DNA of 64,000 nucleotides. It comes from an uncultured Rubrobacteraceae bacterium (GTDB lineage: Bacteria; Actinomycetota; Rubrobacteria; Rubrobacterales; Rubrobacteraceae). Every line of letters begins with the position of its first letter. The first letter of the stretch is position 1. The stretch is taken from the NCBI GenBank assembly GCA_902806065.1, contig CADCVE010000054.1, positions 26,503 to 90,502 on the forward strand. Direction: 5' to 3'. The notes under the pieces are model-generated. The model saw nothing but the letters and a program-made list of their open reading frames with translations. It was not told where the DNA came from and did no database searches. The position numbers were made by a program, and so were the translations under genes. Positions 1 to 64,000 of the stretch are shown here, piece by piece.

Positions 1-328
1 CTATTACGGGATCGGTAACGGCACATCCGAATGACGAATCCGCGGCGAATGGAACGATGAGATTCCCATAGAGGTGGTGCAGGACATCCCAGCCAGTATG
101 CAAAAGCCATCCAACGCCTATGAAACCATACGATCGTAGTCCTTTGTACGCACAGTAGGTGAGCACGGCGGTGAAGGCAAATTCCCATACGCCGAACCCT
201 CCATTCAGGTACGCCGCGCCTGCTCCCGTAATAAAGATCGCGTTGAAGTTTCGTCTGCTCGGCTCTTCTAACAAGGAAGTGAGCGAAATATAGATAAACG
301 CGATAAGGATCGGCGCGAGTATAGTCAT
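1..328 (-). CDS. DUF6010-like membrane protein (partial, runs off the window)
   Basis: Not in the ORF track because it is cut by the window edge. The reverse strand is open from an ATG at 328 to position 1 (109 codons, no stop). It encodes hydrophobic segments (start MTILAPILIAFIYISLTSLL) and a motif HTGWDVLHHLYGN, which resembles the DUF6010 family from memory. Function unknown; probably an integral membrane protein. No clear Shine-Dalgarno precedes ATG 328. A strong AAAGGGG sequence instead precedes an 11-codon reading frame (ATG at 360) whose TGA overlaps this ATG as ATGA, so translation could be coupled. The C-terminus is outside the window. Confidence 0.6.
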   Translation of the reverse strand, partial: MTILAPILIAFIYISLTSLLEEPSRRNFNAIFITGAGAAYLNGGFGVWEFAFTAVLTYCAYKGLRSYGFIGVGWLLHTGWDVLHHLYGNLIVPFAADSSFGCAVTDPVI

Positions 329-370
329 GATGGGCTGGGCCTGGATTCCCTCAACAACATTGTTCCCCTT

Positions 371-576
371 TCATGGAGCGATCCCGTGCAAGAGTTTGAA
401 CTCGGAATCCTTGACGAGAACCGTCGCGGGATCGGCGTTCGTCATGATTTCGTAGACGCGTACACTTTCAAGCCCTTCTTCTGCCTAGTCCAGTAGTAGC
501 CGCCCTGTTGTTACGGTTGCCTGCCTGCGTCGGACGACGAATCGGCGACTAATCCTCGCACGCGAACGTGAGCCAT
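371..576 (-). pseudogene. possible decayed small ORF
   Basis: A GGGAGG sequence precedes an ATG at 576 (MAHVRVRG...). That frame closes after about 21 codons. A shifted frame then continues through one in-frame TAG into a plausible coding stretch (EGLESVRVYEIMTNADPA) ending at TGA 371-373. One frameshift plus one stop suggests a short gene in decay, on the same strand as the DUF6010 gene and upstream of it. I do not recognise the family, and this could be chance open sequence. Confidence 0.25.
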
Positions 577-786
577 CTCCACAACCTCCCGATGGGTGTC
601 TCGACTTTGTCGACCTCATACTAAGCTGCCGACGCGACACCGGAAAGTGGCACGATTGACAAGTACCAACGAGTTTTCGCCATTAGGCTAAAGATCCCGC
701 TTTTGCTGCTCACGAGAAGGCAATATCACCGTGGGCAAGCAATAGCTGAGGTTGGAAAGATATGTTCGAGCGGGTATGTTGCTGCT
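577..786. other. intergenic region upstream of the GlxA-type regulator
   Basis: Divergent spacer between the decayed reverse-strand frame and the + strand regulator. The ORF track extends the regulator to a TTG at 703, but those 28 extra residues look non-native. No convincing promoter pair was found. Confidence 0.4.
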
Positions 787-1737
787 ATGCACACGGTCGC
801 TGTTCTGGCTCTGGATGGGGTGCTGGCCTTTGATCTGTCTACCCCGGTCGAGGTCTTCGGTCGCGTCCGGCTGCCCAACGGGCGGGCGCCGTACCAGGTG
901 CGCGTCTGCGCCCCGACGGACGAGGTCGATGTGGGGGCGTTCTCCATGCGTGCCCCTTGGGGGGTGGACGCGCTCGCAGGGGCCGACACGATCATCCTTC
1001 CCGGACTGGCCGACCCTACGGTGTCGATCTCCGAGGACGTTCTGGATGCGTTGCGAGCCGCGGCGGAGGGTGGCACCCGGGTCGCGTCGATCTGCGTGGG
1101 CGCGTTCACCTTGGCCGCCACCGGGCTTCTAAACGGTTTGCGCGCGACGACGCACTGGGCCGCGGCGAAAGAGCTCTCTCGCTTGTACCCGGATGTTGAT
1201 GTAGACGCAGACGTCCTTTTCGTAGACAACGGGCGGATCCTGACTTCTGCCGGTGCCGCCGCCGGGCTAGACCTTTGTTTGCATATGGTCCGTCAGGATC
1301 ACGGCGCTGCTGTGGCAGCCGACGCTGCCCGGATAGCCGTGATGCCCCTGGAGCGGGATGGCGGGCAGGCCCAATACATCGTGCACGAGCAACCAGGCGC
1401 GGATGGGGCCAGCCTCGAACCACTGTTACGGTGGATGGAAGAGAACGCTCACCGGGAACTCACCCTCGACTGCATCGCGACCCGGGCGATGATGAGTACC
1501 CGCACCTTAAACCGGCGCTTCCGCGAGCAGACCGGCACGACCCCGCTGCAATGGCTACACAGGTCCCGAATCCGCCAGGCGCAATACCTGCTCGAAACCA
1601 CGGGGCATTCCGTCGAGCGGATCGCTATCCGCGTCGGATTTGGCTCCCAGACGACCTTCCGTGATCGCTTTAAGAGGCTCGTGGGCACCAGCCCACAGGT
1701 TTACAGGCGTACGTTTCAAGGCCCACCGGCATGCTGA
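787..1737 (+). CDS. GlxA-family AraC-type transcriptional regulator with DJ-1/PfpI domain
   Basis: About 316 aa from the ATG at 787. That start is preferred over the TTG at 703 because the protein then begins MHTVAVLALDGV, the first beta strand of the DJ-1/PfpI-like fold. Residues 1-170 form that domain, with a nucleophile-elbow motif SICVGAFTLA around Cys103. Residues 215-310 form the AraC double helix-turn-helix, including MSTRTLNRRF and the second HTH GFGSQTTFRDRFKRLVGTSP. Family members are DNA-binding activators of small operons, often amino acid or amine catabolism. The ligand cannot be read here. It is monocistronic, with no obvious target operon beside it. Confidence 0.85.
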   Translation: MHTVAVLALDGVLAFDLSTPVEVFGRVRLPNGRAPYQVRVCAPTDEVDVGAFSMRAPWGVDALAGADTIILPGLADPTVSISEDVLDALRAAAEGGTRVASICVGAFTLAATGLLNGLRATTHWAAAKELSRLYPDVDVDADVLFVDNGRILTSAGAAAGLDLCLHMVRQDHGAAVAADAARIAVMPLERDGGQAQYIVHEQPGADGASLEPLLRWMEENAHRELTLDCIATRAMMSTRTLNRRFREQTGTTPLQWLHRSRIRQAQYLLETTGHSVERIAIRVGFGSQTTFRDRFKRLVGTSPQVYRRTFQGPPAC

Positions 1738-2167
1738 CCGTGCGATTCGTTCTGCGCAGCGACAACGAGTCCCGCACCCATTCTGCTTTGCACCAGGGGC
1801 CAGCTACGCAAGGAGTAGACCTGGAAGAAGGTTATCGCCCTGACCATTCACTAGCTCCTTAGCAATCAAAACGGCGCATTCATGCAGAACAAAGTAAACA
1901 AAAGCGCCGAACGAGAGAGAGGAGAGCGAAAACGGAGGAAGCGCGTGTAAGATTAGGTTATCCCTGTTCCTCTGAACTCTGTCCAAGCGCTCAAACCGGA
2001 ACTCGTGAAGGGACTGGGTAAGGGCTTCTTGCGAAGCGACGCTTGGGCGGTACGGCTCTTCTGGGCCGGGTCGTTTGCGGTCATACCGCTAAGCGGCGTT
2101 TAGGGTTGCTAGTAGTGGTTTAATTAGCGTGCAATGCTGGGGTTTACCATAGTCATTTAGAGAGGAC
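1738..2167. other. intergenic region upstream of aroC
   Basis: 430 bp with no convincing gene; a 60-codon reverse ORF (1804-1986) lacks coding character. It holds overlapping dyads at about 2077-2096 (GCGGTCATACCGC and CCGCTAAGCGG) and a -10-like TACCAT at about 2145 without a good -35. An aro operon promoter is expected here but I cannot place it. Confidence 0.35.
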
Positions 2168-2179
2168 GTGTTTTCGGGC

Positions 2180-3352
2180 GTGAGGTTTGATTTTGCAACG
2201 GCGGGTGAGTCGCACGGGCCTGGGGAGGTGACCCTGGTAAGCGGGGTGCCGGCGGGTCTCGGGCTCCTCTCGGGAGATGTCAACGGCGATCTGGCGCGCA
2301 GGCAGCGGGGCTACGGGCGCGGCGGCCGCCAGAAGATAGAGAAGGATGAGATCGAGTTCCTAGGCGGCGTGCGCCACGGGTACACCCTCGGGTCCCCGAT
2401 CGCGATGCTCGTACGCAACAACGACTACGCTAACTGGGAGGCCCGGATGACCCCGGACCCACCAGAAGAGACTCCAAAGAAGGTCACGCTCCCGCGCCCC
2501 GGCCACGCGGACCTCGCCGGGATGCAGAAGTACGCCTTCGACGATTTGAGGAACGTCCTCGAACGCTCCAGCGCCCGCGAGACGACCGCCCGGGTCGCCG
2601 CTGGCGGCGTGGCCAGGAAGCTTCTCTCCGAGTTCGGCGTCACCATAAACAGCGCGGTGTACCGTATAGGAGAGGCCGCCATCGAGAAGGAGCAGGCTGC
2701 GCTCCTGGCCGCGAAGGCTGATGACTCGGATGTGCGCTGCCCGGACGAGGACGCGACCGAGAGGATGAAGGCGGAGATCGACGCCGCCCGCTACGCTCGC
2801 GATGCCCTCGGCGGCGAGTTCGTCGTGGTCGCCGAAGGGTGTCCGCCGGGGCTCGGGTCTTATGTGGACTGGCGCGACAAGCTCGATGCGAAGCTGGCTC
2901 AGGCGGTCATGTCTATCAACGCCATAAAAGGTGTGGAGATCGGGCTGGGCTTCGGGGTCGCCAGCCGCCGCTCAAGCGAGGTCCAGGATGAGATCCTGCT
3001 GGAAAACGGCGAGCTCGTCCGGTCTAGCAACCGGTTGGGTGGCTTTGAAGGCGGTATGACGAACGGCGAGCCGGTGGTTGTCGCCGCCGCGATGAAGCCG
3101 ATCTCCACGATAGCCAAGGCGCTACGCACCGTCGACCTCTCGACCTACGAGCCCGCGCGGGCGTTCCGCGAGCGTGCCGACTCCTGCGCCGTGCCCGCCG
3201 CCGCCGTGGTCGGCGAGTCGATGGTCGCGATCATACTAGCCGAAGCGTTCCTGGAGAAGTTCGGCGCGGATAACATGACCGACATCCACGCCTCCTACGA
3301 CTCCTACATGGCTCGCCTCCGCGCCGCCGGCAAACCGGCCCCCGGCAGGTAA
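2180..3352 (+). CDS. aroC: chorismate synthase
   Basis: Converts 5-enolpyruvylshikimate-3-phosphate to chorismate, the last shikimate step, using reduced FMN. About 390 aa, a normal length. The N-terminus carries TAGESHGPG, followed by an RRQRGYGRGGRQ FMN/substrate-binding stretch and RSSARETTARVA, all family hallmarks. The ORF track starts at GTG 2168. GTG 2180 gives the canonical MRFDFATAGESHG start, but the AGAGAGGA sequence ends at 2166, 1 nt from the first GTG and 13 nt from the second, so the start is ambiguous. It is the first gene of an aroC-aroK-aroB-aroQ-efp-nusB-ispA run. Confidence 0.95.
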   Translation: MRFDFATAGESHGPGEVTLVSGVPAGLGLLSGDVNGDLARRQRGYGRGGRQKIEKDEIEFLGGVRHGYTLGSPIAMLVRNNDYANWEARMTPDPPEETPKKVTLPRPGHADLAGMQKYAFDDLRNVLERSSARETTARVAAGGVARKLLSEFGVTINSAVYRIGEAAIEKEQAALLAAKADDSDVRCPDEDATERMKAEIDAARYARDALGGEFVVVAEGCPPGLGSYVDWRDKLDAKLAQAVMSINAIKGVEIGLGFGVASRRSSEVQDEILLENGELVRSSNRLGGFEGGMTNGEPVVVAAAMKPISTIAKALRTVDLSTYEPARAFRERADSCAVPAAAVVGESMVAIILAEAFLEKFGADNMTDIHASYDSYMARLRAAGKPAPGR

Positions 3353-3367
3353 ATCTTGGAGGGGCCA

Positions 3368-3859
3368 TTGGCCATAGTCGGGTATATGGGTAGCGGCAAG
3401 ACCACGGTCGGACGAGTCCTTGCCGAAGAACTCCACTGGAAGTTCTTGGACCTGGACTGGGTCGTGGCTGAGAAGGCGGGGCGGTCTATACCGGAGATCT
3501 TTGAATCCTCCGGGGAGCCTTTCTTCCGCAACCTCGAACGCCTCACGCTACTCGAAGTCCTCGATGGACCCCGGGAGCGCGTGCTCGCCTGCGGAGGCGG
3601 CGTGGTGATAGATCCCCGTAACCGCGCCCGCCTCGCGCAAGTCCCAACAGTCTTTCTGTGGGAGGACGCGGATGTCCTCTTTCGCAGGACACGCGGTCCG
3701 GCGCGCCCCCTGCGCGGCACTAACTTCGAGGACTTCGCCCGCCGCTACGCGGAGCGCCTCCCCTACTACCTGGAGGTGGCTGCCCTCCAAATAAACCCCA
3801 ACGACCGCCCACCCCGCAGCGTCGCCGACGACATCCTGGAATGGATGCAAGGCGAATGA
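3368..3859 (+). CDS. aroK: shikimate kinase
   Basis: Phosphorylates shikimate at the 3-OH using ATP. About 163 aa from TTG 3368, which follows GGAGGGG; the ORF track begins at TTG 3356, inside that Shine-Dalgarno. Visible motifs are the P-loop GYMGSGKTTVG, the shikimate-binding DLDWVV region (canonical DxD), and GGGVV for substrate binding. It follows aroC by a few nucleotides, and its TGA overlaps the ATG of aroB (ATGA), consistent with translational coupling. Confidence 0.93.
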   Translation: MAIVGYMGSGKTTVGRVLAEELHWKFLDLDWVVAEKAGRSIPEIFESSGEPFFRNLERLTLLEVLDGPRERVLACGGGVVIDPRNRARLAQVPTVFLWEDADVLFRRTRGPARPLRGTNFEDFARRYAERLPYYLEVAALQINPNDRPPRSVADDILEWMQGE

Positions 3860-4953
3860 GAGGGAGCGTTAACGTCGCGGCGTCTACCCCTTACGAAGTC
3901 CTTGTGGAACCAGCCCTCGACCTCGCCGATGCCGTCTCCGCTATCTCCCCCGGAGCATCCGGAGAAACGGCCATACTCCTCACCGACTCCACCGTTGGTC
4001 CACTCCACGCCCCCGCCGTCGTCGCGGCAATCCAACGAGCCGGATGGGACGTGCTCGACACCGTAACCGTCCCCGCCGGTGAGGCCTCCAAGAGCCTCTC
4101 TGTCTACGAAGGGGCCGTGCGCGGTCTGGCGGACGCGGGGCTACCTCGCGGCGGTACGCTCTTCGCGCTCGGCGGCGGGGTGGTCGGCGACCTCGGCGGT
4201 TTTATTGCGAGTAGCTATATGCGTGGTATCGGTTTCGTCCAGCTTCCGACCTCCCTGCTCGCAATGGTAGATAGCTCCGTCGGTGGCAAGGTCGGTCTGG
4301 ACCTCCCCGAAGGCAAGAACCTCCTGGGAGCCTTTCTACAACCTCGCCTCGTCGCCGCGAACCTCGACTGGCTGGAGACCCTCCCCGCCAGCGAGGTCTC
4401 TCACGGTCTCGCCGAGGTTATCAAGATGGGCCTCCTCGCTGGCGGAGAGTTCTTCGAGGATCTTCAGCGCCTCCTGGAGGCCGCGCGCGTGGGAGACTCT
4501 GAGGCCCTGCAAGCCCTGATCCTGCACTCCGTCCGCTACAAAGCCTTCATCGTCTCCGAAGACGAACGCGAGGCCGGCCCACGCGCCGTCCTCAACTACG
4601 GTCACACCATCGGCCACGGTCTCGAAGCCGCCGCGAGCTACGACCTCCCCCACGGTCAGGCTATCGCCCTCGGCATGCTCGCCGCCGCCCGGCTAAGTAG
4701 AGAGAAGTTCGACGTAGACCTCATCGGTCTCCACGAAGACCTCCTACGCGCCGCCGGCCTCCCACTAAAGGCGCCCATGACCGCCGTGCAGCCCGTCCTC
4801 GCCGCGATGGGCCGGGACAAAAAGCGCCGCGGCTCTGACCAGGCCGGAACACACCGCTTCATTCTCCTGAACGACGTCGGCCAACCACAGCGTGACGTGC
4901 CGGTCAGCTCCGCCGAAGCCCGCCGCGCAATAGAGGCTACCATTGCCTCCTAG
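3856..4953 (+). CDS. aroB: 3-dehydroquinate synthase
   Basis: Second shikimate-pathway enzyme: NAD- and metal-dependent cyclisation of DAHP to 3-dehydroquinate. I chose ATG 3856, in frame with the ORF-track start 3841, because it forms an ATGA overlap with the aroK stop and gives a normal 365 aa. Motifs include the NAD-binding GGGVVGDLGGFIAS, the active-site segment TSLLAMVDSSVGGKVG, the metal-binding Glu in HGLAEVIK, and histidines in NYGHTIGHGLE. The gene overlaps aroQ by 11 bp. Confidence 0.95.
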   Translation: MRGSVNVAASTPYEVLVEPALDLADAVSAISPGASGETAILLTDSTVGPLHAPAVVAAIQRAGWDVLDTVTVPAGEASKSLSVYEGAVRGLADAGLPRGGTLFALGGGVVGDLGGFIASSYMRGIGFVQLPTSLLAMVDSSVGGKVGLDLPEGKNLLGAFLQPRLVAANLDWLETLPASEVSHGLAEVIKMGLLAGGEFFEDLQRLLEAARVGDSEALQALILHSVRYKAFIVSEDEREAGPRAVLNYGHTIGHGLEAAASYDLPHGQAIALGMLAAARLSREKFDVDLIGLHEDLLRAAGLPLKAPMTAVQPVLAAMGRDKKRRGSDQAGTHRFILLNDVGQPQRDVPVSSAEARRAIEATIAS

Positions 4954-5386
4954 GATCTTCGTCCTCAACGGGGTCAACCTCGGAACCCTCGGACAACGCC
5001 GCCCGGAAGTTTACGGAACCCTAACCTTGAACGATATCGAGAGTCTCTTGAAGACCGAGTTCCCTGTTGTGGAGTTCGAGTTCAGGCAGACGGACTACGA
5101 GGGAGAGATGGTGGGCTTTGTGCGGGAGGCGGGGGGAGCGGCGGGTCTGGCAATAAATCCCGGGGCGTGGACACACTACTCGTATGCTCTGCACGATGCC
5201 CTGGAGGCCTTGGATGTACCGAAGGTAGAGGTTCACTTGTCAAACGTTCACAAGAGAGAGGAATGGCGGCGGCGTTCGGTCGTGTCACCGGCGGTGGACG
5301 CGGTGGTGGCGGGGATGGGGGCGCATGGTTACGCGGCTGCGGTTCGGTACGTGCTCGAGCGTGGAGAAGGTCAAGTCAGCGGGTGA
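4943..5386 (+). CDS. aroQ: type II 3-dehydroquinate dehydratase
   Basis: Trans-dehydration of 3-dehydroquinate to 3-dehydroshikimate. 147 aa from TTG 4943, preceded by GAGG. The family start FVLNGVNLGTLGQRRPEVYG holds the catalytic Arg and Tyr, NPGAWTHYS the substrate-binding Asn, and EVHLSNVHKREEWRRRS plus GMGAHGY the C-terminal signature. A G-rich shift in codon choice begins about 90 bp into the gene, while aroK and aroB are C-rich. Confidence 0.93.
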   Translation: MPPRIFVLNGVNLGTLGQRRPEVYGTLTLNDIESLLKTEFPVVEFEFRQTDYEGEMVGFVREAGGAAGLAINPGAWTHYSYALHDALEALDVPKVEVHLSNVHKREEWRRRSVVSPAVDAVVAGMGAHGYAAAVRYVLERGEGQVSG

Positions 5387-5540
5387 GGAAACGCGTATTG
5401 GTGTGTAGAGCCATGTGTGAAAGGGTGCTCGCCTCGTTCGAGGCTTGGTGGGGGCGACCGTAAATCGAGCAAATTGTGCAATAATGGACCGGCATTTTAG
5501 AGTAACGAGTCTAGTGTCTTTTGAGGAGTAGCAAGCAGGG

Positions 5541-6098
5541 ATGATCTCCACGAACCAGTTCAGGAACGGAGCGGCTATCCGGGTGGATGGCAAGCGCTTC
5601 ACCATTTTGTACTTCCAGCACGTCAAGCCCGGCAAGGGCGGGGCCTTTGTCAGGACTCGGTTACGGAACCTCGACACGGGGGCCATTATCGAGAAGACCT
5701 TCCGGGCCAGCGAGAAGCTAGAGAGTGTGAGGACCGAGTCGCGGGTTATGCAGTTCCTGTACCGCGATGGGGACCTCTACTACTTTATGGACTCCGAGAA
5801 CTACGAGCAGACCGCTGTCCCGGTCGAGGTCATAGGCGAGTCTGCGGGCTTTATCGTCCCGAACGGGGAGGTAAAGGTACTCTCGGCGGATGGTGGGGTC
5901 GTGAGCATCGAGCCTCCGGCGCACGTAGACCTGGAGGTGGTCGAGACCGACCCGGGCCTGAAGGGTGATACCGCTACCGGAGGCAGCAAGCCCGCGACGC
6001 TGGAGACGGGGCTCGTGGTACAGGTGCCGCTCTTCGTCAATATCGGGGAGAGGGTGCGGGTGGACACACGCACCAATGAATACCTGACGAGGGTTTAG
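5541..6098 (+). CDS. efp: elongation factor P
   Basis: Ribosome-bound factor that relieves stalling at polyproline stretches. 185 aa, three beta-barrel (KOW, OB, OB) domains, usual length. The loop that reaches the peptidyl-transferase centre reads [12 protein letters not shown], with the conserved lysine at about residue 32. Whether it is modified cannot be told, and no modification gene (epmA/B or ymfI) is seen nearby. ATG start behind GCAGGG. A 14-proline run is encoded in this same window (26216-26674), a natural EF-P client. Confidence 0.95.
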
Positions 6099-6110
6099 AG
6101 AGGCTTCTTT

Positions 6111-6557
6111 TTGAGCAGCCGGCGCACCGCCCGCAAGAACGCCTTTCTCACGCTGTACCAGAGTGACGTCACGTCCAGGCCCGTAAGTGAGACTTTGAGA
6201 CTCTGGCGTGCGTATCGCGGTGAGATTGATCCTCATGCGGAGATGCTTGCTCGCGGGGTCGAGGAGGAGCGCGAAGACCTCGATGAGAGGCTCGGCGAGG
6301 TCTCCGTCGGGTGGCCGGTACATCGCATGAGCGCAATAGACCGTACTATCTTGCGTCTCGCGCTCTACGAGATGTTGCACGTAGAGGATCTGCCCGCCGA
6401 GGTGGCTATCAACGAGGCTGAGGAGCTCGCGCAGGGTTTCTCCAGCGAAGAGGCGCCCCAGTTCGTCGGCGGCGTTCTGCGCGGGGCGAAGGACGCCTGG
6501 CTCGGGGAATTCGAACAGGAGATCGAGAGCCAAGACCACCCGGTAGAGCATGGATAA
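6111..6557 (+). CDS. nusB: transcription antitermination factor NusB
   Basis: 148 aa RNA-binding antitermination factor that pairs with NusE (S10) at boxA of rRNA operons. TTG start at 6111, 8 nt behind GAGAGG. The N-terminus SSRRTARKNAFLTLYQSDV is the arginine-rich NusB signature, and the C-terminal half has DRTILRLALYEML and AINEAEELAQGFSSEEAPQFV, also characteristic. It lies 12 bp after efp, the common efp-nusB pairing, and overlaps ispA by 8 bp. Confidence 0.93.
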   Translation: MSSRRTARKNAFLTLYQSDVTSRPVSETLRLWRAYRGEIDPHAEMLARGVEEEREDLDERLGEVSVGWPVHRMSAIDRTILRLALYEMLHVEDLPAEVAINEAEELAQGFSSEEAPQFVGGVLRGAKDAWLGEFEQEIESQDHPVEHG

Positions 6558-7482
6558 GGGCATCGATAGAACGCGCGGCGCTTCACGGAGCGCCGCGCGT
6601 GGCTCGTCGCGGTGGGAGGAGCATCGGGTGCGGTTCGAGGAGTATCTGGAGGGGCTGGTGTTCTCGGAGGAGCCCCGGCTCGCGGGGCTTGTGGAGGTCA
6701 TGCGCTACTCGATGCTCGGCGGGGGCAAAAGGGTGCGTCCGACGTTGTGCATGGAGGTTGCGGGCGTCTTTGGGGCCGATCCGGGGCTCGTGTTACCGAG
6801 TGCGGCGGCGGTGGAGTTGATCCACACGTATTCTCTGATCCACGACGACTTGCCGGCAATGGATGATGACGATTACAGGCGTGGCAGACCGACGGCCCAC
6901 AAGAAGTACGGAGAGGCGATGGCTATTCTGGCGGGCGACGCCTTTTTTGGGGAGTCGTTGACCCTTATCACCTTGCATCAGGAGGGGTCGGCGGAGCAAG
7001 TTCTGGAGGTCGTGCGCGAGCTCGCTGGTTCGACCGGCGTGAACGGGATGGTTGGGGGGCAAGTCATAGACATGAATCAGACCGGGGTGGGGGAGGCGAC
7101 GGACCCCGAGACCCTCTGTATGATCCACACGTTCAAGACCGGCGCGCTGATCCGGTCAAGCGCGAGGATAGGCGCGATCCTCGCGGGCGCCGATGAGCGC
7201 GGGCAGGCGGCCATCTCGGAGTACGCGATGGAGCTTGGCCTGTGCTTCCAGATCGTGGACGACGTACTCGACGCTACCTCCACCCGAGAGGTCCTGGGCA
7301 AGAGTGCCGGGAGCGACGCCGAGCAAGGCAAGGCGACCTTTGTCGGCGTTTACGGTCTCGATGGCGCCCGGAAAGAGGCGGACACGGCCGCTGAGAAGGC
7401 GCTCGCGGCCCTCTCGACGATAGACGGCGACACCTCGGGCCTCGGAGAGCTGGTCCTCTTCGTCCGCCACCGGGGTTTCTAG
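6550..7482 (+). CDS. ispA: polyprenyl synthetase, probably farnesyl diphosphate synthase
   Basis: Condenses IPP with allylic diphosphates. 310 aa. The first aspartate-rich motif DDLPAMDDDD (about residues 99-108) is preceded by HTYSLIH, almost identical to E. coli IspA, with an aromatic residue five positions upstream that limits chain length. The second motif is QIVDDVLD. GGGKRVRP binds diphosphate. The ATG overlaps the nusB stop. The N-terminal ~20 residues are rich in Arg/Ser and not family-typical. Product chain length (C15 or C20) is inferred only. Confidence 0.88.
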   Translation: MDKGIDRTRGASRSAARGSSRWEEHRVRFEEYLEGLVFSEEPRLAGLVEVMRYSMLGGGKRVRPTLCMEVAGVFGADPGLVLPSAAAVELIHTYSLIHDDLPAMDDDDYRRGRPTAHKKYGEAMAILAGDAFFGESLTLITLHQEGSAEQVLEVVRELAGSTGVNGMVGGQVIDMNQTGVGEATDPETLCMIHTFKTGALIRSSARIGAILAGADERGQAAISEYAMELGLCFQIVDDVLDATSTREVLGKSAGSDAEQGKATFVGVYGLDGARKEADTAAEKALAALSTIDGDTSGLGELVLFVRHRGF

Positions 7483-7498
7483 CGGCCCGGCAGAAGCA

Positions 7499-8368
7499 GT
7501 GAAAGGGACGGGGAAACCCCCCAGCGTACCCGAAAACGCCTCGCGAAAGAACACTACCCGAAGCAGCAAACGCAAAGCCGCGCTACGCTTGGACGCCTTG
7601 CTCGTAGAGAGGGGTTTCGTGGAGAGTCGAACGAGGGCGCAAGCATTAGTCATGTCAGGCGCCGTGCGGATCGGCGGCGAGGTCGTTACCAAAGCTGGTC
7701 TGAGTGTCCCGCCCGGCTCGGACCTCCAGGTAGAGGCGCCACGGGGAAGCTCATTCGTTTCCCGAGCCGGGGAGAAGCTGGACCACGCCCTCGACGCGTT
7801 CGGAGTCGAGGTCGAAGGCCGCGATTGCCTGGACGCGGGGGCCTCCACCGGCGGTTTCACAGACGTGCTGCTGCGCCGCGGCGCTGGCAGGGTCGTCGCG
7901 GTGGATGTCGGCTACGGACAGCTTGACTGGGCCCTCCGGCAAGACCAGCGCGTCGCGGTTATGGAGCGCACCAACGCCCGCTACCTCTCCGGAGAAGACC
8001 TGCCATTCGCGCCTGACTTGCTGGTCGCCGACCTCTCCTTTATCTCTCTGGTGGTCGCTCTCTCGAATCTGTTGGCTACCGCGCCGTCCATCCGCGAGGC
8101 GATAGTGCTCGTCAAGCCACAGTTCGAGGCTGGTCCGAAGCAGGTGGGACGTGGCGGGCTCGTGCGGGACGCGGCGGTGCGCGCGGCGGTGATCCGCAAG
8201 GTGGCCGGGGCGTTCGAGGGTCTGGGGTTCGGGGCCGTGGACGTGACGCGTTCGCCGGTCGCGGGGAGGCGGGCTGGTAACGTGGAGTACCCTCTGCGGC
8301 TCTTGCGCGGCGTGGAGGCGACGCTGGACGAGGGACGCATCCTCGCGGTAGTAGGGGAAGAGGTTTGA
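7499..8368 (+). CDS. tlyA: TlyA-family rRNA 2'-O-methyltransferase / S4-domain protein
   Basis: 289 aa. An S4 RNA-binding domain (about residues 30-90, LDALLVERGFVESRTRAQAL) is followed by an FtsJ-like Rossmann methyltransferase with SAM motif LDAGASTGGFTDVLL. Family members methylate 16S/23S rRNA 2'-hydroxyls. GTG start; the first ~28 residues are a basic tail not seen in typical 268-aa homologues, so the true start may be downstream. The stop overlaps the nadK start. tlyA-nadK-recN is a conserved order in actinobacteria and firmicutes. Confidence 0.9.
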   Translation: MKGTGKPPSVPENASRKNTTRSSKRKAALRLDALLVERGFVESRTRAQALVMSGAVRIGGEVVTKAGLSVPPGSDLQVEAPRGSSFVSRAGEKLDHALDAFGVEVEGRDCLDAGASTGGFTDVLLRRGAGRVVAVDVGYGQLDWALRQDQRVAVMERTNARYLSGEDLPFAPDLLVADLSFISLVVALSNLLATAPSIREAIVLVKPQFEAGPKQVGRGGLVRDAAVRAAVIRKVAGAFEGLGFGAVDVTRSPVAGRRAGNVEYPLRLLRGVEATLDEGRILAVVGEEV

Positions 8369-9180
8369 GCGAGGCCGTCGGGAAGATCCGGAAGGTCGGG
8401 ATCGTCGCGAACCCCAAGGTCGACGATGGACACTCCGAGCGTCTGGTTCGTATTCTGGAGGAGAGAGGAGTCGAGGTCCAGCGTCTGGAGAAGCCTGCGG
8501 AGCCCACGGGAGACCGGAAGGATGGGAGTACTGACCTCGTATTCGTGCTCGGCGGAGATGGGACGATGCTAAGGGCGTCGAGGATGTATCCGGGGCGGGT
8601 GTTGCTCGGGGTCAACCTCGGCACGGTCGGCTTCATGAGCGGGATGCGGCCGGAGGATTTGGAGTCAGGGGTGGAGAAAGTCCTCAACGGGGCGTTGCAC
8701 ATCCAGGATTACCGGATGCTGGAGATCCGCATGAAGGGCGAGGAAAAAGTCCGCCTGGCGGCGAACGACGCCGTGCTACTCAAGGAGAAGCCACACCAGA
8801 TCGCTGCGGTAGACGTAGCCGTCAACGGGGAGGACCTGGTCTCCTACCAGTGCGACGGGCTGATAGCCGCGACCCCTTTAGGTTCGACTGCCTACGCCCT
8901 CTCTGCTGGAGGGCCTTTGATCTCCGGCGACATCGCCTGCTTCGTGCTCGTACCAATTGCCCCGCATTCTCTGGTGAGCCGTCCGCTCGTGCTGGGCGAG
9001 GACCAAGTCGTGGAACTGCGCATAAAGGAGCGGGATGCGTTGCTCTCGCTAGATGGGGGGGACCCGGAGGTGATCCCCGCTGGCGAGAACCTCTCCGTGG
9101 GCCTCTCGCACGAAAGCGTTAAAATAGGCAGGACCGACGAGTGGAGCTGGTGGCGGGCCGTGCGGAGGACTTTCCTGTAG
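8365..9180 (+). CDS. nadK: NAD kinase
   Basis: ATP- or polyphosphate-dependent phosphorylation of NAD to NADP. 271 aa. The catalytic GGDGTMLRA motif and the NAD-binding PLGSTAYALSAGGPLI signature are both intact. TTG start overlapping the tlyA TGA (TTGA) with GGAAGAGG immediately upstream. The glycine-rich NLGTVGFM segment is also present. Confidence 0.94.
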   Translation: MSEAVGKIRKVGIVANPKVDDGHSERLVRILEERGVEVQRLEKPAEPTGDRKDGSTDLVFVLGGDGTMLRASRMYPGRVLLGVNLGTVGFMSGMRPEDLESGVEKVLNGALHIQDYRMLEIRMKGEEKVRLAANDAVLLKEKPHQIAAVDVAVNGEDLVSYQCDGLIAATPLGSTAYALSAGGPLISGDIACFVLVPIAPHSLVSRPLVLGEDQVVELRIKERDALLSLDGGDPEVIPAGENLSVGLSHESVKIGRTDEWSWWRAVRRTFL

Positions 9181-9210
9181 GGTTCCGCGAAAAGGGGGCT
9201 TGAAAGAATA

Positions 9211-10878
9211 GTGCTCGCGGAGATCTCCGTAGAAAACATAGCCCTGATCGAGGAAGCCACCCTCGAACTCGCCTCCGGCCTGAACGCCATCACCGGCGAG
9301 ACGGGCGCGGGCAAGACCCTTCTCGCCACCGCCCTCCAGATGCTCCTCGGCGGCCGTGCCCGCGCCGAATCCGTCCGCGCGGGCGCCAAAAGAGCTACCA
9401 TCGAAGGCACGTTCGTGCTCCCCAACGATATCTCGGAGAAGATGCTCCACGAGACTCTGGGCGACCTCGCCGAAGAGGTGGACGGCGACGAGGAGATCGT
9501 GCTGCGGCGCACCCTCACAGAGGAGGGCCGCTCCCGCTGCTATGTAGGTGGAGTGAGCGTCCCGGTAAAGGCTATGGCTTCTTTGGGCGAACGCCTCGTC
9601 TCCTACCACGGCCAGAGAGAACAAGCCCGACTCACCGACCCCGGAGAACAACTCGGCATCCTCGACGATTTCCTGAACGAGGACGCGTTGCAAGCGAAGG
9701 TATCACTGGGCGAGCTGTGGAGCCGGGTAGAGAAAGACCGGCGGGAGCTTGCCGAACTCAAAGGGTCGGCGGAGGCGCGTATAAGGGAGGTCGAGTTCTT
9801 GCGCTATCAGGTGGCGGAACTCGAGGAAGCGGACTACAGCGCCTCCGAGTACGGCGACCTCACCCGCGAGCGCGACCGCCTGCGCAACATCACGGACCTC
9901 CTGGATGCCGCCTCTACCGCGACGGTGTCCCTCTCCAACGAAGAGGGAGGCGCGGCTGATGCCGTCGCTCGTGCCGAGTCGGAGCTGGACCGGGCGGCCC
10001 GCTATGACGAGGGCCTGCAGAGCTTGCTCACCCGCGTCCAGGGGCTCTCGGCGGAGCTTGGGGACATCGTCTACGAGCTCCAGGCTTACCTCGATGAGCT
10101 TGAGGCCGACCCGAACCGCCTTGAAACTATCGAGGACCGGCTGCAAGCCCTACGAGCGCTGGAGCGCAAATACGGCGAGGACGTGGAAGGTTACCTGGCG
10201 GAGGCAAAGGCCCGTCTCGCACGCATCGAGAACTTCGAGGAAGAGACGGCGGAGCTGGAAGAGCGCATACGAGAGGGCGAAGCGGATCTGGAGAAGCTCG
10301 GTGACGCGCTCTCTGCCGGCCGAGAGAGAGCCGCTGAGGAGCTTTCGGGTAAGGTGCAGGCGAACCTGGGGGACCTGAACCTGGGGAGGACGACGTTTCG
10401 GGCAAACCTCGTCGAGGGTACGTTGGGACCGAATGGCAAGGAGCGGGTGGAGTTCGTAATCCGGCCGAACCCCGGAGAACCCGAGCTGCCGGTACGGCGT
10501 TACGCCTCGGGCGGGGAGCTGAGCCGCATCATGCTCGCCATCCGACTCTCCCAGGAGCGCATCGAGCCCGGAGCCACATACGTCTTCGATGAGGTAGACG
10601 CAGGCATAGGCGGCGAGACGGCCACAGCGGTTGGGGCGAAGCTCAAGGAGCTAGGACAGCGCAACCAGGTACTTACTATAACCCACCTCCCCCAGATAGC
10701 CTCCGAAGCCTCCTCCCACGTCGTCGTCGCCAAAGCCACCGCCGAGGGCCGCACGCTAACCAAGATCCAAAAAGTCGAAGGCGAAGAACGCCGCCGGGAA
10801 CTCGCCCGCATGCTCTCCGGCAGAATAGACGAGGCCTCCCTAGCCCACGCCCGCGAGCTACTCGTCGGAGAACGCTGA
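9211..10878 (+). CDS. recN: DNA repair protein RecN
   Basis: SMC-like ATPase acting early in double-strand-break repair. 555 aa from GTG. Walker A GETGAGKTL near residue 30; a central coiled coil (residues ~150-370, rich in E/L/R heptads such as AELEERIREGEADLEKL); ABC signature YASGGELSRIMLAI and Walker B TYVFDEVDAGIGG near the C-terminus. Codon choice changes sharply within the gene: C-rich to about 9,700, G-rich in the middle, C-rich again after about 10,680. Confidence 0.95.
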   Translation: MLAEISVENIALIEEATLELASGLNAITGETGAGKTLLATALQMLLGGRARAESVRAGAKRATIEGTFVLPNDISEKMLHETLGDLAEEVDGDEEIVLRRTLTEEGRSRCYVGGVSVPVKAMASLGERLVSYHGQREQARLTDPGEQLGILDDFLNEDALQAKVSLGELWSRVEKDRRELAELKGSAEARIREVEFLRYQVAELEEADYSASEYGDLTRERDRLRNITDLLDAASTATVSLSNEEGGAADAVARAESELDRAARYDEGLQSLLTRVQGLSAELGDIVYELQAYLDELEADPNRLETIEDRLQALRALERKYGEDVEGYLAEAKARLARIENFEEETAELEERIREGEADLEKLGDALSAGRERAAEELSGKVQANLGDLNLGRTTFRANLVEGTLGPNGKERVEFVIRPNPGEPELPVRRYASGGELSRIMLAIRLSQERIEPGATYVFDEVDAGIGGETATAVGAKLKELGQRNQVLTITHLPQIASEASSHVVVAKATAEGRTLTKIQKVEGEERRRELARMLSGRIDEASLAHARELLVGER

Positions 10879-11020
10879 GATACACTGATTAGTCCATTTC
10901 ACAACTTATAATACTACTGACACCATCTAAGGTTTCACATCTTTATGCTTCAGGAATAAAGGCAACCCTGCACCTCTTGCAACCGTGGGAACCGATGGGT
11001 TAGTGTGTAGCGACTAGGAT

Positions 11021-11030
11021 CCCACGTGGG
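11021..11030. promoter_or_regulatory. palindrome CCCACGTGGG upstream of the secreted nuclease
   Basis: Perfect 10-bp palindrome about 30 bp upstream of the nuclease ATG, extended imperfectly to GATCCCACGTGGGGTC. Its place between any promoter and the start codon would suit a repressor site; the regulator is unknown. A TATAAT hexamer also occurs at 10907-10912 without a good -35. Confidence 0.3.
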
Positions 11031-11059
11031 GTCTTCGAGGGGCAAAGGAGAGATGATAA

Positions 11060-11896
11060 ATGCCAGGCATACTGCGTCTGATGTCACTTGGCATAACTGC
11101 CATGCTGGTGTTTACCACGGGGGCCACAGCCCAAGAGGATGAAGAAGTCGAGTACGATGAGACTGTAACGGTCGAGAGAATAGTGGATGGGGACACGATC
11201 AGGATTGATCCTGCCGTCGACGGCATCGATGAGGTCAGGCTCATAGGTATAGACACCCCAGAAACAAAGGATCCTGATTGCGACGTGCAACCCTACGGCC
11301 CGGAAGCCTTGATTTTCACCCGCGATGAACTCTTGGATGAGGAGGTCGATTTAGAGTTCGACGAAGATAGAGAGGACCAATACGACCGCCTCCTGGCATA
11401 CGTCTATTTGGACGATGAGATGTTCAATGAGACGCTTCTTGAGGAGGGTTATGCTCAGGTTTACACTGTCTCCCCAAACGACAAGCACGAGGACCGCTTT
11501 GAGGAGGCTCAGGAAGCTGCCCAGGAGGAGGAACTTGGGATCTGGGGGTTGTCATACTCTGAGCAGGATCTACTGGCGGACCGGGAAAACGGGATTGGTG
11601 GCGAAGAGTGCAGCCCAATCTCGACCCCGACGCCACCTCCCACGCCAGATGTACCAGAGGTAGATGTCTCAGAGCCAGACGTGCCAGACCCAGATGTGCT
11701 ACCTGTACCTACCCCCACGCCTGTTGTGCCAGACCCTGATATACCGCCCGCTCCTACCCCTATACCAGACGTGCCAGAGTTTGACGTGCCCACGCGTATT
11801 GGTGGTGCAGATTGCTCGACAGGCGTGAAAGACGTACTGGTCGTGCCAGGAAGTAAGGGGGACCGTGACGGCGACGGGGTAGCGTGCGAAAGTTGA
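11060..11896 (+). CDS. secreted thermonuclease (SNase) with proline-rich linker and Excalibur-like tail
   Basis: 278 aa. Signal peptide at residues 1-24 (hydrophobic core, ATA-Q cleavage). Then an SNase domain (~residues 32-165) with VDGDTIRID, VRLIGIDTPET (catalytic Arg and Glu) and YDRLLAYVYL (second Arg). Residues ~190-245 are a PxP/DVPxxDV repeat linker. The end, CSTGVKDVLVV then DRDGDGVACES, is a shortened Excalibur calcium-binding-like motif. Expected to cut extracellular DNA/RNA using Ca2+. AAAGGAG precedes the ATG. The +1 frame stays open for 22 codons beyond the stop. Confidence 0.85.
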   Translation: MPGILRLMSLGITAMLVFTTGATAQEDEEVEYDETVTVERIVDGDTIRIDPAVDGIDEVRLIGIDTPETKDPDCDVQPYGPEALIFTRDELLDEEVDLEFDEDREDQYDRLLAYVYLDDEMFNETLLEEGYAQVYTVSPNDKHEDRFEEAQEAAQEEELGIWGLSYSEQDLLADRENGIGGEECSPISTPTPPPTPDVPEVDVSEPDVPDPDVLPVPTPTPVVPDPDIPPAPTPIPDVPEFDVPTRIGGADCSTGVKDVLVVPGSKGDRDGDGVACES

Positions 11897-14651
<2,755 letters not shown>

Positions 14652-14697
14652 CTCCATGCGGCATTTTTCTCGTTGGGTGCTGGATCACGGGCCGCGT

Positions 14698-14712
14698 TCA
14701 AGGTAACCTTGA
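14698..14712. promoter_or_regulatory. interrupted palindrome upstream of the Ald-like gene
   Basis: TCAAGGT-A-ACCTTGA: perfect 7-bp arms around a single central base, 93 bp upstream of the GTG. A TTGAGG overlaps its right side and a TACGAT lies 19 bp further on, so the dyad could be an operator over a weak promoter. Regulator unknown. Confidence 0.4.
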
Positions 14713-14804
14713 GGAATGACGTATGATGCTGTGTACGATGCTATACCTCTCGTCGCGAACGCGACCTTTGTGTTCGTGATGCGAGGACGCTCCGGGGAGG
14801 CTCC

Positions 14805-15950
14805 GTGAGGATTGGGATTGTGCGTGAGTTGACGCCTGCGGAGGGGCGGGTAGCTCTCACGCCCTACGCGGTGTATGAGCTTACAAAGGCCGGGCACAGA
14901 GTCTCCGTCGAGACCGGGGCCGGGGCTGAGGCCGCGCTAACAGACGACGAGTACACCGCGGCGGGGGCGAGGCTCGCCAGGGACGCCGCGGCGGTGTGGC
15001 GCGACTCCGAACTCATCGCCAAGGTATTTGGCCCGGTGGATGGAGAGTACAGACATCTGAGGGAGGGTTTGATCGTCTTGGCCTTCCTCTCTCTCTCCGT
15101 AAACCGCCGCCTCGTGAGCGCGCTGATCGAGTCGCGCTGCGCGGCGTTCTCTATGGAGACCGTCCGGGACGAGAGAGGCGGTCTCCCTGTCCTGACCCCG
15201 ATGAGCGAGATCGCCGGCAGCCTCGTCCCGCAGATCGGAGCCCATTATCTCCAGCGCCCGGCCGGGGGACGCGGCATCCTGCTCGGAGGCGCGACCGGCG
15301 TCCGTCCGGGCCGCGTCGTCGTCCTGGGCGCGGGTATTGTCGGCTCGGGCGCGGCCCGCGTCGCCAGCGGTCTCGGCGCCGAAGTTCTGGTCATCGACCG
15401 CGACCTCGACCGCTTGAGACGTATCGAGGTGATGCGCCTCGGCGGTAGTCTCGGCGGGGTTAAGACGCTGGCGGCGAGCAGCATGGGCATCCGCGACGCT
15501 GTTCTCTGGGCGGACCTCCTCATCAGCGCGGTTCAGGTCGTTAGCTCCAGAACTCCGCACCTCGTGGACCGTGAGACCGTCAAGGAGATGAAGGCGGGCA
15601 GCGTCATAGTAGACGCTGACGTGGACCAGGGTGGCTCCATCGAGACCAGCAGGGCAACTACTCTGCACGACCCCGTCTTCGTCGAACACGACGTGATCCA
15701 CTACTGCGTGAAGAACCTGCCCGCCTCCGTCCCCGTGACCGCCACACGGGCTCTCTCCAACGCCCTTCTACCCTACGTGCGCAAGATAGCGGGCCACGGC
15801 CTCGTGGACGCCCTGAACTCGGACGCGGGCCTCGCGCGTGGGGCCACCGTGATCGAGGGACGTATGATCGACGAAGACCTTGCCCACGAGTACGCAATGG
15901 ACCACCATCTCCTCCAGTCCGTACTCCCCCTCCACAAGGAGGCCCGGTGA
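14805..15950 (+). CDS. alanine-dehydrogenase-family protein with altered active site
   Basis: 381 aa, aligned by eye to NAD-dependent alanine dehydrogenase over its full length: Arg15 (GRVALTP), Lys73 (LIAKV), Rossmann VVVLGAGIVGSGAARVA, and VIVDADVDQGG with the catalytic Asp. The catalytic His, canonically in YLHLA, is replaced: the segment reads LAFLSLSVN, placing Ser at position 96. The canonical PGAKAP loop is also changed (VVSSRTP). It may therefore not oxidise alanine like Ald; pyridine-nucleotide transhydrogenase and saccharopine-dehydrogenase-type enzymes share this fold. GTG start 5 nt behind GGGGAGG. Its stop overlaps scpA (GTGA). Confidence 0.75.
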   Translation: MRIGIVRELTPAEGRVALTPYAVYELTKAGHRVSVETGAGAEAALTDDEYTAAGARLARDAAAVWRDSELIAKVFGPVDGEYRHLREGLIVLAFLSLSVNRRLVSALIESRCAAFSMETVRDERGGLPVLTPMSEIAGSLVPQIGAHYLQRPAGGRGILLGGATGVRPGRVVVLGAGIVGSGAARVASGLGAEVLVIDRDLDRLRRIEVMRLGGSLGGVKTLAASSMGIRDAVLWADLLISAVQVVSSRTPHLVDRETVKEMKAGSVIVDADVDQGGSIETSRATTLHDPVFVEHDVIHYCVKNLPASVPVTATRALSNALLPYVRKIAGHGLVDALNSDAGLARGATVIEGRMIDEDLAHEYAMDHHLLQSVLPLHKEAR

Positions 15951-16696
15951 GCACGATACAGCCCGGAGGCCGCGCCACGGGACGCGCCCTCTCAGCCTTT
16001 ACGATAGATCTGGATGTTTACTCCGGACCCTACGAGGGCCTGCTCGCTTTGATACTGAAGGACGAGCTGGAGATCTTCGAGGTCCCCCTGCGCGAGCTGG
16101 TAACCCTGTACCGGAACACAAATCCCCCAACCCCCCCCGGAGAGACCCCCGGTGTTCTGGAGCGCGACACCGATTTCGTGGACTCCGCGACCTCTCTCGT
16201 TCTCCTCAAGGGCCGCGCTCTCGCCCCGGCACACGAACCCGATGGGGAGGAGGACGATGAAGGACCCTCCGCCCAGGACCTCGAAGAACGCCTCGTCACC
16301 TACCTGAAGATAAAGCGGGGCGCGGACGCCCTGGCGGAGCGCCTCGCGCATAACGCCTGTCTCTACCCCTCGGCGCATGCTTTGCCTCCCCGCCCGGGAA
16401 GTCTCCGGCTGAGCAAAGACCGCCTCGCCAAGAGCCTGCGCCGTGCCATTGCACGCACGGCCGAACCCGGAGTGTCTCATCTCGGCCAGATCACCGTGAC
16501 CGTCCAGGAGCTTGCCGCCTTGATCCGCGCCTCTCTACTCCATGGACCTCTCTCTTTCGAGGACCTCATCCGGGACATGGACCGCCTCCGCTCCGCTGTC
16601 GCCTTCTCCGCCGCCCTCTCTTTGGCCGCCGAGGGCCGCCTCACCCTCTCTCAAACAGAGCCTTTCGGCCCCTTGACCCTAACGCCCGGAAAATGA
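15947..16696 (+). CDS. scpA: segregation and condensation protein A (kleisin)
   Basis: 249 aa bacterial kleisin that bridges the SMC dimer and binds ScpB. The N-terminal SMC-neck-binding helix region is recognisable (IDLDVYSGPYEGLLALILKD, then DELEIFEVPLREL), with the C-terminal winged helix at residues ~195-245. GTG start overlaps the preceding stop as GTGA; scpB follows directly. No smc gene is in the window. Confidence 0.9.
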   Translation: MSTIQPGGRATGRALSAFTIDLDVYSGPYEGLLALILKDELEIFEVPLRELVTLYRNTNPPTPPGETPGVLERDTDFVDSATSLVLLKGRALAPAHEPDGEEDDEGPSAQDLEERLVTYLKIKRGADALAERLAHNACLYPSAHALPPRPGSLRLSKDRLAKSLRRAIARTAEPGVSHLGQITVTVQELAALIRASLLHGPLSFEDLIRDMDRLRSAVAFSAALSLAAEGRLTLSQTEPFGPLTLTPGK

Positions 16697-17353
16697 ATGA
16701 CAGACGGTAACGGATACGAAAGCACCTCCCAACCTGACGCCGCTACGCCATCCGCGGTCTTCTGTATAGAGGCCGTTCTCTTCTTGAGCCCCCGTCCCGT
16801 GGCCCTGTCAACCATCCTCCAGGTTACCGCGCTCTCTGAAGAGGAAGCGCGAGCAGCGATCTCCGAACTGAAAGAGCGCTACTCGCCTCGGTACTGCGGC
16901 ATCGTGTTACGCGAGGTCGCTGGAGGCTTGCAGTTCGTGACGAACTCGCTCTGCTCCGCTCTCGTGGAGCGGTTCCGCGAGGAGGCCCGTCCGGCCCCAC
17001 TATCGGGGGCGGCGCACGAGGTTCTCTCCTGTGTTCTCTACCTGGGTCCGCTCACCCGCGCCGCCATCAACGCTGCTCGCGGCGTTAACTCCGACGCCGT
17101 GGTCCGCAATCTCCTCGACCGCAACCTTCTCACCGAGGCCGGCCGCGACCAGACGAGCCCCGGCGCGCCCGCTCTCCTCGATGTCACCGAGGACTTCTTA
17201 CTCGCCGCCGGCGCCCGGGACCGCGAAGACTTCCCCACCCTCGAAGAGATCGTGGAACCCGCGGAGATCTCGCGCGTCCGCGAGCGTATCAAAGGACAAG
17301 AGAGCGAACATCCAAGAATGGATGAACCAATCCGTGACCCGGAGGGTGGGTAA
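16697..17353 (+). CDS. scpB: segregation and condensation protein B
   Basis: 218 aa, two tandem winged helices expected. The start CIEAVLFLSPRPVALSTILQ matches the ScpB pattern (EALLF), with LREVAGGLQFVT and the second-domain GPLTRAAINAARGVNSDAVVRNLLDRNLL. Binds the kleisin ScpA in the condensin complex. The ATG lies immediately after the scpA TGA. The C-terminal tail overlaps the leader of rluB. Confidence 0.9.
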   Translation: MTDGNGYESTSQPDAATPSAVFCIEAVLFLSPRPVALSTILQVTALSEEEARAAISELKERYSPRYCGIVLREVAGGLQFVTNSLCSALVERFREEARPAPLSGAAHEVLSCVLYLGPLTRAAINAARGVNSDAVVRNLLDRNLLTEAGRDQTSPGAPALLDVTEDFLLAAGARDREDFPTLEEIVEPAEISRVRERIKGQESEHPRMDEPIRDPEGG

Positions 17354-17357
17354 AAAG

Positions 17358-18089
17358 ATGCGCCTCCAGGCCTTTCTGGCTCGTAGCGGCGCGGCTCCTT
17401 CGAGGCGCAAGGCGGAGATCCTGATCTCCGCCGGTCGCGTCCTCGTAAACGGCGACACCGCCAACCTCGGAGAGAGCGTCGCCCTTACCGACGACATTCT
17501 CCTCGATGGTGAGCCCGTAAGCCTCCCCGAAACTCACGCCTACCTCGCCCTGAACAAGCCCGCAGGCTATCTCACTACCCTCAAAGACGACCGAAACCGC
17601 CGCACCGTCGCGGATCTCATGCCAGAGAACGTTCCCGGACTCGTCCCTATAGGCCGCCTCGACGTCGGAACCACCGGACTCCTCCTCCTCACTAACGACG
17701 GACCCCTGGCCCATCATATCGCCCACCCCTCCTCCGAGATAGAGAAGGAGTACGAGTTGATCCTGAAGACCCCCGAAGCGGATCTCGAAGAACGCCTGGC
17801 CGCCCTCGCCCAAGGCCCACAGCTCGAAGACGGCAAGATGCTCCCTCCAAGGCTCCAAAACCTCCGCCAAACTCCCAAGAGACTCACTTTAAACCTGACG
17901 ATCCACGAGGGCCGTAACCGCATAATACGTCGAGCCTGTGCGGCGATAGGGCTGGTCCTGCTCTCCCTCAAGCGCGTACGCGTTGGCCCCGTAAGCTTGG
18001 GTAGCCTCCCGGAAGGCCGGTACCGTAAACTCACCGAACAGGAGATAAACATCTTCGAAAAGAGCATGGGAAGAAGAACTAATGGATAA
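17358..18089 (+). CDS. rluB: 23S rRNA pseudouridine synthase, RluB/RsuA family
   Basis: The ORF track extends this frame to 17031 inside scpB. The real start is ATG 17358 (MRLQAFLARSGAAPSRRKAE), giving 243 aa. An S4 RNA-binding domain (~1-60) is followed by the synthase domain with catalytic-Asp motif GRLDVGTTGLLLLTNDG and the C-terminal EGRNRIIRRACAAIGL. Isomerises a uridine in the 23S peptidyl-transferase region. scpA-scpB-rluB-cmk-der is a widely conserved order. Confidence 0.92.
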   Translation: MRLQAFLARSGAAPSRRKAEILISAGRVLVNGDTANLGESVALTDDILLDGEPVSLPETHAYLALNKPAGYLTTLKDDRNRRTVADLMPENVPGLVPIGRLDVGTTGLLLLTNDGPLAHHIAHPSSEIEKEYELILKTPEADLEERLAALAQGPQLEDGKMLPPRLQNLRQTPKRLTLNLTIHEGRNRIIRRACAAIGLVLLSLKRVRVGPVSLGSLPEGRYRKLTEQEINIFEKSMGRRTNG

Positions 18090-19425
18090 AAGAGACAGTA
18101 TCCTCGCCGCGACTCGTATCGCACCCGCAAGTCCTCTGCGCGCGGAGATCTCAGTCCCTTCGGACAAGTCGCTCTCGCATCGGGCCGCCCTCGTCTCACT
18201 CCTCGCCGAACACCCGGTAACCATCCGCAACTACCTCCCCGCCGAAGATACGCTGGCAACCCTGAACGCCATAAGCACCTTTGGGGCTCGCGTGGAACGT
18301 AAAGAGATCACCGTCCAAATCACCGGCGCCGGCATGAAAAACATCCCGGAACCCTCGAACGTCATAGACGCCAGCAACTCCGGTACTCTTATACGCATAA
18401 TATTGGGAATAGCGGCAGGATTGGGACGGTTTTCTTGTTTCACGGGGGATGCTTCGTTGCGGGGGCGGCCGATGGGGCGGGTGGTACAGCCGTTGAGGGA
18501 GATGGGAGCAGAGATCGTGGGTGTCGGTGGGGGCGAGATGTTGCCGATCGCGGTTCTTGAGAACGGTGGAGGGTTGCGGGGCTCCGAGCATGTCTTGCCG
18601 GTGGCGAGCGCGCAGGTGAAGAGTTGCCTTCTCTTCGCCGGGCTGTTCGCTGACGGGGTAGTGAGTGTCACAGAGCCGGGGAGAAGCAGGGACCATACCG
18701 AGCGGTTGCTGCAGGCGTGTAGCGTGATGGTCGGGATAGAGGAGATGTCCTCGGGGGGGCGAAAGGTGAGCGTAGAGCCCCCGGGTTCTTTACGGGTTCC
18801 TGGTGAAATCGAGATCCCGGGGGACTTCTCATCGGCGGCTTTCTGGATCGCGGCGGCGCTGGTCGTGCCGGGCAGTGAGGTGCTGGTCCGCAAGGTCGGG
18901 CTCAACCCGACCCGGACGCGGTTCTTGGATATACTGCGCGGAATGGGTGCGGACTTGGAGATACGCGGCGCGGGTGAGGACGCCATCGGTGAGCCGGTCG
19001 GCGAGGTCGTGGCGCGACACTCGCCTTTGAAGGCGACTACGGTCAATCCAGAGGACGTACCGGGTGCCGTGGACGAGTTGCCGCTGCTGGCTCTGCTGGG
19101 AGCATTCGCCGAGGGGGAGACCGTGGTACGGGGCGCGGAGGAGCTACGCGTCAAGGAGACAGATCGGATACAGGCCGTCTGCGAGGAGTTTCGCAAGGTG
19201 GGCGTGGAGATTGAAGAACGCCCGGACGGTTTTACTGTTACAGGTGACCCGGATCGAGGTATCCGGGGTGGACGCGCGAGCAGCCGGGGCGACCACCGCA
19301 TCGGGATGGGTCTGGCCGTCGCCGGGCTTGCGTCGAAGGAAGGGGTCGAAGTGGAAGACCTTGAGGCGGCATCCGTCTCCTACCCCGGTTTCCTGCGAGA
19401 CCTTGCGAGCATTTCTTGCCGGTAA
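18082..19425 (+). CDS. aroA: 5-enolpyruvylshikimate-3-phosphate synthase
   Basis: 447 aa. Transfers enolpyruvyl from PEP to shikimate-3-phosphate. Visible motifs: VPSDKSLSHRA (Lys and Arg of the active site), ASNSGTLIRI, SAQVKSC, and the EPSP signature EPGRSRDHTERLLQA, plus VKETDRIQA near the C-terminus. The ATG overlaps the end of rluB by 8 bp. Codon choice flips from C-rich to G-rich within the gene at about 18,400, beside an AT-rich ATACGCATAATATT. Confidence 0.95.
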   Translation: MDKRDSILAATRIAPASPLRAEISVPSDKSLSHRAALVSLLAEHPVTIRNYLPAEDTLATLNAISTFGARVERKEITVQITGAGMKNIPEPSNVIDASNSGTLIRIILGIAAGLGRFSCFTGDASLRGRPMGRVVQPLREMGAEIVGVGGGEMLPIAVLENGGGLRGSEHVLPVASAQVKSCLLFAGLFADGVVSVTEPGRSRDHTERLLQACSVMVGIEEMSSGGRKVSVEPPGSLRVPGEIEIPGDFSSAAFWIAAALVVPGSEVLVRKVGLNPTRTRFLDILRGMGADLEIRGAGEDAIGEPVGEVVARHSPLKATTVNPEDVPGAVDELPLLALLGAFAEGETVVRGAEELRVKETDRIQAVCEEFRKVGVEIEERPDGFTVTGDPDRGIRGGRASSRGDHRIGMGLAVAGLASKEGVEVEDLEAASVSYPGFLRDLASISCR

Positions 19426-19444
19426 CACAACCTGCGGGATCACC

Positions 19445-20116
19445 GTGCTCGTAGCGATAGACGGTCCCGCCGGGAGTGGGAAGAGCTCGGCCGCCCAGGC
19501 TATCGCCGGGCGCCTGGGGCTCGTCAACCTGAACACGGGCGCGACCTACCGGGCTGTAGCACTCGTGGCGTTGCGAGAGGAGATGGATCTGGGGAACGAG
19601 GGCGCTCTTATTGCTGTCGCGGCTCGCATGGAGCTTTCGGCTGATGGTGTCTCCTATGGGGGAGCCCATATCCTGGAGGATGCCCTGCGCTCTCCCGAGG
19701 TCTCCGCGGCAGCCTCCAAAGTCAGCGCGCATCCGGGACTCCGCCGCGTCCTCGTCGAGAGACAGCGGGACGCGGCCCGGAAGGCGGAGGTGTCGGGAGG
19801 CGGCGCCGTCGTCGAGGGGCGCGACATCGGGACGGTCGTCCTGCCGGAGGCGGACCTCAAGATCTTTTTGTCGGCCTCGGCCGAAGAGCGAGCTCGCCGC
19901 CGCGCCCTGCAGACCGGCCGCGAATCAGAGCTGGAACGCATAAGTAAGGCCATGCACAACCGCGACAAACGTGATTCAGAGCGCGAAGCCTCCCCCCTGA
20001 AGCCCGCTCCCGATGCCGTCGTCCTGGATACCACGAGCCTCTCCCTTGAGAGCGTCGTCTCACGTGTCGTCGAGCTGGCCAACGAACGCCGGAACAATGT
20101 GAGGAAGTCGTCTTGA
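19445..20116 (+). CDS. cmk: cytidylate kinase
   Basis: Phosphorylates CMP/dCMP. The ORF track runs back to 19064 inside aroA. GTG 19445 gives the canonical start MLVAIDGPAGSGKSSAAQAI and 223 aa, the usual length. P-loop GPAGSGKS, NTGATYRAVAL nucleotide-binding segment, VEGRDIGTVVLPEA and the lid ASAEERARRR are all present. It lies 19 bp after aroA and overlaps the acyltransferase start by 4 bp. Confidence 0.93.
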   Translation: MLVAIDGPAGSGKSSAAQAIAGRLGLVNLNTGATYRAVALVALREEMDLGNEGALIAVAARMELSADGVSYGGAHILEDALRSPEVSAAASKVSAHPGLRRVLVERQRDAARKAEVSGGGAVVEGRDIGTVVLPEADLKIFLSASAEERARRRALQTGRESELERISKAMHNRDKRDSEREASPLKPAPDAVVLDTTSLSLESVVSRVVELANERRNNVRKSS

Positions 20117-20772
20117 AGGTTGGTATACAGCGGCCCCCGGGTAGGGTGCGGGAGGTTTCGCGAAATATGTCGCCGCGGTACCGTCTCTTCAGGCGCGTCA
20201 TGCGCGCGCTCGGCTGGCTATTGTTTGGCTTTACGGTGCATGGCGCGCAGAGAGTTCCCAAGGAGGGGCCCCTGATCCTGGCCTCCAACCACCATCGCTA
20301 CGCGGACCCGGTCCTGGTGTGCATGGCCGTGCCCCGTAGAATACAGTGGATGGCGAAGAAAGAGGTCTTCGTCCCCCCGTTCGACAAGTTCTTCTACTTC
20401 ATCGGTTCCTTCCCCGTGGACCGCAGTAAAGGTGGCCGTACAGCACTCAAAACCTCCCTCGAACTCCTCACCGAGGGCTGGACTCTAGGCATCTTCCCCG
20501 AAGGCACCCGCCGCAAAGCCGGCCGCCCCGAAGACGCCCCGAAGCACGGAGTAGCCATGCTCGCCGCTCGCGGTGGCGCGCCAATACTCCCCGTATTCGT
20601 CAGCGACATCCCCAGCCCACTCCAACGCCTCCGTGGCAAGAGACTCCGAATATTTATCGGTGACCCTATTAATACCGATAATACTAAGAACAGTAAGCAG
20701 GCACGTGCGGAGGTTGCGGGGGAGGTCTTGCGCGAGATCTACGCGCTCGGCGAAGGGTCGGGGGCGTTATGA
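20113..20772 (+). CDS. plsC: 1-acyl-sn-glycerol-3-phosphate acyltransferase (PlsC family)
   Basis: 219 aa. Motif I NHHRYAD (NHx4D) and motif III FPEGTRR are intact, with a hydrophobic N-terminal region and IGSFPVDRS. Expected to acylate lysophosphatidate at the membrane. TTG 20113 has a strong GAGGAAG upstream and overlaps the cmk stop; ATG 20167 (MSPRYRLF) is the alternative. Cmk-PlsC-Der adjacency is common in Gram-positives. The C-rich gene ends at an AT-rich patch (CTATTAATACCGATAATAC) followed by G-rich sequence. Confidence 0.88.
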   Translation: MKVGIQRPPGRVREVSRNMSPRYRLFRRVMRALGWLLFGFTVHGAQRVPKEGPLILASNHHRYADPVLVCMAVPRRIQWMAKKEVFVPPFDKFFYFIGSFPVDRSKGGRTALKTSLELLTEGWTLGIFPEGTRRKAGRPEDAPKHGVAMLAARGGAPILPVFVSDIPSPLQRLRGKRLRIFIGDPINTDNTKNSKQARAEVAGEVLREIYALGEGSGAL

Positions 20773-22094
20773 CGTCTCTACCAGTCGTGGCGATAGTGGG
20801 GGCGCCTAACGTCGGGAAGAGTACGTTTGTAAACCGGGTCCTCGGACGGCGGCAGGCGGTGGTCGCCGATGAGCCAGGCACGACGCGCGACCGGTCGTAT
20901 AACCGCGCTGAGTGGAGCGGGCGGGAGTTCATGCTGGTGGATACCGGTGGGATGGAGCCAACTGCCAGGGGTGGATTGGAGGCGCTGGTCACCTTGCAGG
21001 CGCGGGTCGCGGTCGAGGAGGCCGACGCTATCATACATATCGCTGATGCGCGTCTCGGGATAACCGAAGCAGACGCCGCGATAGCAAGGGAGCTACGCCG
21101 CGGAGACAAGAAGGTCGTGCTCGCCGCCAACAAGCTGGACAACCCGGTTGATGACTCTGGACGCTACCTCTTCTACTCACTTGGGGAGGGTGAGCCGTAT
21201 GCTATCAGCGCGAGTCACGGGCTCGGGATGGGGGACCTGCTGGACGCCATCGTTTCGCTGCTGCCGGAGGCCGAGCCGGCCGAAGAGAGCCAACTGCCCC
21301 GCGTCGCGGTAATCGGACGTCCAAACGTAGGCAAGAGTACGCTGCTAAACCGCCTGCTCGGCTCTGAGAGATCGGTCGTCTCCGAAGTCGCGGGCACCAC
21401 CACCGATGCCGTGGCGCACGAGATCGAGGTCGTCCCGGGTCGCGGCGCTCCGGATGCTGGCGTAACGCCGGAGCGTTTCGTACTGCTGGATACGGCCGGG
21501 GTAAACAGAGGCGCGCGGCGTGCGGATGGTGTGCCATACTACTCTACGCTCAAGACGGATGGTGCGATCCGGCGCGCGGACGTCTCACTTCTTCTGGTAG
21601 ATGCCGTCGATGGGCTCTTCGGTGAGGATCTCCGGCTGGCGCGCCGCGTAGAGGAAGCGGGGCGGGCGTGTGGCGTCCTGATCAACAAACGCGACCTCGT
21701 CCCGCCTGAGCGGCTGCAAGAGATCGAAGATACCCTGACCTCCCGAATGACGGACCTCAGGCCCCCCGCCCTCCCTATCTCCGCTCTTACAGGCGCGGGC
21801 GTGGAGGGTGTCATGCCGCTCGCGGCACGCCTGTATTCGTCCTACAATATGAGGGTGAGCACACACGAGATCGCAGAGTTCATCAACGCCCTCGTCGAGA
21901 GAAGCGCCCCGCCAAGGGGCGTGAAAATACGCTTCTCCACCCAGACCGGCACGGCTCCTCCCCGCTTCACCCTCTTCGCCAACCGTCCCAAGGACGTCCC
22001 CGACGGATACCTGCGCTATGTAGAGAACTCCCTGCGCCAACGCTATAACCTGTACGGCGTTAGCGTGCGCATCAGGCTCAAGAGCAGCCGTTGA
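20769..22094 (+). CDS. der: ribosome biogenesis GTPase Der (EngA)
   Basis: 441 aa with two tandem GTPase domains: G1 motifs GAPNVGKST (near residue 10) and GRPNVGKST (near 180), G3 DTGGME and DTAGVN, G4 NKLD and NKRD. A C-terminal KH-like domain follows (SAPPRGVKIRFSTQTGTAPPRFTLF). Needed for 50S maturation. The ATG overlaps the plsC stop as ATGA. Confidence 0.95.
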   Translation: MTSLPVVAIVGAPNVGKSTFVNRVLGRRQAVVADEPGTTRDRSYNRAEWSGREFMLVDTGGMEPTARGGLEALVTLQARVAVEEADAIIHIADARLGITEADAAIARELRRGDKKVVLAANKLDNPVDDSGRYLFYSLGEGEPYAISASHGLGMGDLLDAIVSLLPEAEPAEESQLPRVAVIGRPNVGKSTLLNRLLGSERSVVSEVAGTTTDAVAHEIEVVPGRGAPDAGVTPERFVLLDTAGVNRGARRADGVPYYSTLKTDGAIRRADVSLLLVDAVDGLFGEDLRLARRVEEAGRACGVLINKRDLVPPERLQEIEDTLTSRMTDLRPPALPISALTGAGVEGVMPLAARLYSSYNMRVSTHEIAEFINALVERSAPPRGVKIRFSTQTGTAPPRFTLFANRPKDVPDGYLRYVENSLRQRYNLYGVSVRIRLKSSR

Positions 22095-22589
22095 GAGGAC
22101 CGCATAAACCTCTCTACGGCAAAGCCTGATCAGTAAGCTCTGAGAATCCTCTTCGCGACCAGCGCGAAGAGCGGTGTTTTGGGGAGAATATTCCCGCCGC
22201 GATGGTCTTTGTGGATGCACTAGCCGTATGATGGCTTCTCGCTTTTTTTGGAGAGTGACGCTTTTCGGGTTAAGATACGAGTCGATAAGGGGGGCAAGGT
22301 GACGGTACCGTCTTGAATGGTGCCGGACGCGGTTGTTGTTTACAACGCGAGGGGCTGTGGGAGAGGTAGTGTTTTGTGCGTGGTTCCGGGGCGCTCGCTT
22401 GTGACGGGCGCCTTGGATGTTGGGCAGATAGAGGGACGTTTTCGGGGTTGCTCGGGGTACGGGAGCTGAAGACGATGATCAAATCGGGGCTCCGGCTTTG
22501 GATACAGATCTGCTTCGACGACTCCACCTACGGCTCTGTAAGGCGTCTAAGACTGTACTTCAGGTTCAGGGGAGGGTATACTTCAGCGT
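22095..22589. other. intergenic region between der and rsiG
   Basis: 495 bp. It holds a hairpin terminator after der (22149-22180) and a TATACT -10-like hexamer at 22577-22582 just before rsiG. A 74-codon + strand ORF (22376-22600) has mediocre codon bias and overlaps rsiG; I do not call it. Confidence 0.45.
22149..22180 (+). terminator. intrinsic terminator after der
   Basis: Perfect 9-bp stem CTCTTCGCG / CGCGAAGAG with a 5-nt ACCAG loop (22149-22171), followed by CGGTGTTTT. A good rho-independent candidate closing the scpA-to-der operon. Confidence 0.6.
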
Positions 22590-22590
22590 A
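22577..22590 (+). promoter_or_regulatory. -10 element implying a leaderless rsiG transcript
   Basis: TATACT at 22577-22582 lies 7 nt before the rsiG ATG at 22590, so transcription starting the usual 6-8 nt downstream would begin at the start codon. No good -35 is seen 16-18 nt upstream. Leaderless mRNAs are common in actinobacteria. Confidence 0.4.
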
Positions 22591-22937
22591 TGACGGATGA
22601 GAATATTTTTAGAGGCGCTGGAGGGCGTGAGGATGAGATGTATGAGTGGGAGGGGGAGCCGGATCTCACGTCCATCTCCGAGGATGAGTTGAGGGTTCGT
22701 CTACGGGAGCTCGCCGTGGAGGAGCGCGAAATCAGCTATCGTAGGCGCGTTATACAGGGCAGAATAGACCTCATAAGGTCTGAGCTCGTTCGGCGTGGTG
22801 GCGTTGCGCTCTCCCCCGAGGAGTTGGTTCGTGTACTCCTTGGTGACGAGAGACAAGCTCGAGGCCATCATGAGACCCGGTATGAGGACCAGGAGGGGCC
22901 TAATTCCGGGCCTTCCAGGCGGGAGGAGGGTAGTTGA
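22590..22937 (+). CDS. rsiG: RsiG-like c-di-GMP-dependent anti-sigma factor, single-motif type
   Basis: 115 aa, one long predicted coiled-coil helix (residues ~32-70). It contains one exact E(X)3S(X)2R(X)3Q(X)3D motif: E45, S49, R52, Q56, D60. This is the c-di-GMP signature of RsiG, which in Streptomyces (two motifs) holds the sigma factor WhiG when c-di-GMP is bound. Single-motif RsiG proteins of basal actinobacteria such as Rubrobacter radiotolerans are known to homodimerise to make the site. The cognate whiG lies at 61.8-62.7 kb. A garA-like gene follows directly. Confidence 0.85.
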   Translation: MTDENIFRGAGGREDEMYEWEGEPDLTSISEDELRVRLRELAVEEREISYRRRVIQGRIDLIRSELVRRGGVALSPEELVRVLLGDERQARGHHETRYEDQEGPNSGPSRREEGS

Positions 22938-23407
22938 GCAACTGCCCCGAGTGTGGCGCCGAAGTTACCCCGCAGATGAAGTTCTGCGCGGAGTGCGGGA
23001 TACGGTTGGTCCACGCGCAATCTACCGTCTCCTACGCGCCAAGCTTCGAGGAAGACGACAACGGTGCGACAGGCACTGGGCGTGACAATGCTCCCGAGGG
23101 AGCGGCGCTCATTGAACTAGATCAGGTCGAGGGCACGGCAGGCAGAAGGATGCACGATATCGGTGATGAGATGGTGACTGTCGGGCGCAGCCCCGAGAGC
23201 GCCATCTTCCTCGATGACGTGACGGTCAGCAGGCAGCACGCGGAGGTATTCCGGCGGGAGCGCCCCGAAGAGAAGGGGTTCAGGATCCGGGACGCCGGTT
23301 CACTAAACGGCACCTATGTAAACCGGGTGCGTGTAGACTCCGTGGACCTCAGAAACGGCGACGAGATACAGATAGGCAAATATCGCTTCAAGTTCGTATA
23401 CACCTGA
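22934..23407 (+). CDS. FHA-domain protein with N-terminal zinc ribbon (GarA/OdhI-like)
   Basis: 157 aa. A zinc ribbon C-x2-C-x10-C-x2-C at residues 4-21 is followed by a linker with Thr/Ser (STVSYAPSF) and an FHA domain (~residues 60-155) with VGRSPESAIFLDDVTVSRQHAE and GSLNGTYVN. The FHA region closely resembles GarA/OdhI, which bind and inhibit 2-oxoglutarate-metabolising enzymes unless phosphorylated by a Ser/Thr kinase. TTG start overlaps the rsiG stop. It is followed by a MerR gene, as garA is in mycobacteria. The N-terminal ribbon replaces the usual phospho-Thr tail, so regulation may differ. Confidence 0.85.
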   Translation: MSNCPECGAEVTPQMKFCAECGIRLVHAQSTVSYAPSFEEDDNGATGTGRDNAPEGAALIELDQVEGTAGRRMHDIGDEMVTVGRSPESAIFLDDVTVSRQHAEVFRRERPEEKGFRIRDAGSLNGTYVNRVRVDSVDLRNGDEIQIGKYRFKFVYT

Positions 23408-23456
23408 AATAAAGTACATGTGGGAGAGATGCAAGCGAGGATGGGAGTAGAACGGT

Positions 23457-24131
23457 TTGGATATGACGGAGAACGGCGGCCAGAAAGACCATTACACTAT
23501 AGGAGAGGTCGTGGCTCGGCTACGCAAGGAGTTCCCAACCCTTAGTGTAAGCAAGGTACGTTACCTGGAGCGCCGGCGCTTGATAACCTTGACCCGTACC
23601 CGCGGTGGGTACCGCCTTTTCTCCCCCAAAGACGTGGAGATGCTTCACTACATCCTGACCCTTCAAGACAAGGAATACCTCCCTCTCAAGGTCATAAAGA
23701 AGCGCATCGAGGGCGGAATGCCCGTCGCGGCAGGCGATACGGGTGGGGGCCTCTCAAGAGTCCTCGAGAACAGGACTTACACCAAGGAAGAGCTCGCCGA
23801 CGCTATAGAAACCGAGACGCGCTTCGTCGAGGAGCTCGGCGCTGTTGGCGTCATAGGACGCGGTGGAGAGTTGACTCAGAGGGACGTCGAGATAGCGCGC
23901 ATGGCCCTCGAGATGGCCAAGTACTCCATCCAACCCCGCCACCTGCGCGGCATCATGGCCGCCGTCGAGCGCGAAGCCGCTATGTTCAAGCAGATCCTCA
24001 ACCCTGAGCTCCGCAGCGGCGACGAGCAACGCGTCCAGGATGCCGTCAACAAAGCTCGCCACCTCGCCGCCGTAGACTCCAAGCTCAAAGAGCTCATCAT
24101 GGACAACGTCATAGACGGCTTCGCCTCGTGA
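23457..24131 (+). CDS. MerR-family transcriptional regulator
   Basis: 224 aa. N-terminal winged HTH with YTIGEVVARLRKEFPTLSVSKVRYLERRRLI and a second helix block TRTRGGYRLFSPKDVEMLHYI. The C-terminal ~120 residues are helical with no metal-binding cysteines, like the Rv1828-type regulators next to garA. TTG 23457 or ATG 23463 may start it. It overlaps apt by 4 bp (GTGA). Confidence 0.85.
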   Translation: MDMTENGGQKDHYTIGEVVARLRKEFPTLSVSKVRYLERRRLITLTRTRGGYRLFSPKDVEMLHYILTLQDKEYLPLKVIKKRIEGGMPVAAGDTGGGLSRVLENRTYTKEELADAIETETRFVEELGAVGVIGRGGELTQRDVEIARMALEMAKYSIQPRHLRGIMAAVEREAAMFKQILNPELRSGDEQRVQDAVNKARHLAAVDSKLKELIMDNVIDGFAS

Positions 24132-24682
24132 CGGCTCCTAGCCCAAGTGAGCCCTCGCCCGAGGAGACGATAGCGCGCTACATCCGGGAAGTCCCCGACT
24201 TCCCGCAGCCAGGCATCTCCTTCAAAGACATAACCCCCCTTATTGAGAATGGTCCCGCCTTCCACACTGCCGTGGACGAAATGGCCCGTGCCATCAACGG
24301 TATAGACTACTCGCTTATCTTATCCGCCGAGGCCCGCGGCTTTGTCTTTGGAACGGCCCTCGCATACCGCGCCCGCAAAGGACTCATCCTCGCCCGCAAG
24401 CCGAACAAGCTCCCGCGCCAGACCATCTCCGCCGCCTACGAACTCGAGTATGGTCAGAACACCCTGGAAATCCACAGTGACGCAGTCACCAAAGGAGTCC
24501 GTGTCCTCGTCGTAGACGATCTGCTCGCCACCGGTGGCACCGCCCGTGCGATGTGCCAGCTCGTCGAAAACGCCGGCGGCATAGTGGCAGGTGTCGCCTT
24601 TCTGCTAGAGCTTCAATTCCTCAACGGCCGCAAGCGTCTCGCCCCATATCCTGTCACCTCCCTTATCTCCTACAAAGACTGA
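24128..24682 (+). CDS. apt: adenine phosphoribosyltransferase
   Basis: Purine salvage: adenine plus PRPP to AMP. 184 aa. Family start IREVPDFPQPGISFKDITPL, the SAEARGFVFG segment (usually GIEARGF), and the PRPP loop VLVVDDLLATGGTA. GTG start overlaps the MerR stop. C-rich codon use throughout. A tyrosine recombinase gene follows 11 bp later. Confidence 0.93.
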   Translation: MTAPSPSEPSPEETIARYIREVPDFPQPGISFKDITPLIENGPAFHTAVDEMARAINGIDYSLILSAEARGFVFGTALAYRARKGLILARKPNKLPRQTISAAYELEYGQNTLEIHSDAVTKGVRVLVVDDLLATGGTARAMCQLVENAGGIVAGVAFLLELQFLNGRKRLAPYPVTSLISYKD

Positions 24683-24693
24683 GCACCCGGCCA

Positions 24694-25680
24694 ATGAACC
24701 AGGCGGACCATACCCTCCCGGCCATCCAAGAACACCACTCCACAATAGAGCCACCGGCCCTACAACAACCCGAGATACAACGCCTCATCGACGTATACCT
24801 GCGCACCCTCACCAGCCCCCAAACTACAAGAACCTATAATACCGAAATACGCATGTTCGTATCATTTGCTTTTGACGCAAATGGGGGATTAGGGCGTTCT
24901 TCGCTAGCGGAGTTAACGGTGGAGGATATCTCCTTGTACAGGGAGCACTTGTTGAAGGCGTATGCGCAGGCGACGGTAGCCAAAAAGCTGGCAACGCTTC
25001 GCAGGTTTCTGACTTTCGCATACATGGGTGGCGCGGCTAGTATCAATCCGGAAGCGCTACGATTCTTCGCCAAGAGCCCAAAAGTAACCCAGGATCCCTC
25101 CTACAACGTGCTCACGGAAGAGGAACTGGGGCGCATGCTCGTGGCGGCGCGCGCAGCGAACCACCGGGACTACGTACTATTGGCAGTGTTAGCTGGCGCG
25201 GGACTCAGGGAGGCGGAGGTGGTGGGGCTGAAGATCGGGGACTTCCAGGATTCGGGAGAAGGTCAGGTGCTCCTGCGCATTATGGGTAAGGGCGCCAAGA
25301 TCCGCTCGGTCCCTATCTCCCCGGAGCTGTGGCAGCTCGTCCAGCGCCACGTCCTTCTTACCGGACGCAGTCTCGTCTCCCACTCGGACGCCCGCAAGCC
25401 CCTGCTATTCTCTCGAGAAGGGGGAGGAAACAAACCCCTGACTACGCGCTCCGTTCGATACATCGTCAAAAAGTACGCAAACGCCGCTAGGATAACCAAG
25501 GCCATATCTCCACACTCCATACGCCACACGGTCGGTACTAACATGGCCGTAAACCAGGCTCCACTCCTGATCATCCAACAATTCCTCGGCCACTCCGACC
25601 CCAAAACCACTATGCGTTATATTAGACGCGCAGAGCAACTCGCTAACAAAGCGTATACGTATAATACGCTTCCGCTGTAA
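24694..25680 (+). CDS. tyrosine recombinase (XerC/D-like)
   Basis: The ORF track extends to 24553 inside apt; ATG 24694 gives 328 aa. The N-terminal SAM-like domain is at residues ~30-115. The catalytic domain has Arg in GAGLREAEVVGL, Lys in GKGAKIRSVP, HxxR in SPHSIRHTVGT, His in LGHSDPKTTMRY and the Tyr in that last motif, so all residues are present. It may be the chromosomal dimer recombinase XerD or a relative; no partner gene or att site is seen. Composition flips from C-rich (C40/G13 per 100 nt) to G-rich (G38/C18) at CCTATAATACC about 140 bp into the gene. Confidence 0.85.
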   Translation: MNQADHTLPAIQEHHSTIEPPALQQPEIQRLIDVYLRTLTSPQTTRTYNTEIRMFVSFAFDANGGLGRSSLAELTVEDISLYREHLLKAYAQATVAKKLATLRRFLTFAYMGGAASINPEALRFFAKSPKVTQDPSYNVLTEEELGRMLVAARAANHRDYVLLAVLAGAGLREAEVVGLKIGDFQDSGEGQVLLRIMGKGAKIRSVPISPELWQLVQRHVLLTGRSLVSHSDARKPLLFSREGGGNKPLTTRSVRYIVKKYANAARITKAISPHSIRHTVGTNMAVNQAPLLIIQQFLGHSDPKTTMRYIRRAEQLANKAYTYNTLPL

Positions 25681-25712
25681 AGCTAGTTATAGGGGTGGTA
25701 GAGCTTACGAAG

Positions 25713-26177
25713 TTACGAAGGGTAGCAGGCTGTGTCTTTCTGAAGCGGGTACTCTTTCGGGCAGGCACCAGTTGGCATCAGGGGCACAGGGCCGTCCTCC
25801 GGACCGCCGGCTTCAAGCAGATCGTCTCCCTGGCTTGTTCTGCCAAAGAAGTCGCCTTCGTCGCAAGCCGTACTGTTAAAGTCTGGGTCAAGAGCGTCGC
25901 CGAAGAGGATCTGGTCCAGTTCAAAGACTTCCTGTGCCTGCTGCTTATTATCGAAGTCTGAGCACTGTACATCCCCGTAGCGGTCGAGGAGTTGCTGAAT
26001 CTGCTGATCTACATCCGCGGAAGACTGCGCCGTAGCACGAAAGCCAGATAAGATACCCGCTTTCTCAGCGATGTTCTCTCCCTCCCAAACAAGCCTTGCC
26101 CCTAGAAGGAAGAGCACGATAATTCCTACCAGTACGCAGTAAGTTGACGCCTTAAAGGCTACCTGCCCAGACCGCAC
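25713..26177 (-). CDS. membrane-anchored protein with Excalibur-like domain and shared C-terminal motif
   Basis: 154 aa from GTG 26177, behind AAGGAGGG. One N-terminal transmembrane segment (residues ~10-30, YCVLVGIIVLFLLGARLV). Residues ~70-110 resemble an Excalibur calcium-binding domain: CSDFDNKQQAQEVF, then DPDFNSTACDEG. The tail LLEAGGPEDGPVPLMPTGAC plus CPKEYPLQK...CY matches the tail of the upstream gene. Likely a surface protein of unknown function. It forms a two-gene operon with 26216-26674, and its end is convergent with the recombinase gene. Confidence 0.7.
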   Translation of the reverse strand: MRSGQVAFKASTYCVLVGIIVLFLLGARLVWEGENIAEKAGILSGFRATAQSSADVDQQIQQLLDRYGDVQCSDFDNKQQAQEVFELDQILFGDALDPDFNSTACDEGDFFGRTSQGDDLLEAGGPEDGPVPLMPTGACPKEYPLQKDTACYPS

Positions 26178-26215
26178 AAACCCTCCTTGTAAGCGCTACA
26201 AACTCTTGATCGCGA

Positions 26216-26674
26216 CTAGTATCCCTCGACGTAGCAGCCATCACTCTTCTCCACCGGGAACTCCTCGGGACAACCACCACCCGGCATCGTAGGCAAGGGA
26301 CCAGCCGAAGGACCGCCAGCTTCCATCAGCGTACCCGGATTAGGTGCCGGAGGCGGAGGAGGAGGAGGAGGAGGTGGTGGTGGTGGTGGCGTCTTTGGCG
26401 CTCCTGGAGGGGTTGGTGGTGGTGTCTTCGGTGTGCCCGGGGGTGTGGCAGAAGGGCTCTTCTCTGCTTCTTTAGGCTGGTTGGTGGATGGCGGTGAAGA
26501 ACCCGGCTTGGGTTGAGCTCCGCCATTGTACTGTTGAGCGGCTGCGTTCTTTGTGGAATCAGCCTGAAATCCGGCCTGCCCGCCCGAGAAGACAGCGCCC
26601 AATACTGCCAAACCACAAACCGCTACAAACCCCAAAATCGCCGCTTTTGCCGGTAAACCTACTCCGCGCAACAC
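26216..26674 (-). CDS. membrane-anchored proline-rich protein with shared C-terminal motif
   Basis: 152 aa from TTG 26674, behind GGGGGG. Transmembrane or signal segment at residues ~8-30 (KAAILGFVAVCGLAVLGAVF), then a Ser/Thr/Pro-rich stalk with a run of 14 prolines, then the tail LMEAGGPSAGPLPTMPGGGC plus CPEEFPVEKSDGCY. The polyproline run is encoded by a GGN (GGA/GGT) repeat on the + strand and would require EF-P for translation. Probably wall-spanning or exported; function unknown. Its own promoter is at 26710-26739. Confidence 0.7.
   Translation of the reverse strand: MLRGVGLPAKAAILGFVAVCGLAVLGAVFSGGQAGFQADSTKNAAAQQYNGGAQPKPGSSPPSTNQPKEAEKSPSATPPGTPKTPPPTPPGAPKTPPPPPPPPPPPPPPAPNPGTLMEAGGPSAGPLPTMPGGGCPEEFPVEKSDGCYVEGY
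26349..26390. repeat. (GGN)14 trinucleotide tract
   Basis: + strand reads GGA GGC then runs of GGA and GGT repeats, encoding 14 consecutive prolines on the - strand. In-frame slippage would change stalk length. Confidence 0.85.
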
Positions 26675-26709
26675 AAAACCCCCCGCAAATCTTCGCCATG
26701 TTAAGGTTT

Positions 26710-26739
26710 ATTATAGCCAGATTTGCAAGCTCGGGTCAA
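26710..26739 (-). promoter_or_regulatory. sigma-A-type promoter of the proline-rich/Excalibur operon
   Basis: On the reverse strand TTGACC (-35, 26734-26739), an 18-bp spacer and TATAAT (-10, 26710-26715). Predicted start near 26703, about 29 nt before TTG 26674. One of the best promoter matches in the window. Confidence 0.75.
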
Positions 26740-26908
26740 AGGTAGGCTCGGCAACACCTGACCCACAACCACAAACCGTCAGCTTCGAATCCAAACCGCG
26801 CAATAGATACTGAGCTTCACTCATATGTCTCAATATTACGCCTCACAGGTTATCAGAGAAAACAGAGAAAAAGCGAGAGCGTGAAATGATGAAGGTCACA
26901 CGCTATAG

Positions 26909-26943
26909 ATCATACTTTTGGTCGGCGACGATCCTACTTTTGG
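26909..26943 (+). repeat. 13-bp direct repeats upstream of the Trp-rich peptide gene
   Basis: ATCATACTTTTGG (26909-26921) and ATCCTACTTTTGG (26931-26943) differ at one base and start 22 bp apart, two helical turns. They lie about 90 bp upstream of the peptide ATG. The layout fits a dimeric activator such as a response regulator; no regulator is identified. Confidence 0.5.
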
Positions 26944-27033
26944 GGGATGCGGCCCTGTGATGAACATGTTTTTGTTATGAAAGATGCAAAAGCGATCAAG
27001 GGGGAGGTCGCCGAAGGAAGGGAGGCGGTCTCT

Positions 27034-27261
27034 ATGAGACGCGTCAAGATCATTCTGGCGGTGCTGGCGATGATGATGGTGATGGTAGCGAGCGCCGCTC
27101 CCGCCATGGCCCGCCACAACAACGACGGCTGGTGGGACGACTGCGATTGGATCTTCAACCCGTGGTGGGGTTGGTTCGTCGTTTGCCAGGTCGATGATGA
27201 CTGGTGGGACAATGACAACCACCGGCATGGCAACGACTGGGAGTGGAACAACTGGTGGTAG
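27034..27261 (+). CDS. small secreted Trp/Asp/Asn-rich peptide
   Basis: 75 aa from ATG 27034, 9 nt behind GGGAGG; the ORF-track start at 26947 adds 29 unlikely residues. A clear signal peptide (MRRVKIILAVLAMMMVMVAS, cleavage after APAMA) leaves a mature peptide of about 49 aa with 12 tryptophans, many in WW pairs, many Asp/Asn/His and two cysteines. No family recognised. It could be a surface-active, metal-binding or envelope peptide; nothing adjacent suggests maturation or immunity genes. Flanked by direct repeats upstream and a terminator downstream, so it is an independent unit. Confidence 0.7.
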   Translation: MRRVKIILAVLAMMMVMVASAAPAMARHNNDGWWDDCDWIFNPWWGWFVVCQVDDDWWDNDNHRHGNDWEWNNWW

Positions 27262-27295
27262 GTAGCTTCCGTAGGCTCGGTGAGTAACACAAATC

Positions 27296-27319
27296 GGGGT
27301 AGGTCCAATAGCCTACCCC
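27296..27319 (+). terminator. terminator of the Trp-rich peptide gene
   Basis: Perfect 8-bp stem GGGGTAGG / CCTACCCC with an 8-nt loop, 34 bp after the stop, followed by a pyrimidine-rich AATCTCTCTTTC. Confidence 0.6.
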
Positions 27320-27330
27320 AATCTCTCTTT

Positions 27331-27362
27331 CAGTTTCCGAGAATTGTACTTATCGGAAACTG
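27331..27362. repeat. 10-bp inverted repeat downstream of the Trp-rich peptide gene
   Basis: CAGTTTCCGA and TCGGAAACTG, perfect arms with a 12-bp spacer, 11 bp beyond the first hairpin. Possibly a second bidirectional terminator serving the leftward ribD-like operon, or a protein site. Confidence 0.5.
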
Positions 27363-27521
27363 AATATCGAGTTTGGTGGAATGAGGCTTTACGAGAGTAA
27401 TGTCTCAGGGAGTCATCTACACAGCCTTTCGAGGTCTCTGTAGGGAAAGCCACCGTTCTGCTCCTGAGCAGCTTTGCAGGGCAGTGCCGTTCGGGCTTTG
27501 TTATCACGGCGGTCAGCATGG

Positions 27522-28346
27522 CTAACTATTTGGGTCTGTTTTGAGATTTTTGAGATGGTAGCGGAGAAAAAGTTCGCCATGTGCAGCGTGTATTGAGAGC
27601 AGGTCTGCCGAAAAGTCTGTTCCGGGTGGGAGGGCTGGACCATGAAGGATTCCGGGTGATGATGGTCCTTGGCCACCAGTTAGCTTAGGAGCTAGGGTAA
27701 GGAAGATCTCGTCGACGAGGCCACCGCGGACGAGTGAGTAGTTCAGGGAGGGGCCACCTTCTACAAGGAGCACGGTTACTCCGTGTCGAGCCTTGAGCAC
27801 GTGCAGGGCTATACGAAGATCTATTGAATCACCTTCTACAGGCAGGGTCTCGACCAACGCCAGTTGCGAGAGCGTGGCAAGGCACTCTCCCGGGATACCG
27901 GGAACGGTGAAGACGAGCCGGTCCTTGGGGGACGGACCCAGCAAGTTCTCTTTCAACGGCAGGTCCCCGCTCGCGCTTACGAGAACGGCCAAAGGTTGCG
28001 GCTCGCGGCCCTGGCTGACCCGAGTGCGACTGAGGTCCTCAGGGACAGACAGGTTGAGCTTCTCTGCACGCAAGGTAGAGGCGCCGATCATTACAGCATC
28101 AACCCGGGAACGCAGAGAGCGCATTATGAGTCGATCGACCGGGCTACCGATGCTGCCGGCCTTTCCACTATTGGTAGTCACCTTTCCATCGAGCGAAGAG
28201 ACCATGTTGATGACCACATAGGGCCTGTCGGGAGGGTTGACGGGGAAGGATAGTTCTCCGTAGACCTCTCCGACGGTGCGCGTTACGCTAGGTTCGGGAA
28301 AGAGCCGGGTGACCTCTGGCTCTTCAGGGTCAAGGGGAACGGTAAT
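27522..28346 (-). CDS. RibD C-terminal-like / dihydrofolate-reductase-fold pyrimidine reductase
   Basis: NADPH-dependent reductase fold of riboflavin synthesis (5-amino-6-ribosylaminouracil reduction) or a related reaction. The ORF track starts at GTG 28217 (MVINMVSSLDGK), but the frame upstream encodes the family's N-terminus (VTRLFPEP, then PPDRPYVV) and stays open to a TAG. No ATG, GTG or TTG lies there; ATT 28346 behind GCAGG is the best candidate, giving about 274 aa. Core motifs are VSSLDGK, RADAV-like RVDAVMIGASTLRAE and LLVEGGPSLNYSL. No deaminase domain. It overlaps the end of hflX. Confidence 0.75.
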   Translation of the reverse strand: MTVPLDPEEPEVTRLFPEPSVTRTVGEVYGELSFPVNPPDRPYVVINMVSSLDGKVTTNSGKAGSIGSPVDRLIMRSLRSRVDAVMIGASTLRAEKLNLSVPEDLSRTRVSQGREPQPLAVLVSASGDLPLKENLLGPSPKDRLVFTVPGIPGECLATLSQLALVETLPVEGDSIDLRIALHVLKARHGVTVLLVEGGPSLNYSLVRGGLVDEIFLTLAPKLTGGQGPSSPGILHGPALPPGTDFSADLLSIHAAHGELFLRYHLKNLKTDPNS

Positions 28347-29637
28347 GCGCGTACCTGCGAGCTTGAGGTTTTGGTAGCGTGACTTCTAGCTCAAGACCCT
28401 CATTCGTGTCCTCGCGAGTATGTATCTCCGCCCGTCCGTAGAGGCCGTTTATTGCGCCGTACTCGGCGTGCGGAATGAGTAGACGCATACGCACACGGCT
28501 GCTGGCCAGAGCCTCGTTTATCGCGTCGAGTAAGGGAGTAGCATCCTGCCTGGCGCTTATCAAAACGGCCTTGGGGTACGCATCCAAAAGCTGCCGGCGG
28601 CGCTCCGCGGAGAGCATATCTGCCTTATTGAGGCACAATACGGACTCCTTCACGATATCGGAATTACCATGATCCGCTCCTGATAAAGCGTCTGCCAGTG
28701 TGTCTTCGACGGTGAGAATCTCCTCCCCAAGCTTCTCACTTGCGGCATCAGCGCACAGGATGATCACGCTGGCGTCTCTCGCGGCTTCAAGGGTGCTGGC
28801 GAAAGAATAAACAAGCTGGGTGGGCAGCTTCCTTATAAATCCAACTGTATCGGTCAATACGAAGTCGGGACGTGCGACAGCGCCGACGCGGTCTCTCCCT
28901 TGAGCATCGTCCGCTGGTACGGTGTTGTTTACGATCCTGCTCGTGGTCTCCAGGGTTTCGAATAGTCTGTCGGCGGTGGAGCGTCGCTCGCCGCTCAGGG
29001 CATTTAGGATCGTGGTCTTACCCGCGTTGGTGTACCCGACTAGAGCGACGCTCGGTGGACCTTCTTTTTTCAGGCGAGCACCCTGGGTCTTTCTTGCGGA
29101 CCTCTCCTCCGCGAGGCGCTTGCGGATTCTCTCCATCCGCTGCCGTATGACGCGCCGGTCGTACTCCAGTTGCTGCTCGCCCGGCCCCCTGGTGACAACG
29201 CCACCGCCACCGAGCCGGCTCAGGGCCTTGTAGCCTCCCCTTACCCTGGGTAACCGGTAGCTCAACTCCGCGAGCTCGACCTCGAGGCGGCTGGCGGCAT
29301 CCCTGGCATGAGCCTCGAAGATGCGAATGATCAGAAGCGTCCGGTCCACGACCTGTACTCCTGCCGCCTTCTCCAACACTCTTGCCTGTGAAGGCGCGAG
29401 CTCATCGTCGGTCACGACGACTCCAGCTCCAACACTTCCTACGAGTTCCCCTAGCTCCTCGCGCTTACCACGCCCCAGATATCCGACACCATCACGCCTA
29501 CCCTGCTCTAAAAGCCCAACAACCTCAAGCCCTAGCGTCTCGGAAAGCCGGCCAAGCTCCGCTACCTGCCGATCCTCCCCCGCGCTCACTAATACCGCCC
29601 GACTCTCTAACTCCTGCTCGTTCACGCCCTTATTCAT
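28330..29637 (-). CDS. hflX: GTPase HflX
   Basis: 435 aa ribosome-splitting GTPase. The N-terminal HflX domain (~residues 10-190) includes DDELAPSQARVLEKAAGVQVVDR-type sequence and the GGxG segment SRLGGGGVVTRGPGEQQLE. The G domain has G1 GYTNAGKTT, G3 DTVGFIRKLP and G4 NKAD. The ATG overlaps the miaA stop (ATGA). Order miaB-miaA-hflX is conserved in many bacteria. Confidence 0.94.
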   Translation of the reverse strand: MNKGVNEQELESRAVLVSAGEDRQVAELGRLSETLGLEVVGLLEQGRRDGVGYLGRGKREELGELVGSVGAGVVVTDDELAPSQARVLEKAAGVQVVDRTLLIIRIFEAHARDAASRLEVELAELSYRLPRVRGGYKALSRLGGGGVVTRGPGEQQLEYDRRVIRQRMERIRKRLAEERSARKTQGARLKKEGPPSVALVGYTNAGKTTILNALSGERRSTADRLFETLETTSRIVNNTVPADDAQGRDRVGAVARPDFVLTDTVGFIRKLPTQLVYSFASTLEAARDASVIILCADAASEKLGEEILTVEDTLADALSGADHGNSDIVKESVLCLNKADMLSAERRRQLLDAYPKAVLISARQDATPLLDAINEALASSRVRMRLLIPHAEYGAINGLYGRAEIHTREDTNEGLELEVTLPKPQARRYAHYRSP

Positions 29638-30527
29638 CCTTCTAGTATATCATGCACTATATGCTTAATATGCGGAGCGCTCGCTTCTTTCGGGGTATCC
29701 AGGACGATGTGTGGGGTTGTATCGGGTAGGTTGCGGATGAGTTTGTCGAACCAGCGTATCTGCCTGCGGGCGAGTCTGCGGGTGCGGATGGCTATCTGCT
29801 CTTCGGCCTGGTTGGAGTGAAGTTCTCCGGAGGCGACGAGGAGCATCTCCTTTATGCCTATTGCCGTGCGTGCGGAGGGGTTTGGCAAGGTACCGGATCC
29901 TATAAGACGCTTCGCTTCCCACAGTCCGTCGCGTGAGATCCTGGATGAGCGGACAGCTATGTTTCTGTCTAATTCCGATCTCTCCGGGCGCAGGTACAAG
30001 AAGGTAGCATCGCATGTCATCTGGCTTTTGCGGGTGCCCCAGATCGAACCGCGCTCCGGGGCACCGGTGAGATCTAGCTCAAGTCTCCTGGCTTCTCGCC
30101 TTGGGTTCGTGGCGTTAACCGCGAGGTTTGCGGCATTTGCCCGGACTTCGGCAGGAGCCTTGGGAGCTAGTGGTATATCCAGCAACATAGCATTCAGGTA
30201 CATGCCGGTGCCAGCATCTAGCACGAATGGAAGATCGGCAGACAGAGAAGATATTATCGACTCAGAGTGGTCCTTATGGTGGGCTACGGTCCATTCATCA
30301 GCCACGGAGACTATTCCTACCATCTCGGCCGCACGCGTGCGCCCCTGGTTGGTTAGCAGTGGGACCTCCCGGTATACCTGCATGGAATCCACTACTAAGG
30401 TTGTCGCCCATTCCCCGAACTTCTCGGAGATAGTCTCCGCTAACACATCCGCGAGGGCACTCTTGCCAGCGGCTGTCGGGCCGCACACGACGACGGCCTT
30501 ACGGTTTCTCTCGCCAGGTTTCGTCAG
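29634..30527 (-). CDS. miaA: tRNA dimethylallyltransferase
   Basis: Adds the isopentenyl group to A37 of tRNAs reading UNN codons; MiaB then methylthiolates it. P-loop CGPTAAGKSALA and VVDSMQVYRE with the catalytic Asp. The ORF track starts at GTG 30488, inside the first beta strand (AVVVCGPTAAGK). An in-frame CTG at 30527, 6 nt behind GGGAGAG and overlapping the miaB stop as CTGA, gives a proper N-terminus and about 297 aa. The usual TAKP motif is replaced by PLLTNQG. Switches from C- to G-rich strand composition near its 3' end. Confidence 0.88.
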   Translation of the reverse strand: MTKPGERNRKAVVVCGPTAAGKSALADVLAETISEKFGEWATTLVVDSMQVYREVPLLTNQGRTRAAEMVGIVSVADEWTVAHHKDHSESIISSLSADLPFVLDAGTGMYLNAMLLDIPLAPKAPAEVRANAANLAVNATNPRREARRLELDLTGAPERGSIWGTRKSQMTCDATFLYLRPERSELDRNIAVRSSRISRDGLWEAKRLIGSGTLPNPSARTAIGIKEMLLVASGELHSNQAEEQIAIRTRRLARRQIRWFDKLIRNLPDTTPHIVLDTPKEASAPHIKHIVHDILEG

Positions 30528-31957
30528 CGCGGTCTCTCCCTGGGTGCTCTATCCCCAGAGTTAGCTTCTGCTGGGTCCGCGTATAGAACGTGCGGACCCG
30601 CGGAGCCTATCCTCGCGGTGACGTATGTTCCGGGTGGGGCATTGGTCTGAACGTGTACGGCATGGCCGCTCCAGGTCTCGCCGATGGCGTTACCCTCCTC
30701 AGGGTTACGTCCATATCGAATGTAGATTTCCTCGGTCGAGCCGATCTTCTTCTGGTTATTCTCGAAGGCGTTTTGCTCCACGGCTCGCAGTACTTCCACG
30801 AACCTTCTCTGGACGACCCTCTCCGGCGGCGTCCCCGGTAGTTCGGCCGCCTCTGTACCGCGACGAGGGGAGAACTTGAAGATGTAGGCGGAATCGAAAC
30901 GGCAGTCCTCGACCAGCCTCAAGGTTTCTTCGTGGTCGTGCTCGGTCTCTCCAGGGTGCCCTACTATAATATCGGTGCTTAGAGTTCCATCCGGGACGGC
31001 CTTGCGGAAGACCTCTATCTTCCGGCGGTACCTCTCGGATTTATACCCCCGGTGCATGATCTTCAGCATCCGATCCGAGCCCGACTGCACTGGTAGGTGC
31101 AACTTCTTCACCAGCGTCTTCTTCTCCCCGATCAACCTGAGCGTCCTGTCTTCCATGTTGGACGGGTGACTGGTCGTGAACCATACTCGCGGCGCCTCCT
31201 CCGCTATCCTCTCCAAGAGATCACAGAACCTCTTGCCACTCTCACGCCAGGCATCCACCGTCTGGCCTAACAAAGTCACGTATCGCGTCCCCGTAGAAAC
31301 CAGCCCATGAACCTCGTCTACTATGTTCTCCATCGGCCGGCATGACATCCTGCCCCGAACGGACGGCACTACACAATAGCTGCATTTGTAGTTGCAACCA
31401 GTCATTATGGTAACGAACGCCGAGTGCTCGCCCTCTGTTCCTGGTAGCTCCGGTGTATGTGTTTCTTCCATACCTGGCAGACCCACGAATTCAGCCAGCT
31501 CGTAAGTATTATGAGTACCCAATACGAGGTCTATCCCAAATTGTCGTTGTAGATCTCTTGACTCACCGGAAGCGCCGATGCAGCCGGTCAGGGCGAACTT
31601 CTTGACGCGGCCTTCTCTCTTGAGACGACTGAGTTCACCGAGGTGGCCGCGTACGCGGTCCACAGCATTCTCCCGGACGTAGCAGGTATTGAGGACTACA
31701 ATGTCAGCGTCTTCGTAGCGGTTCACCTCGGCGTATCCAGCGTCCAGAATCATGCGACGCATCCGGTCAGAGTCGTGGACGTTCATCTGGCAACCAAAGG
31801 TTCGTATGCAAGCCGTCTTTGACGCGCCCTGCCCGCTACGCGTCCACGAGTTCTCGGGGTCTTCTGGGGCGCCAAAAGAGGGTTTGCTGGAGAGCGGGAT
31901 CGGGGTTATGCTCTTTGCTGTTTGGTTTGCGTACTGAACGTGATCAGTGCTACTCAT
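30524..31957 (-). CDS. miaB: tRNA-2-methylthio-N6-dimethylallyladenosine synthase
   Basis: Radical-SAM methylthiotransferase acting on i6A37 tRNA. The N-terminal cluster cysteines lie in FGCQMN, NTCYVRENA and TGCIGA; the radical-SAM motif is GCNYKCSYCVVP; a C-terminal TRAM domain is present. ATG 31957 (MSSTDHV), 7 nt behind GGAGG, is preferred to the ORF-track 31975, giving 477 aa. About 50 N-terminal residues precede the first domain with no homology I recognise. Confidence 0.93.
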   Translation of the reverse strand: MSSTDHVQYANQTAKSITPIPLSSKPSFGAPEDPENSWTRSGQGASKTACIRTFGCQMNVHDSDRMRRMILDAGYAEVNRYEDADIVVLNTCYVRENAVDRVRGHLGELSRLKREGRVKKFALTGCIGASGESRDLQRQFGIDLVLGTHNTYELAEFVGLPGMEETHTPELPGTEGEHSAFVTIMTGCNYKCSYCVVPSVRGRMSCRPMENIVDEVHGLVSTGTRYVTLLGQTVDAWRESGKRFCDLLERIAEEAPRVWFTTSHPSNMEDRTLRLIGEKKTLVKKLHLPVQSGSDRMLKIMHRGYKSERYRRKIEVFRKAVPDGTLSTDIIVGHPGETEHDHEETLRLVEDCRFDSAYIFKFSPRRGTEAAELPGTPPERVVQRRFVEVLRAVEQNAFENNQKKIGSTEEIYIRYGRNPEEGNAIGETWSGHAVHVQTNAPPGTYVTARIGSAGPHVLYADPAEANSGDRAPRERPR

Positions 31958-32918
31958 ATTCTTCCTCCGGTTCATAAACGCGGCCTCTTATGATTACCTC
32001 TCCGGGGCGCGCATCGAAGTCTAACCCCGCGAGCTCCAGGTAACTCGCCGCCGCCGCCCTCCGCAGGACGCCGCGGATCTCCGCAAGGTCGTCGTTGCCA
32101 ATGGAGAGTATAGGCCCTCCAGGACTCTCCGACCTCGCCTCACGAGAGCCCACACGGCTACCGCCTCTCACAGCGCTCCCCGAACTCGAGGATATATCCT
32201 TCGCGGCCGTAACCTCCCCCGCGACAACCCTCTGAACTGTCCTCAGTGATACCTCTAAACCTAAAGCCAAAGCCGCCTCCCTTATCCCCTGCGCTTGCGA
32301 GTGGTCCCCTTGTGTGTCCCTGACAAGTCCTTGTATTATGTGGTTTTGTAGCAGGCGGGCGAGGATGCTAGCGGGCGAGGCTTGGTAGATGCGGGGCTGG
32401 AGGATGGAGGGGATGGAGGGGCTAGCAGCGAATCTGGTTATGGTAGCGAGGAGGTTGGTTTTGGAGGGGCGGGAGCCCGCCTGGAGGGTCTTCTCGGGGA
32501 GGGTGTGAGTATCGAAGACTAGTTTTATAGCGGTTGGTGAAGTCGTGGAGAGGACTTCGGCGTAGAGTGCGGCGTTCTTTACATGGTAGAGGGAGAGGCC
32601 CGCGCCATGCGGGAGGTCTTCTTCGGTTCCGGGGAGTATGGGATCGAGGTGGCGGGTGGTTACGCCAGGCTCGAAGATAAGGTGTCTGTGAGTTTCGGGG
32701 ATGCCCTGTCCGTCATCCAAAACTACAAGGGTACGATATCGGCGAGCGCGGAGCGAGGAGGCGACGTAGATGTTACGGGCGCCGGCATCGCGAGAGTTAC
32801 GGAGAAGCTCGTGGAGGGCGTCCTCGACGTAGAGGATACGCCCCGGACTGCGGCGGGCGCCTTCGGCTCCAAGTAGCCGGGCGAAGCCGTTCCCGAGATC
32901 CCTGTATGGTCCTTGCAC
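31950..32918 (-). CDS. GHKL-type ATP-binding protein of unknown function
   Basis: 322 aa. The N-terminal half is a Bergerat-fold ATPase: N-box ALHELLRNSRDAGA, G1 DDGQGIPE, G2 GAGLSLYHVKNAA. The MutL GFRGEAL motif and any histidine-kinase phosphoacceptor are missing. The C-terminal half (~residues 185-240) contains an apparent HTH-like segment (EAALALGLEVSLRTVQRVVAG), then a Ser/Gly linker and a short terminal domain. It sits between rny and miaB and overlaps miaB by 8 bp. Role unknown; possibly a DNA-binding ATPase. Composition flips from C- to G-rich at GTATTATG near 32,335. Confidence 0.7.
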   Translation of the reverse strand: MQGPYRDLGNGFARLLGAEGARRSPGRILYVEDALHELLRNSRDAGARNIYVASSLRARRYRTLVVLDDGQGIPETHRHLIFEPGVTTRHLDPILPGTEEDLPHGAGLSLYHVKNAALYAEVLSTTSPTAIKLVFDTHTLPEKTLQAGSRPSKTNLLATITRFAASPSIPSILQPRIYQASPASILARLLQNHIIQGLVRDTQGDHSQAQGIREAALALGLEVSLRTVQRVVAGEVTAAKDISSSSGSAVRGGSRVGSREARSESPGGPILSIGNDDLAEIRGVLRRAAAASYLELAGLDFDARPGEVIIRGRVYEPEEEYE

Positions 32919-32941
32919 GGGCTTTCTGACCTCTGTACTTT

Positions 32942-34486
32942 TTAGCGGGCGACCTCGGTAACGCGGCTCTCGCGGATGACGGTGACCCGGATCTGGCCGG
33001 GGTATTCGAGATCGCTCTCGATCTGTTTGGAGATGTCGAAGGCGAGCTTGGCGGCGATGCGGTCGTCCACCTCACTCGGTTGGACCATTACCCGGATCTC
33101 ACGTCCAGCCTGGATGGCGTAAGCTTTGTCTACACCGCGGTGGCCTAGAGCGATGTCCTCCAACGAGCGCAACCTTTCGATGTAGGTTTCCGTGGTCTCG
33201 CGCCTCGCGCCTGGACGGGCAGCCGAGACGGCGTCGGCGGTGGCTACCAGCACATCCTCGACGGTCTGCATCTCGATCTCGTGGTGGTGGGCGGAGACGG
33301 CACGCACGACATCGTCGACCTCGCCGGCTTTCTTGGCCAACCTTCCACCGATAAGGGCGTGGGTGCCTTCCACTTCGTGATCCACGGCCTTTCCAATATC
33401 GTGCAGGAGAGCGCCGCGGCGAGCAATCTTCACGTTTGCACCTAGCTCGGCAGCCATCATTCCACAGAGGTTCGCGACCTCTATAGAGTGGGCGAGGACA
33501 TTCTGGCCGTAAGAAGTGCGGTACTTCAGGGCACCGAGCAAACGGAGCAAATCGCCGTGCATGCCGCCGGAGATCTTGGCGTCGTAAAGCGCCTGGCGTC
33601 CGGCGTTTTTTATCTCTTTTTCGACGTCTTTTCGGGCTTTTGCAACGACCTGCTCTATGCGGCCCGGATGGATGCGTCCGTCCTTCACCAACTGCTGCAT
33701 CGCGATCCGGCCGATCTCCCGCCGCACCGGATCGAAACTAGAAACAACCACCGTCTCCGGCGTATCGTCGATGATCACATCAACCCCCGTCGCCGCCTCG
33801 AACGCCCGGATGTTCCTACCCTCGCGCCCGATCACACGCCCCTTCATGTCATCAGACGTGAGCGTGACAGCCTTGACCGTGGACTCAGCGGTTATATCCG
33901 AAGCAAGCCGCTCCATTGTAGCGGCCGTGATGCGCCGTGCCTCCGCGTCAGCCCTCTCATCCGCCTCTAGCGTCCTGTCGCGAACCATGCGCCCGAGCCT
34001 GTCCTCTAGCTCCACTTCAAGGTTATCGAAGAGCCTGCGCTCGGCCTCGGCTCTCGTTAACCCTGCAACCTCTTCCAGAGCTTTAACCTGGTCAAGTTCG
34101 CGTGTTTCGAGTTCGGTGGTGCGTTTCCGCAGCTCCTCTTCCCTGCGAGCGAGGTCACGACGTTCGCGGTCGATCTCGGAGTCTCGTCTGTCGAGAGCGG
34201 CGTCACGGTTATCGAGCCTCTCCTCGACACGGCCCAACTCGGCGCGCCGCGCCCGGATCTCCGTCTCGGCCTCGGCCTTGAGCGCGAGAGCAGCCTCCTT
34301 GGCTGAGAGTTCGGCCTCGCGACGGGCATTCTCCGCTGAGCGCTGAGCCTCTTCGACAATGGAGCGGGCATCGGATCTAGCCTCGGCCTGGCGAGCCACC
34401 ATCCTTGATTTGCTAAACAAGTAGCCTGCGATGAGGCCAACCGCGAGGCTAGCGACAAGCCCCAGGACCAGCAATAAAACGTTCAC
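32942..34486 (-). CDS. rny: ribonuclease Y
   Basis: Membrane-anchored endoribonuclease that initiates mRNA decay. About 514 aa from GTG 34486, 8 nt behind GGAGG; the ORF-track TTG 34501 lies at that Shine-Dalgarno. N-terminal transmembrane helix (VNVLLLVLGLVASLAVGLIA), a long coiled coil (~35-190), a KH domain with GRVIGREGRNIRAFE, and an HD domain with LLHDIGKAVDHE and SAHHHE. Confidence 0.95.
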   Translation of the reverse strand: MNVLLLVLGLVASLAVGLIAGYLFSKSRMVARQAEARSDARSIVEEAQRSAENARREAELSAKEAALALKAEAETEIRARRAELGRVEERLDNRDAALDRRDSEIDRERRDLARREEELRKRTTELETRELDQVKALEEVAGLTRAEAERRLFDNLEVELEDRLGRMVRDRTLEADERADAEARRITAATMERLASDITAESTVKAVTLTSDDMKGRVIGREGRNIRAFEAATGVDVIIDDTPETVVVSSFDPVRREIGRIAMQQLVKDGRIHPGRIEQVVAKARKDVEKEIKNAGRQALYDAKISGGMHGDLLRLLGALKYRTSYGQNVLAHSIEVANLCGMMAAELGANVKIARRGALLHDIGKAVDHEVEGTHALIGGRLAKKAGEVDDVVRAVSAHHHEIEMQTVEDVLVATADAVSAARPGARRETTETYIERLRSLEDIALGHRGVDKAYAIQAGREIRVMVQPSEVDDRIAAKLAFDISKQIESDLEYPGQIRVTVIRESRVTEVAR

Positions 34487-34510
34487 TAAACTTTCCTCCA
34501 AAACGTCGCC

Positions 34511-34550
34511 CGCCGCGGCGACCGGGTCGTAGGACCCCGTCGCCGCGGCG
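34511..34550 (-). terminator. strong hairpin between recX and rny
   Basis: Perfect 12-bp arms CGCCGCGGCGAC / GTCGCCGCGGCG with an inner GGGTC-GTAG-GACCC stem, separated by one C/C mismatch. It sits in the 73 bp between recX and the rny Shine-Dalgarno. Few U residues follow, so it may partially terminate or process the recA-recX transcript rather than fully stop it. Confidence 0.55.
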
Positions 34551-34574
34551 GCGGTCGGTATACTCCGGTCGTTA

Positions 34575-35189
34575 CTAGTCGGCTTCCCCGCGGTAATCGC
34601 GGGCTACCTCCGCACAGATGTCAGCAGAATAGCCCCGCCGCATAAGGAAGCCATGGACCCGGCGCGCCTGCGCGCCAGACCCTCCACCGGTATTATAACG
34701 CCGCCGCGCGGCCTCGCGGGCCGCCTCGCTCTCGGAGCCCTCCGTAAATGCTTCCTCAATGATCTCCCGCGCGATCTCTTCATCCACCCCAGCCCGCCTG
34801 AGGTCCCCGTAGATCCTGCGCGGCCCATACTTTCTGGCCTCGGCGCGGACGAGCTCTCGCGCGAACCCTTCATCGTCGATATAGCCCATCTCTTCCAGAC
34901 GCTCGACCACGACGTCTACAGTACCCTCAGCATAGCCCACCCGGTGAAGCCTCTCATTAATCTCCCCGCGTGAACGAGCCCGGTACCCCAAGATGTTCAG
35001 GGCCTTGTTCATCGCCAGCGGCCTCTCCCCCGCGATCCTGACCTCCGCAAGCTCCTCCACAGAGAACGTGGCACCCTCACGCAAGCCGCGCTCGGTAGCA
35101 ACACCCGCGTCCAACTCCGCCCAAAACTCACCGTCGACCTGGACCCTGATCCTGCCACGCCGCTCATGAGCGCCGGTTATGATCGGCAC
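34575..35189 (-). CDS. recX: RecA regulator RecX
   Basis: 204 aa. Three-helix repeats typical of RecX: ALNILGYRARSRGEINERL, VVERLEEMGYIDDEGFAREL and RKYGPRRIYGDLRRAGVD. Binds RecA filaments and modulates them. GTG start, 40 bp after the recA stop; recA-recX adjacency is standard in actinobacteria. Confidence 0.92.
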   Translation of the reverse strand: MPIITGAHERRGRIRVQVDGEFWAELDAGVATERGLREGATFSVEELAEVRIAGERPLAMNKALNILGYRARSRGEINERLHRVGYAEGTVDVVVERLEEMGYIDDEGFARELVRAEARKYGPRRIYGDLRRAGVDEEIAREIIEEAFTEGSESEAAREAARRRYNTGGGSGAQARRVHGFLMRRGYSADICAEVARDYRGEAD

Positions 35190-35229
35190 CCGGCCCCCTT
35201 GAATTCCCTACCACAAATAGCCGGAGTCC

Positions 35230-36297
35230 CTACGCCAGACGCCCAGAGGATGCCTCAGCGCCCTGGCGCTCAGTGCCCGAAGCCTCTTCCTGGCCGTCAA
35301 GGGGGGGTGCGGGACTGGTGAATCCTAGCTTCTCGTGGATGTCGGCGAGGATACGTGCGCGCACGTCGTCGTTCTCCTTCAGGAACTGCTTGGAGTTCTC
35401 CCGGCCCTGCCCGAGCCTCTCATCCCCGTAGGCGAACCAGGCACCCGACTTCTGCACCACGTTGTGGAGGATGCCCACGTCGAGCAGACTCCCCTCCTTG
35501 GAGATACCTTCGCCGTACATAATGTCGAACTCCACGACCTTGAACGGCGGCGCTACCTTGTTCTTGGCAATCTTGACCTTCGTCTGGTTGCCTACCGTAT
35601 CGTTGCCTACCTTGAGAGCCCCGATGCGCCTTATGTCCAGCCTGACGCTCGAATAAAACTTGAGCGCCCGTCCGCCCGGCGTCGTCTCGGGAGACCCGAA
35701 CATCACCCCAATCTTCTCCCTCAACTGGTTGATAAAGATGGCCGTCGTGTTGGAACGGCTCAACGACCCCGAGAGCTTCCTCAAAGCCTGGCTCATTAGT
35801 CGAGCCTGCAGCCCTACGTGCGAGTCTCCCATCTCACCCTCGATCTCAGCTCTAGGCACGAGGGCGGCGACGGAGTCGATCACGACGATGTCGAGAGCGC
35901 CGGAGCGGATGAGGGTATCGGCTATCTCGAGGGCCTGCTCACCATTGTCGGGCTGGGAAAAGTACAGGTTTTCGAGGTCCACGCCTATGGCTTCGGCGTA
36001 GGTGGGGTCGAGGGCATGTTCGGCGTCTATGAACGCGGCGAGACCACCCGTCTTTTGGGCCTCCGCGATGATGTGTAGGGCGAGAGTAGTCTTGCCGCTA
36101 GATTCAGGACCGTAAATCTCCACGATACGGCCCTTGGGGACGCCGCCGACACCAAGCGCCAGGTCCAGCGCCAGGGCGCCCGTGGAGATCGAAGCGACCT
36201 TACGCGGCGGTTCGTCGCCCATGCGCATGATCGCACCCTTACCAAACTGCTTCTCTATATGAGAGACGGCGGCGCCCATAGCCTTCGTCTTGTCCAT
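35230..36297 (-). CDS. recA: recombinase RecA
   Basis: Strand-exchange ATPase and SOS co-protease. 355 aa from ATG 36297, 8 nt behind GGAGG; the ORF-track TTG 36312 is at the Shine-Dalgarno. Walker [14 protein letters not shown], Walker [13 protein letters not shown], loop L2 region [20 protein letters not shown]. No intein. The promoter at 36352-36380 fits; no LexA box was found in the leader. Confidence 0.97.
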
Positions 36298-36351
36298 CTT
36301 CTCGTCCTCCAAAAAGGTTGCTTAGCACTGATTCTTGCTTGGAACAACCAG

Positions 36352-36380
36352 ATTATACTGCAGGCCGCGACGCCTCCCAA
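36352..36380 (-). promoter_or_regulatory. recA promoter
   Basis: Reverse strand TTGGGA (-35, 36375-36380), 17-bp spacer, perfect TATAAT (-10, 36352-36357). Predicted start near 36345, about 48 nt before the recA ATG. It lies in the gap between the RodZ-like gene stop and recA. Confidence 0.75.
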
Positions 36381-36403
36381 TACTAATCAGGAAGCGACGT
36401 ATA

Positions 36404-37300
36404 TCAACCTGCGGGCTGCACCGGGAAGTCGCGGGTGACGGGTTGGCCGGGGTTTCCGGCGCGGCCAAGGTTCCGCCCGTCCGCCTCGACCTCGATAATA
36501 CCGCCGTTTCTGGCGGAGACGGTAAGCACCCGCCGCGCCTCAAAGGTCTGCGAGAAACCTGTTTGCGCGACGCCATCGTAAACGACCACCCCATCTACAG
36601 AAAGCGTCATTCCTGTGGAGCCGCCGCTTACACTCACCGTCATGGGTACCGTCTCGGTAGCGGCAGCTTGTTCGTCGGAGCCGTCTTCGTCGTCCGCGGG
36701 GCTGGAGCTACCGGTGTCGTTGACCCCCGTGCCGTTCGTGGTCTCCGTAGCGGGCTCTTCGCCTTGCGAGGGGGTCGGATCTGGGGGCTCTTCTTGCTCG
36801 GCTACAGGTCCTTGGACGGCGTCGTCACCGCCGCTGCCTACCGATCTGGAGCCGACATAATACAGGCTCCCAATCACACCCGCGAGTACGAGCGCGGCGA
36901 GTGCGAAGATGAGGACGGTGGCCCCGGAGATCCTTCGGCGCTCGACCCCACCTACGCCACCGGGAGTTATGAGGGGTGCGTCGGCTTCGCTTACCCGGGA
37001 GGAACTCTGGTAGTCGAACTGCCGCTCCCGGCGTGGCGCCCGGCGGTCTTTGAGCTCCCTGCTCAGACTTTCGCCGTCGAGGCCGAGGAAGTTCGCGTAG
37101 GTCTTGAGAAACCCGCGAGCATAGATCGGGTCGGGGAGCACGGTCGGATCCTCGCGCTCCAGCCCCTCGAGGTAGCGAGTCCGTATCTTGGTCGCATGCT
37201 CGACCTCTTTGAGAGAGAGACCTTTTTCGAGGCGTTTTCTCTCCAGGATCTGGCCTATCTGCCCCGCGAACTGCCCGTTGTCCTGGTCCCCTACGCTCAT
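36404..37300 (-). CDS. RodZ-like HTH/membrane protein
   Basis: About 298 aa from ATG 37300 (MSVGDQD). Cytoplasmic HTH_25-type domain (~residues 10-75, IGQILERKRLEKGLSLKEVE, then YARGFLKTYANFLGL), one transmembrane helix (~130-150, ATVLIFALAALVLAGVIGS), an acidic Ser/Gly/Glu linker, and a C-terminal DUF4115-like beta domain (GMTLSVDGVVVYDG). RodZ links MreB to the wall machinery in rods, but no mre genes are in the window. It follows ftsK. Confidence 0.85.
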   Translation of the reverse strand: MSVGDQDNGQFAGQIGQILERKRLEKGLSLKEVEHATKIRTRYLEGLEREDPTVLPDPIYARGFLKTYANFLGLDGESLSRELKDRRAPRRERQFDYQSSSRVSEADAPLITPGGVGGVERRRISGATVLIFALAALVLAGVIGSLYYVGSRSVGSGGDDAVQGPVAEQEEPPDPTPSQGEEPATETTNGTGVNDTGSSSPADDEDGSDEQAAATETVPMTVSVSGGSTGMTLSVDGVVVYDGVAQTGFSQTFEARRVLTVSARNGGIIEVEADGRNLGRAGNPGQPVTRDFPVQPAG

Positions 37301-37344
37301 GTTCGGAGAGTACCACAAAGAAAGGAGCCGCCGCGAGGCTCCCC

Positions 37345-39711
37345 CTAAACGCCGCCATCCGGCGGTCTGCGTGACTCTCTTTGCTCATCTCCGCCAGATG
37401 GTGGCTGCCCCCCGTCCCCGTCGAAGATGTGGGTCAGGTCTAGCTCGGTGGCGACAACCGAGCGGCTCTTTGAGCCTTCGTAGGGACCGACGATGCTCTT
37501 ACGTTCGAGCGCGTCGATGATGCGGCCAGCCCGTGAGTAGCCAACCCGGAAGCGTCGCTGCACCGCGCTCACGGAGGCCTGCTGCGTGGCCACCACGAAG
37601 CTCGCCGCCTCCGGCAAGAGGTCGTCCTCGGGCTCGGCAGACTCTTCGCTACCCTGTTTCACCTCGGTTACCTCCTCGATATAGCGAGCCTGAGAGCCGG
37701 CGGCGCAGGCGGAGACGATGCGCTCCACCTCCGGCTCGGAGATATAGGCGCCCTGGACCCGGGAGGAGCGAAGGGCCGAAACCGGTTTGAAGAGCATGTC
37801 ACCCTGACCGAGGAGAGCCTCCGCGCCGGGAGAGTCCAGGATCACGCGGGAGTCCACCTGGCTGGAGACGGCGAAGGCGATGCGGCTGGGGACGTTGGCT
37901 TTGATCATGCCGGTAATGACATCCACGCTGGGCCGCTGGGTAGCCACGACGAGGTGGATACCAACCGCACGCGCCTTCTGGGCGAGCCGTATAACCGCAT
38001 CCTCTACCTTTGCCGCCGCCGTCATCATAAGGTCCGCGAGCTCGTCTATGACTATGACCACGTACGGTAACTGCTTCTCGCCGCGTTCGTTGTAGCCATC
38101 GAGCGAACGTACCCCCGCCTTCTCCAGAACCTCGTAGCGCCGCTCCATCTCCGCGACGGCCCACGAGAGGGCGTTCGCCGCCTTCTTCACGTCCGTGACG
38201 ACCGGGGTGATAAGATGCGGCACACGGGCGAACTGCGAGAGTTCGACTCGTTTCGGGTCTATAAGCACCATCTTCACCTGCCGGGGATCTGTGGTAAGCA
38301 ACAGCGATGTCAACAGGCCGTTAAGCATCACGCTCTTGCCGCTGCCAGTGGTACCCGCCACCAAAAGGTGCGGCATCTCCGCGAGATCGAAGAAGACCGC
38401 CCGCCCGGAGATGTCTTTCCCGAGGCCGACCGGCAGACTCCAATCATTAGCCTCCGGGTACTCCCGAAAGACGTCTCCCAGAGTAACCTGAGCTGGTTTG
38501 GTATTCGGCACCTCGACCCCGACCGCGCTCTTGCCGGGGATTGGGGCCAGGATCCGAACCTCCGTCGCCGCCAGAGCATAGGCTATGTCTTGCTGCAGGT
38601 TGCTGACCTTGCTAACCTTGACGCCGCTCCCGAGCCTGAGCTCGTACCGGGTAACGCGCGGTCCGACGACCGCCCGCACCACGTGCGCCTCCACCCCTAG
38701 CTCCGCCAGGGCGCGCGTCAGCCTGCGGCTCGTCCCCTCGGCGTCGTGCTGCGGATCGCTGCGCCCAAGCTTCAAGAGCGACAGCGGGGGCGGGGCATAC
38801 TCTCCAGGCACCGATGGCTCCCGCAACTCGTCAAAACCCAGAGCCTGCGGCGGCTCCGGCAACACCACCTCGAACGGCTCCCGGTCTTCATTCTCGGAAC
38901 CGTACTCCTCGAACTTTTCCTCCTCACCCACGGGTTCTTCCACCAGTTCTTCCGAGGGCTCGGTAGAGGGCGGCGGAGGGTCCCGTCGCACAGAATTCCG
39001 GCCTGCGGGTCGTTCCTTCTCCGCAGGCTGGACACGCTCTCGTTTCTCACGGAGCTTGGCGCCGATCTCACGCACCATCGAAGAGAGGGCGCGGTAGAGG
39101 TAACGCACGACGTCGCCTATCGTTCGACCGGCCGTTTCCGGGCTGATATCTGCCAGGAGCAAGATACCGGCAGCGTAGAGAGCAGCTAGCACGATGGCTG
39201 CGCCAACGGCTCCTCCGGCAGCGTGGACGGCGGCGTAGACAGAGCTTCCAAGAAGGCCACCCGCGTTAGGGTACGCCCAGGCGTCAAAGCGCAACTCCGG
39301 GGAGAGCTTGATCGCCAGAGTAGTGGCGGCGGCCAGCAGGATCAGGGCCGTTCCAAGGCTTCTCCCCAAAGGAAAGCGCTTGAGTAGCAAGAGTAGTCCG
39401 GCGAGCGCCGCTAGTGGAGGCAATGCGTACCCGGCCAACCCCAGAAGGCCAGTGACGGCGGCGCGGCCCGCCTCGCCCAGGAAAGCTCCTCCGCTCGTGA
39501 GGAACGCTATCGTAAAGAACAGTCCGGCGACTATCAGGATGGAGCTTACTACCTCGCGGGAGAGAGCGAGCCGCAGTCCGGCGAACGCCCCCTTCTCGCC
39601 CTTCTTCCGGGAGGCGGGGGCGCGCTTCTTCGTACTCGAGAACCTGGTTGTCGTACCACTGCTGGAGGTCTTCCCGGAGCCTCTCCGCGTGGCCCGTTTC
39701 TTGGCAGCCAT
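37345..39711 (-). CDS. ftsK: DNA translocase FtsK/SpoIIIE
   Basis: 788 aa septal DNA pump for chromosome segregation. Basic N-terminus, four to five membrane helices (~55-185), a charged linker with an EE-rich patch, the motor domain with Walker A VAGTTGSGKSVMLN and Walker B VIVIDELADLMM, and a C-terminal gamma winged helix that reads polar DNA motifs (SVSAVQRRFRVGYSRAGRIID). Confidence 0.95.
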   Translation of the reverse strand: MAAKKRATRRGSGKTSSSGTTTRFSSTKKRAPASRKKGEKGAFAGLRLALSREVVSSILIVAGLFFTIAFLTSGGAFLGEAGRAAVTGLLGLAGYALPPLAALAGLLLLLKRFPLGRSLGTALILLAAATTLAIKLSPELRFDAWAYPNAGGLLGSSVYAAVHAAGGAVGAAIVLAALYAAGILLLADISPETAGRTIGDVVRYLYRALSSMVREIGAKLREKRERVQPAEKERPAGRNSVRRDPPPPSTEPSEELVEEPVGEEEKFEEYGSENEDREPFEVVLPEPPQALGFDELREPSVPGEYAPPPLSLLKLGRSDPQHDAEGTSRRLTRALAELGVEAHVVRAVVGPRVTRYELRLGSGVKVSKVSNLQQDIAYALAATEVRILAPIPGKSAVGVEVPNTKPAQVTLGDVFREYPEANDWSLPVGLGKDISGRAVFFDLAEMPHLLVAGTTGSGKSVMLNGLLTSLLLTTDPRQVKMVLIDPKRVELSQFARVPHLITPVVTDVKKAANALSWAVAEMERRYEVLEKAGVRSLDGYNERGEKQLPYVVIVIDELADLMMTAAAKVEDAVIRLAQKARAVGIHLVVATQRPSVDVITGMIKANVPSRIAFAVSSQVDSRVILDSPGAEALLGQGDMLFKPVSALRSSRVQGAYISEPEVERIVSACAAGSQARYIEEVTEVKQGSEESAEPEDDLLPEAASFVVATQQASVSAVQRRFRVGYSRAGRIIDALERKSIVGPYEGSKSRSVVATELDLTHIFDGDGGQPPSGGDEQRESRRPPDGGV

Positions 39712-39777
39712 GTACTCTAGTCTATCGCAGAGGCCGGGAGCTCAGAGGCGGGTACGTTATGTGGTGTTGTGGGTCTG

Positions 39778-41439
39778 CTAGACCTCTACGATTAGGGGAA
39801 GGATGATCGGTCGCTTACGCGTCTTCTGGGTGAGGAAGGCCGAGAGATCCTTGCGGATTGCCTTTTTCAGCTCGCTCCAATCAGTGACTTGTCGGCTGGC
39901 GGTGCGCTGAAGTGTCTTCGTCACCACGTCTATGGACTCGCCAACGAGGCCGTTCTGAGACTGCGGATCGACGAAGCCGCGGCTGATTACATCCGGCGGG
40001 CCGAGAAGCTCGCCGCTCTGGGCGTTGATGCGCGCCACGACGATGAACATCCCCTCCTCCGAGAGCTGCTGACGCTCGCGCATGATCGACTCCGAGTTGT
40101 CCGCGACGCTCCCGGCGTCCACGAGGAACATGCCGGAGGAGACCGGATCCAGCCTCTTCGCCGAGCCGCTCTTGAATTCGATGGGCTCGCCGTTCTCCAG
40201 AATAAAGATGTTCTCCTCTGGGATTCCCATGGACATGGCCGTGCCCGCGTGGTGCTTCTGCATCCTGTACTCGCCGTGGACGGGGACGAGGTACTTCGGC
40301 TTCAGCAGGGAGAGTACCATCTTCTGCTCCTCCTGCGCCGCGTGGCCCGAGACGTGAACGGCGCTCAGCGGCGTATACAGAACCTCCGCGCCCCGCTTCA
40401 TCAAGCTGTTGATGGTACGGGAGACACCTCGCTCGTTGCCGGGGATGGGATGAGCCGAGACGATCACGACGTCTCCGGGTCCCGCCTCGATGGTCCGGTG
40501 GGTGCCAGCGGCGACCCTGGAGAGGGCCGCCATCGGCTCGCCCTGCGAGCCTGTCATCAGGATCGCGATGTCAGAATCCGGGACCTTGTTGATGTCCCGC
40601 TGGTCCACGTACATCGACTGCGGCAGGTCCATGTAGCCCAGTTCGCGCGCAATCTGCACGTTACGGATCATGGACCGTCCAGTGACCCCCACGAGCCGTC
40701 CGTGCGCCTTGGCCGCCTCGACGACCTGATTAACCCGGTGGATGTGCGAAGCGAAGGAGGCGACGATGATGCGCCCCTTGGCCTTCTCGAAAACGTCGTT
40801 GAAGGTCGCGTTGACGACGCGTTCCGAGGGCACGAAGCCAGGCCGCTCAGAGTTGGTCGAGTCGCCGAAGTACGCGAGCACGCCTTCCTCCCCCAGAGAC
40901 GCGTAACGCGCCAGGTCCATAGGCGCGCCCTCGATGGGCGTCAGATCTATCTTATAGTCGCCTGAGAACACGATGGTCCCGGCCCGTGTACGCAGCGCTA
41001 TCGCCACCGCGTCCGGGATAGAGTGATTGACGTTGATGAACTCTAGGCCGAAACCTCCGAGCTTCATCTTTTCGCCCGCCTTGACCTCCCGGAGATCACC
41101 CTTCTTTATGCCGAACTCGGCGAGCTTCGGGCGTACGAGCCCCAATGTCAATCTGGTCCCGTACACCGGGACGTTGAACTCGCGTAAGAGGTACGGCAGA
41201 GCACCAACGTGGTCTTCGTGACCGTGGGTGAGCACTATGCCTCTAAGTTCGTTTTGGTGTTCTCTGAGGTAAGAGAAGTCGGGCAGGACAAGGTCTATGC
41301 CCGGCATCTCTTCGTCCGGGAAGGACATACCGGCGTCGATAAGGACTATACCGCTGTCTTGCCGTACGGCGGTCATATTTTTGCCGATCTCCCCCAGTCC
41401 GCCCAGGGGAATGACCTGCAAAGTTTTGCCATCTAACAG
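39778..41439 (-). CDS. rnj: ribonuclease J
   Basis: Metallo-beta-lactamase/beta-CASP RNase with endo- and 5'-exonuclease activity. Zinc motif LTHGHEDHVGALPY, GGLGEIGKNM start segment, and beta-CASP region GSQGEPMAALSRVA and HVSGHA. The ORF track starts at TTG 41421, 27 nt from a perfect AAAGGAGGT. An in-frame CTG at 41439 lies 9 nt from that site and gives about 553 aa beginning LLDGKTLQVIPLGG, so CTG is the likely start. Confidence 0.93.
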   Translation of the reverse strand: MLDGKTLQVIPLGGLGEIGKNMTAVRQDSGIVLIDAGMSFPDEEMPGIDLVLPDFSYLREHQNELRGIVLTHGHEDHVGALPYLLREFNVPVYGTRLTLGLVRPKLAEFGIKKGDLREVKAGEKMKLGGFGLEFINVNHSIPDAVAIALRTRAGTIVFSGDYKIDLTPIEGAPMDLARYASLGEEGVLAYFGDSTNSERPGFVPSERVVNATFNDVFEKAKGRIIVASFASHIHRVNQVVEAAKAHGRLVGVTGRSMIRNVQIARELGYMDLPQSMYVDQRDINKVPDSDIAILMTGSQGEPMAALSRVAAGTHRTIEAGPGDVVIVSAHPIPGNERGVSRTINSLMKRGAEVLYTPLSAVHVSGHAAQEEQKMVLSLLKPKYLVPVHGEYRMQKHHAGTAMSMGIPEENIFILENGEPIEFKSGSAKRLDPVSSGMFLVDAGSVADNSESIMRERQQLSEEGMFIVVARINAQSGELLGPPDVISRGFVDPQSQNGLVGESIDVVTKTLQRTASRQVTDWSELKKAIRKDLSAFLTQKTRKRPIILPLIVEV

Positions 41440-41447
41440 TTTGATTT

Positions 41448-41456
41448 ACCTCCTTT
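41448..41456 (-). promoter_or_regulatory. strong ribosome binding site of rnj that points to a CTG start
   Basis: Reverse strand AAAGGAGGT, fully complementary to the 16S 3' end. The only in-frame codon at normal spacing (9 nt) is CTG 41439; an upstream in-frame TAA excludes earlier starts except ATC at 3 nt. Confidence 0.65.
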
Positions 41457-41491
41457 GAAAGGCTGTCGGCGAGCGGCTCGAGCGGAGCCGG

Positions 41492-42751
41492 TCACGCAGC
41501 CAGGTACCTCCCGAGGTCGAGCTCCTTGGGGCCGACGGCGGCGAGGTACATGTTGTCTAGTTTCAGGTGTTCGTTTGCGAGGCGTTGCAAGTCTTCGGCG
41601 GTGACCGCGTCGATATGCGCCGCTATCTCATCCGGCGTTAAGATCTCCGAGCCGGTGATTATGCTGCGGCCGATGCGGCTCATCCTCGCGGCGGTGCTCT
41701 CCAGGGCGAGGATGGTCGAGCTTTTGAGCTGCTGCTTGGTACGCTCCAGCTCCTCCCCGGTTACGGGCTCCGCGCGTATCCTGTCAAGCTGACCTGCGAT
41801 GACCTGAACGGCCTCCTGAACGTTTCCGGTCGTAGAGCCGACATACATCTTCACGGCGCCAGCGTCGGAGTATCCCTGGTGATAAGAGTACACAGCGTAG
41901 GCGAGGCCACGCTTCTCCCGGATCTCCTGGAAGAGCCGGCTACTCATACCCCCGCCTAGAACGTTATTCAACGCGATCATCGGGTAGCGGTCGTCGCTGT
42001 TGGCCGGGACACCTAGAGAGCCCATTGCGACGTGGTACTGCTCCGTCTCCTTGAACTTGTAGTAGAAGCGATCCTCCGGGACCTTGGGCCGCGCCTTCCG
42101 GACGAACGGCTCGCCGGCGGGTAGATTCCCGAGCTTCTCCTCGACCATGCGCTCGAGTTCGGCGCTGTCGAGCTTGCCGGCGCCCACGACGAAGACGTTC
42201 GGGGCGGTGTAGGTGTTGCCGTGAAAGTTTCTCAGGGTGTCGGTGTTTACACCGCGGACGGTCTCCGCCGATCCGATAATCGGGCGGCCAAGCGTGTCAC
42301 CATGGAAGATCAAACCGGAGAGGTACTCGTCGGCCATCTGGTCGGGCCGGTCTTCGTACATCTTGATCTCCTCGACGATGACCTCGCGCTCGCGCTCCAG
42401 GTCCGCGAACGTCGGTTGCGTAATCATCTCGCTCATTATGTCCAGAGCCCTCTCTAGATGCTCTGGTAGGAAACGAGCGAAGAGGATAGTGTACTCCTCA
42501 CCAGTCGCCGCGTTGTCCTGAGCGCCGATGCTCTCGAAGGCCTCAGCTATGCCCAGGGCGTTCATGGAAGGTGTGCCCTTGAAGAGCATGTGCTCCATGA
42601 GATGGGTGATGCCGGCGACCTCGTCACGCTCGTCGCGGCTGCCGGCGCGGATCCAGATTCCAAGAGAGACGCTCGTCGCCTCTTTCAAAGGCTCGGAGAA
42701 AACCTGCAGTCCCCCGGGGAACTCCTTGACTCTGACGTTGCTCTCGCTCAA
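41492..42751 (-). CDS. M16-family zinc protease
   Basis: 419 aa. Inverted zinc motif HxxEH in THLMEHMLFKGT, with the downstream Glu in REVIVEEIKMYEDRPD. The second M16 lobe has GGGMSSRLFQEIREKRGLAYAVYS. Resembles the processing-peptidase-like proteins commonly encoded after pnp in Gram-positives. Substrate unknown. TTG start, 4 bp after the pnp stop. Confidence 0.92.
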   Translation of the reverse strand: MSESNVRVKEFPGGLQVFSEPLKEATSVSLGIWIRAGSRDERDEVAGITHLMEHMLFKGTPSMNALGIAEAFESIGAQDNAATGEEYTILFARFLPEHLERALDIMSEMITQPTFADLEREREVIVEEIKMYEDRPDQMADEYLSGLIFHGDTLGRPIIGSAETVRGVNTDTLRNFHGNTYTAPNVFVVGAGKLDSAELERMVEEKLGNLPAGEPFVRKARPKVPEDRFYYKFKETEQYHVAMGSLGVPANSDDRYPMIALNNVLGGGMSSRLFQEIREKRGLAYAVYSYHQGYSDAGAVKMYVGSTTGNVQEAVQVIAGQLDRIRAEPVTGEELERTKQQLKSSTILALESTAARMSRIGRSIITGSEILTPDEIAAHIDAVTAEDLQRLANEHLKLDNMYLAAVGPKELDLGRYLAA

Positions 42752-42755
42752 AGGA

Positions 42756-44840
42756 CTAGTCCTCCAGCTTCTCTAGGGAGATGCGCTTCTGCTTGTCTAT
42801 CTCCAGGACGCGCACCTTGATCCGATCACCCTCGGTAACCACGTCTTCGACGCGTTCCACCCGCTGCTTACCAGGTGCGAGGCGCGAGATATGTACCAAC
42901 CCGTCGCGCCCGGGAGTGAGCTCTACAAAGGCTCCGAAGTTCGTGGTCTTGACGACCTTGCCGTTGTAGATCTCACCGGCCTCCACGTCGCGGGTCATGC
43001 CGGAGATAGCGGCGGCGGCTTCCTTGGCCGCTACACCCTCGCCCGCGACGTAGACCTGACCGTCATCCTCGACGGAGATGTTCACACCGAACTGCTCCTG
43101 CAACGCGTTGATGGTCTTACCACCGGGGCCTATGAGCATCCCTATCTTGTCGGTCGGTATCTTCAGAGCCTCGACCCGCGGCGCGAACTCGGAGACCTCA
43201 TCCCTTGCCTCCGCGATAACCGAGCGCATGATGTCCAGTAGTTCGAGTCGCCCGCTCCGGGCCTGTTCGAGGGCCTCCCGCAACAGCTCGGCGGAGACGC
43301 CGGTGATCTTCATATCCATCTGCAGCGCGGTGATGCCATCGCGCGTGCCCGCTACCTTGAAGTCCATGTCGCCGTTGTGGTCCTCGAGGCCCTGGATGTC
43401 CGAGAGGATCACGTAATCTTCTCCCTCCTTGACGAGCCCCATAGCAACCCCCGCAACGGGCGACTTGATCGGCACGCCGCCGTCCATGAGGGCGAGAGTA
43501 GAGCCACACACGCTCGCCATCGATGAGGAGCCGTTGGACTCAAGAACATCGGAGACGATACGCAAAGCGTATGGGAAGTTCTCCTCGGAGGGGAGCACGG
43601 GGAGGATAGCGCGCTCCGCAAGGGCGCCGTGCCCGATCTCTCGCCGTCTCGGCGACCCTACCCGGCCGGTCTCGCCGGTGGAGTAGGGCGGGAAGTTATA
43701 GTGGTGCATGTAGCGCTTGCCGGTCTGCGGATCTATCGTGTCCAGCCTCTGGGCGAGCCCGAGGTCCGCTAGCGCGAGCGAGGAGAGGACCTGCGTCTCG
43801 CCGCGGGTAAACAACCCGGTGCCGTGGACCCGCGGGATAATCCCAACCTCCGAGGTAGTCGGGCGTATCTCATCCATCCTCCGGAGGTCAGTCCTCTTGC
43901 GGTCCGTAATGTACAGCTTGCGGAACGCCTCTTTTTGCAGGGTGGAGATCGCCGGTTTGAGCAGCGCGGCGGCTTCCTCCGCGGTCTCCACGGAGAGGCT
44001 CGGCATCATGTGCTCGGTAATCTCCAGGATTACCTCTTCTTGAGCGCGGCTCCTGCTCCTCCGATCCGGATTGATGATAGCTTCCTTCATCCGATCAAGG
44101 TACTTCTCCCGAAGGTCGGCCAGAAACGGGCTCTCGTCGCTTGCAACGACGACCTCCTGCTTCTCCTTACCGTGCTCGGTGGCCCATTCCTCTATGGCCT
44201 CTGCCTGTCGACGGATAGCCTCCTGCGCATGGAGCATGGCGTCTACCATCACGTCTTCGGGGACCTCGTTGGCACCGGCTTCGACCATCGTGATGGCATT
44301 TTTGGTCCCGGCCACCACCAAGTCGAGGTCGCTCTCGGAGATCTGAGCATACGTCGGGTTCAAGATGAAGTCCCCATCGAGCGAGCGCGCCACGCGCACG
44401 GCCCCGATAGGCCCATCAAAGGGTATGTCGGAGATTGACAGTGCCGCCGAAGTTCCAACCATGCTAAGCGTGTCGTACGGCGTCTCCTGGTCGGCTCCCA
44501 AAACGGTGCTAACGACCTGTATCTCGTTGCGGTACCCCTTTGGAAAGAGCGGCCTCAAGGGTCTGTCTGTAAGACGGGCGGTAAGGATGGCCCTCTCGGA
44601 AGGTCTCCCCTCACGCTTGATAAAGCCGCCGGGAATCTTTCCGGCGGCGAACATCCGCTCTTCGATGTCTACGCTCAACGGTAGGAAGTCCACCCCGGGC
44701 CTCGGTGCTTGCGAGCGCGTCGCGGTCGCGAGCACGACAGTATCGCCGAGCCGGGCCGTGACAGCCCCTCCGGCCTGGCGTGCGAGCTTCCCGGTTTCGA
44801 GCACGATCGAGCGCTCGCCTACGGGTATCTCTAGATGCAT
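42756..44840 (-). CDS. pnp: polyribonucleotide nucleotidyltransferase
   Basis: 694 aa phosphorolytic 3'-5' exoribonuclease. Two RNase PH cores ([29 protein letters not shown]), a KH domain ([19 protein letters not shown]) and an S1 domain ([20 protein letters not shown]). Usual length. Downstream of rpsO with a 53-bp gap, the common rpsO-pnp order. Confidence 0.97.
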
Positions 44841-44893
44841 ATTCTTTTTCTCCTCTTTATTCTTATGCAGCGAAAGGCTGATAGAAGCGCGTT

Positions 44894-45160
44894 TTATCTG
44901 CGCAGCCCAAGCCTGCCTATCAGCGTCCGGTAGCGCTCGACGTCCTTCTTCTGCAGGTACTTGAGCAGACGGCGCCGCTGGCCGACCATCTGCAAGAGAC
45001 CTCGTCGTGAATGGAAATCGTGCTTGTGCTCGCGCATGTGCTCCGTAAGATGCCGGATACGCGTCGTGAGTACCGCGACCTGAACCTCCGGAGAACCCGT
45101 GTCACCGTCGTGGGTCGCATATTCCTGCATTATCTGCTCTTTATTCTCTACTACCGCCAA
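44894..45160 (-). CDS. rpsO: 30S ribosomal protein S15
   Basis: 88 aa, full length. Signature [20 protein letters not shown] and [26 protein letters not shown]. Binds the 16S central domain. TTG start behind AGGAGAAGAAAG. The 72-bp gap before it holds a perfect palindrome GCATATATGC (45211-45220) that could include a -10. Confidence 0.96.
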
Positions 45161-45232
45161 CTTCTTTCTTCTCCTCTTGGATCCGATTCTCTGAACTTAT
45201 TTATTTAGTTGCATATATGCTACCACATGAGA

Positions 45233-46138
45233 TCAAGCCCCCTCCCCAACCAACCGCCGCGTCTCCGCCACGTCCCGCGCTATCTGCTCCTTTAACTCTA
45301 CGAGCCCTGAGAATCGCTTCTCCGGACGCAATGCCTCCACAAACGCAACATCCACGACCTTCCCGTAAAGGTCCCCTTCGTATCCGAGCAAATACGCCTC
45401 CACCTTGCTCTCCAGCCTCTCGAAGGTCGGTGCCGTACCGACGTTGGTGCAAGCTCCGAACCACTCCTCTCCCACACGTACATACCCTGCATATACTCCG
45501 TTGCCGGGCACCAGAACACGCTCGTCCGGGAGCACGTTCGCGGTCGGGAAGCCAAGCTGCCGGCCACGTTTGTCTCCCTCTACGACCTGTCCCCGCAGCA
45601 GGTAAGGCCTGCCCAGGAGTCTGGCAGCCTCGCACGCATCGCCGTCGCGGAGGAGGTTACGAATACGTGTCGAACTAATATCCTCCCCAAGCGCATGCGA
45701 GATCGGAACGGCATATGCTTCGCCCCCGGCCTGCCGCATACACCGCTCAAGTTCCTTGACATCACCCGACGCCCGGTATCCAAACCGGAAGGTCTCTCCG
45801 ACTACCACTACCGCCGCGCCTAGCTCCCCGATAAGGATTTCCCGCACGAACTCCCACGGGCTCTTCCGCGAGACCTCCCGGTCGAAGCGGATCGCGCGTA
45901 CCCCATCTACCCCACACCCTAGCAGCAACTCCCGTCGCACCTCCAGCGTAGTCAACAGCTTTGGCTCGTTCCCCGGCCACAGAACGGCCCGCGGATGGGG
46001 ATCAAAGGTAGCAGCGAGAGTCCTCAAACCTCTCTCGCGCCCAACCTCCACCGCACGCCGTATCACGGCCTGATGACCGAGGTGTACACCATCAAAGTTC
46101 CCAAGAGCCACGACTACTGGAGATACTACGGAGCGCAC
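45233..46138 (-). CDS. ribF: bifunctional riboflavin kinase / FAD synthetase
   Basis: Makes FMN from riboflavin and FAD from FMN. The ORF track begins at 46264 inside truB. GTG 46138 behind GAGG gives 301 aa and the proper start VVVALGNFDGVHLGH. The nucleotidyltransferase domain has TFDPHPRAVL and the ISSTRIRNLL motif; the C-terminal kinase domain has GRQLGFPTAN. Confidence 0.94.
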   Translation of the reverse strand: MRSVVSPVVVALGNFDGVHLGHQAVIRRAVEVGRERGLRTLAATFDPHPRAVLWPGNEPKLLTTLEVRRELLLGCGVDGVRAIRFDREVSRKSPWEFVREILIGELGAAVVVVGETFRFGYRASGDVKELERCMRQAGGEAYAVPISHALGEDISSTRIRNLLRDGDACEAARLLGRPYLLRGQVVEGDKRGRQLGFPTANVLPDERVLVPGNGVYAGYVRVGEEWFGACTNVGTAPTFERLESKVEAYLLGYEGDLYGKVVDVAFVEALRPEKRFSGLVELKEQIARDVAETRRLVGEGA

Positions 46139-46995
46139 AACACGACCTCCGCCCTCGCCCCCCCACCTTCGCCATCGTCCCGGTAGATCGCCAACAACTC
46201 CCCCCCAACCTCCACCCGGAAGATCCCGCGTCTCCCAACCTCTCCCAAACGCCGCCCATTGCACACCGAAGATCGCTCCTCCTCCGAAACCTCTATCCCC
46301 GGCACGTGCGACACGACGACCGTTGGTTGTATTATGCGTTTAAATAGGGCTTCTGGGGTGAGATCGTCGGGTTGGATGGCGGTTTCGGTGGAGATGTTTC
46401 CGACTGAGGTGCGGCGGAGGGCGGTGAGGTAGGCGCCGGTGTCGAGGGACAGGGCGAGGTCGGAGATCAGGGTCCGTACGTAGGTTCCGCTGCTGCAAGA
46501 GACGTGAAAGGTAGCGGTGTCTCCTACCATGGAGATTAGCTCGAAAGCGTGTACCGTTACGGGGCGGCTCTCGCGCTCGACAGTCTCGCCGCGCCGGTGG
46601 GCTTTGTACAGGCGTTCGCCTTTGACCTTGACGGCGGAAGCCATCGGCGGGGTCTGGAGGATATCGCCGGTGAGATGCCCGGCGGCTTCGCGTAGTGCGG
46701 GTTCGTCGGGCATTGGGGTATTTTGGAGGGGAGTAATATTACCGTCCGCGTCCAGGGTGTCGGAGACTGCACCGAAGCGAGCGGTTGCGGTGTAGGTCTT
46801 GTCCAGCCCGGTGACGTAGCGTGAGAGGCGAGTTGCGCGTCCGGTCAGAAGTATGAGCAGGCCGGAGGCTAGAGGGTCGAGAGTGCCGGTGTGCCCGATC
46901 CTGGTGCCTTTTGGTAGAAGGCGTTTGACCCTGGCGACCGCCCGGGCGCTAGTGATGCCAGACGGTTTGTCCAGCAGCAGCGCGCCGGATGGCAC
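46126..46995 (-). CDS. truB: tRNA pseudouridine-55 synthase
   Basis: 289 aa. Catalytic-Asp motif GHTGTLDPLASGLL, LLLDKPSGITS start, and the C-terminal PUA-like region. Overlaps ribF by 13 bp. Strand composition flips sharply at GTTGTATTATGCG (46,327-46,339): C46/G17 per 100 nt to the left, G49/C16 to the right. Confidence 0.95.
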   Translation of the reverse strand: MPSGALLLDKPSGITSARAVARVKRLLPKGTRIGHTGTLDPLASGLLILLTGRATRLSRYVTGLDKTYTATARFGAVSDTLDADGNITPLQNTPMPDEPALREAAGHLTGDILQTPPMASAVKVKGERLYKAHRRGETVERESRPVTVHAFELISMVGDTATFHVSCSSGTYVRTLISDLALSLDTGAYLTALRRTSVGNISTETAIQPDDLTPEALFKRIIQPTVVVSHVPGIEVSEEERSSVCNGRRLGEVGRRGIFRVEVGGELLAIYRDDGEGGGARAEVVLCAP

Positions 46996-47030
46996 CCGGA
47001 CAGGCGCACCGGCAGTGCTGGCGGAACTGG

Positions 47031-48017
47031 CTATCCGGCGCTCCCGGTATTATCGAGGTCGCCGAGGTTCACTAAGCCTTTCAGTACTTGTAGTAGTTCT
47101 TCTTTCGCCTCTTGGGGAGTCTTTTGATGAGTGGTGTAGCCGGCCGCGAGGCGATGGCCGCCGCCGCCGAATCCCCGTGCTATCTCCCCGACGTCCACGC
47201 TCTCCGAGCGTAACGAAGCCTTCGTGCCACCCTCTATCTCCCTCAAGTGCGCTACCACCTCGACGCCGGCCACGTTCCTGAGACGGTCTATAGATTCCTT
47301 CGAGTCGATCTCCGTCGCGCCGGTACGCTGGTAGTCGTTCTTATCCACCGTGGAGACGATAGCCTCACCGTACCGGTCGGCGTTTGCCATCGAGGCCCCG
47401 ACTATGTTCAATTGCTGCACGGTCCCGGTGCGGTTTATGCGGTCGTTGACCTCGGCGGGAACGACGCCTGCCCGGAGGAGGTCGGCGACCAGTTCGTGGG
47501 CCTCGGGGGATACGTTACGGAAACGGAAACCGCCCGTGTCGGTCGAGACGCCCGTGTAGATCGCCTGCGCCGCCTGCTTATCGAGGGCTACTTTGAGCTC
47601 GGCGTAGAGGGCGGCAACGATCTGGGCGCTCGCGGCGGCCTTTGCGTCCACGAGGTTGAACTCACCATAGAGTGGGTTGTCCTCGTGATGGTCGAGGTTC
47701 AGGCGCACCGGATGAACGTCCTCGTGCGGCACCCCGACCCGGTCCGATCTGGAGGTATCCACCACCAGCAGGTCGTGGTCCGGCGGGCACTCGGTCAGAG
47801 GCTCGTTGGGCAACAGCCACCTCAAGTAGTTCGGCACCGGCTCCGAATGGCAGAATACGGCCTCGGCGCCGAGAGAGCGCACGAGGTAAACGAGCGCGAC
47901 AGCGGAGCCTATAGCATCTCCGTCGGCCCCGGTGTGAGTCGTCACCGCGGCTCTTTCGAGCCCTTTCAGGAAGTCCGCCACTTCGCGGGTAGTGTTGTTC
48001 TTAGCTTTCGCTTGCAT
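47031..48017 (-). CDS. nrnA: DHH-family nanoRNase/pAp phosphatase
   Basis: 328 aa. DHH motif segments TGADGDAIGSAVAL, DTSRSDR and LDHHEDN, and the DHHA1 domain ending with GFGGGGHRLAAG. Family members degrade short oligoribonucleotides or pAp (and pGpG, the c-di-GMP product, in some species). Order rbfA-nrnA-truB-ribF matches other Gram-positives. Overlaps rbfA by 17 bp. Confidence 0.92.
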   Translation of the reverse strand: MQAKAKNNTTREVADFLKGLERAAVTTHTGADGDAIGSAVALVYLVRSLGAEAVFCHSEPVPNYLRWLLPNEPLTECPPDHDLLVVDTSRSDRVGVPHEDVHPVRLNLDHHEDNPLYGEFNLVDAKAAASAQIVAALYAELKVALDKQAAQAIYTGVSTDTGGFRFRNVSPEAHELVADLLRAGVVPAEVNDRINRTGTVQQLNIVGASMANADRYGEAIVSTVDKNDYQRTGATEIDSKESIDRLRNVAGVEVVAHLREIEGGTKASLRSESVDVGEIARGFGGGGHRLAAGYTTHQKTPQEAKEELLQVLKGLVNLGDLDNTGSAG

Positions 48018-48360
48018 CGTCTCCCGTCTCTCTAATATCTCTCAGGGCTGCCTGAATCCTATCCACATTATCCACTACCGGGTCGGGTTCGAAGTGCAGC
48101 CGCGGCGTGCGCTTCATGCGCGTCTGAGCGCCAACGATAGCCTGGATGCGCCCGGCGGCACTCTGCAATCCCTCCCGCGCACCTTCCAGATCCTCTCCGG
48201 CGAGGACACTATAAAAGACCGTAGCCTGCGCCAGATCCGGGCTCACTCGTACGCCGGTGACCGTAACGAGACCCTGAATGCGCGGGTCAGAGAGAGCCGT
48301 CACCTCCTCGCCGACGATCTCCTTGAGCTGGGACTCGACCTTGCGGGTGCGCCCGCTCAT
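48001..48360 (-). CDS. rbfA: ribosome-binding factor A
   Basis: The ORF track runs upstream into DUF503. ATG 48360 (MSGRTRKVESQLKEIVGEEV) gives 119 aa, the usual RbfA size, with a KH-like fold. VRVSPDLAQATVFYSVL is typical. Assists 30S maturation. No strong Shine-Dalgarno, so it may be coupled to DUF503, which ends 14 bp upstream. Confidence 0.92.
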   Translation of the reverse strand: MSGRTRKVESQLKEIVGEEVTALSDPRIQGLVTVTGVRVSPDLAQATVFYSVLAGEDLEGAREGLQSAAGRIQAIVGAQTRMKRTPRLHFEPDPVVDNVDRIQAALRDIRETGDDASES

Positions 48361-48373
48361 ATTAGTGTATCGC

Positions 48374-48655
48374 TCATAGCTTGACGATCTCCTCCCGCCA
48401 TTCGAGTATGGCGAGTTCCTCGTAATTAAGAAGCGCTCGCCGGACCTCATCGCGTTTCTCATCAACCGCCCGCCGGTCTATAGCGGCGAGGGCGAACTCG
48501 ACCGTGGCCCGTTGCCAGAAGTCCTGGTTGTCGGCCTCCACCACTGAGACGTTCTTGCGCCGCAGCCGGTCTTTCAGGGACCGCAAGACCTGGCGTTTAT
48601 CCTTGAGGCTCGTCGCGAACGGCAACTCTAGCTCCAGCCTGACGGCGCAGAACAA
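48374..48655 (-). CDS. DUF503 (YlxP-like) protein
   Basis: 93 aa from TTG 48655. MFCAVRLELELPFATSLKDKR and SVVEADNQDFWQRATVEFAL match DUF503, a small alpha/beta protein of unknown role always found between infB and rbfA in Gram-positives. Confidence 0.88.
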   Translation of the reverse strand: MFCAVRLELELPFATSLKDKRQVLRSLKDRLRRKNVSVVEADNQDFWQRATVEFALAAIDRRAVDEKRDEVRRALLNYEELAILEWREEIVKL

Positions 48656-48664
48656 GGAGCCCGG

Positions 48665-50797
48665 CTACCTCGGTACCTCTACGACCTCGAAGAACTCCAG
48701 GACGTCGCCCTCCTTGATGTCGTTGAAGTTCTCGACACCGATGCCGCACTCAAAGCCGGCCCGGACGGAGCGCGCGTCGTCCTTGAAGCGCCTCAACGAG
48801 GCAATGTTGCCCTCGTATATCACCGTACCATCCCGCACCACGCGTACACGGTTGCCGCGGAACACCTCCCCGGTGGTTACGTAAGACCCTGCGATGACGC
48901 CGATGTTGGGGACCCGGAAGAGCGCACGCACCTCCGCCGTGGCCGTCTCGCGTTCCTCGCTTCCAGGAGTGAGCATTCCGCGCATGGCGGCCTCTATCTC
49001 CTCAAGAGCCTTGTAGATCACGTCATAAGTCCGTATCTCGATGCCCTCACGCTCGGCAACCTGCTTGGCGGTGTTGGTCGGCCGTACGTTGAACCCGAGC
49101 ACGATACCGCCACTCGCCGTACCGAGCATGACGTCGGAGTCCGTTATAGCCCCGACCCCCGAACGCACGATGTTGACCCGTACCTCTTCGTTGGAGAGCT
49201 TCGCGAGGGCCTCCTTCAGAGCCTCGACGCTCCCGGCTACATCCGCCTTGACGACGAGGTTGAGGTCCTGGACGCCGCCCTCACCGAGGAGCTGCTCCAG
49301 CGTACGCCTGGTACCGCCCTGCGCCAACTCCTGTCGCCGAAGCGCGGCTTCAGCCTGCTGCGCCCGATCGCGGGCGGTTCGCTCGTGGTCCATTACCTCA
49401 AAGCGCGTCCCGGCCTCGGGGACACCCGAGAGACCGAGTATCTCCACCGGATCACCGGGGACAGCTTCCTTGATCCTCTTGCCCGTATAGTCGAGCATGG
49501 CCCTGACGCGCCCGTAGGCCGTGCCGGCGAGCACCACGTCGCCCTTGTGCAGCGTGCCGCGGCTCACGAGCAGCGTCGCTACGGGACCCCGGCCCGGGTC
49601 ACGCTCGCTCTCGATCACGTACCCGCTCGCCGGAGCGTTCGGGTTCGCCTTCAACTCTTCGAGTTCGGTGACGATGAGGACGTTCTCCAGAAGCTCATCT
49701 ATGCCCTCGCCGGTCTTGGCCGAGACCGGCACGGTGACCGTCTCACCGCCATACAACTCCGGCATGAGCCCGCGCTCAGAGAGCTGACCCAGAACCCGGT
49801 CGGGATTGGCGTTGGAGACGTCTATCTTGTTCAGAGCGACCACGAGCGGGACACCAGCGGCCCGGGCATGCTCGATAGCCTCGTCGGTCTGGGGCATTAC
49901 CCCGTCGTCGGCGGCAACCACGAGGATGACAACGTTCGTCACCTTCGCCCCGCGAGCCCGCATCTCGGTAAACGCCTCATGACCGGGGGTGTCTATAAAG
50001 GTGATCTTCCTGTCCCCGCTCTTCACCTGATAGGCACCCATGTGCTGCGTAATGCCACCCGCCTCCCCGGACTGCACGTTCGCCTTGCGGATGCGGTCCA
50101 AGAGGGAGGTCTTCCCGTGGTCCACGTGGCCCATCACCGTAACCACCGGCGGCTTCTCGACGAGGTCCTCCGCCGCGTCTACGGGCAGCTCCTCGACGGG
50201 CTCCTCGACGGCCACGACCTCGACCTCGGCCCCCATCTCCTCGGCGATGAGCTCTATCTCCTCTGTCGAGAGCGTCTGTGTAACGGTCTTCATCTCGCCA
50301 AGACCCATAAGGACCTTGATGATCGTAGTCGGCGCAACCTCCAAGGCGTCCGCCAAATCCTTGACTGTCGCCCCGGGCTCGACCCTGGCCGTCTTCTTCT
50401 CTACCTGTGTCTCCTCCTCCTCGGCCACCTCAGCAACCGGGAGAGACTCCCTGGGCGCCGGAGTTTCCCCCACGGCAACCGGACGAGGCCCCCTGTTCGT
50501 AGCGCTTGCGTCTATCACTACCCGGCGCCGCTTGCGATTGCCCTTCTTGCGGGATTCAGACCCCTCGGCGGGAGACGGGCTGGCCGCTCCAGCCTCGGCC
50601 TGCCCATTGCCGGCGCCTTCTGCTATGCCATCGGCAGTAGCGTTGGCCTGGCCGTTATCAAAGACCCGTTTGTAAATAGGGTCTTCGACGACGGCGAAGT
50701 GATTCTTCACCTCGACGCCGGCGTCTTTCAGGCGCTCCATGACCTCTTTGGTTTCCAGTGACCGCTCGCGGGCGATCTCGTATACGCGCTTACTCAT
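48665..50797 (-). CDS. infB: translation initiation factor IF-2
   Basis: 710 aa. N-terminal IF2_N domain ([20 protein letters not shown]), a short variable linker compared with the >900-aa forms of many actinobacteria, a second IF2_N, the G domain with G1 [11 protein letters not shown] and G4 NKID, then domains II-IV ending in a C2 fMet-tRNA domain ([18 protein letters not shown]). The start lies 9 bp after nusA; ylxR, usually between them, is absent. Confidence 0.97.
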
Positions 50798-50806
50798 CTA
50801 AACCCC

Positions 50807-51931
50807 CTAAGAACCTTCTTCTATCATGCCCTCGAACTCCGCGGCCTGTGCCTGGTGCGAGGGGATGCCACAGAACAAGGACCCCGCCAGCGCCGTGTTC
50901 GGGCACCTGCGGCCGTTTGCGAGGACGGCTCGGCAGCGGTGCAGCGCCGAGTCCTCCTCGAGCTCCCATCCCTCTTCCTCGTCCTCGAACTCCGTCGCCT
51001 CGCTCTCGGGCTTTATGTCGATTTTCCAGTCAGTAAGTTTCACGGCGAGACGGGCATTCTGGCCCTCCCGCCCGATAGCCAGAGAGAGTTGGTCGTCGGG
51101 CACTATGACCTCGGCCTGCTTCTCGTCGTCATCCAGGTAGACCTCCCGCACCCGCGCCGGAGAGAGCGCCTTCGCGATAAACCGCGCCGGATCCGGGTCC
51201 CACTGGATAATGTCTATCTTCTCGTTGCGTAGCTCGGAGACTACCGCTCTGACGCGGCTCCCCCGCGGCCCGACACAGGCACCGACGGGATCTATGCCCT
51301 GCTCCTTGGACCATACGGCTACCTTGGACCGTAGCCCCGCCTCTCTCGCCACGGCCTTTATCTCGACGAAGCCATCGTAGATCTCCGGTACTTCGAGCTC
51401 GAAGAGGCCCTTCAACAGCCCCTCGTGACGGCGGCTGACCGTAAGGCTAGGACCGCGCCCGGGCTCCCGGATCTCCATGAGGTACACCTTGATCCTCTGC
51501 CCATTTTCGTAGCGTTCGTTGGGGACCTGCTCACTCGCCGGCAGCAGCGCCTCGACCCTCCCCAGGTCCACGAGCGTCATCCGCCGGTGCGCCTGCTGGA
51601 CGATACCGGTAACGACATCCCCCATCCGTCCCCCGTACTCTTCGAGGAGCTGGTCATTGTGGACCTCGTTGAGCCGCTGATAGAAGGTCTGGCGCATCGC
51701 CTGAGCGGCGATGCGGGTAAAGTCGTGAGGGGTTATGTCCTCCCCGTCCTTCATCACCCGCAGGTCACCGGTCACCTCATCGAGGACGACCTCGGCCCCC
51801 TCGACCGCACCCTCCCGGTTCTCATAAGCCGCGAGGAGCGACTCTTCAAGCACGCCTTTGACGGTCTCGAAGGAGATATTTTTCTCCAGCTCGATCTCGT
51901 GCAGTGCGGATAATAATGCTATTGCGTTCAT
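50807..51931 (-). CDS. nusA: transcription factor NusA with Cys-rich C-terminal tail
   Basis: 374 aa. N-terminal RNAP-binding domain, S1 (GDVVTGIVQQAHRRMTLVDLG), then KH1/KH2 (IDPVGACVGPRGSRVRAVV; QLSLAIGREGQNARLAVKLT). After an acidic linker the last ~45 residues carry C-x9-C-x10-C-x4-H (RCRAVLANGRRC, then SLFCGIPSH), a small zinc-knuckle-like motif I have not seen described on NusA. ylxR is missing downstream. Upstream neighbour rimP. Confidence 0.95.
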   Translation of the reverse strand: MNAIALLSALHEIELEKNISFETVKGVLEESLLAAYENREGAVEGAEVVLDEVTGDLRVMKDGEDITPHDFTRIAAQAMRQTFYQRLNEVHNDQLLEEYGGRMGDVVTGIVQQAHRRMTLVDLGRVEALLPASEQVPNERYENGQRIKVYLMEIREPGRGPSLTVSRRHEGLLKGLFELEVPEIYDGFVEIKAVAREAGLRSKVAVWSKEQGIDPVGACVGPRGSRVRAVVSELRNEKIDIIQWDPDPARFIAKALSPARVREVYLDDDEKQAEVIVPDDQLSLAIGREGQNARLAVKLTDWKIDIKPESEATEFEDEEEGWELEEDSALHRCRAVLANGRRCPNTALAGSLFCGIPSHQAQAAEFEGMIEEGS

Positions 51932-51935
51932 CTGG

Positions 51936-52463
51936 TTATATGTCCTCCTTGAGGTTCGCGCGCAAGATAGAGCCGAACGGCAGCTCTATCTCCACTCCCC
52001 CCTCTAAGAGTTTTAATACGACGCTCGTCTCGGTCACGCTCTCGATGGTGCCGGTAAAATTCTGCCGCCCGTCATGGGGACCTCCGGCCATCGGCTCGTT
52101 CATGCGCACCTTTGCTTTGTGCCCAGCTTGCCGCTCGAAGTGCTCCGGCTTGGTCAGCGGGCGATCAAAGCCCGGCGAAGAGACCTCGACGAGGCCGTCA
52201 TAGCCCTCTTCCTCCAACATCGGGGAGACCCTGGCGGCGATTCCTGAGCAGAACTCGTGGTTTACCGGGCCGTCCTCCCGGTCCACGAGCAGCGTGAGAA
52301 GAGGCCCGCCGGAGAAGCGAGCCTCGATGAGCTCTGCCCCCTCCGGAAGCGCGCTCTCCACAACCTCCGTCAGCCTGTCTAACCTCGCCGTTTTAGTTAC
52401 TCCCCGTTTCGAGACGTTAAAAAAGCAACGAGTCTTTAGAGACCCCTTGCTCCAGTACAGCAA
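51936..52463 (-). CDS. rimP: ribosome maturation factor RimP
   Basis: RimP core from about residue 26 of the ORF: ARLDRLTEVVESALPEG..., VNHEFCSGIAARVSPML, and VEVSSPGFDRPLTKPEHFERQ. The ORF-track start TTG 52463 coincides with the predicted transcription start of the promoter at 52469-52496, and the first ~25 residues (MLYWSKGSLKTRCFF...) are not RimP-like, so the true start is probably downstream. No ATG/GTG/TTG is available before the conserved core. Head of the rimP-nusA-infB operon. Confidence 0.88.
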   Translation of the reverse strand: MLYWSKGSLKTRCFFNVSKRGVTKTARLDRLTEVVESALPEGAELIEARFSGGPLLTLLVDREDGPVNHEFCSGIAARVSPMLEEEGYDGLVEVSSPGFDRPLTKPEHFERQAGHKAKVRMNEPMAGGPHDGRQNFTGTIESVTETSVVLKLLEGGVEIELPFGSILRANLKEDI

Positions 52464-52468
52464 GAAGA

Positions 52469-52496
52469 ATTATACCTCAGAGTATGTAGGTTACAA
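52469..52496 (-). promoter_or_regulatory. promoter of the rimP-nusA-infB operon
   Basis: Reverse strand TTGTAA (-35, 52491-52496), 16-bp spacer, perfect TATAAT (-10, 52469-52474). Predicted start at about 52462. Confidence 0.65.
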
Positions 52497-52588
52497 GGCG
52501 ACCGGCCCTGGTTCACTGGCGGTCATATCTGACTTGCTTTGAGGCAACGGGCTACCGTTTACAGTTGCAAGCTCTTCGACAAGCAGGC

Positions 52589-53368
52589 TTACGCGTCATT
52601 ATCTCGCTCGATTTTGTGCAGTACAAGCTCGAGTGCGTCTGGATGCACTCGTATATCACCGGTGAACGGAAACTGGATACGGTAGATCGTGTAGAGGAGG
52701 AGAACTACGATTACGGCAAGCGCAGCGGCCGACAACCTGTGTAACCACTGGCTCTCCATTCCGAAAAAGAAAGTGAAAGCTACCGTGAACAATCCTCCGG
52801 CCAGAATAACGACCCACAGGATCGGGGGTATGCCCTCACGGCTTTGGAGCAGGCGAAGCGTTCTGTTGTCCTGCAGGTCTTGAACCAGCGTAATGCCTTG
52901 AGCGTGAAGGTTCTGTTGGCCAGTGGTGGCGGGATCGAAGCTCTCGATGCGTTCCACGAGTTCGCTGGCGAGTTCTTCCGCGCGCGGGCTACCCTGGCTT
53001 GCCCGGCCCTGTCCTATTAGAGGCCACTCCTCATCTATAACGACACGGGCGTACGAGGAGGCGAGGGTCTGGATCTGGCCGCGATCCGGCTCGGGGAACT
53101 GCTTAGCAAGCTGGTAAAGATCCTCTACCCGGTTGGCTTCGCTTTCGGTTGTAGTCTGAGCAGCACTAAAATACTGCGAGACAAGGAAGAGCGAAAGAGC
53201 GAGCGTCACTCCGTACACGGTGTAAAGCGCCGCGTAGATCATGCCGATAGCAGAGTTGTGAGACTGGCGGAGTGGGACGGGCAACAGACGTTGTACTAGA
53301 ACCTGTCCCACGAACGCAAACAGCACAGCTGACAAAACCGCAACAACGCCCCCGAGAACGGTAGTCAT
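52589..53368 (-). CDS. DUF4239-like membrane protein
   Basis: 259 aa. Two N-terminal transmembrane helices (MTTVLGGVVAVLSAVLFAFV and the YAALYTVYGVTLALSLFLV region), a helical cytoplasmic or external middle (~75-185), and two C-terminal helices (ILWVVILAGGLFTVAFTFFF and AALAVIVVLLLYTIYRI). The pattern and the EANRVEDLYQLA segment match the DUF4239 family as I remember it. Function unknown. Confidence 0.75.
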   Translation of the reverse strand: MTTVLGGVVAVLSAVLFAFVGQVLVQRLLPVPLRQSHNSAIGMIYAALYTVYGVTLALSLFLVSQYFSAAQTTTESEANRVEDLYQLAKQFPEPDRGQIQTLASSYARVVIDEEWPLIGQGRASQGSPRAEELASELVERIESFDPATTGQQNLHAQGITLVQDLQDNRTLRLLQSREGIPPILWVVILAGGLFTVAFTFFFGMESQWLHRLSAAALAVIVVLLLYTIYRIQFPFTGDIRVHPDALELVLHKIERDNDA

Positions 53369-53485
53369 ATCGGTCCTCCCCCTTTGCCCCCTCGCACTCC
53401 TACAAAAGATCTAAACTAGCGAACGCGCGGTCGACGAGCAGGGTGTGCACCGATTACTCGTAGTCCTCCCAGGCCGCGTTCTTCG

Positions 53486-53518
53486 CGACTATAGAGTCGG
53501 AGGAGCTTCTGAGAAGCT
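53486..53518 (-). terminator. tandem hairpins after ispG
   Basis: Two small perfect stems, CGACT-ATAG-AGTCG (53486-53499) and AGCTTC-TGA-GAAGCT (53504-53518), in the 162-bp gap after the ispG stop. Possibly the end of the rpsB-to-ispG transcript; no U-tract. Confidence 0.4.
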
Positions 53519-53530
53519 ACACAGCGGAAG

Positions 53531-54604
53531 CTACTTCCAGCCGTCCTTCTCTATCTCCTCGAAGAGGGCGTCGAAGATCTCGTCGCGACCGACCTTGCGC
53601 AACGGCTTGCCCCTGGAGAAGATCACACCATCGTCCTTACCACCTGCCACACCATAGTCTGCATCACGCGCCTCGCCGGGACCGTTGACGATGCAACCCA
53701 TCACGGCAACGGTGAAGTGGTCCTCGTAGTGCTTGAGCCTGTCCTCGACCTGTGCGGCCATGCCTATCACATCGAAGCCCAAAGTGCGGGCGCAGCTCGG
53801 GCAGGCGATGACGTTCGGACCGCGGTGGCGGAGGTTGAGGGCGGAGAGGATATGGTACGCCACCGGTATCTCTTCGACGGGGTCCTCGGCGAGCGAGATG
53901 CGTATGGTGTCTCCGATACCGTACGGTAGGAGTTGGCCCAGGGCGGCGGCGCTCTTAATCGCGCCGGGTAGCCTGGTACCGGCCTCGGTGACGCCGAGGT
54001 GCAGCGGGGCGTCGGAGTGGCGGCGAAACTCCTTGTTAGCCTCGACCATCTCCGGTACGTGACTGGCCTTGAGGGAGACCTTGAAGTTCTTGAAGCCCAT
54101 CTCTTCGGCGATCTCCACCTTATCAAGCGCGCTGGCTACCAGGGCCTCGGCTTTCGGAAGGTCCCAGAACCGCTTCTCGACGGAGCCGGAGTTGACCCCG
54201 ATACGCATGGCGGCACCCGTCTCCATGCACTTTTCGATCACGGCGCGGTAGCGGTCGTCGCCGCCGATGTTGCCCGGGTTGATGCGTATGCACGCAGCAC
54301 CCGCGTCAGCGGCCCCGAGCGCCATCCTGTAGTCGAAGTGGATGTCGGCGATCAGGGGCACTGGAGTACGCCACAGCACTTCTTTGAAGCCCGCGAGAGC
54401 TTTGGAGCCGTTGACGGAGACTCGCACGAGGTCGGCGCCGGCAGCGTTGAGGTCGTAGACCTGCTGCACGGTCGCATCGACATCGTTGGTCATGGTGTTG
54501 GTCATGGACTGCACGGCTACCACAGCGCCGCCGCCTATCGGCACTCCGCCGACTACTATCTGACGGCTGGTGATCGGGCGTTCCTGTACCGCTGCCTCTG
54601 TCAT
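53531..54604 (-). CDS. ispG: 4-hydroxy-3-methylbut-2-en-1-yl diphosphate synthase
   Basis: 357 aa. MEP-pathway iron-sulfur enzyme converting MEcPP to HMBPP. TIM-barrel segment VAVQSMTNTMTNDVDATVQQ, and 4Fe-4S cysteines in ACPSCART and VMGCIVNGPGE. Together with dxr and ispA in this window it shows that isoprenoids come from the MEP route. Confidence 0.96.
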   Translation of the reverse strand: MTEAAVQERPITSRQIVVGGVPIGGGAVVAVQSMTNTMTNDVDATVQQVYDLNAAGADLVRVSVNGSKALAGFKEVLWRTPVPLIADIHFDYRMALGAADAGAACIRINPGNIGGDDRYRAVIEKCMETGAAMRIGVNSGSVEKRFWDLPKAEALVASALDKVEIAEEMGFKNFKVSLKASHVPEMVEANKEFRRHSDAPLHLGVTEAGTRLPGAIKSAAALGQLLPYGIGDTIRISLAEDPVEEIPVAYHILSALNLRHRGPNVIACPSCARTLGFDVIGMAAQVEDRLKHYEDHFTVAVMGCIVNGPGEARDADYGVAGGKDDGVIFSRGKPLRKVGRDEIFDALFEEIEKDGWK

Positions 54605-54621
54605 CTCACTCCCAAAGTTCT

Positions 54622-55677
54622 CTACGGACGTTGCTCGGGGATGAACGGTGTCCCCGTAAAGATTTTACTAAGGTCGGCGTAGATTGCGAACACCATGAGC
54701 ATTAGTACGAGCGCGACGCCAAAGGCGGCGACCTTGGCGAGGGTCTCGGTACTGACCGGCCTCCCCATTACCTTCTCAGCCGCTATAAAGAACAGATGCC
54801 CTCCATCTAGCGGAAGTATGGGGAGCAGGTTCATAACAGCGAGGTTAATGCTGATCAAGGCCAGAAGCGTCGCAAAGCTCTGCGTGCCTTGCGAGACTGC
54901 GTCGCTGCCCACCGACGTGATGCCCACGGGACCCGAAACGTTCTCCAGGAAGTTCATCTCTCCGGTCACGAGCTGTCCGATAAACCATCCGAAGAGCCCG
55001 ATGATCTCGACCGTCCTCTGAGTCCCGAGCCAAAGAGCCTCCAGCGGCCCGTAGCTGGTGTACTCGATAACCGGACGAACACCGACTATCGCCCTCTCCG
55101 GGTTCTCGGGGTCTGCCGCAAGCTCCCCGGAGAACTCTCTTTGCTCTCCGTCGCGATCCACGGCTAGCTCTATCGTATCCCCCGGCTGTTGTCCCTCCAG
55201 GGCCCCCTGAAACCCGGCCCAAGACTCTACCTCCTCACCGTTGACCGAGACCATCTGGTCCCCACTCTGAACGCCGACCTCGGCGGCCAGGGTATCGGGG
55301 ACTACCTCCTCGACCTGCGTAGTCGCGCCCGTTGGCACGCCCAACATATAGATAAAAGCCAGGATCAAAACCGCCGCCACCAGGTTGGCGAAGGGCCCCG
55401 CGAAGATGATGAGCGCGCGCTTCCAGGCGGCTTTCTCGGGGTAGGTGTCAGGCCCGGTCGCGTCGTCGTTCATCCCAGCTATCTTCACGAAGCCACCGAG
55501 CTGTACCAGGCGCAACGAGTACAAGGTCTTTCCGAACTTTTTCTTCAACAGCGTCGGCCCAAACCCGATCCCGAACTCCGGGACCCTGACGCCAAGGGCC
55601 TTTGCGGTGAGCATATGCCCCAGTTCATGAATCACGACCAGCGCTATCAACCCGAGAATAGCTACAAGTATCGTCAT
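54622..55677 (-). CDS. rseP: site-2 membrane metalloprotease RseP/RasP family
   Basis: 351 aa. Zinc motif HELGH near residue 18, a PDZ domain (~120-205, GVQSGDQMVSVNGEEV), and the C-terminal NLLPILPLDGGHL segment with the third zinc ligand. Four transmembrane helices. Intramembrane cleavage of anti-sigma factors or signal peptides; targets unknown. Overlaps dxr by 4 bp, the usual dxr-rseP pairing. Confidence 0.93.
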   Translation of the reverse strand: MTILVAILGLIALVVIHELGHMLTAKALGVRVPEFGIGFGPTLLKKKFGKTLYSLRLVQLGGFVKIAGMNDDATGPDTYPEKAAWKRALIIFAGPFANLVAAVLILAFIYMLGVPTGATTQVEEVVPDTLAAEVGVQSGDQMVSVNGEEVESWAGFQGALEGQQPGDTIELAVDRDGEQREFSGELAADPENPERAIVGVRPVIEYTSYGPLEALWLGTQRTVEIIGLFGWFIGQLVTGEMNFLENVSGPVGITSVGSDAVSQGTQSFATLLALISINLAVMNLLPILPLDGGHLFFIAAEKVMGRPVSTETLAKVAAFGVALVLMLMVFAIYADLSKIFTGTPFIPEQRP

Positions 55678-56819
55678 CGTGCCCTCCGGACGGCTCGCTC
55701 CGCCTCGTCCCGGCCCCAGCTATCTACGGCCACTATTGCTTCCATGCTCTGCATCGTCCCGAACTCCGGCACAGCTTCAAGGACCTCCTCTATGACTTCG
55801 GGTATACGTAGGAATTGTATCCGGCGGTCAAGGAACGCCCCCACCGCTACCTCGTTGGCCGCGTTGAGCGCTACCGGATACGGCCCACCGCCCCGTCCCG
55901 CTTCGACCGCCAGCGGCAGGCAACGGAACACGTCGTTGCGGGGCTCCTCGAAAGTCCAGGAGGCATTTGCGAAGGGAACCGGCTGCGCGCCGACGTCTAC
56001 CCTCTCAGGGTACAGGATAGCGTAGGAGATCGGCAGTCGCATGTCCGGGAGAGCGGCGTGCAGGATCGCCGAACCGTCCTCGAAGATGGCGCCCCCATGT
56101 ACGACCGACTGCCGATGCACGGCGACCCGGATATTGTCGAAAGAAACACCGAAGAGATGGTGCGCCTCGATCACCTCCAGCCCCTTGTTCATCATCGTGG
56201 CGGAATCTATCGTGATTTTGGGTCCCATCCGCCAGGTCGGATGCTTGAGCGCGCTCTCCGGCCCCACCTCGATAAGGTCCGCCTTTGCATACCCGAAGAA
56301 CGGCCCGCCAGAAGCGGTTACCAGAACCTCGCGCACCTCTCTACCATCCTTCCCCTCAAGGCACTGAAAGATCGCCGAATGCTCCGAATCCACAGGAATA
56401 ATGCGATTGTCCACGTCACCCGCGAGCCGCATTACCCACTCACCGCCCGCTACCAGGGACTCTTTATTGGCAAGGGCAACCATGTTACCGGCCTCCAAAG
56501 CTCCTACCGTGGCGGCTAATCCAGCGAAGCCGACAATGGCGTTGAGAACGACGTCCGCGGGGGCTTCGGCGAGCGATGCAGCGGCGCCTGGGCCGATGAT
56601 CTTGCGTGCCGCGAGGCCGTCGAGGAGGCCTGCCTCGTCTCCGCTTTCGAGGGCTACGTATTCAGGACGGAACTCCTCGGCTTGCTGTCTGAGCGTCTCC
56701 GCGTCCCTGTGAGCGGAGAGGCCAACAACCTCGAAGCGTTCTCTGTAAGAGCGGACGACGTCGAGTGTTTGGCGGCCTACGCTTCCGGTGCAGCCAAGGA
56801 CCGTGAGACGACGTTTCAT
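55674..56819 (-). CDS. dxr: 1-deoxy-D-xylulose-5-phosphate reductoisomerase
   Basis: 381 aa. First committed MEP-pathway step. NADPH-binding LGCTGSVGRQTLDVV, metal and substrate motifs VDSEHSAIFQCL, TASGGPF and MNKGLEVIEAHHLFG. Normal length. Confidence 0.96.
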   Translation of the reverse strand: MKRRLTVLGCTGSVGRQTLDVVRSYRERFEVVGLSAHRDAETLRQQAEEFRPEYVALESGDEAGLLDGLAARKIIGPGAAASLAEAPADVVLNAIVGFAGLAATVGALEAGNMVALANKESLVAGGEWVMRLAGDVDNRIIPVDSEHSAIFQCLEGKDGREVREVLVTASGGPFFGYAKADLIEVGPESALKHPTWRMGPKITIDSATMMNKGLEVIEAHHLFGVSFDNIRVAVHRQSVVHGGAIFEDGSAILHAALPDMRLPISYAILYPERVDVGAQPVPFANASWTFEEPRNDVFRCLPLAVEAGRGGGPYPVALNAANEVAVGAFLDRRIQFLRIPEVIEEVLEAVPEFGTMQSMEAIVAVDSWGRDEAERAVRRAR

Positions 56820-56844
56820 CTGAGCGAGTACGTTTGGGAGGTGT

Positions 56845-57621
56845 TCATATTACGGCTAGAGTATAAAGGTAGTAGACCGCCGGGGCTGTGAACAGAAGAC
56901 TATCTATACGGTCTAGTATGCCGCCGTGGCCGGGGAGGGCGCGACCGAGGTCCTTGAGGTCCAGGATGCGCTTGAGGATGGATTCGAAGAGGTCGCCGGC
57001 CTGGCTGAGGATGGAGATCGACAATCCCCAGAGGGCTGCGGTGAAGGGGATGAAATCCAGGAAGGCATACGTGAAGTATCCGACGGCGGCCGTAGTCAGC
57101 AGGAGACCTCCGATGCCGCCTTCGACGGTCTTTTTAGGGCTCAGGGTGGGGAAGATGGGGTGGCGACCGAAGAGACGCCCGGCGAAGTACGCACCGGAGT
57201 CGGAGATCCAGGGTCCAGCCACGGCTACGAGGATGAGGTACCTGCCGTCCGCCAACTCCCCGATGAGGGCGAGGTGGGCAAGAGGTGCGCCGACCCAGAG
57301 CGCCATCAGCAGGAGGGCGAGGATGGCTCTGAGCGTGCGGACTTCCGGTTGGCCGGTGAGCCAGATCAGGGACCACGGCAAACTGAGGAACACCCCCGCC
57401 AGGGCGCCGTTCGCGCCGTAGGGGATCGAGAGCAGGATGGGGAACGCCCCGGAGCCGAACGCGGCCGGGAACGGCAGCTTATCCAGGGCGCGGGCAAGCT
57501 CCTGGGCCGCGCGGGCGACGACGAGCAGGACCACGGCAAGAACCGCCCAGCGCTCGTACAGGATCGCGCCGAGTACTATCGGTACGAGGATAAGGGCTGT
57601 TACAAAGCGCCAGCGGAGCAC
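56845..57621 (-). CDS. cdsA: phosphatidate cytidylyltransferase
   Basis: Makes CDP-diacylglycerol. The ORF track runs back into uppS; GTG 57621 (MLRWRFVTALILVP) gives 258 aa. Seven to eight transmembrane helices, SDSGAYFAGRLFGRH-type segment, and the family signature LKDLGRALPGHGGILDRIDS near the C-terminus. Lies 19 bp after uppS. Confidence 0.93.
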   Translation of the reverse strand: MLRWRFVTALILVPIVLGAILYERWAVLAVVLLVVARAAQELARALDKLPFPAAFGSGAFPILLSIPYGANGALAGVFLSLPWSLIWLTGQPEVRTLRAILALLLMALWVGAPLAHLALIGELADGRYLILVAVAGPWISDSGAYFAGRLFGRHPIFPTLSPKKTVEGGIGGLLLTTAAVGYFTYAFLDFIPFTAALWGLSISILSQAGDLFESILKRILDLKDLGRALPGHGGILDRIDSLLFTAPAVYYLYTLAVI

Positions 57622-57640
57622 GAACTTCTCGCCAGGGCCT

Positions 57641-58348
57641 TCAGACTCCGCCGCGACGCCTGGAACGGGCCGCGAAGGAGGAGATGGCCCGGCGAAACTC
57701 CTCCGGGGAGAAGTCCGGCCAGAGCGTGTCGGTAACGTAAAACTCAGCGTAAGCGACCTGCCATAGTAGGAAGTTGGAGATCCGTAGCTCCCCACTAGTG
57801 CGGATCACCAGGTCCACCTCCGGCACCTCGGGGGCATAGAGGTAGGAGGCAAAGGTCGCCTCGTCCACCTGCTCCGGCGTGAGTCCGTCCTCGATCATGC
57901 GCCGGGCAGCGTCCACTAGCTCGGCCCGCCCCCCGTAGTTGAGCGCGATATAGACGTTCAGCCGGTCGTTGTTCCTCGTCAACTCCTCGGCCTCCCCGAC
58001 GGCCGCCCGCACCGCCTCCGGCAAATGCCCCCGGCGGCCTACAAAGCGCAGACGAGCCCCGCGCTCGTTGAGCTCCGGCACCTTGCCCTTCGCGGTCTCC
58101 AGGAACAGCGCCATAAGCGAGTCGACCTCGGTCTCGGGACGCCCCCAGTTCTCTGTCGAGAAGGCATAGAGGGTAAGCGCACCCACGCCTGCCTCGCCCG
58201 CGGCTTCGATCAGCGGCGTGAGGACCGCAACCCCCGCGCGATGTCCGGCGGCGCGCGGGAGCCAGCGTTCCCTTGCCCAGCGACCGTTCCCATCCATGAT
58301 TATGGCGACGTGACGAGGGAGCCTCTCCCGTTCTAATGGGGTTAACAG
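57641..58348 (-). CDS. uppS: undecaprenyl diphosphate synthase
   Basis: cis-prenyltransferase supplying the lipid carrier for wall synthesis. The ORF track starts at ATG 58297, placing the catalytic Asp of MDGNGRWA at residue 2 and losing the conserved first strand. The frame upstream encodes ERERLPRHVAII, so the true start is further up. No ATG/GTG/TTG exists there; CTG 58348, 3 nt behind AAGGAG, is the best candidate, giving about 235 aa. Other motifs are TLYAFSTENWGRP and DLVIRTSGELRISNFLLWQ. Confidence 0.93.
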   Translation of the reverse strand: MLTPLERERLPRHVAIIMDGNGRWARERWLPRAAGHRAGVAVLTPLIEAAGEAGVGALTLYAFSTENWGRPETEVDSLMALFLETAKGKVPELNERGARLRFVGRRGHLPEAVRAAVGEAEELTRNNDRLNVYIALNYGGRAELVDAARRMIEDGLTPEQVDEATFASYLYAPEVPEVDLVIRTSGELRISNFLLWQVAYAEFYVTDTLWPDFSPEEFRRAISSFAARSRRRGGV

Positions 58349-58411
58349 ACGCTCCTTGCTGTCTTGAAGCGAGGGACCAAAGACTCTTTTTTGGGCGGGG
58401 TTTAGCAGGGC

Positions 58412-58972
58412 TCAGACCTCAAGAAGCTCTGCTTCCTTGTCGGTGAGCGCCTCGTCGATGCGCTTGACGTAGGTGCCGGTCATCTGTTGCAGTTCGGCCT
58501 CCGCCCGGCGCTCGTCATCCTCGGAGATCTCACCCATCTTCTTCAACTCCTGCAGGTCGCGCATCTCGTCGCGCCTGATGTTGCGCACGGAGACACGGCC
58601 ATCCTCGGCCATACCGCGAGCCCGCTTTATGAACTGCTTCCTGCGATCCTCGGTCAATTCGGGGATGGGGAGACGGATAATTTTGCCGTCGTTCTGCGGG
58701 TTGAGCCCGACGTCGGAGGTCTCTATAGCCCGCTCGATGGCCTTCAAAGTCCCGGGATCGAACGGCGTTACTGTGAGCAGCCGGGCCTCCGGAACGCTAA
58801 TGTTTGCGACGCTCTTAAGCGGCATTCTCGATCCATAAGCCTCGACCTCGACGCGGTCCAGGATGGCGGGGCTCGCCCTCCCGGTGCGTATGCTCGAAAA
58901 TTCGCGACGCACGGCGTCTACCGCCCCCTGCATCCGGCGGTCGGCGGCTGTCAGGTCAACGATTTCGGACAT
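58412..58972 (-). CDS. frr: ribosome recycling factor
   Basis: 186 aa, full-length RRF: long three-helix bundle with IRTGRASPAILDRVEVEAYG and RKQFIKRARGMAEDGRVSVRNIRRD. Splits post-termination ribosomes with EF-G. ATG start, 2 bp after pyrH. Confidence 0.96.
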   Translation of the reverse strand: MSEIVDLTAADRRMQGAVDAVRREFSSIRTGRASPAILDRVEVEAYGSRMPLKSVANISVPEARLLTVTPFDPGTLKAIERAIETSDVGLNPQNDGKIIRLPIPELTEDRRKQFIKRARGMAEDGRVSVRNIRRDEMRDLQELKKMGEISEDDERRAEAELQQMTGTYVKRIDEALTDKEAELLEV

Positions 58973-58974
58973 AT

Positions 58975-59817
<843 letters not shown>

Positions 59818-60405
59818 TTAGAGCTCGTAGCGGACGAACCTGCGCACGACGATGTTCTCGCCGAGCCTCTGGATCGTCTCCTGTAACAGGTCCCCTACGG
59901 TCTTGTCCGGCTCCTTCACGAAGTCCTGGGTGAGAAGCGCCTTCTCGCTGACGAACTTCTTCATCCGGCCCTCCACTATCTTAGCCACGATGTTCTCGGG
60001 CTTACCTTCCTCGGCGGCCTGCTTCTCAACGATACCGCGCTCCTCGTCCATCGCATCCTGAGGGATGTCCTCCGGAGATACGGTTAGCGGGTTCATGGAC
60101 GCCACATGCAGCGCGATATTGCGGGCGAACGCCTTGAACTCCGGCGTCCGGGCCACAAAGTCCGTCTCGCAGTTGACCTCCACGAGAACCCCGACCCGGC
60201 CGTTGAAGTGTATGTAAGCCTCGATCAGGCCCTCGTGCGTCTCCCGCGAACTCTTCTTGGCCGCGATGGCCTGTCCGCGCTCCCTCAAGACGCGCCGAGC
60301 CCCCTCTACGTCTCCGTCGGAGGCTTCGAGGGCGCGCTTCACGTCCATCATACCGGCCGCGGTCTCCTCCCGGAGCTGCTTGATTTTCTCGATGGTGCTC
60401 GCCAA
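59818..60405 (-). CDS. tsf: elongation factor Ts
   Basis: 195 aa, the short single-core form found in thermophile-related and actinobacterial lineages. N-terminal UBA-like LREETAAGMMDVKRALEAS, then VGVLVEVNCETDFVAR. Nucleotide exchange on EF-Tu. TTG start, 5 bp after rpsB. Confidence 0.95.
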   Translation of the reverse strand: MASTIEKIKQLREETAAGMMDVKRALEASDGDVEGARRVLRERGQAIAAKKSSRETHEGLIEAYIHFNGRVGVLVEVNCETDFVARTPEFKAFARNIALHVASMNPLTVSPEDIPQDAMDEERGIVEKQAAEEGKPENIVAKIVEGRMKKFVSEKALLTQDFVKEPDKTVGDLLQETIQRLGENIVVRRFVRYEL

Positions 60406-60410
60406 AACTC

Positions 60411-61592
60411 TTAGTTCTCCCCTACTCGTTCGTTGTCTCGCTCTTCGTCACCGTCCGCATCCGCCGGCGTGGCGTCGCTACCCTCGGGCGCTTCACCAAC
60501 CGGAGCATCTTCATCGGTCCCTTCCCGCAATGCGGTCTCCTCGCCCGGCCTCAGTTGTCCGCCGCCCGGAACACCCTCGGCGTCCCCGCTAGAGGCGCGG
60601 CCAGCCTCGGGTACGCCCGGTTCGTCCGCGGTAGTCGCGTCGGCGGCGGGAGCGTCGACAGCCCGGTCGCGTGCCCGTTCTTGCCTGTTCTCGGCGCCCC
60701 GGTAACTCGTGGTTGGGTCTTCCTCTGGCGCGATCTCACCGGCGGACTCGACCGGGTCTGCGAGGCCGTGAGTGTTGTTCTCGGAGACGCCACCCTCCGT
60801 GGCCGCCTCGGATAAAGGCTCCGTCGCTAACTCCTCGGCGACCATGGCCTCCTCAACCGCGGGAGGCATCGGGCGATCCACGGCTGGAGTGGGCTCTTCG
60901 CCCAGACCCTCGAAGATAGCGTCGGCTATCAGCTGCGATATCAGGTTGATCGCCCGTATCGCGTCGTCGTTGCCCGGGATAACGTAGTCCACGACATCCG
61001 GGTCACAGTTTGTGTCGGTCAGGGCGACAACCGGTATCTTGAGCCGGTTGGCCTCCTTGACGAGAAGTTCTTCTCGCTTGGGGTCGATCACGAACACCGC
61101 GCCCGGCAGCCGCTCCATCTCGGTGAGGCCGGCGAAGTTGCGCCGGAGCTTCTGGAACTCCCGGTAGAGCGCGAACCACTCCCTGCCGGTCCTCTCCTCC
61201 TCGGGCGTCTCCTCGACGGTCTGAACTAGCGTCTTGAAGTGCTGAATGCGAGGCTGGATGGTCTGAAAGTTGGTGAGCATCCCGCCTATATATCGCTCGA
61301 CCACGTATGGTTGCCCCGAGCGCACGGCCTGCTCGGCAACCGTAAACTGAGCCTGCTTCTTGGTCCCCACAAAGAGAACCTCGCGCCCAGCCTCAGCTAC
61401 CCCCCGGATAAACTTCCGCGACCGATCCAGGAGGGTCAGTGTCTGATCCAGGTCTATAATATGCACTCCGGCACGCTGGGCGAAGATGTACTTTTTCATC
61501 TTCGGATTCCACCGCTTGGCCTGGTGACCGAAATGTACCCCGGCCTCCAGCAGCTCTCTAACGCCTATATCCTGTCCTACTGTACTCTGCAA
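60411..61592 (-). CDS. rpsB: 30S ribosomal protein S2 with long acidic C-terminal extension
   Basis: 393 aa against about 230-270 for usual S2. Residues 1-240 are a standard S2 (LLEAGVHFGHQAKRWNPKM; GGMLTNFQTI; PGNDDAIRAINLI). The remaining ~150 residues are low-complexity, rich in Glu, Ala, Asp, Gly and Pro, with no recognised domain. TTG start. The upstream gap may hold a structured leader. Confidence 0.95.
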   Translation of the reverse strand: MQSTVGQDIGVRELLEAGVHFGHQAKRWNPKMKKYIFAQRAGVHIIDLDQTLTLLDRSRKFIRGVAEAGREVLFVGTKKQAQFTVAEQAVRSGQPYVVERYIGGMLTNFQTIQPRIQHFKTLVQTVEETPEEERTGREWFALYREFQKLRRNFAGLTEMERLPGAVFVIDPKREELLVKEANRLKIPVVALTDTNCDPDVVDYVIPGNDDAIRAINLISQLIADAIFEGLGEEPTPAVDRPMPPAVEEAMVAEELATEPLSEAATEGGVSENNTHGLADPVESAGEIAPEEDPTTSYRGAENRQERARDRAVDAPAADATTADEPGVPEAGRASSGDAEGVPGGGQLRPGEETALREGTDEDAPVGEAPEGSDATPADADGDEERDNERVGEN

Positions 61593-61639
61593 GTTACCGC
61601 TTCTCCTTTTTCAGGTGGTTAGACCTCCGCCCGCGCCTC

Positions 61640-61693
61640 GCAACCCACGGAAGTTGATTCGATGTAACTTCCGCAGACCACCACCTGGGTTGC
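61640..61693 (-). promoter_or_regulatory. structured leader candidate upstream of rpsB
   Basis: Nested inverted repeats: outer GCAACCCA (61640-61647) with TGGGTTGC (61686-61693), inner CGGAAGTT (61648-61655) with AACTTCCG (61666-61673). All arms are perfect. The element lies 48 bp before the rpsB start and would fold in the 5' UTR; it could be an S2 autoregulatory site or a terminator of whiG. Confidence 0.45.
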
Positions 61694-61794
61694 ATTTAGC
61701 GAACCCTCTGGCGAGCGTGTGTAATAAGACCCGCAGATACTAGCATAGAGGCGCATGGGCTTCTAGCCGGCCCCGTACACTTTTATCAGAGGGT

Positions 61795-62663
61795 TTAGCC
61801 GAAGTTCTGTTGCCAGTCTCCATGTGCCAGCGGCGAGCCTTTCAGATGCTCCCGCAGTTTGGTCAGGGCGCGACGCAGGATCTGGCTGACACGACCCTCG
61901 GTCAGGTCTAGCGCTTTGCCGATCTCTTTGAGGGTAAGCCCCTCGTAGAAATAAAAGGTCGCGACGACCCGTTCGCGCTCCTCGAGCTCGCCTATAGCCG
62001 CGATGAGGTGGGCACGCAAGTCCCCGTTGTCGGCCTGCGATTGCGGGTCAGCGACCGACACGTCTCTAACAAGCGCCCCGTACTCGACGCCGCTCCGACC
62101 CTCGACATCCAGGCGCGCCTCCAGCGAGACGACCTGAGCGCGGGAGTACTGGTCGAGAAAGTTCCGATACTCCTCGACCTTTATGCCTACCTGCTCGGCG
62201 ATCTCGCCCTCCGTTGGCGCGCGCCTGAGTTCCTGGGACAGCCAGGCGGTAGCGGTCTCGACCTCCTTGGCACGCACTCGCACGCGGCGCGGAACCCAGT
62301 CCTGGCTACGCAGATGGTCGAGGATAGACCACCGAACCTTGGATATCGCATATGACTCGAACTTTGCCTTCTTGCCGGTACGATCCGGGTCGTAGGTCTC
62401 AACGGCATCTAGTAGGTCCAGGACACCCCCGGGGAGATCATATCCTCCTGCTCGACCAGCCCGGGCACCCGCGCCCCAACCCTGCTGGCGACATACTTGA
62501 CGAGCGGGGAGTAGTTGGTAACGAGACGGTCCCTGAGCCGACCAGCCTCGCGCTCCATCTCCAGCCATTCCTCGCTCTTCTCACCCTCGCTGGCGCTTTG
62601 CAAAAGCTCGCCGCGCACGTTCAGGTACCTGGCCCACAGACGCCCGACGGTCCTGTCCGTCAT
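61795..62663 (-). pseudogene. whiG: WhiG/FliA-family sigma factor with internal frameshift
   Basis: The reading frame is split. ORF 62663-62409 gives region 1.2/2 (RLRDRLVTNYSPLVKYVASR, GLVEQEDMISPGV), then runs into a stop. ORF 61795-62568 takes over with GVLDLLDAVETYDPD, regions 3 and 4 (EIAEQVGIKVEEYRNFL; LTLKEIGKALDLTEGRVSQI). The break is at CCGGGGGTGTCC: removing one GT of GTGT (62423-62426) restores SPGVLDLLDA and a 288-aa protein, normal for WhiG. The ATG overlaps the dprA stop. It could be a real mutation or a sequence error. RsiG, its expected anti-sigma, is intact at 22.6 kb. Confidence 0.8.
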
Positions 62664-63823
62664 CGCGCCGCCCTCCCGGACCCTAAGGTATACGCGGCCG
62701 GGTTCCGCACGAAGGCACCACTTGCATCCCGCGTGACGTAGCCCTTGAGTTCCAGTAGTGCCAGCGCGGACAGGATCTCGTGCATCTCCACGCCGCTGCC
62801 AGAAAGCCGCTGAGCGACCACATCAACGCCCGTGGGCTCGAAGCCGATTCCCGTAAGCACTGAGGCCTCTCTCTCCGGTAGCCCGGCCGGTACCGGCGCG
62901 GCCTCCGGCTCCCTGGCCGCGTCCCTCGCCAGGGTCAGGATTTGCGGGGTCGTCTCGGGGACGACGGCCTCCACGAAGCACTCGATGTCCCACAGCACCC
63001 CCGCGCCGTCCGCGAGGAGCGCGTTCGAGCCGCGGCACTCGGGGAAGCCGAAAGGCCCCGGCACGGCCCACACGTCTCGCCCGGCATCCAGGGCATGCCG
63101 CGCGGTGATCAAAGCGCCACTCTTCTCGGCCGCTTCGACGACGACCACCACGTCGCTAAGGCCCACGATGATCCTGTTGCGAGCCGGAAATCGCCACGCG
63201 AGAGGCGCCTCCCCCAGGTAATACTCGGAAACGACGGCCCCACCGGTCGCGACCCGCCCGAACAGCCCCCGATTGCTCTTCGGATACACCACGTCTATTC
63301 CGCAACCGAGCACTCCGACGGTCGGCCCACCGGCTTCCAGTGCCCCCTCGTGAGCGGCGGCGTCTATGCCGAGCGCGAGCCCGCTCACCACGCACACCCC
63401 CCGCTCCCCGAGCGCACGCCCCAGAGCCCGCGCCGCCAAAATGCCCGTAGTAGAAGCCTTGCGCGAACCGACCATTGCGACCGCTGGACCATTGGGGATC
63501 TCGCCGTTGACGAAGAGCGCGGGCGGCGAGTCCGGTATTTCAGCGAGCCTCTCCGGATAGCCCTCGTCAGCAAGGGTAACGGCGTACAGTCCCTTATCAG
63601 TGAGACGCTCCCGAGTCTCCTCAGCATCGAAACTCGTTTTGAGATCTTCGAATGCCCTCTGCCCCTTCTCGGTGAGCCTCACGCGCGAAGAGACTTCACC
63701 GGCTGACATCTCGAATATTCCGGCGGGATCCGTATCTCCCAACCTGGAGATAACGCTCGCCCCGACCCTGGCTTGTAGCAAGGAGAGGAACAGATAAGCG
63801 GCCTTGTCGTCTCTAGCGGTCAA
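62660..63823 (-). CDS. dprA: DNA-processing protein DprA
   Basis: 387 aa. Rossmann-like core with VAMVGSRKASTTGI, VVSGLALGIDAAAHEGAL and VEAAEKSGALITARHAL; an N-terminal helical domain and a C-terminal winged helix (~320-375). Loads RecA on incoming single strands in natural transformation. TTG start overlaps the comM stop. dprA next to comM and whiG is standard in actinobacteria. Confidence 0.94.
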   Translation of the reverse strand: MTARDDKAAYLFLSLLQARVGASVISRLGDTDPAGIFEMSAGEVSSRVRLTEKGQRAFEDLKTSFDAEETRERLTDKGLYAVTLADEGYPERLAEIPDSPPALFVNGEIPNGPAVAMVGSRKASTTGILAARALGRALGERGVCVVSGLALGIDAAAHEGALEAGGPTVGVLGCGIDVVYPKSNRGLFGRVATGGAVVSEYYLGEAPLAWRFPARNRIIVGLSDVVVVVEAAEKSGALITARHALDAGRDVWAVPGPFGFPECRGSNALLADGAGVLWDIECFVEAVVPETTPQILTLARDAAREPEAAPVPAGLPEREASVLTGIGFEPTGVDVVAQRLSGSGVEMHEILSALALLELKGYVTRDASGAFVRNPAAYTLGSGRAAR

Positions 63824-64000
63824 CGGCGGCCGCCCTCCGGTAGTTGAGAGCTTCAGCGACGTGCTCGACGGCTATATACTCCTCGCCCGCGAGGTCCGCG
63901 ATGGTGCGCGCCACCCGCAAGACCCGGTCGTGAGCCCTACCCGAGAGCCCCATCCTATCTATGGCTCGGGAGAAGAGCATCTCGGCGTCGCTTCCAAGAG
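63813..64000 (-). CDS. comM: ComM/YifB Mg-chelatase-like ATPase (C-terminal end only)
   Basis: Runs off the window edge, so absent from the ORF track. The reverse strand encodes about 62 residues ending at TAG 63813-63815, including RMGLSGRAHDRVLRVARTIADLAG and EHVAEALNYR, the typical C-terminal Mg_chelatase_C sequence of ComM. Hexameric helicase-like ATPase promoting branch migration in transformation. Confidence 0.88.
   Translation of the reverse strand, partial: LGSDAEMLFSRAIDRMGLSGRAHDRVLRVARTIADLAGEEYIAVEHVAEALNYRRAAAVDR

Follow-up and report, generated by a model that had tools for sequence, protein, structure and literature searches.

A single-motif RsiG at the head of a conserved rsiG-FHA-ftsR operon in an uncultured Rubrobacteraceae bacterium

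On the basis of whole-domain homology, the protein studied here is a genuine single-motif RsiG, and the data taken as a whole are best explained (at a probability of about 0.9) by a c-di-GMP-dependent anti-sigma factor of WhiG whose gene heads a conserved operon. Features of the window, that is, the whole 64,000-nucleotide stretch of DNA that was analysed, are listed in Table 1. The gene itself is ordinary for Rubrobacter: it is a further natural version of a switch whose structure has been solved. The conserved rsiG-FHA-ftsR operon, which we did not find described in print, is the part most worth following: a gene order kept in three classes would connect c-di-GMP signalling in a concrete way with the control of metabolism and division by GarA and FtsR, and this link can be tested.

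Table 1. Positions of the features discussed, numbered from the first base of the window
Feature	Position	Strand	Basis or remark
Conserved promoter/operator-like element, CTGTACTTCAGGTTCAGGGG, upstream of rsiG	22553-22572	+	conservation
TATACT -10-like box, 7 bases before ATG	22577-22582	+	consensus reading
rsiG, single-motif anti-sigma factor, 115 aa	22590-22937	+	ORF with ATG start; Pfam and PDB matches
c-di-GMP-binding motif E45-S49-R52-Q56-D60	22722-22769	+	exact pattern match; kept in single-motif RsiGs
Zinc-ribbon FHA protein, GarA/OdhI-like	22934-23407	+	TTG start codon overlapping rsiG stop
Thr31 of FHA protein (QSTVSY), candidate phospho-Thr	23024-23026	+	conservation; equivalence to GarA ETTS motif inferred
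MerR-family regulator FtsR	23457-24131	+	NCBIfam NF050798
apt, adenine phosphoribosyltransferase, next conserved gene	24128-24682	+	named by eye from sequence
whiG (FliA/WhiG sigma factor), broken into frames 62409-62663 and 61795-62568	61795-62663	-	family profile match
whiG frameshift site (ccccgggggtgtcc, net +2 versus relatives)	62421-62434	-	comparison with relatives

The RsiG protein scored 69.4 bits against the Pfam RsiG family (PF22802; E=2e-19; cut-off, 27 bits). Its best matches in the PDB were the RsiG chains of R. radiotolerans (7lq3, 7lq2 and 7lq4; E ~2e-21), followed by Streptomyces RsiG (6pfj), and its core (residues 20-86) was 66% identical to the R. radiotolerans protein. Because these whole-domain matches are far stronger than the motif, the identity of the protein does not depend on the latter. 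The gene was found to be under purifying selection (dN/dS ~0.1), and an AlphaFold2 model of the product contained a single long helix (residues 31-68, mean pLDDT ~95) that carries the motif. Previously, single-motif RsiGs were reported from Rubrobacter and Thermoleophilia, and both the R. radiotolerans homodimer and its (c-di-GMP)2-WhiG complex were solved (Schumacher et al., 2021; PMC8325347; PDB 7LQ2, 7LQ3, 7LQ4); that protein bound c-di-GMP at 12 uM alone and at 0.9 uM with WhiG (PMC8325347). Of its residues at the WhiG interface (D39, R72, R77, E91 and K60; PMC8325347), alignment to 7LQ3/7LQ4 placed the first four at D25, R58, R63 and E77 of the present protein, and K60 was replaced by R46. 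Thus, the two proteins agree in their single motif, size and contact residues, whereas the present one differs in part of its core (66% identity), has a longer C-terminal tail and is accompanied by a whiG that is frameshifted in the assembly. With the twin-motif RsiG of Streptomyces (PDB 6PFJ, 6PFV) it shares the Pfam family, the motif and WhiG as partner; the Streptomyces protein differs in having two motifs per chain and in being a monomer. The preliminary description had proposed a 115-aa protein with one exact motif that must dimerise to bind c-di-GMP and WhiG. The open reading frame and the single motif (E45-D60) were both borne out, and homology to the solved complex supports the RsiG identity, the need for dimerisation and the partnership with WhiG. 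This mechanism is right in kind; it was published for Rubrobacter in 2021 (PMC8325347) and is hence not new.

To characterize the gene neighbourhood, 84,980 species genomes were scanned with RsiG alone as the query, and 54 loci were obtained. Since no neighbouring gene was part of the query, the synteny described below does not stem from the way in which the loci were selected. Each of the 42 single-motif loci (L100-L143 minus L138 and L140) had a GarA-like zinc-ribbon FHA gene downstream of rsiG on the same strand, and an FtsR-type MerR gene also followed in 41 of them, the exception being L109, whose contig ends first. These loci belong to Rubrobacteria, Thermoleophilia/Gaiella and Coriobacteriia, the last of which extends the range of single-motif RsiGs beyond that reported in 2021. 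Among relatives of the same family, the rsiG-FHA-MerR order recurred wherever the locus was long enough, and it was also present in the genome whose RsiG matches the crystallised R. radiotolerans protein (L007). Thus, the rsiG-garA-merR order, whose conservation across Rubrobacterales had been put forward as a check, is conserved there as well as in Thermoleophilia and Coriobacteriia. The overlap of rsiG with the GarA-like FHA gene claimed earlier is also real: the stop codon of the former and the start codon of the latter share four bases (TTGA, 22934-22937), and such an NTGA overlap occurred in 24 of 45 loci, including nearly all Rubrobacter loci and many Gaiella-like ones. By comparison, the twin-motif RsiG loci that the scan gave for Actinomycetes and Acidimicrobiia had no garA-ftsR neighbour within up to 6 kb on each side. 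As far as we found, PMC8325347 does not mention FHA proteins, GarA or neighbouring genes, and no paper combining RsiG with OdhI, or RsiG with Coriobacteriia, was found in the open-licence literature, where absence is not proof.

The MerR protein scored 165.3 bits against the NCBIfam FtsR model (NF050798; cut-off, 150). It resembles FtsR/Rv1828 in this respect and in being encoded after the FHA gene, an arrangement shared with C. glutamicum (PMC6683498), although the C. glutamicum locus was described without the rsiG that stands upstream here. Ahead of rsiG, the arrangement CTGTACTTCAGGTTCAGGGGAGGGTATACTTCAGCGT-ATG was conserved in Rubrobacteraceae, and 22 of 23 loci of this family had a TATACT-like box ~7 bases ahead of the start codon, which suggests that the rsiG transcript may be leaderless. 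The FtsR site of C. glutamicum is AACCCTAAAGTAAAGGTTGAGGGTA (PMC6683498), and the best match to it upstream of rsiG agreed at 16 of 25 positions; the best matches of 46 loci averaged 15.3, compared with 12.8 in shuffles, although these sequences are related and not independent. The element upstream of rsiG had no second close copy at a promoter position in the genome. Given the relatedness of the sequences and the lack of a second promoter copy, this weak and partial resemblance makes FtsR control of the rsiG promoter a lead only.

In GarA and OdhI, the phosphorylated threonine of the ETTS motif is bound by the protein's own FHA domain. The FHA protein of the window is similar to them in its FHA core with R-S-N binding residues (GR...TVSR.H...SLNG), its FLDDVTVSR signature, its N-terminal Thr and its position upstream of ftsR. 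At least 90% of 46 FHA orthologues kept the linker Thr, which lay within ETTMSF in Thermoleophilia. On the other hand, the protein carries an N-terminal zinc ribbon, scored 108.9 bits against the curated OdhI equivalog model (cut-off, 200), and no PknG was found in the genome (no match to PF16918). The 2-oxoglutarate dehydrogenase E1 is encoded in the genome, and by analogy with GarA/OdhI the FHA protein might, hypothetically, control 2-oxoglutarate metabolism. It had been suggested that rsiG ties c-di-GMP to Ser/Thr-kinase control of this metabolism. The gene-order part of that suggestion stood and is strongly conserved, whereas its functional part is unproven, PknG being undetected and the OdhI score lying below the cut-off.

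The linkage of the three genes could be purely positional, reflecting an old shared promoter, with RsiG unlinked in function to the FHA protein and FtsR. We consider the odds of this to be about even, and it is compatible with the core of the best explanation. It is in line with the wide occurrence of garA-ftsR adjacency in Actinobacteria, including the C. glutamicum locus without rsiG (PMC6683498), with another small open reading frame between rsiG and the FHA gene in Coriobacteriia, and with the weak FtsR-like site that lacks a second promoter copy in the genome. However, gene order and strand were identical in 42 of 42 single-motif loci across three classes, and start and stop codons overlapped in Rubrobacter and many Gaiella-like loci.

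One FliA/WhiG-type gene in the genome exceeded the family cut-off, and it is located within the same window as rsiG. This is the whiG that the preliminary description had wished to see repaired; it is split at a site reading ...ATGATCTCCCCGGGGGTGTCCTGG..., where relatives are two bases shorter. The lesion falls in a C4G5 run and may reflect either a true mutation or a mistake in the assembly. In the nearest relative (G001), whiG is damaged in another way, by a premature TAG (L063), whereas the gene was intact in other genomes of the genus, and WhiG was found in 20 of 22 other genomes carrying the same RsiG locus. An additional whiG frameshift considered in G021 was only apparent, as one tblastn alignment spans both pieces. 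Outside the lesion, the window's whiG was open and under purifying selection (dN/dS ~0.14); the homologue keeps the equivalents of K53 and R58 and has a near-identical sigma-4 helix (LTEGRVSQILR). A point against the favoured reading is that Ser takes the place of G57 of R. radiotolerans WhiG, which also holds for other genomes of the genus.

The promoters that WhiG would recognize were also searched for. The genome contained 12 perfect AAAGNTT-N9-12-GCCGATAA sites, compared with 0 for a reversed control pattern, and the genes behind such sites included those for a PilT-type ATPase (pilT), a GGDEF-EAL protein, a GAF/PAS sensor, a subtilase and an RTX-repeat protein. A total of 17 strong GGDEF domains were detected. 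In R. radiotolerans, type IV pilus and DGC/PDE genes are under WhiG-type promoters (PMC8325347), and the present system is similar in having whiG together with WhiG-type promoters at pilus and DGC/PDE genes. WhiG-type promoters, one of them a near-match, were also observed ahead of subtilases, the RTX-repeat protein and an acidic secreted-looking protein (L187, L158, L188 and L189), which suggests that WhiG may drive secreted products as well.

Because whiG is frameshifted in the assembly and interrupted by a premature TAG in G001, partner WhiG may have been lost in the strain of the window. RsiG of this lineage might then be decaying, or might serve a different partner that depends on c-di-GMP, the FHA protein encoded next to it being one possibility. 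We regard such a loss as improbable. The independent lesions in the two genomes, the intact and constrained rsiG in both of them, and, as regards a new partner, the conserved coupling of rsiG to the FHA gene are compatible with it. However, both genomes are fragmented assemblies and the window's lesion lies in a base run, the remainder of whiG is open and constrained, and RsiG keeps its WhiG-contact residues. Moreover, the persistence of the 12 perfect promoters argues that WhiG is functional now or was so until recently.

A mechanism can therefore be proposed for the favoured reading, a single-motif RsiG acting on WhiG; in it, sequence identity, motif, contact residues, presence of whiG and a matching promoter set come from this analysis, and dimerisation, c-di-GMP binding and sigma binding come from the work on R. 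radiotolerans. By analogy, two copies of RsiG would pair as an antiparallel coiled coil, and their two motifs would hold a c-di-GMP dimer. When c-di-GMP falls, WhiG would be freed to use TAAAGNTT...GCCGATAA promoters, and thereby to transcribe genes for type IV pili, for c-di-GMP enzymes and for secreted proteins. Since rsiG stands first in a conserved operon and appears to have a promoter of its own, the amount of the anti-sigma factor would be set jointly with those of FtsR, the regulator of cell division, and of the GarA-like FHA protein.

With regard to the motif, residues 45-60 (EREISYRRRVIQGRID) match E(X)3S(X)2R(X)3Q(X)3D exactly and only once in RsiG. A six-frame scan of the window gave no other match among 563 open stretches of at least 60 aa. 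In 41 single-motif RsiGs from three classes, E45, S49, R52 and D60 were invariant and position 56 was Q or H; the corresponding pattern, E(X)3S(X)2R(X)3[QH](X)3D, likewise occurs exactly once in RsiG, on the modelled long helix. That an unrelated coiled-coil protein should match the motif by chance deserves almost no credence: the motif is short and appeared in 81 of 200,000 shuffles of the RsiG protein, but the whole-domain matches in Pfam and the PDB already refute this idea, and the motif is kept in the 41 orthologues.

Twin-motif proteins were found at the garA locus as well. Two complete motifs were present in RsiG of Gaiella sp. FR_16 (L138, 5632-6249) and of a Lake Baikal Thermoleophilia genome (L140, 5911-6459), and a further twin-motif RsiG at a garA-ftsR locus had a divergent second motif (L151, 5785-6477). 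In a tree of motif helices, the Gaiella-like twin repeats fell inside the Gaiella-like single-motif clade (96/95), apart from the first (100/95) and second helices of Actinomycetes. A second, independent intragenic duplication of the motif at the garA locus of Gaiella-like genomes is favoured by this tree, but AU tests over 54 columns failed to reject a single origin (p = 0.36 and 0.33 when run singly, 0.157 jointly). These twin-motif cases are candidate independent duplications in which the change from homodimer to monomer could be studied. A broader scenario is tentative, and we think it rather doubtful: RsiG would have arisen within the garA-ftsR operon of early Actinomycetota, where a single transcript would fix the amounts of an anti-sigma factor armed by c-di-GMP, of FtsR and of an FHA regulator of metabolism that depends on phosphorylation. 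Growth state and second messenger would then act together in keeping WhiG inactive; the twin motif would have evolved twice, in Gaiella-like genomes independently of the Streptomyces duplication.

Several variations of the locus were also observed. In Coriobacteriia and kin, a gap of ~300 bases separated rsiG from the FHA gene (L124, L125, L127, L128, L135, L136, L139, L141 and L142); in the four loci read, it contained a conserved open reading frame of ~85 aa (for example, SLSESIRSFLEDLSVDELEERVVEYVVREVGNGRRLSDALHDPYVRNRLSDEK...), and the two such products tested had no Pfam match. A second rsiG copy suspected between the FHA gene and ftsR (L021/L113) was rejected, as its translation revealed a low-complexity chance match. 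In the complete genome of Rubrobacter marinus (L101, 5956-6765), rsiG and the FHA gene share one open frame of 270 aa. An evolved fusion was considered and discarded, since alignment to relatives showed that the sequence differs by one base, at a G run in the variable RsiG tail; judging from this alignment, the single frame is a sequencing error or a small mutation. The distance between der and rsiG was only 0.5 kb in the window (22094-22590) and ~2.9 kb in several relatives; in L100, an 897-aa sugar nucleotidyltransferase-like open reading frame lay between the two genes. Finally, a tyrosine recombinase with a Phage_integrase domain (24679-25680, forward strand) directly follows apt. It was conserved in the Rubrobacter loci that reach far enough, and thus belongs to the usual chromosome order rather than to a recent mobile insertion.
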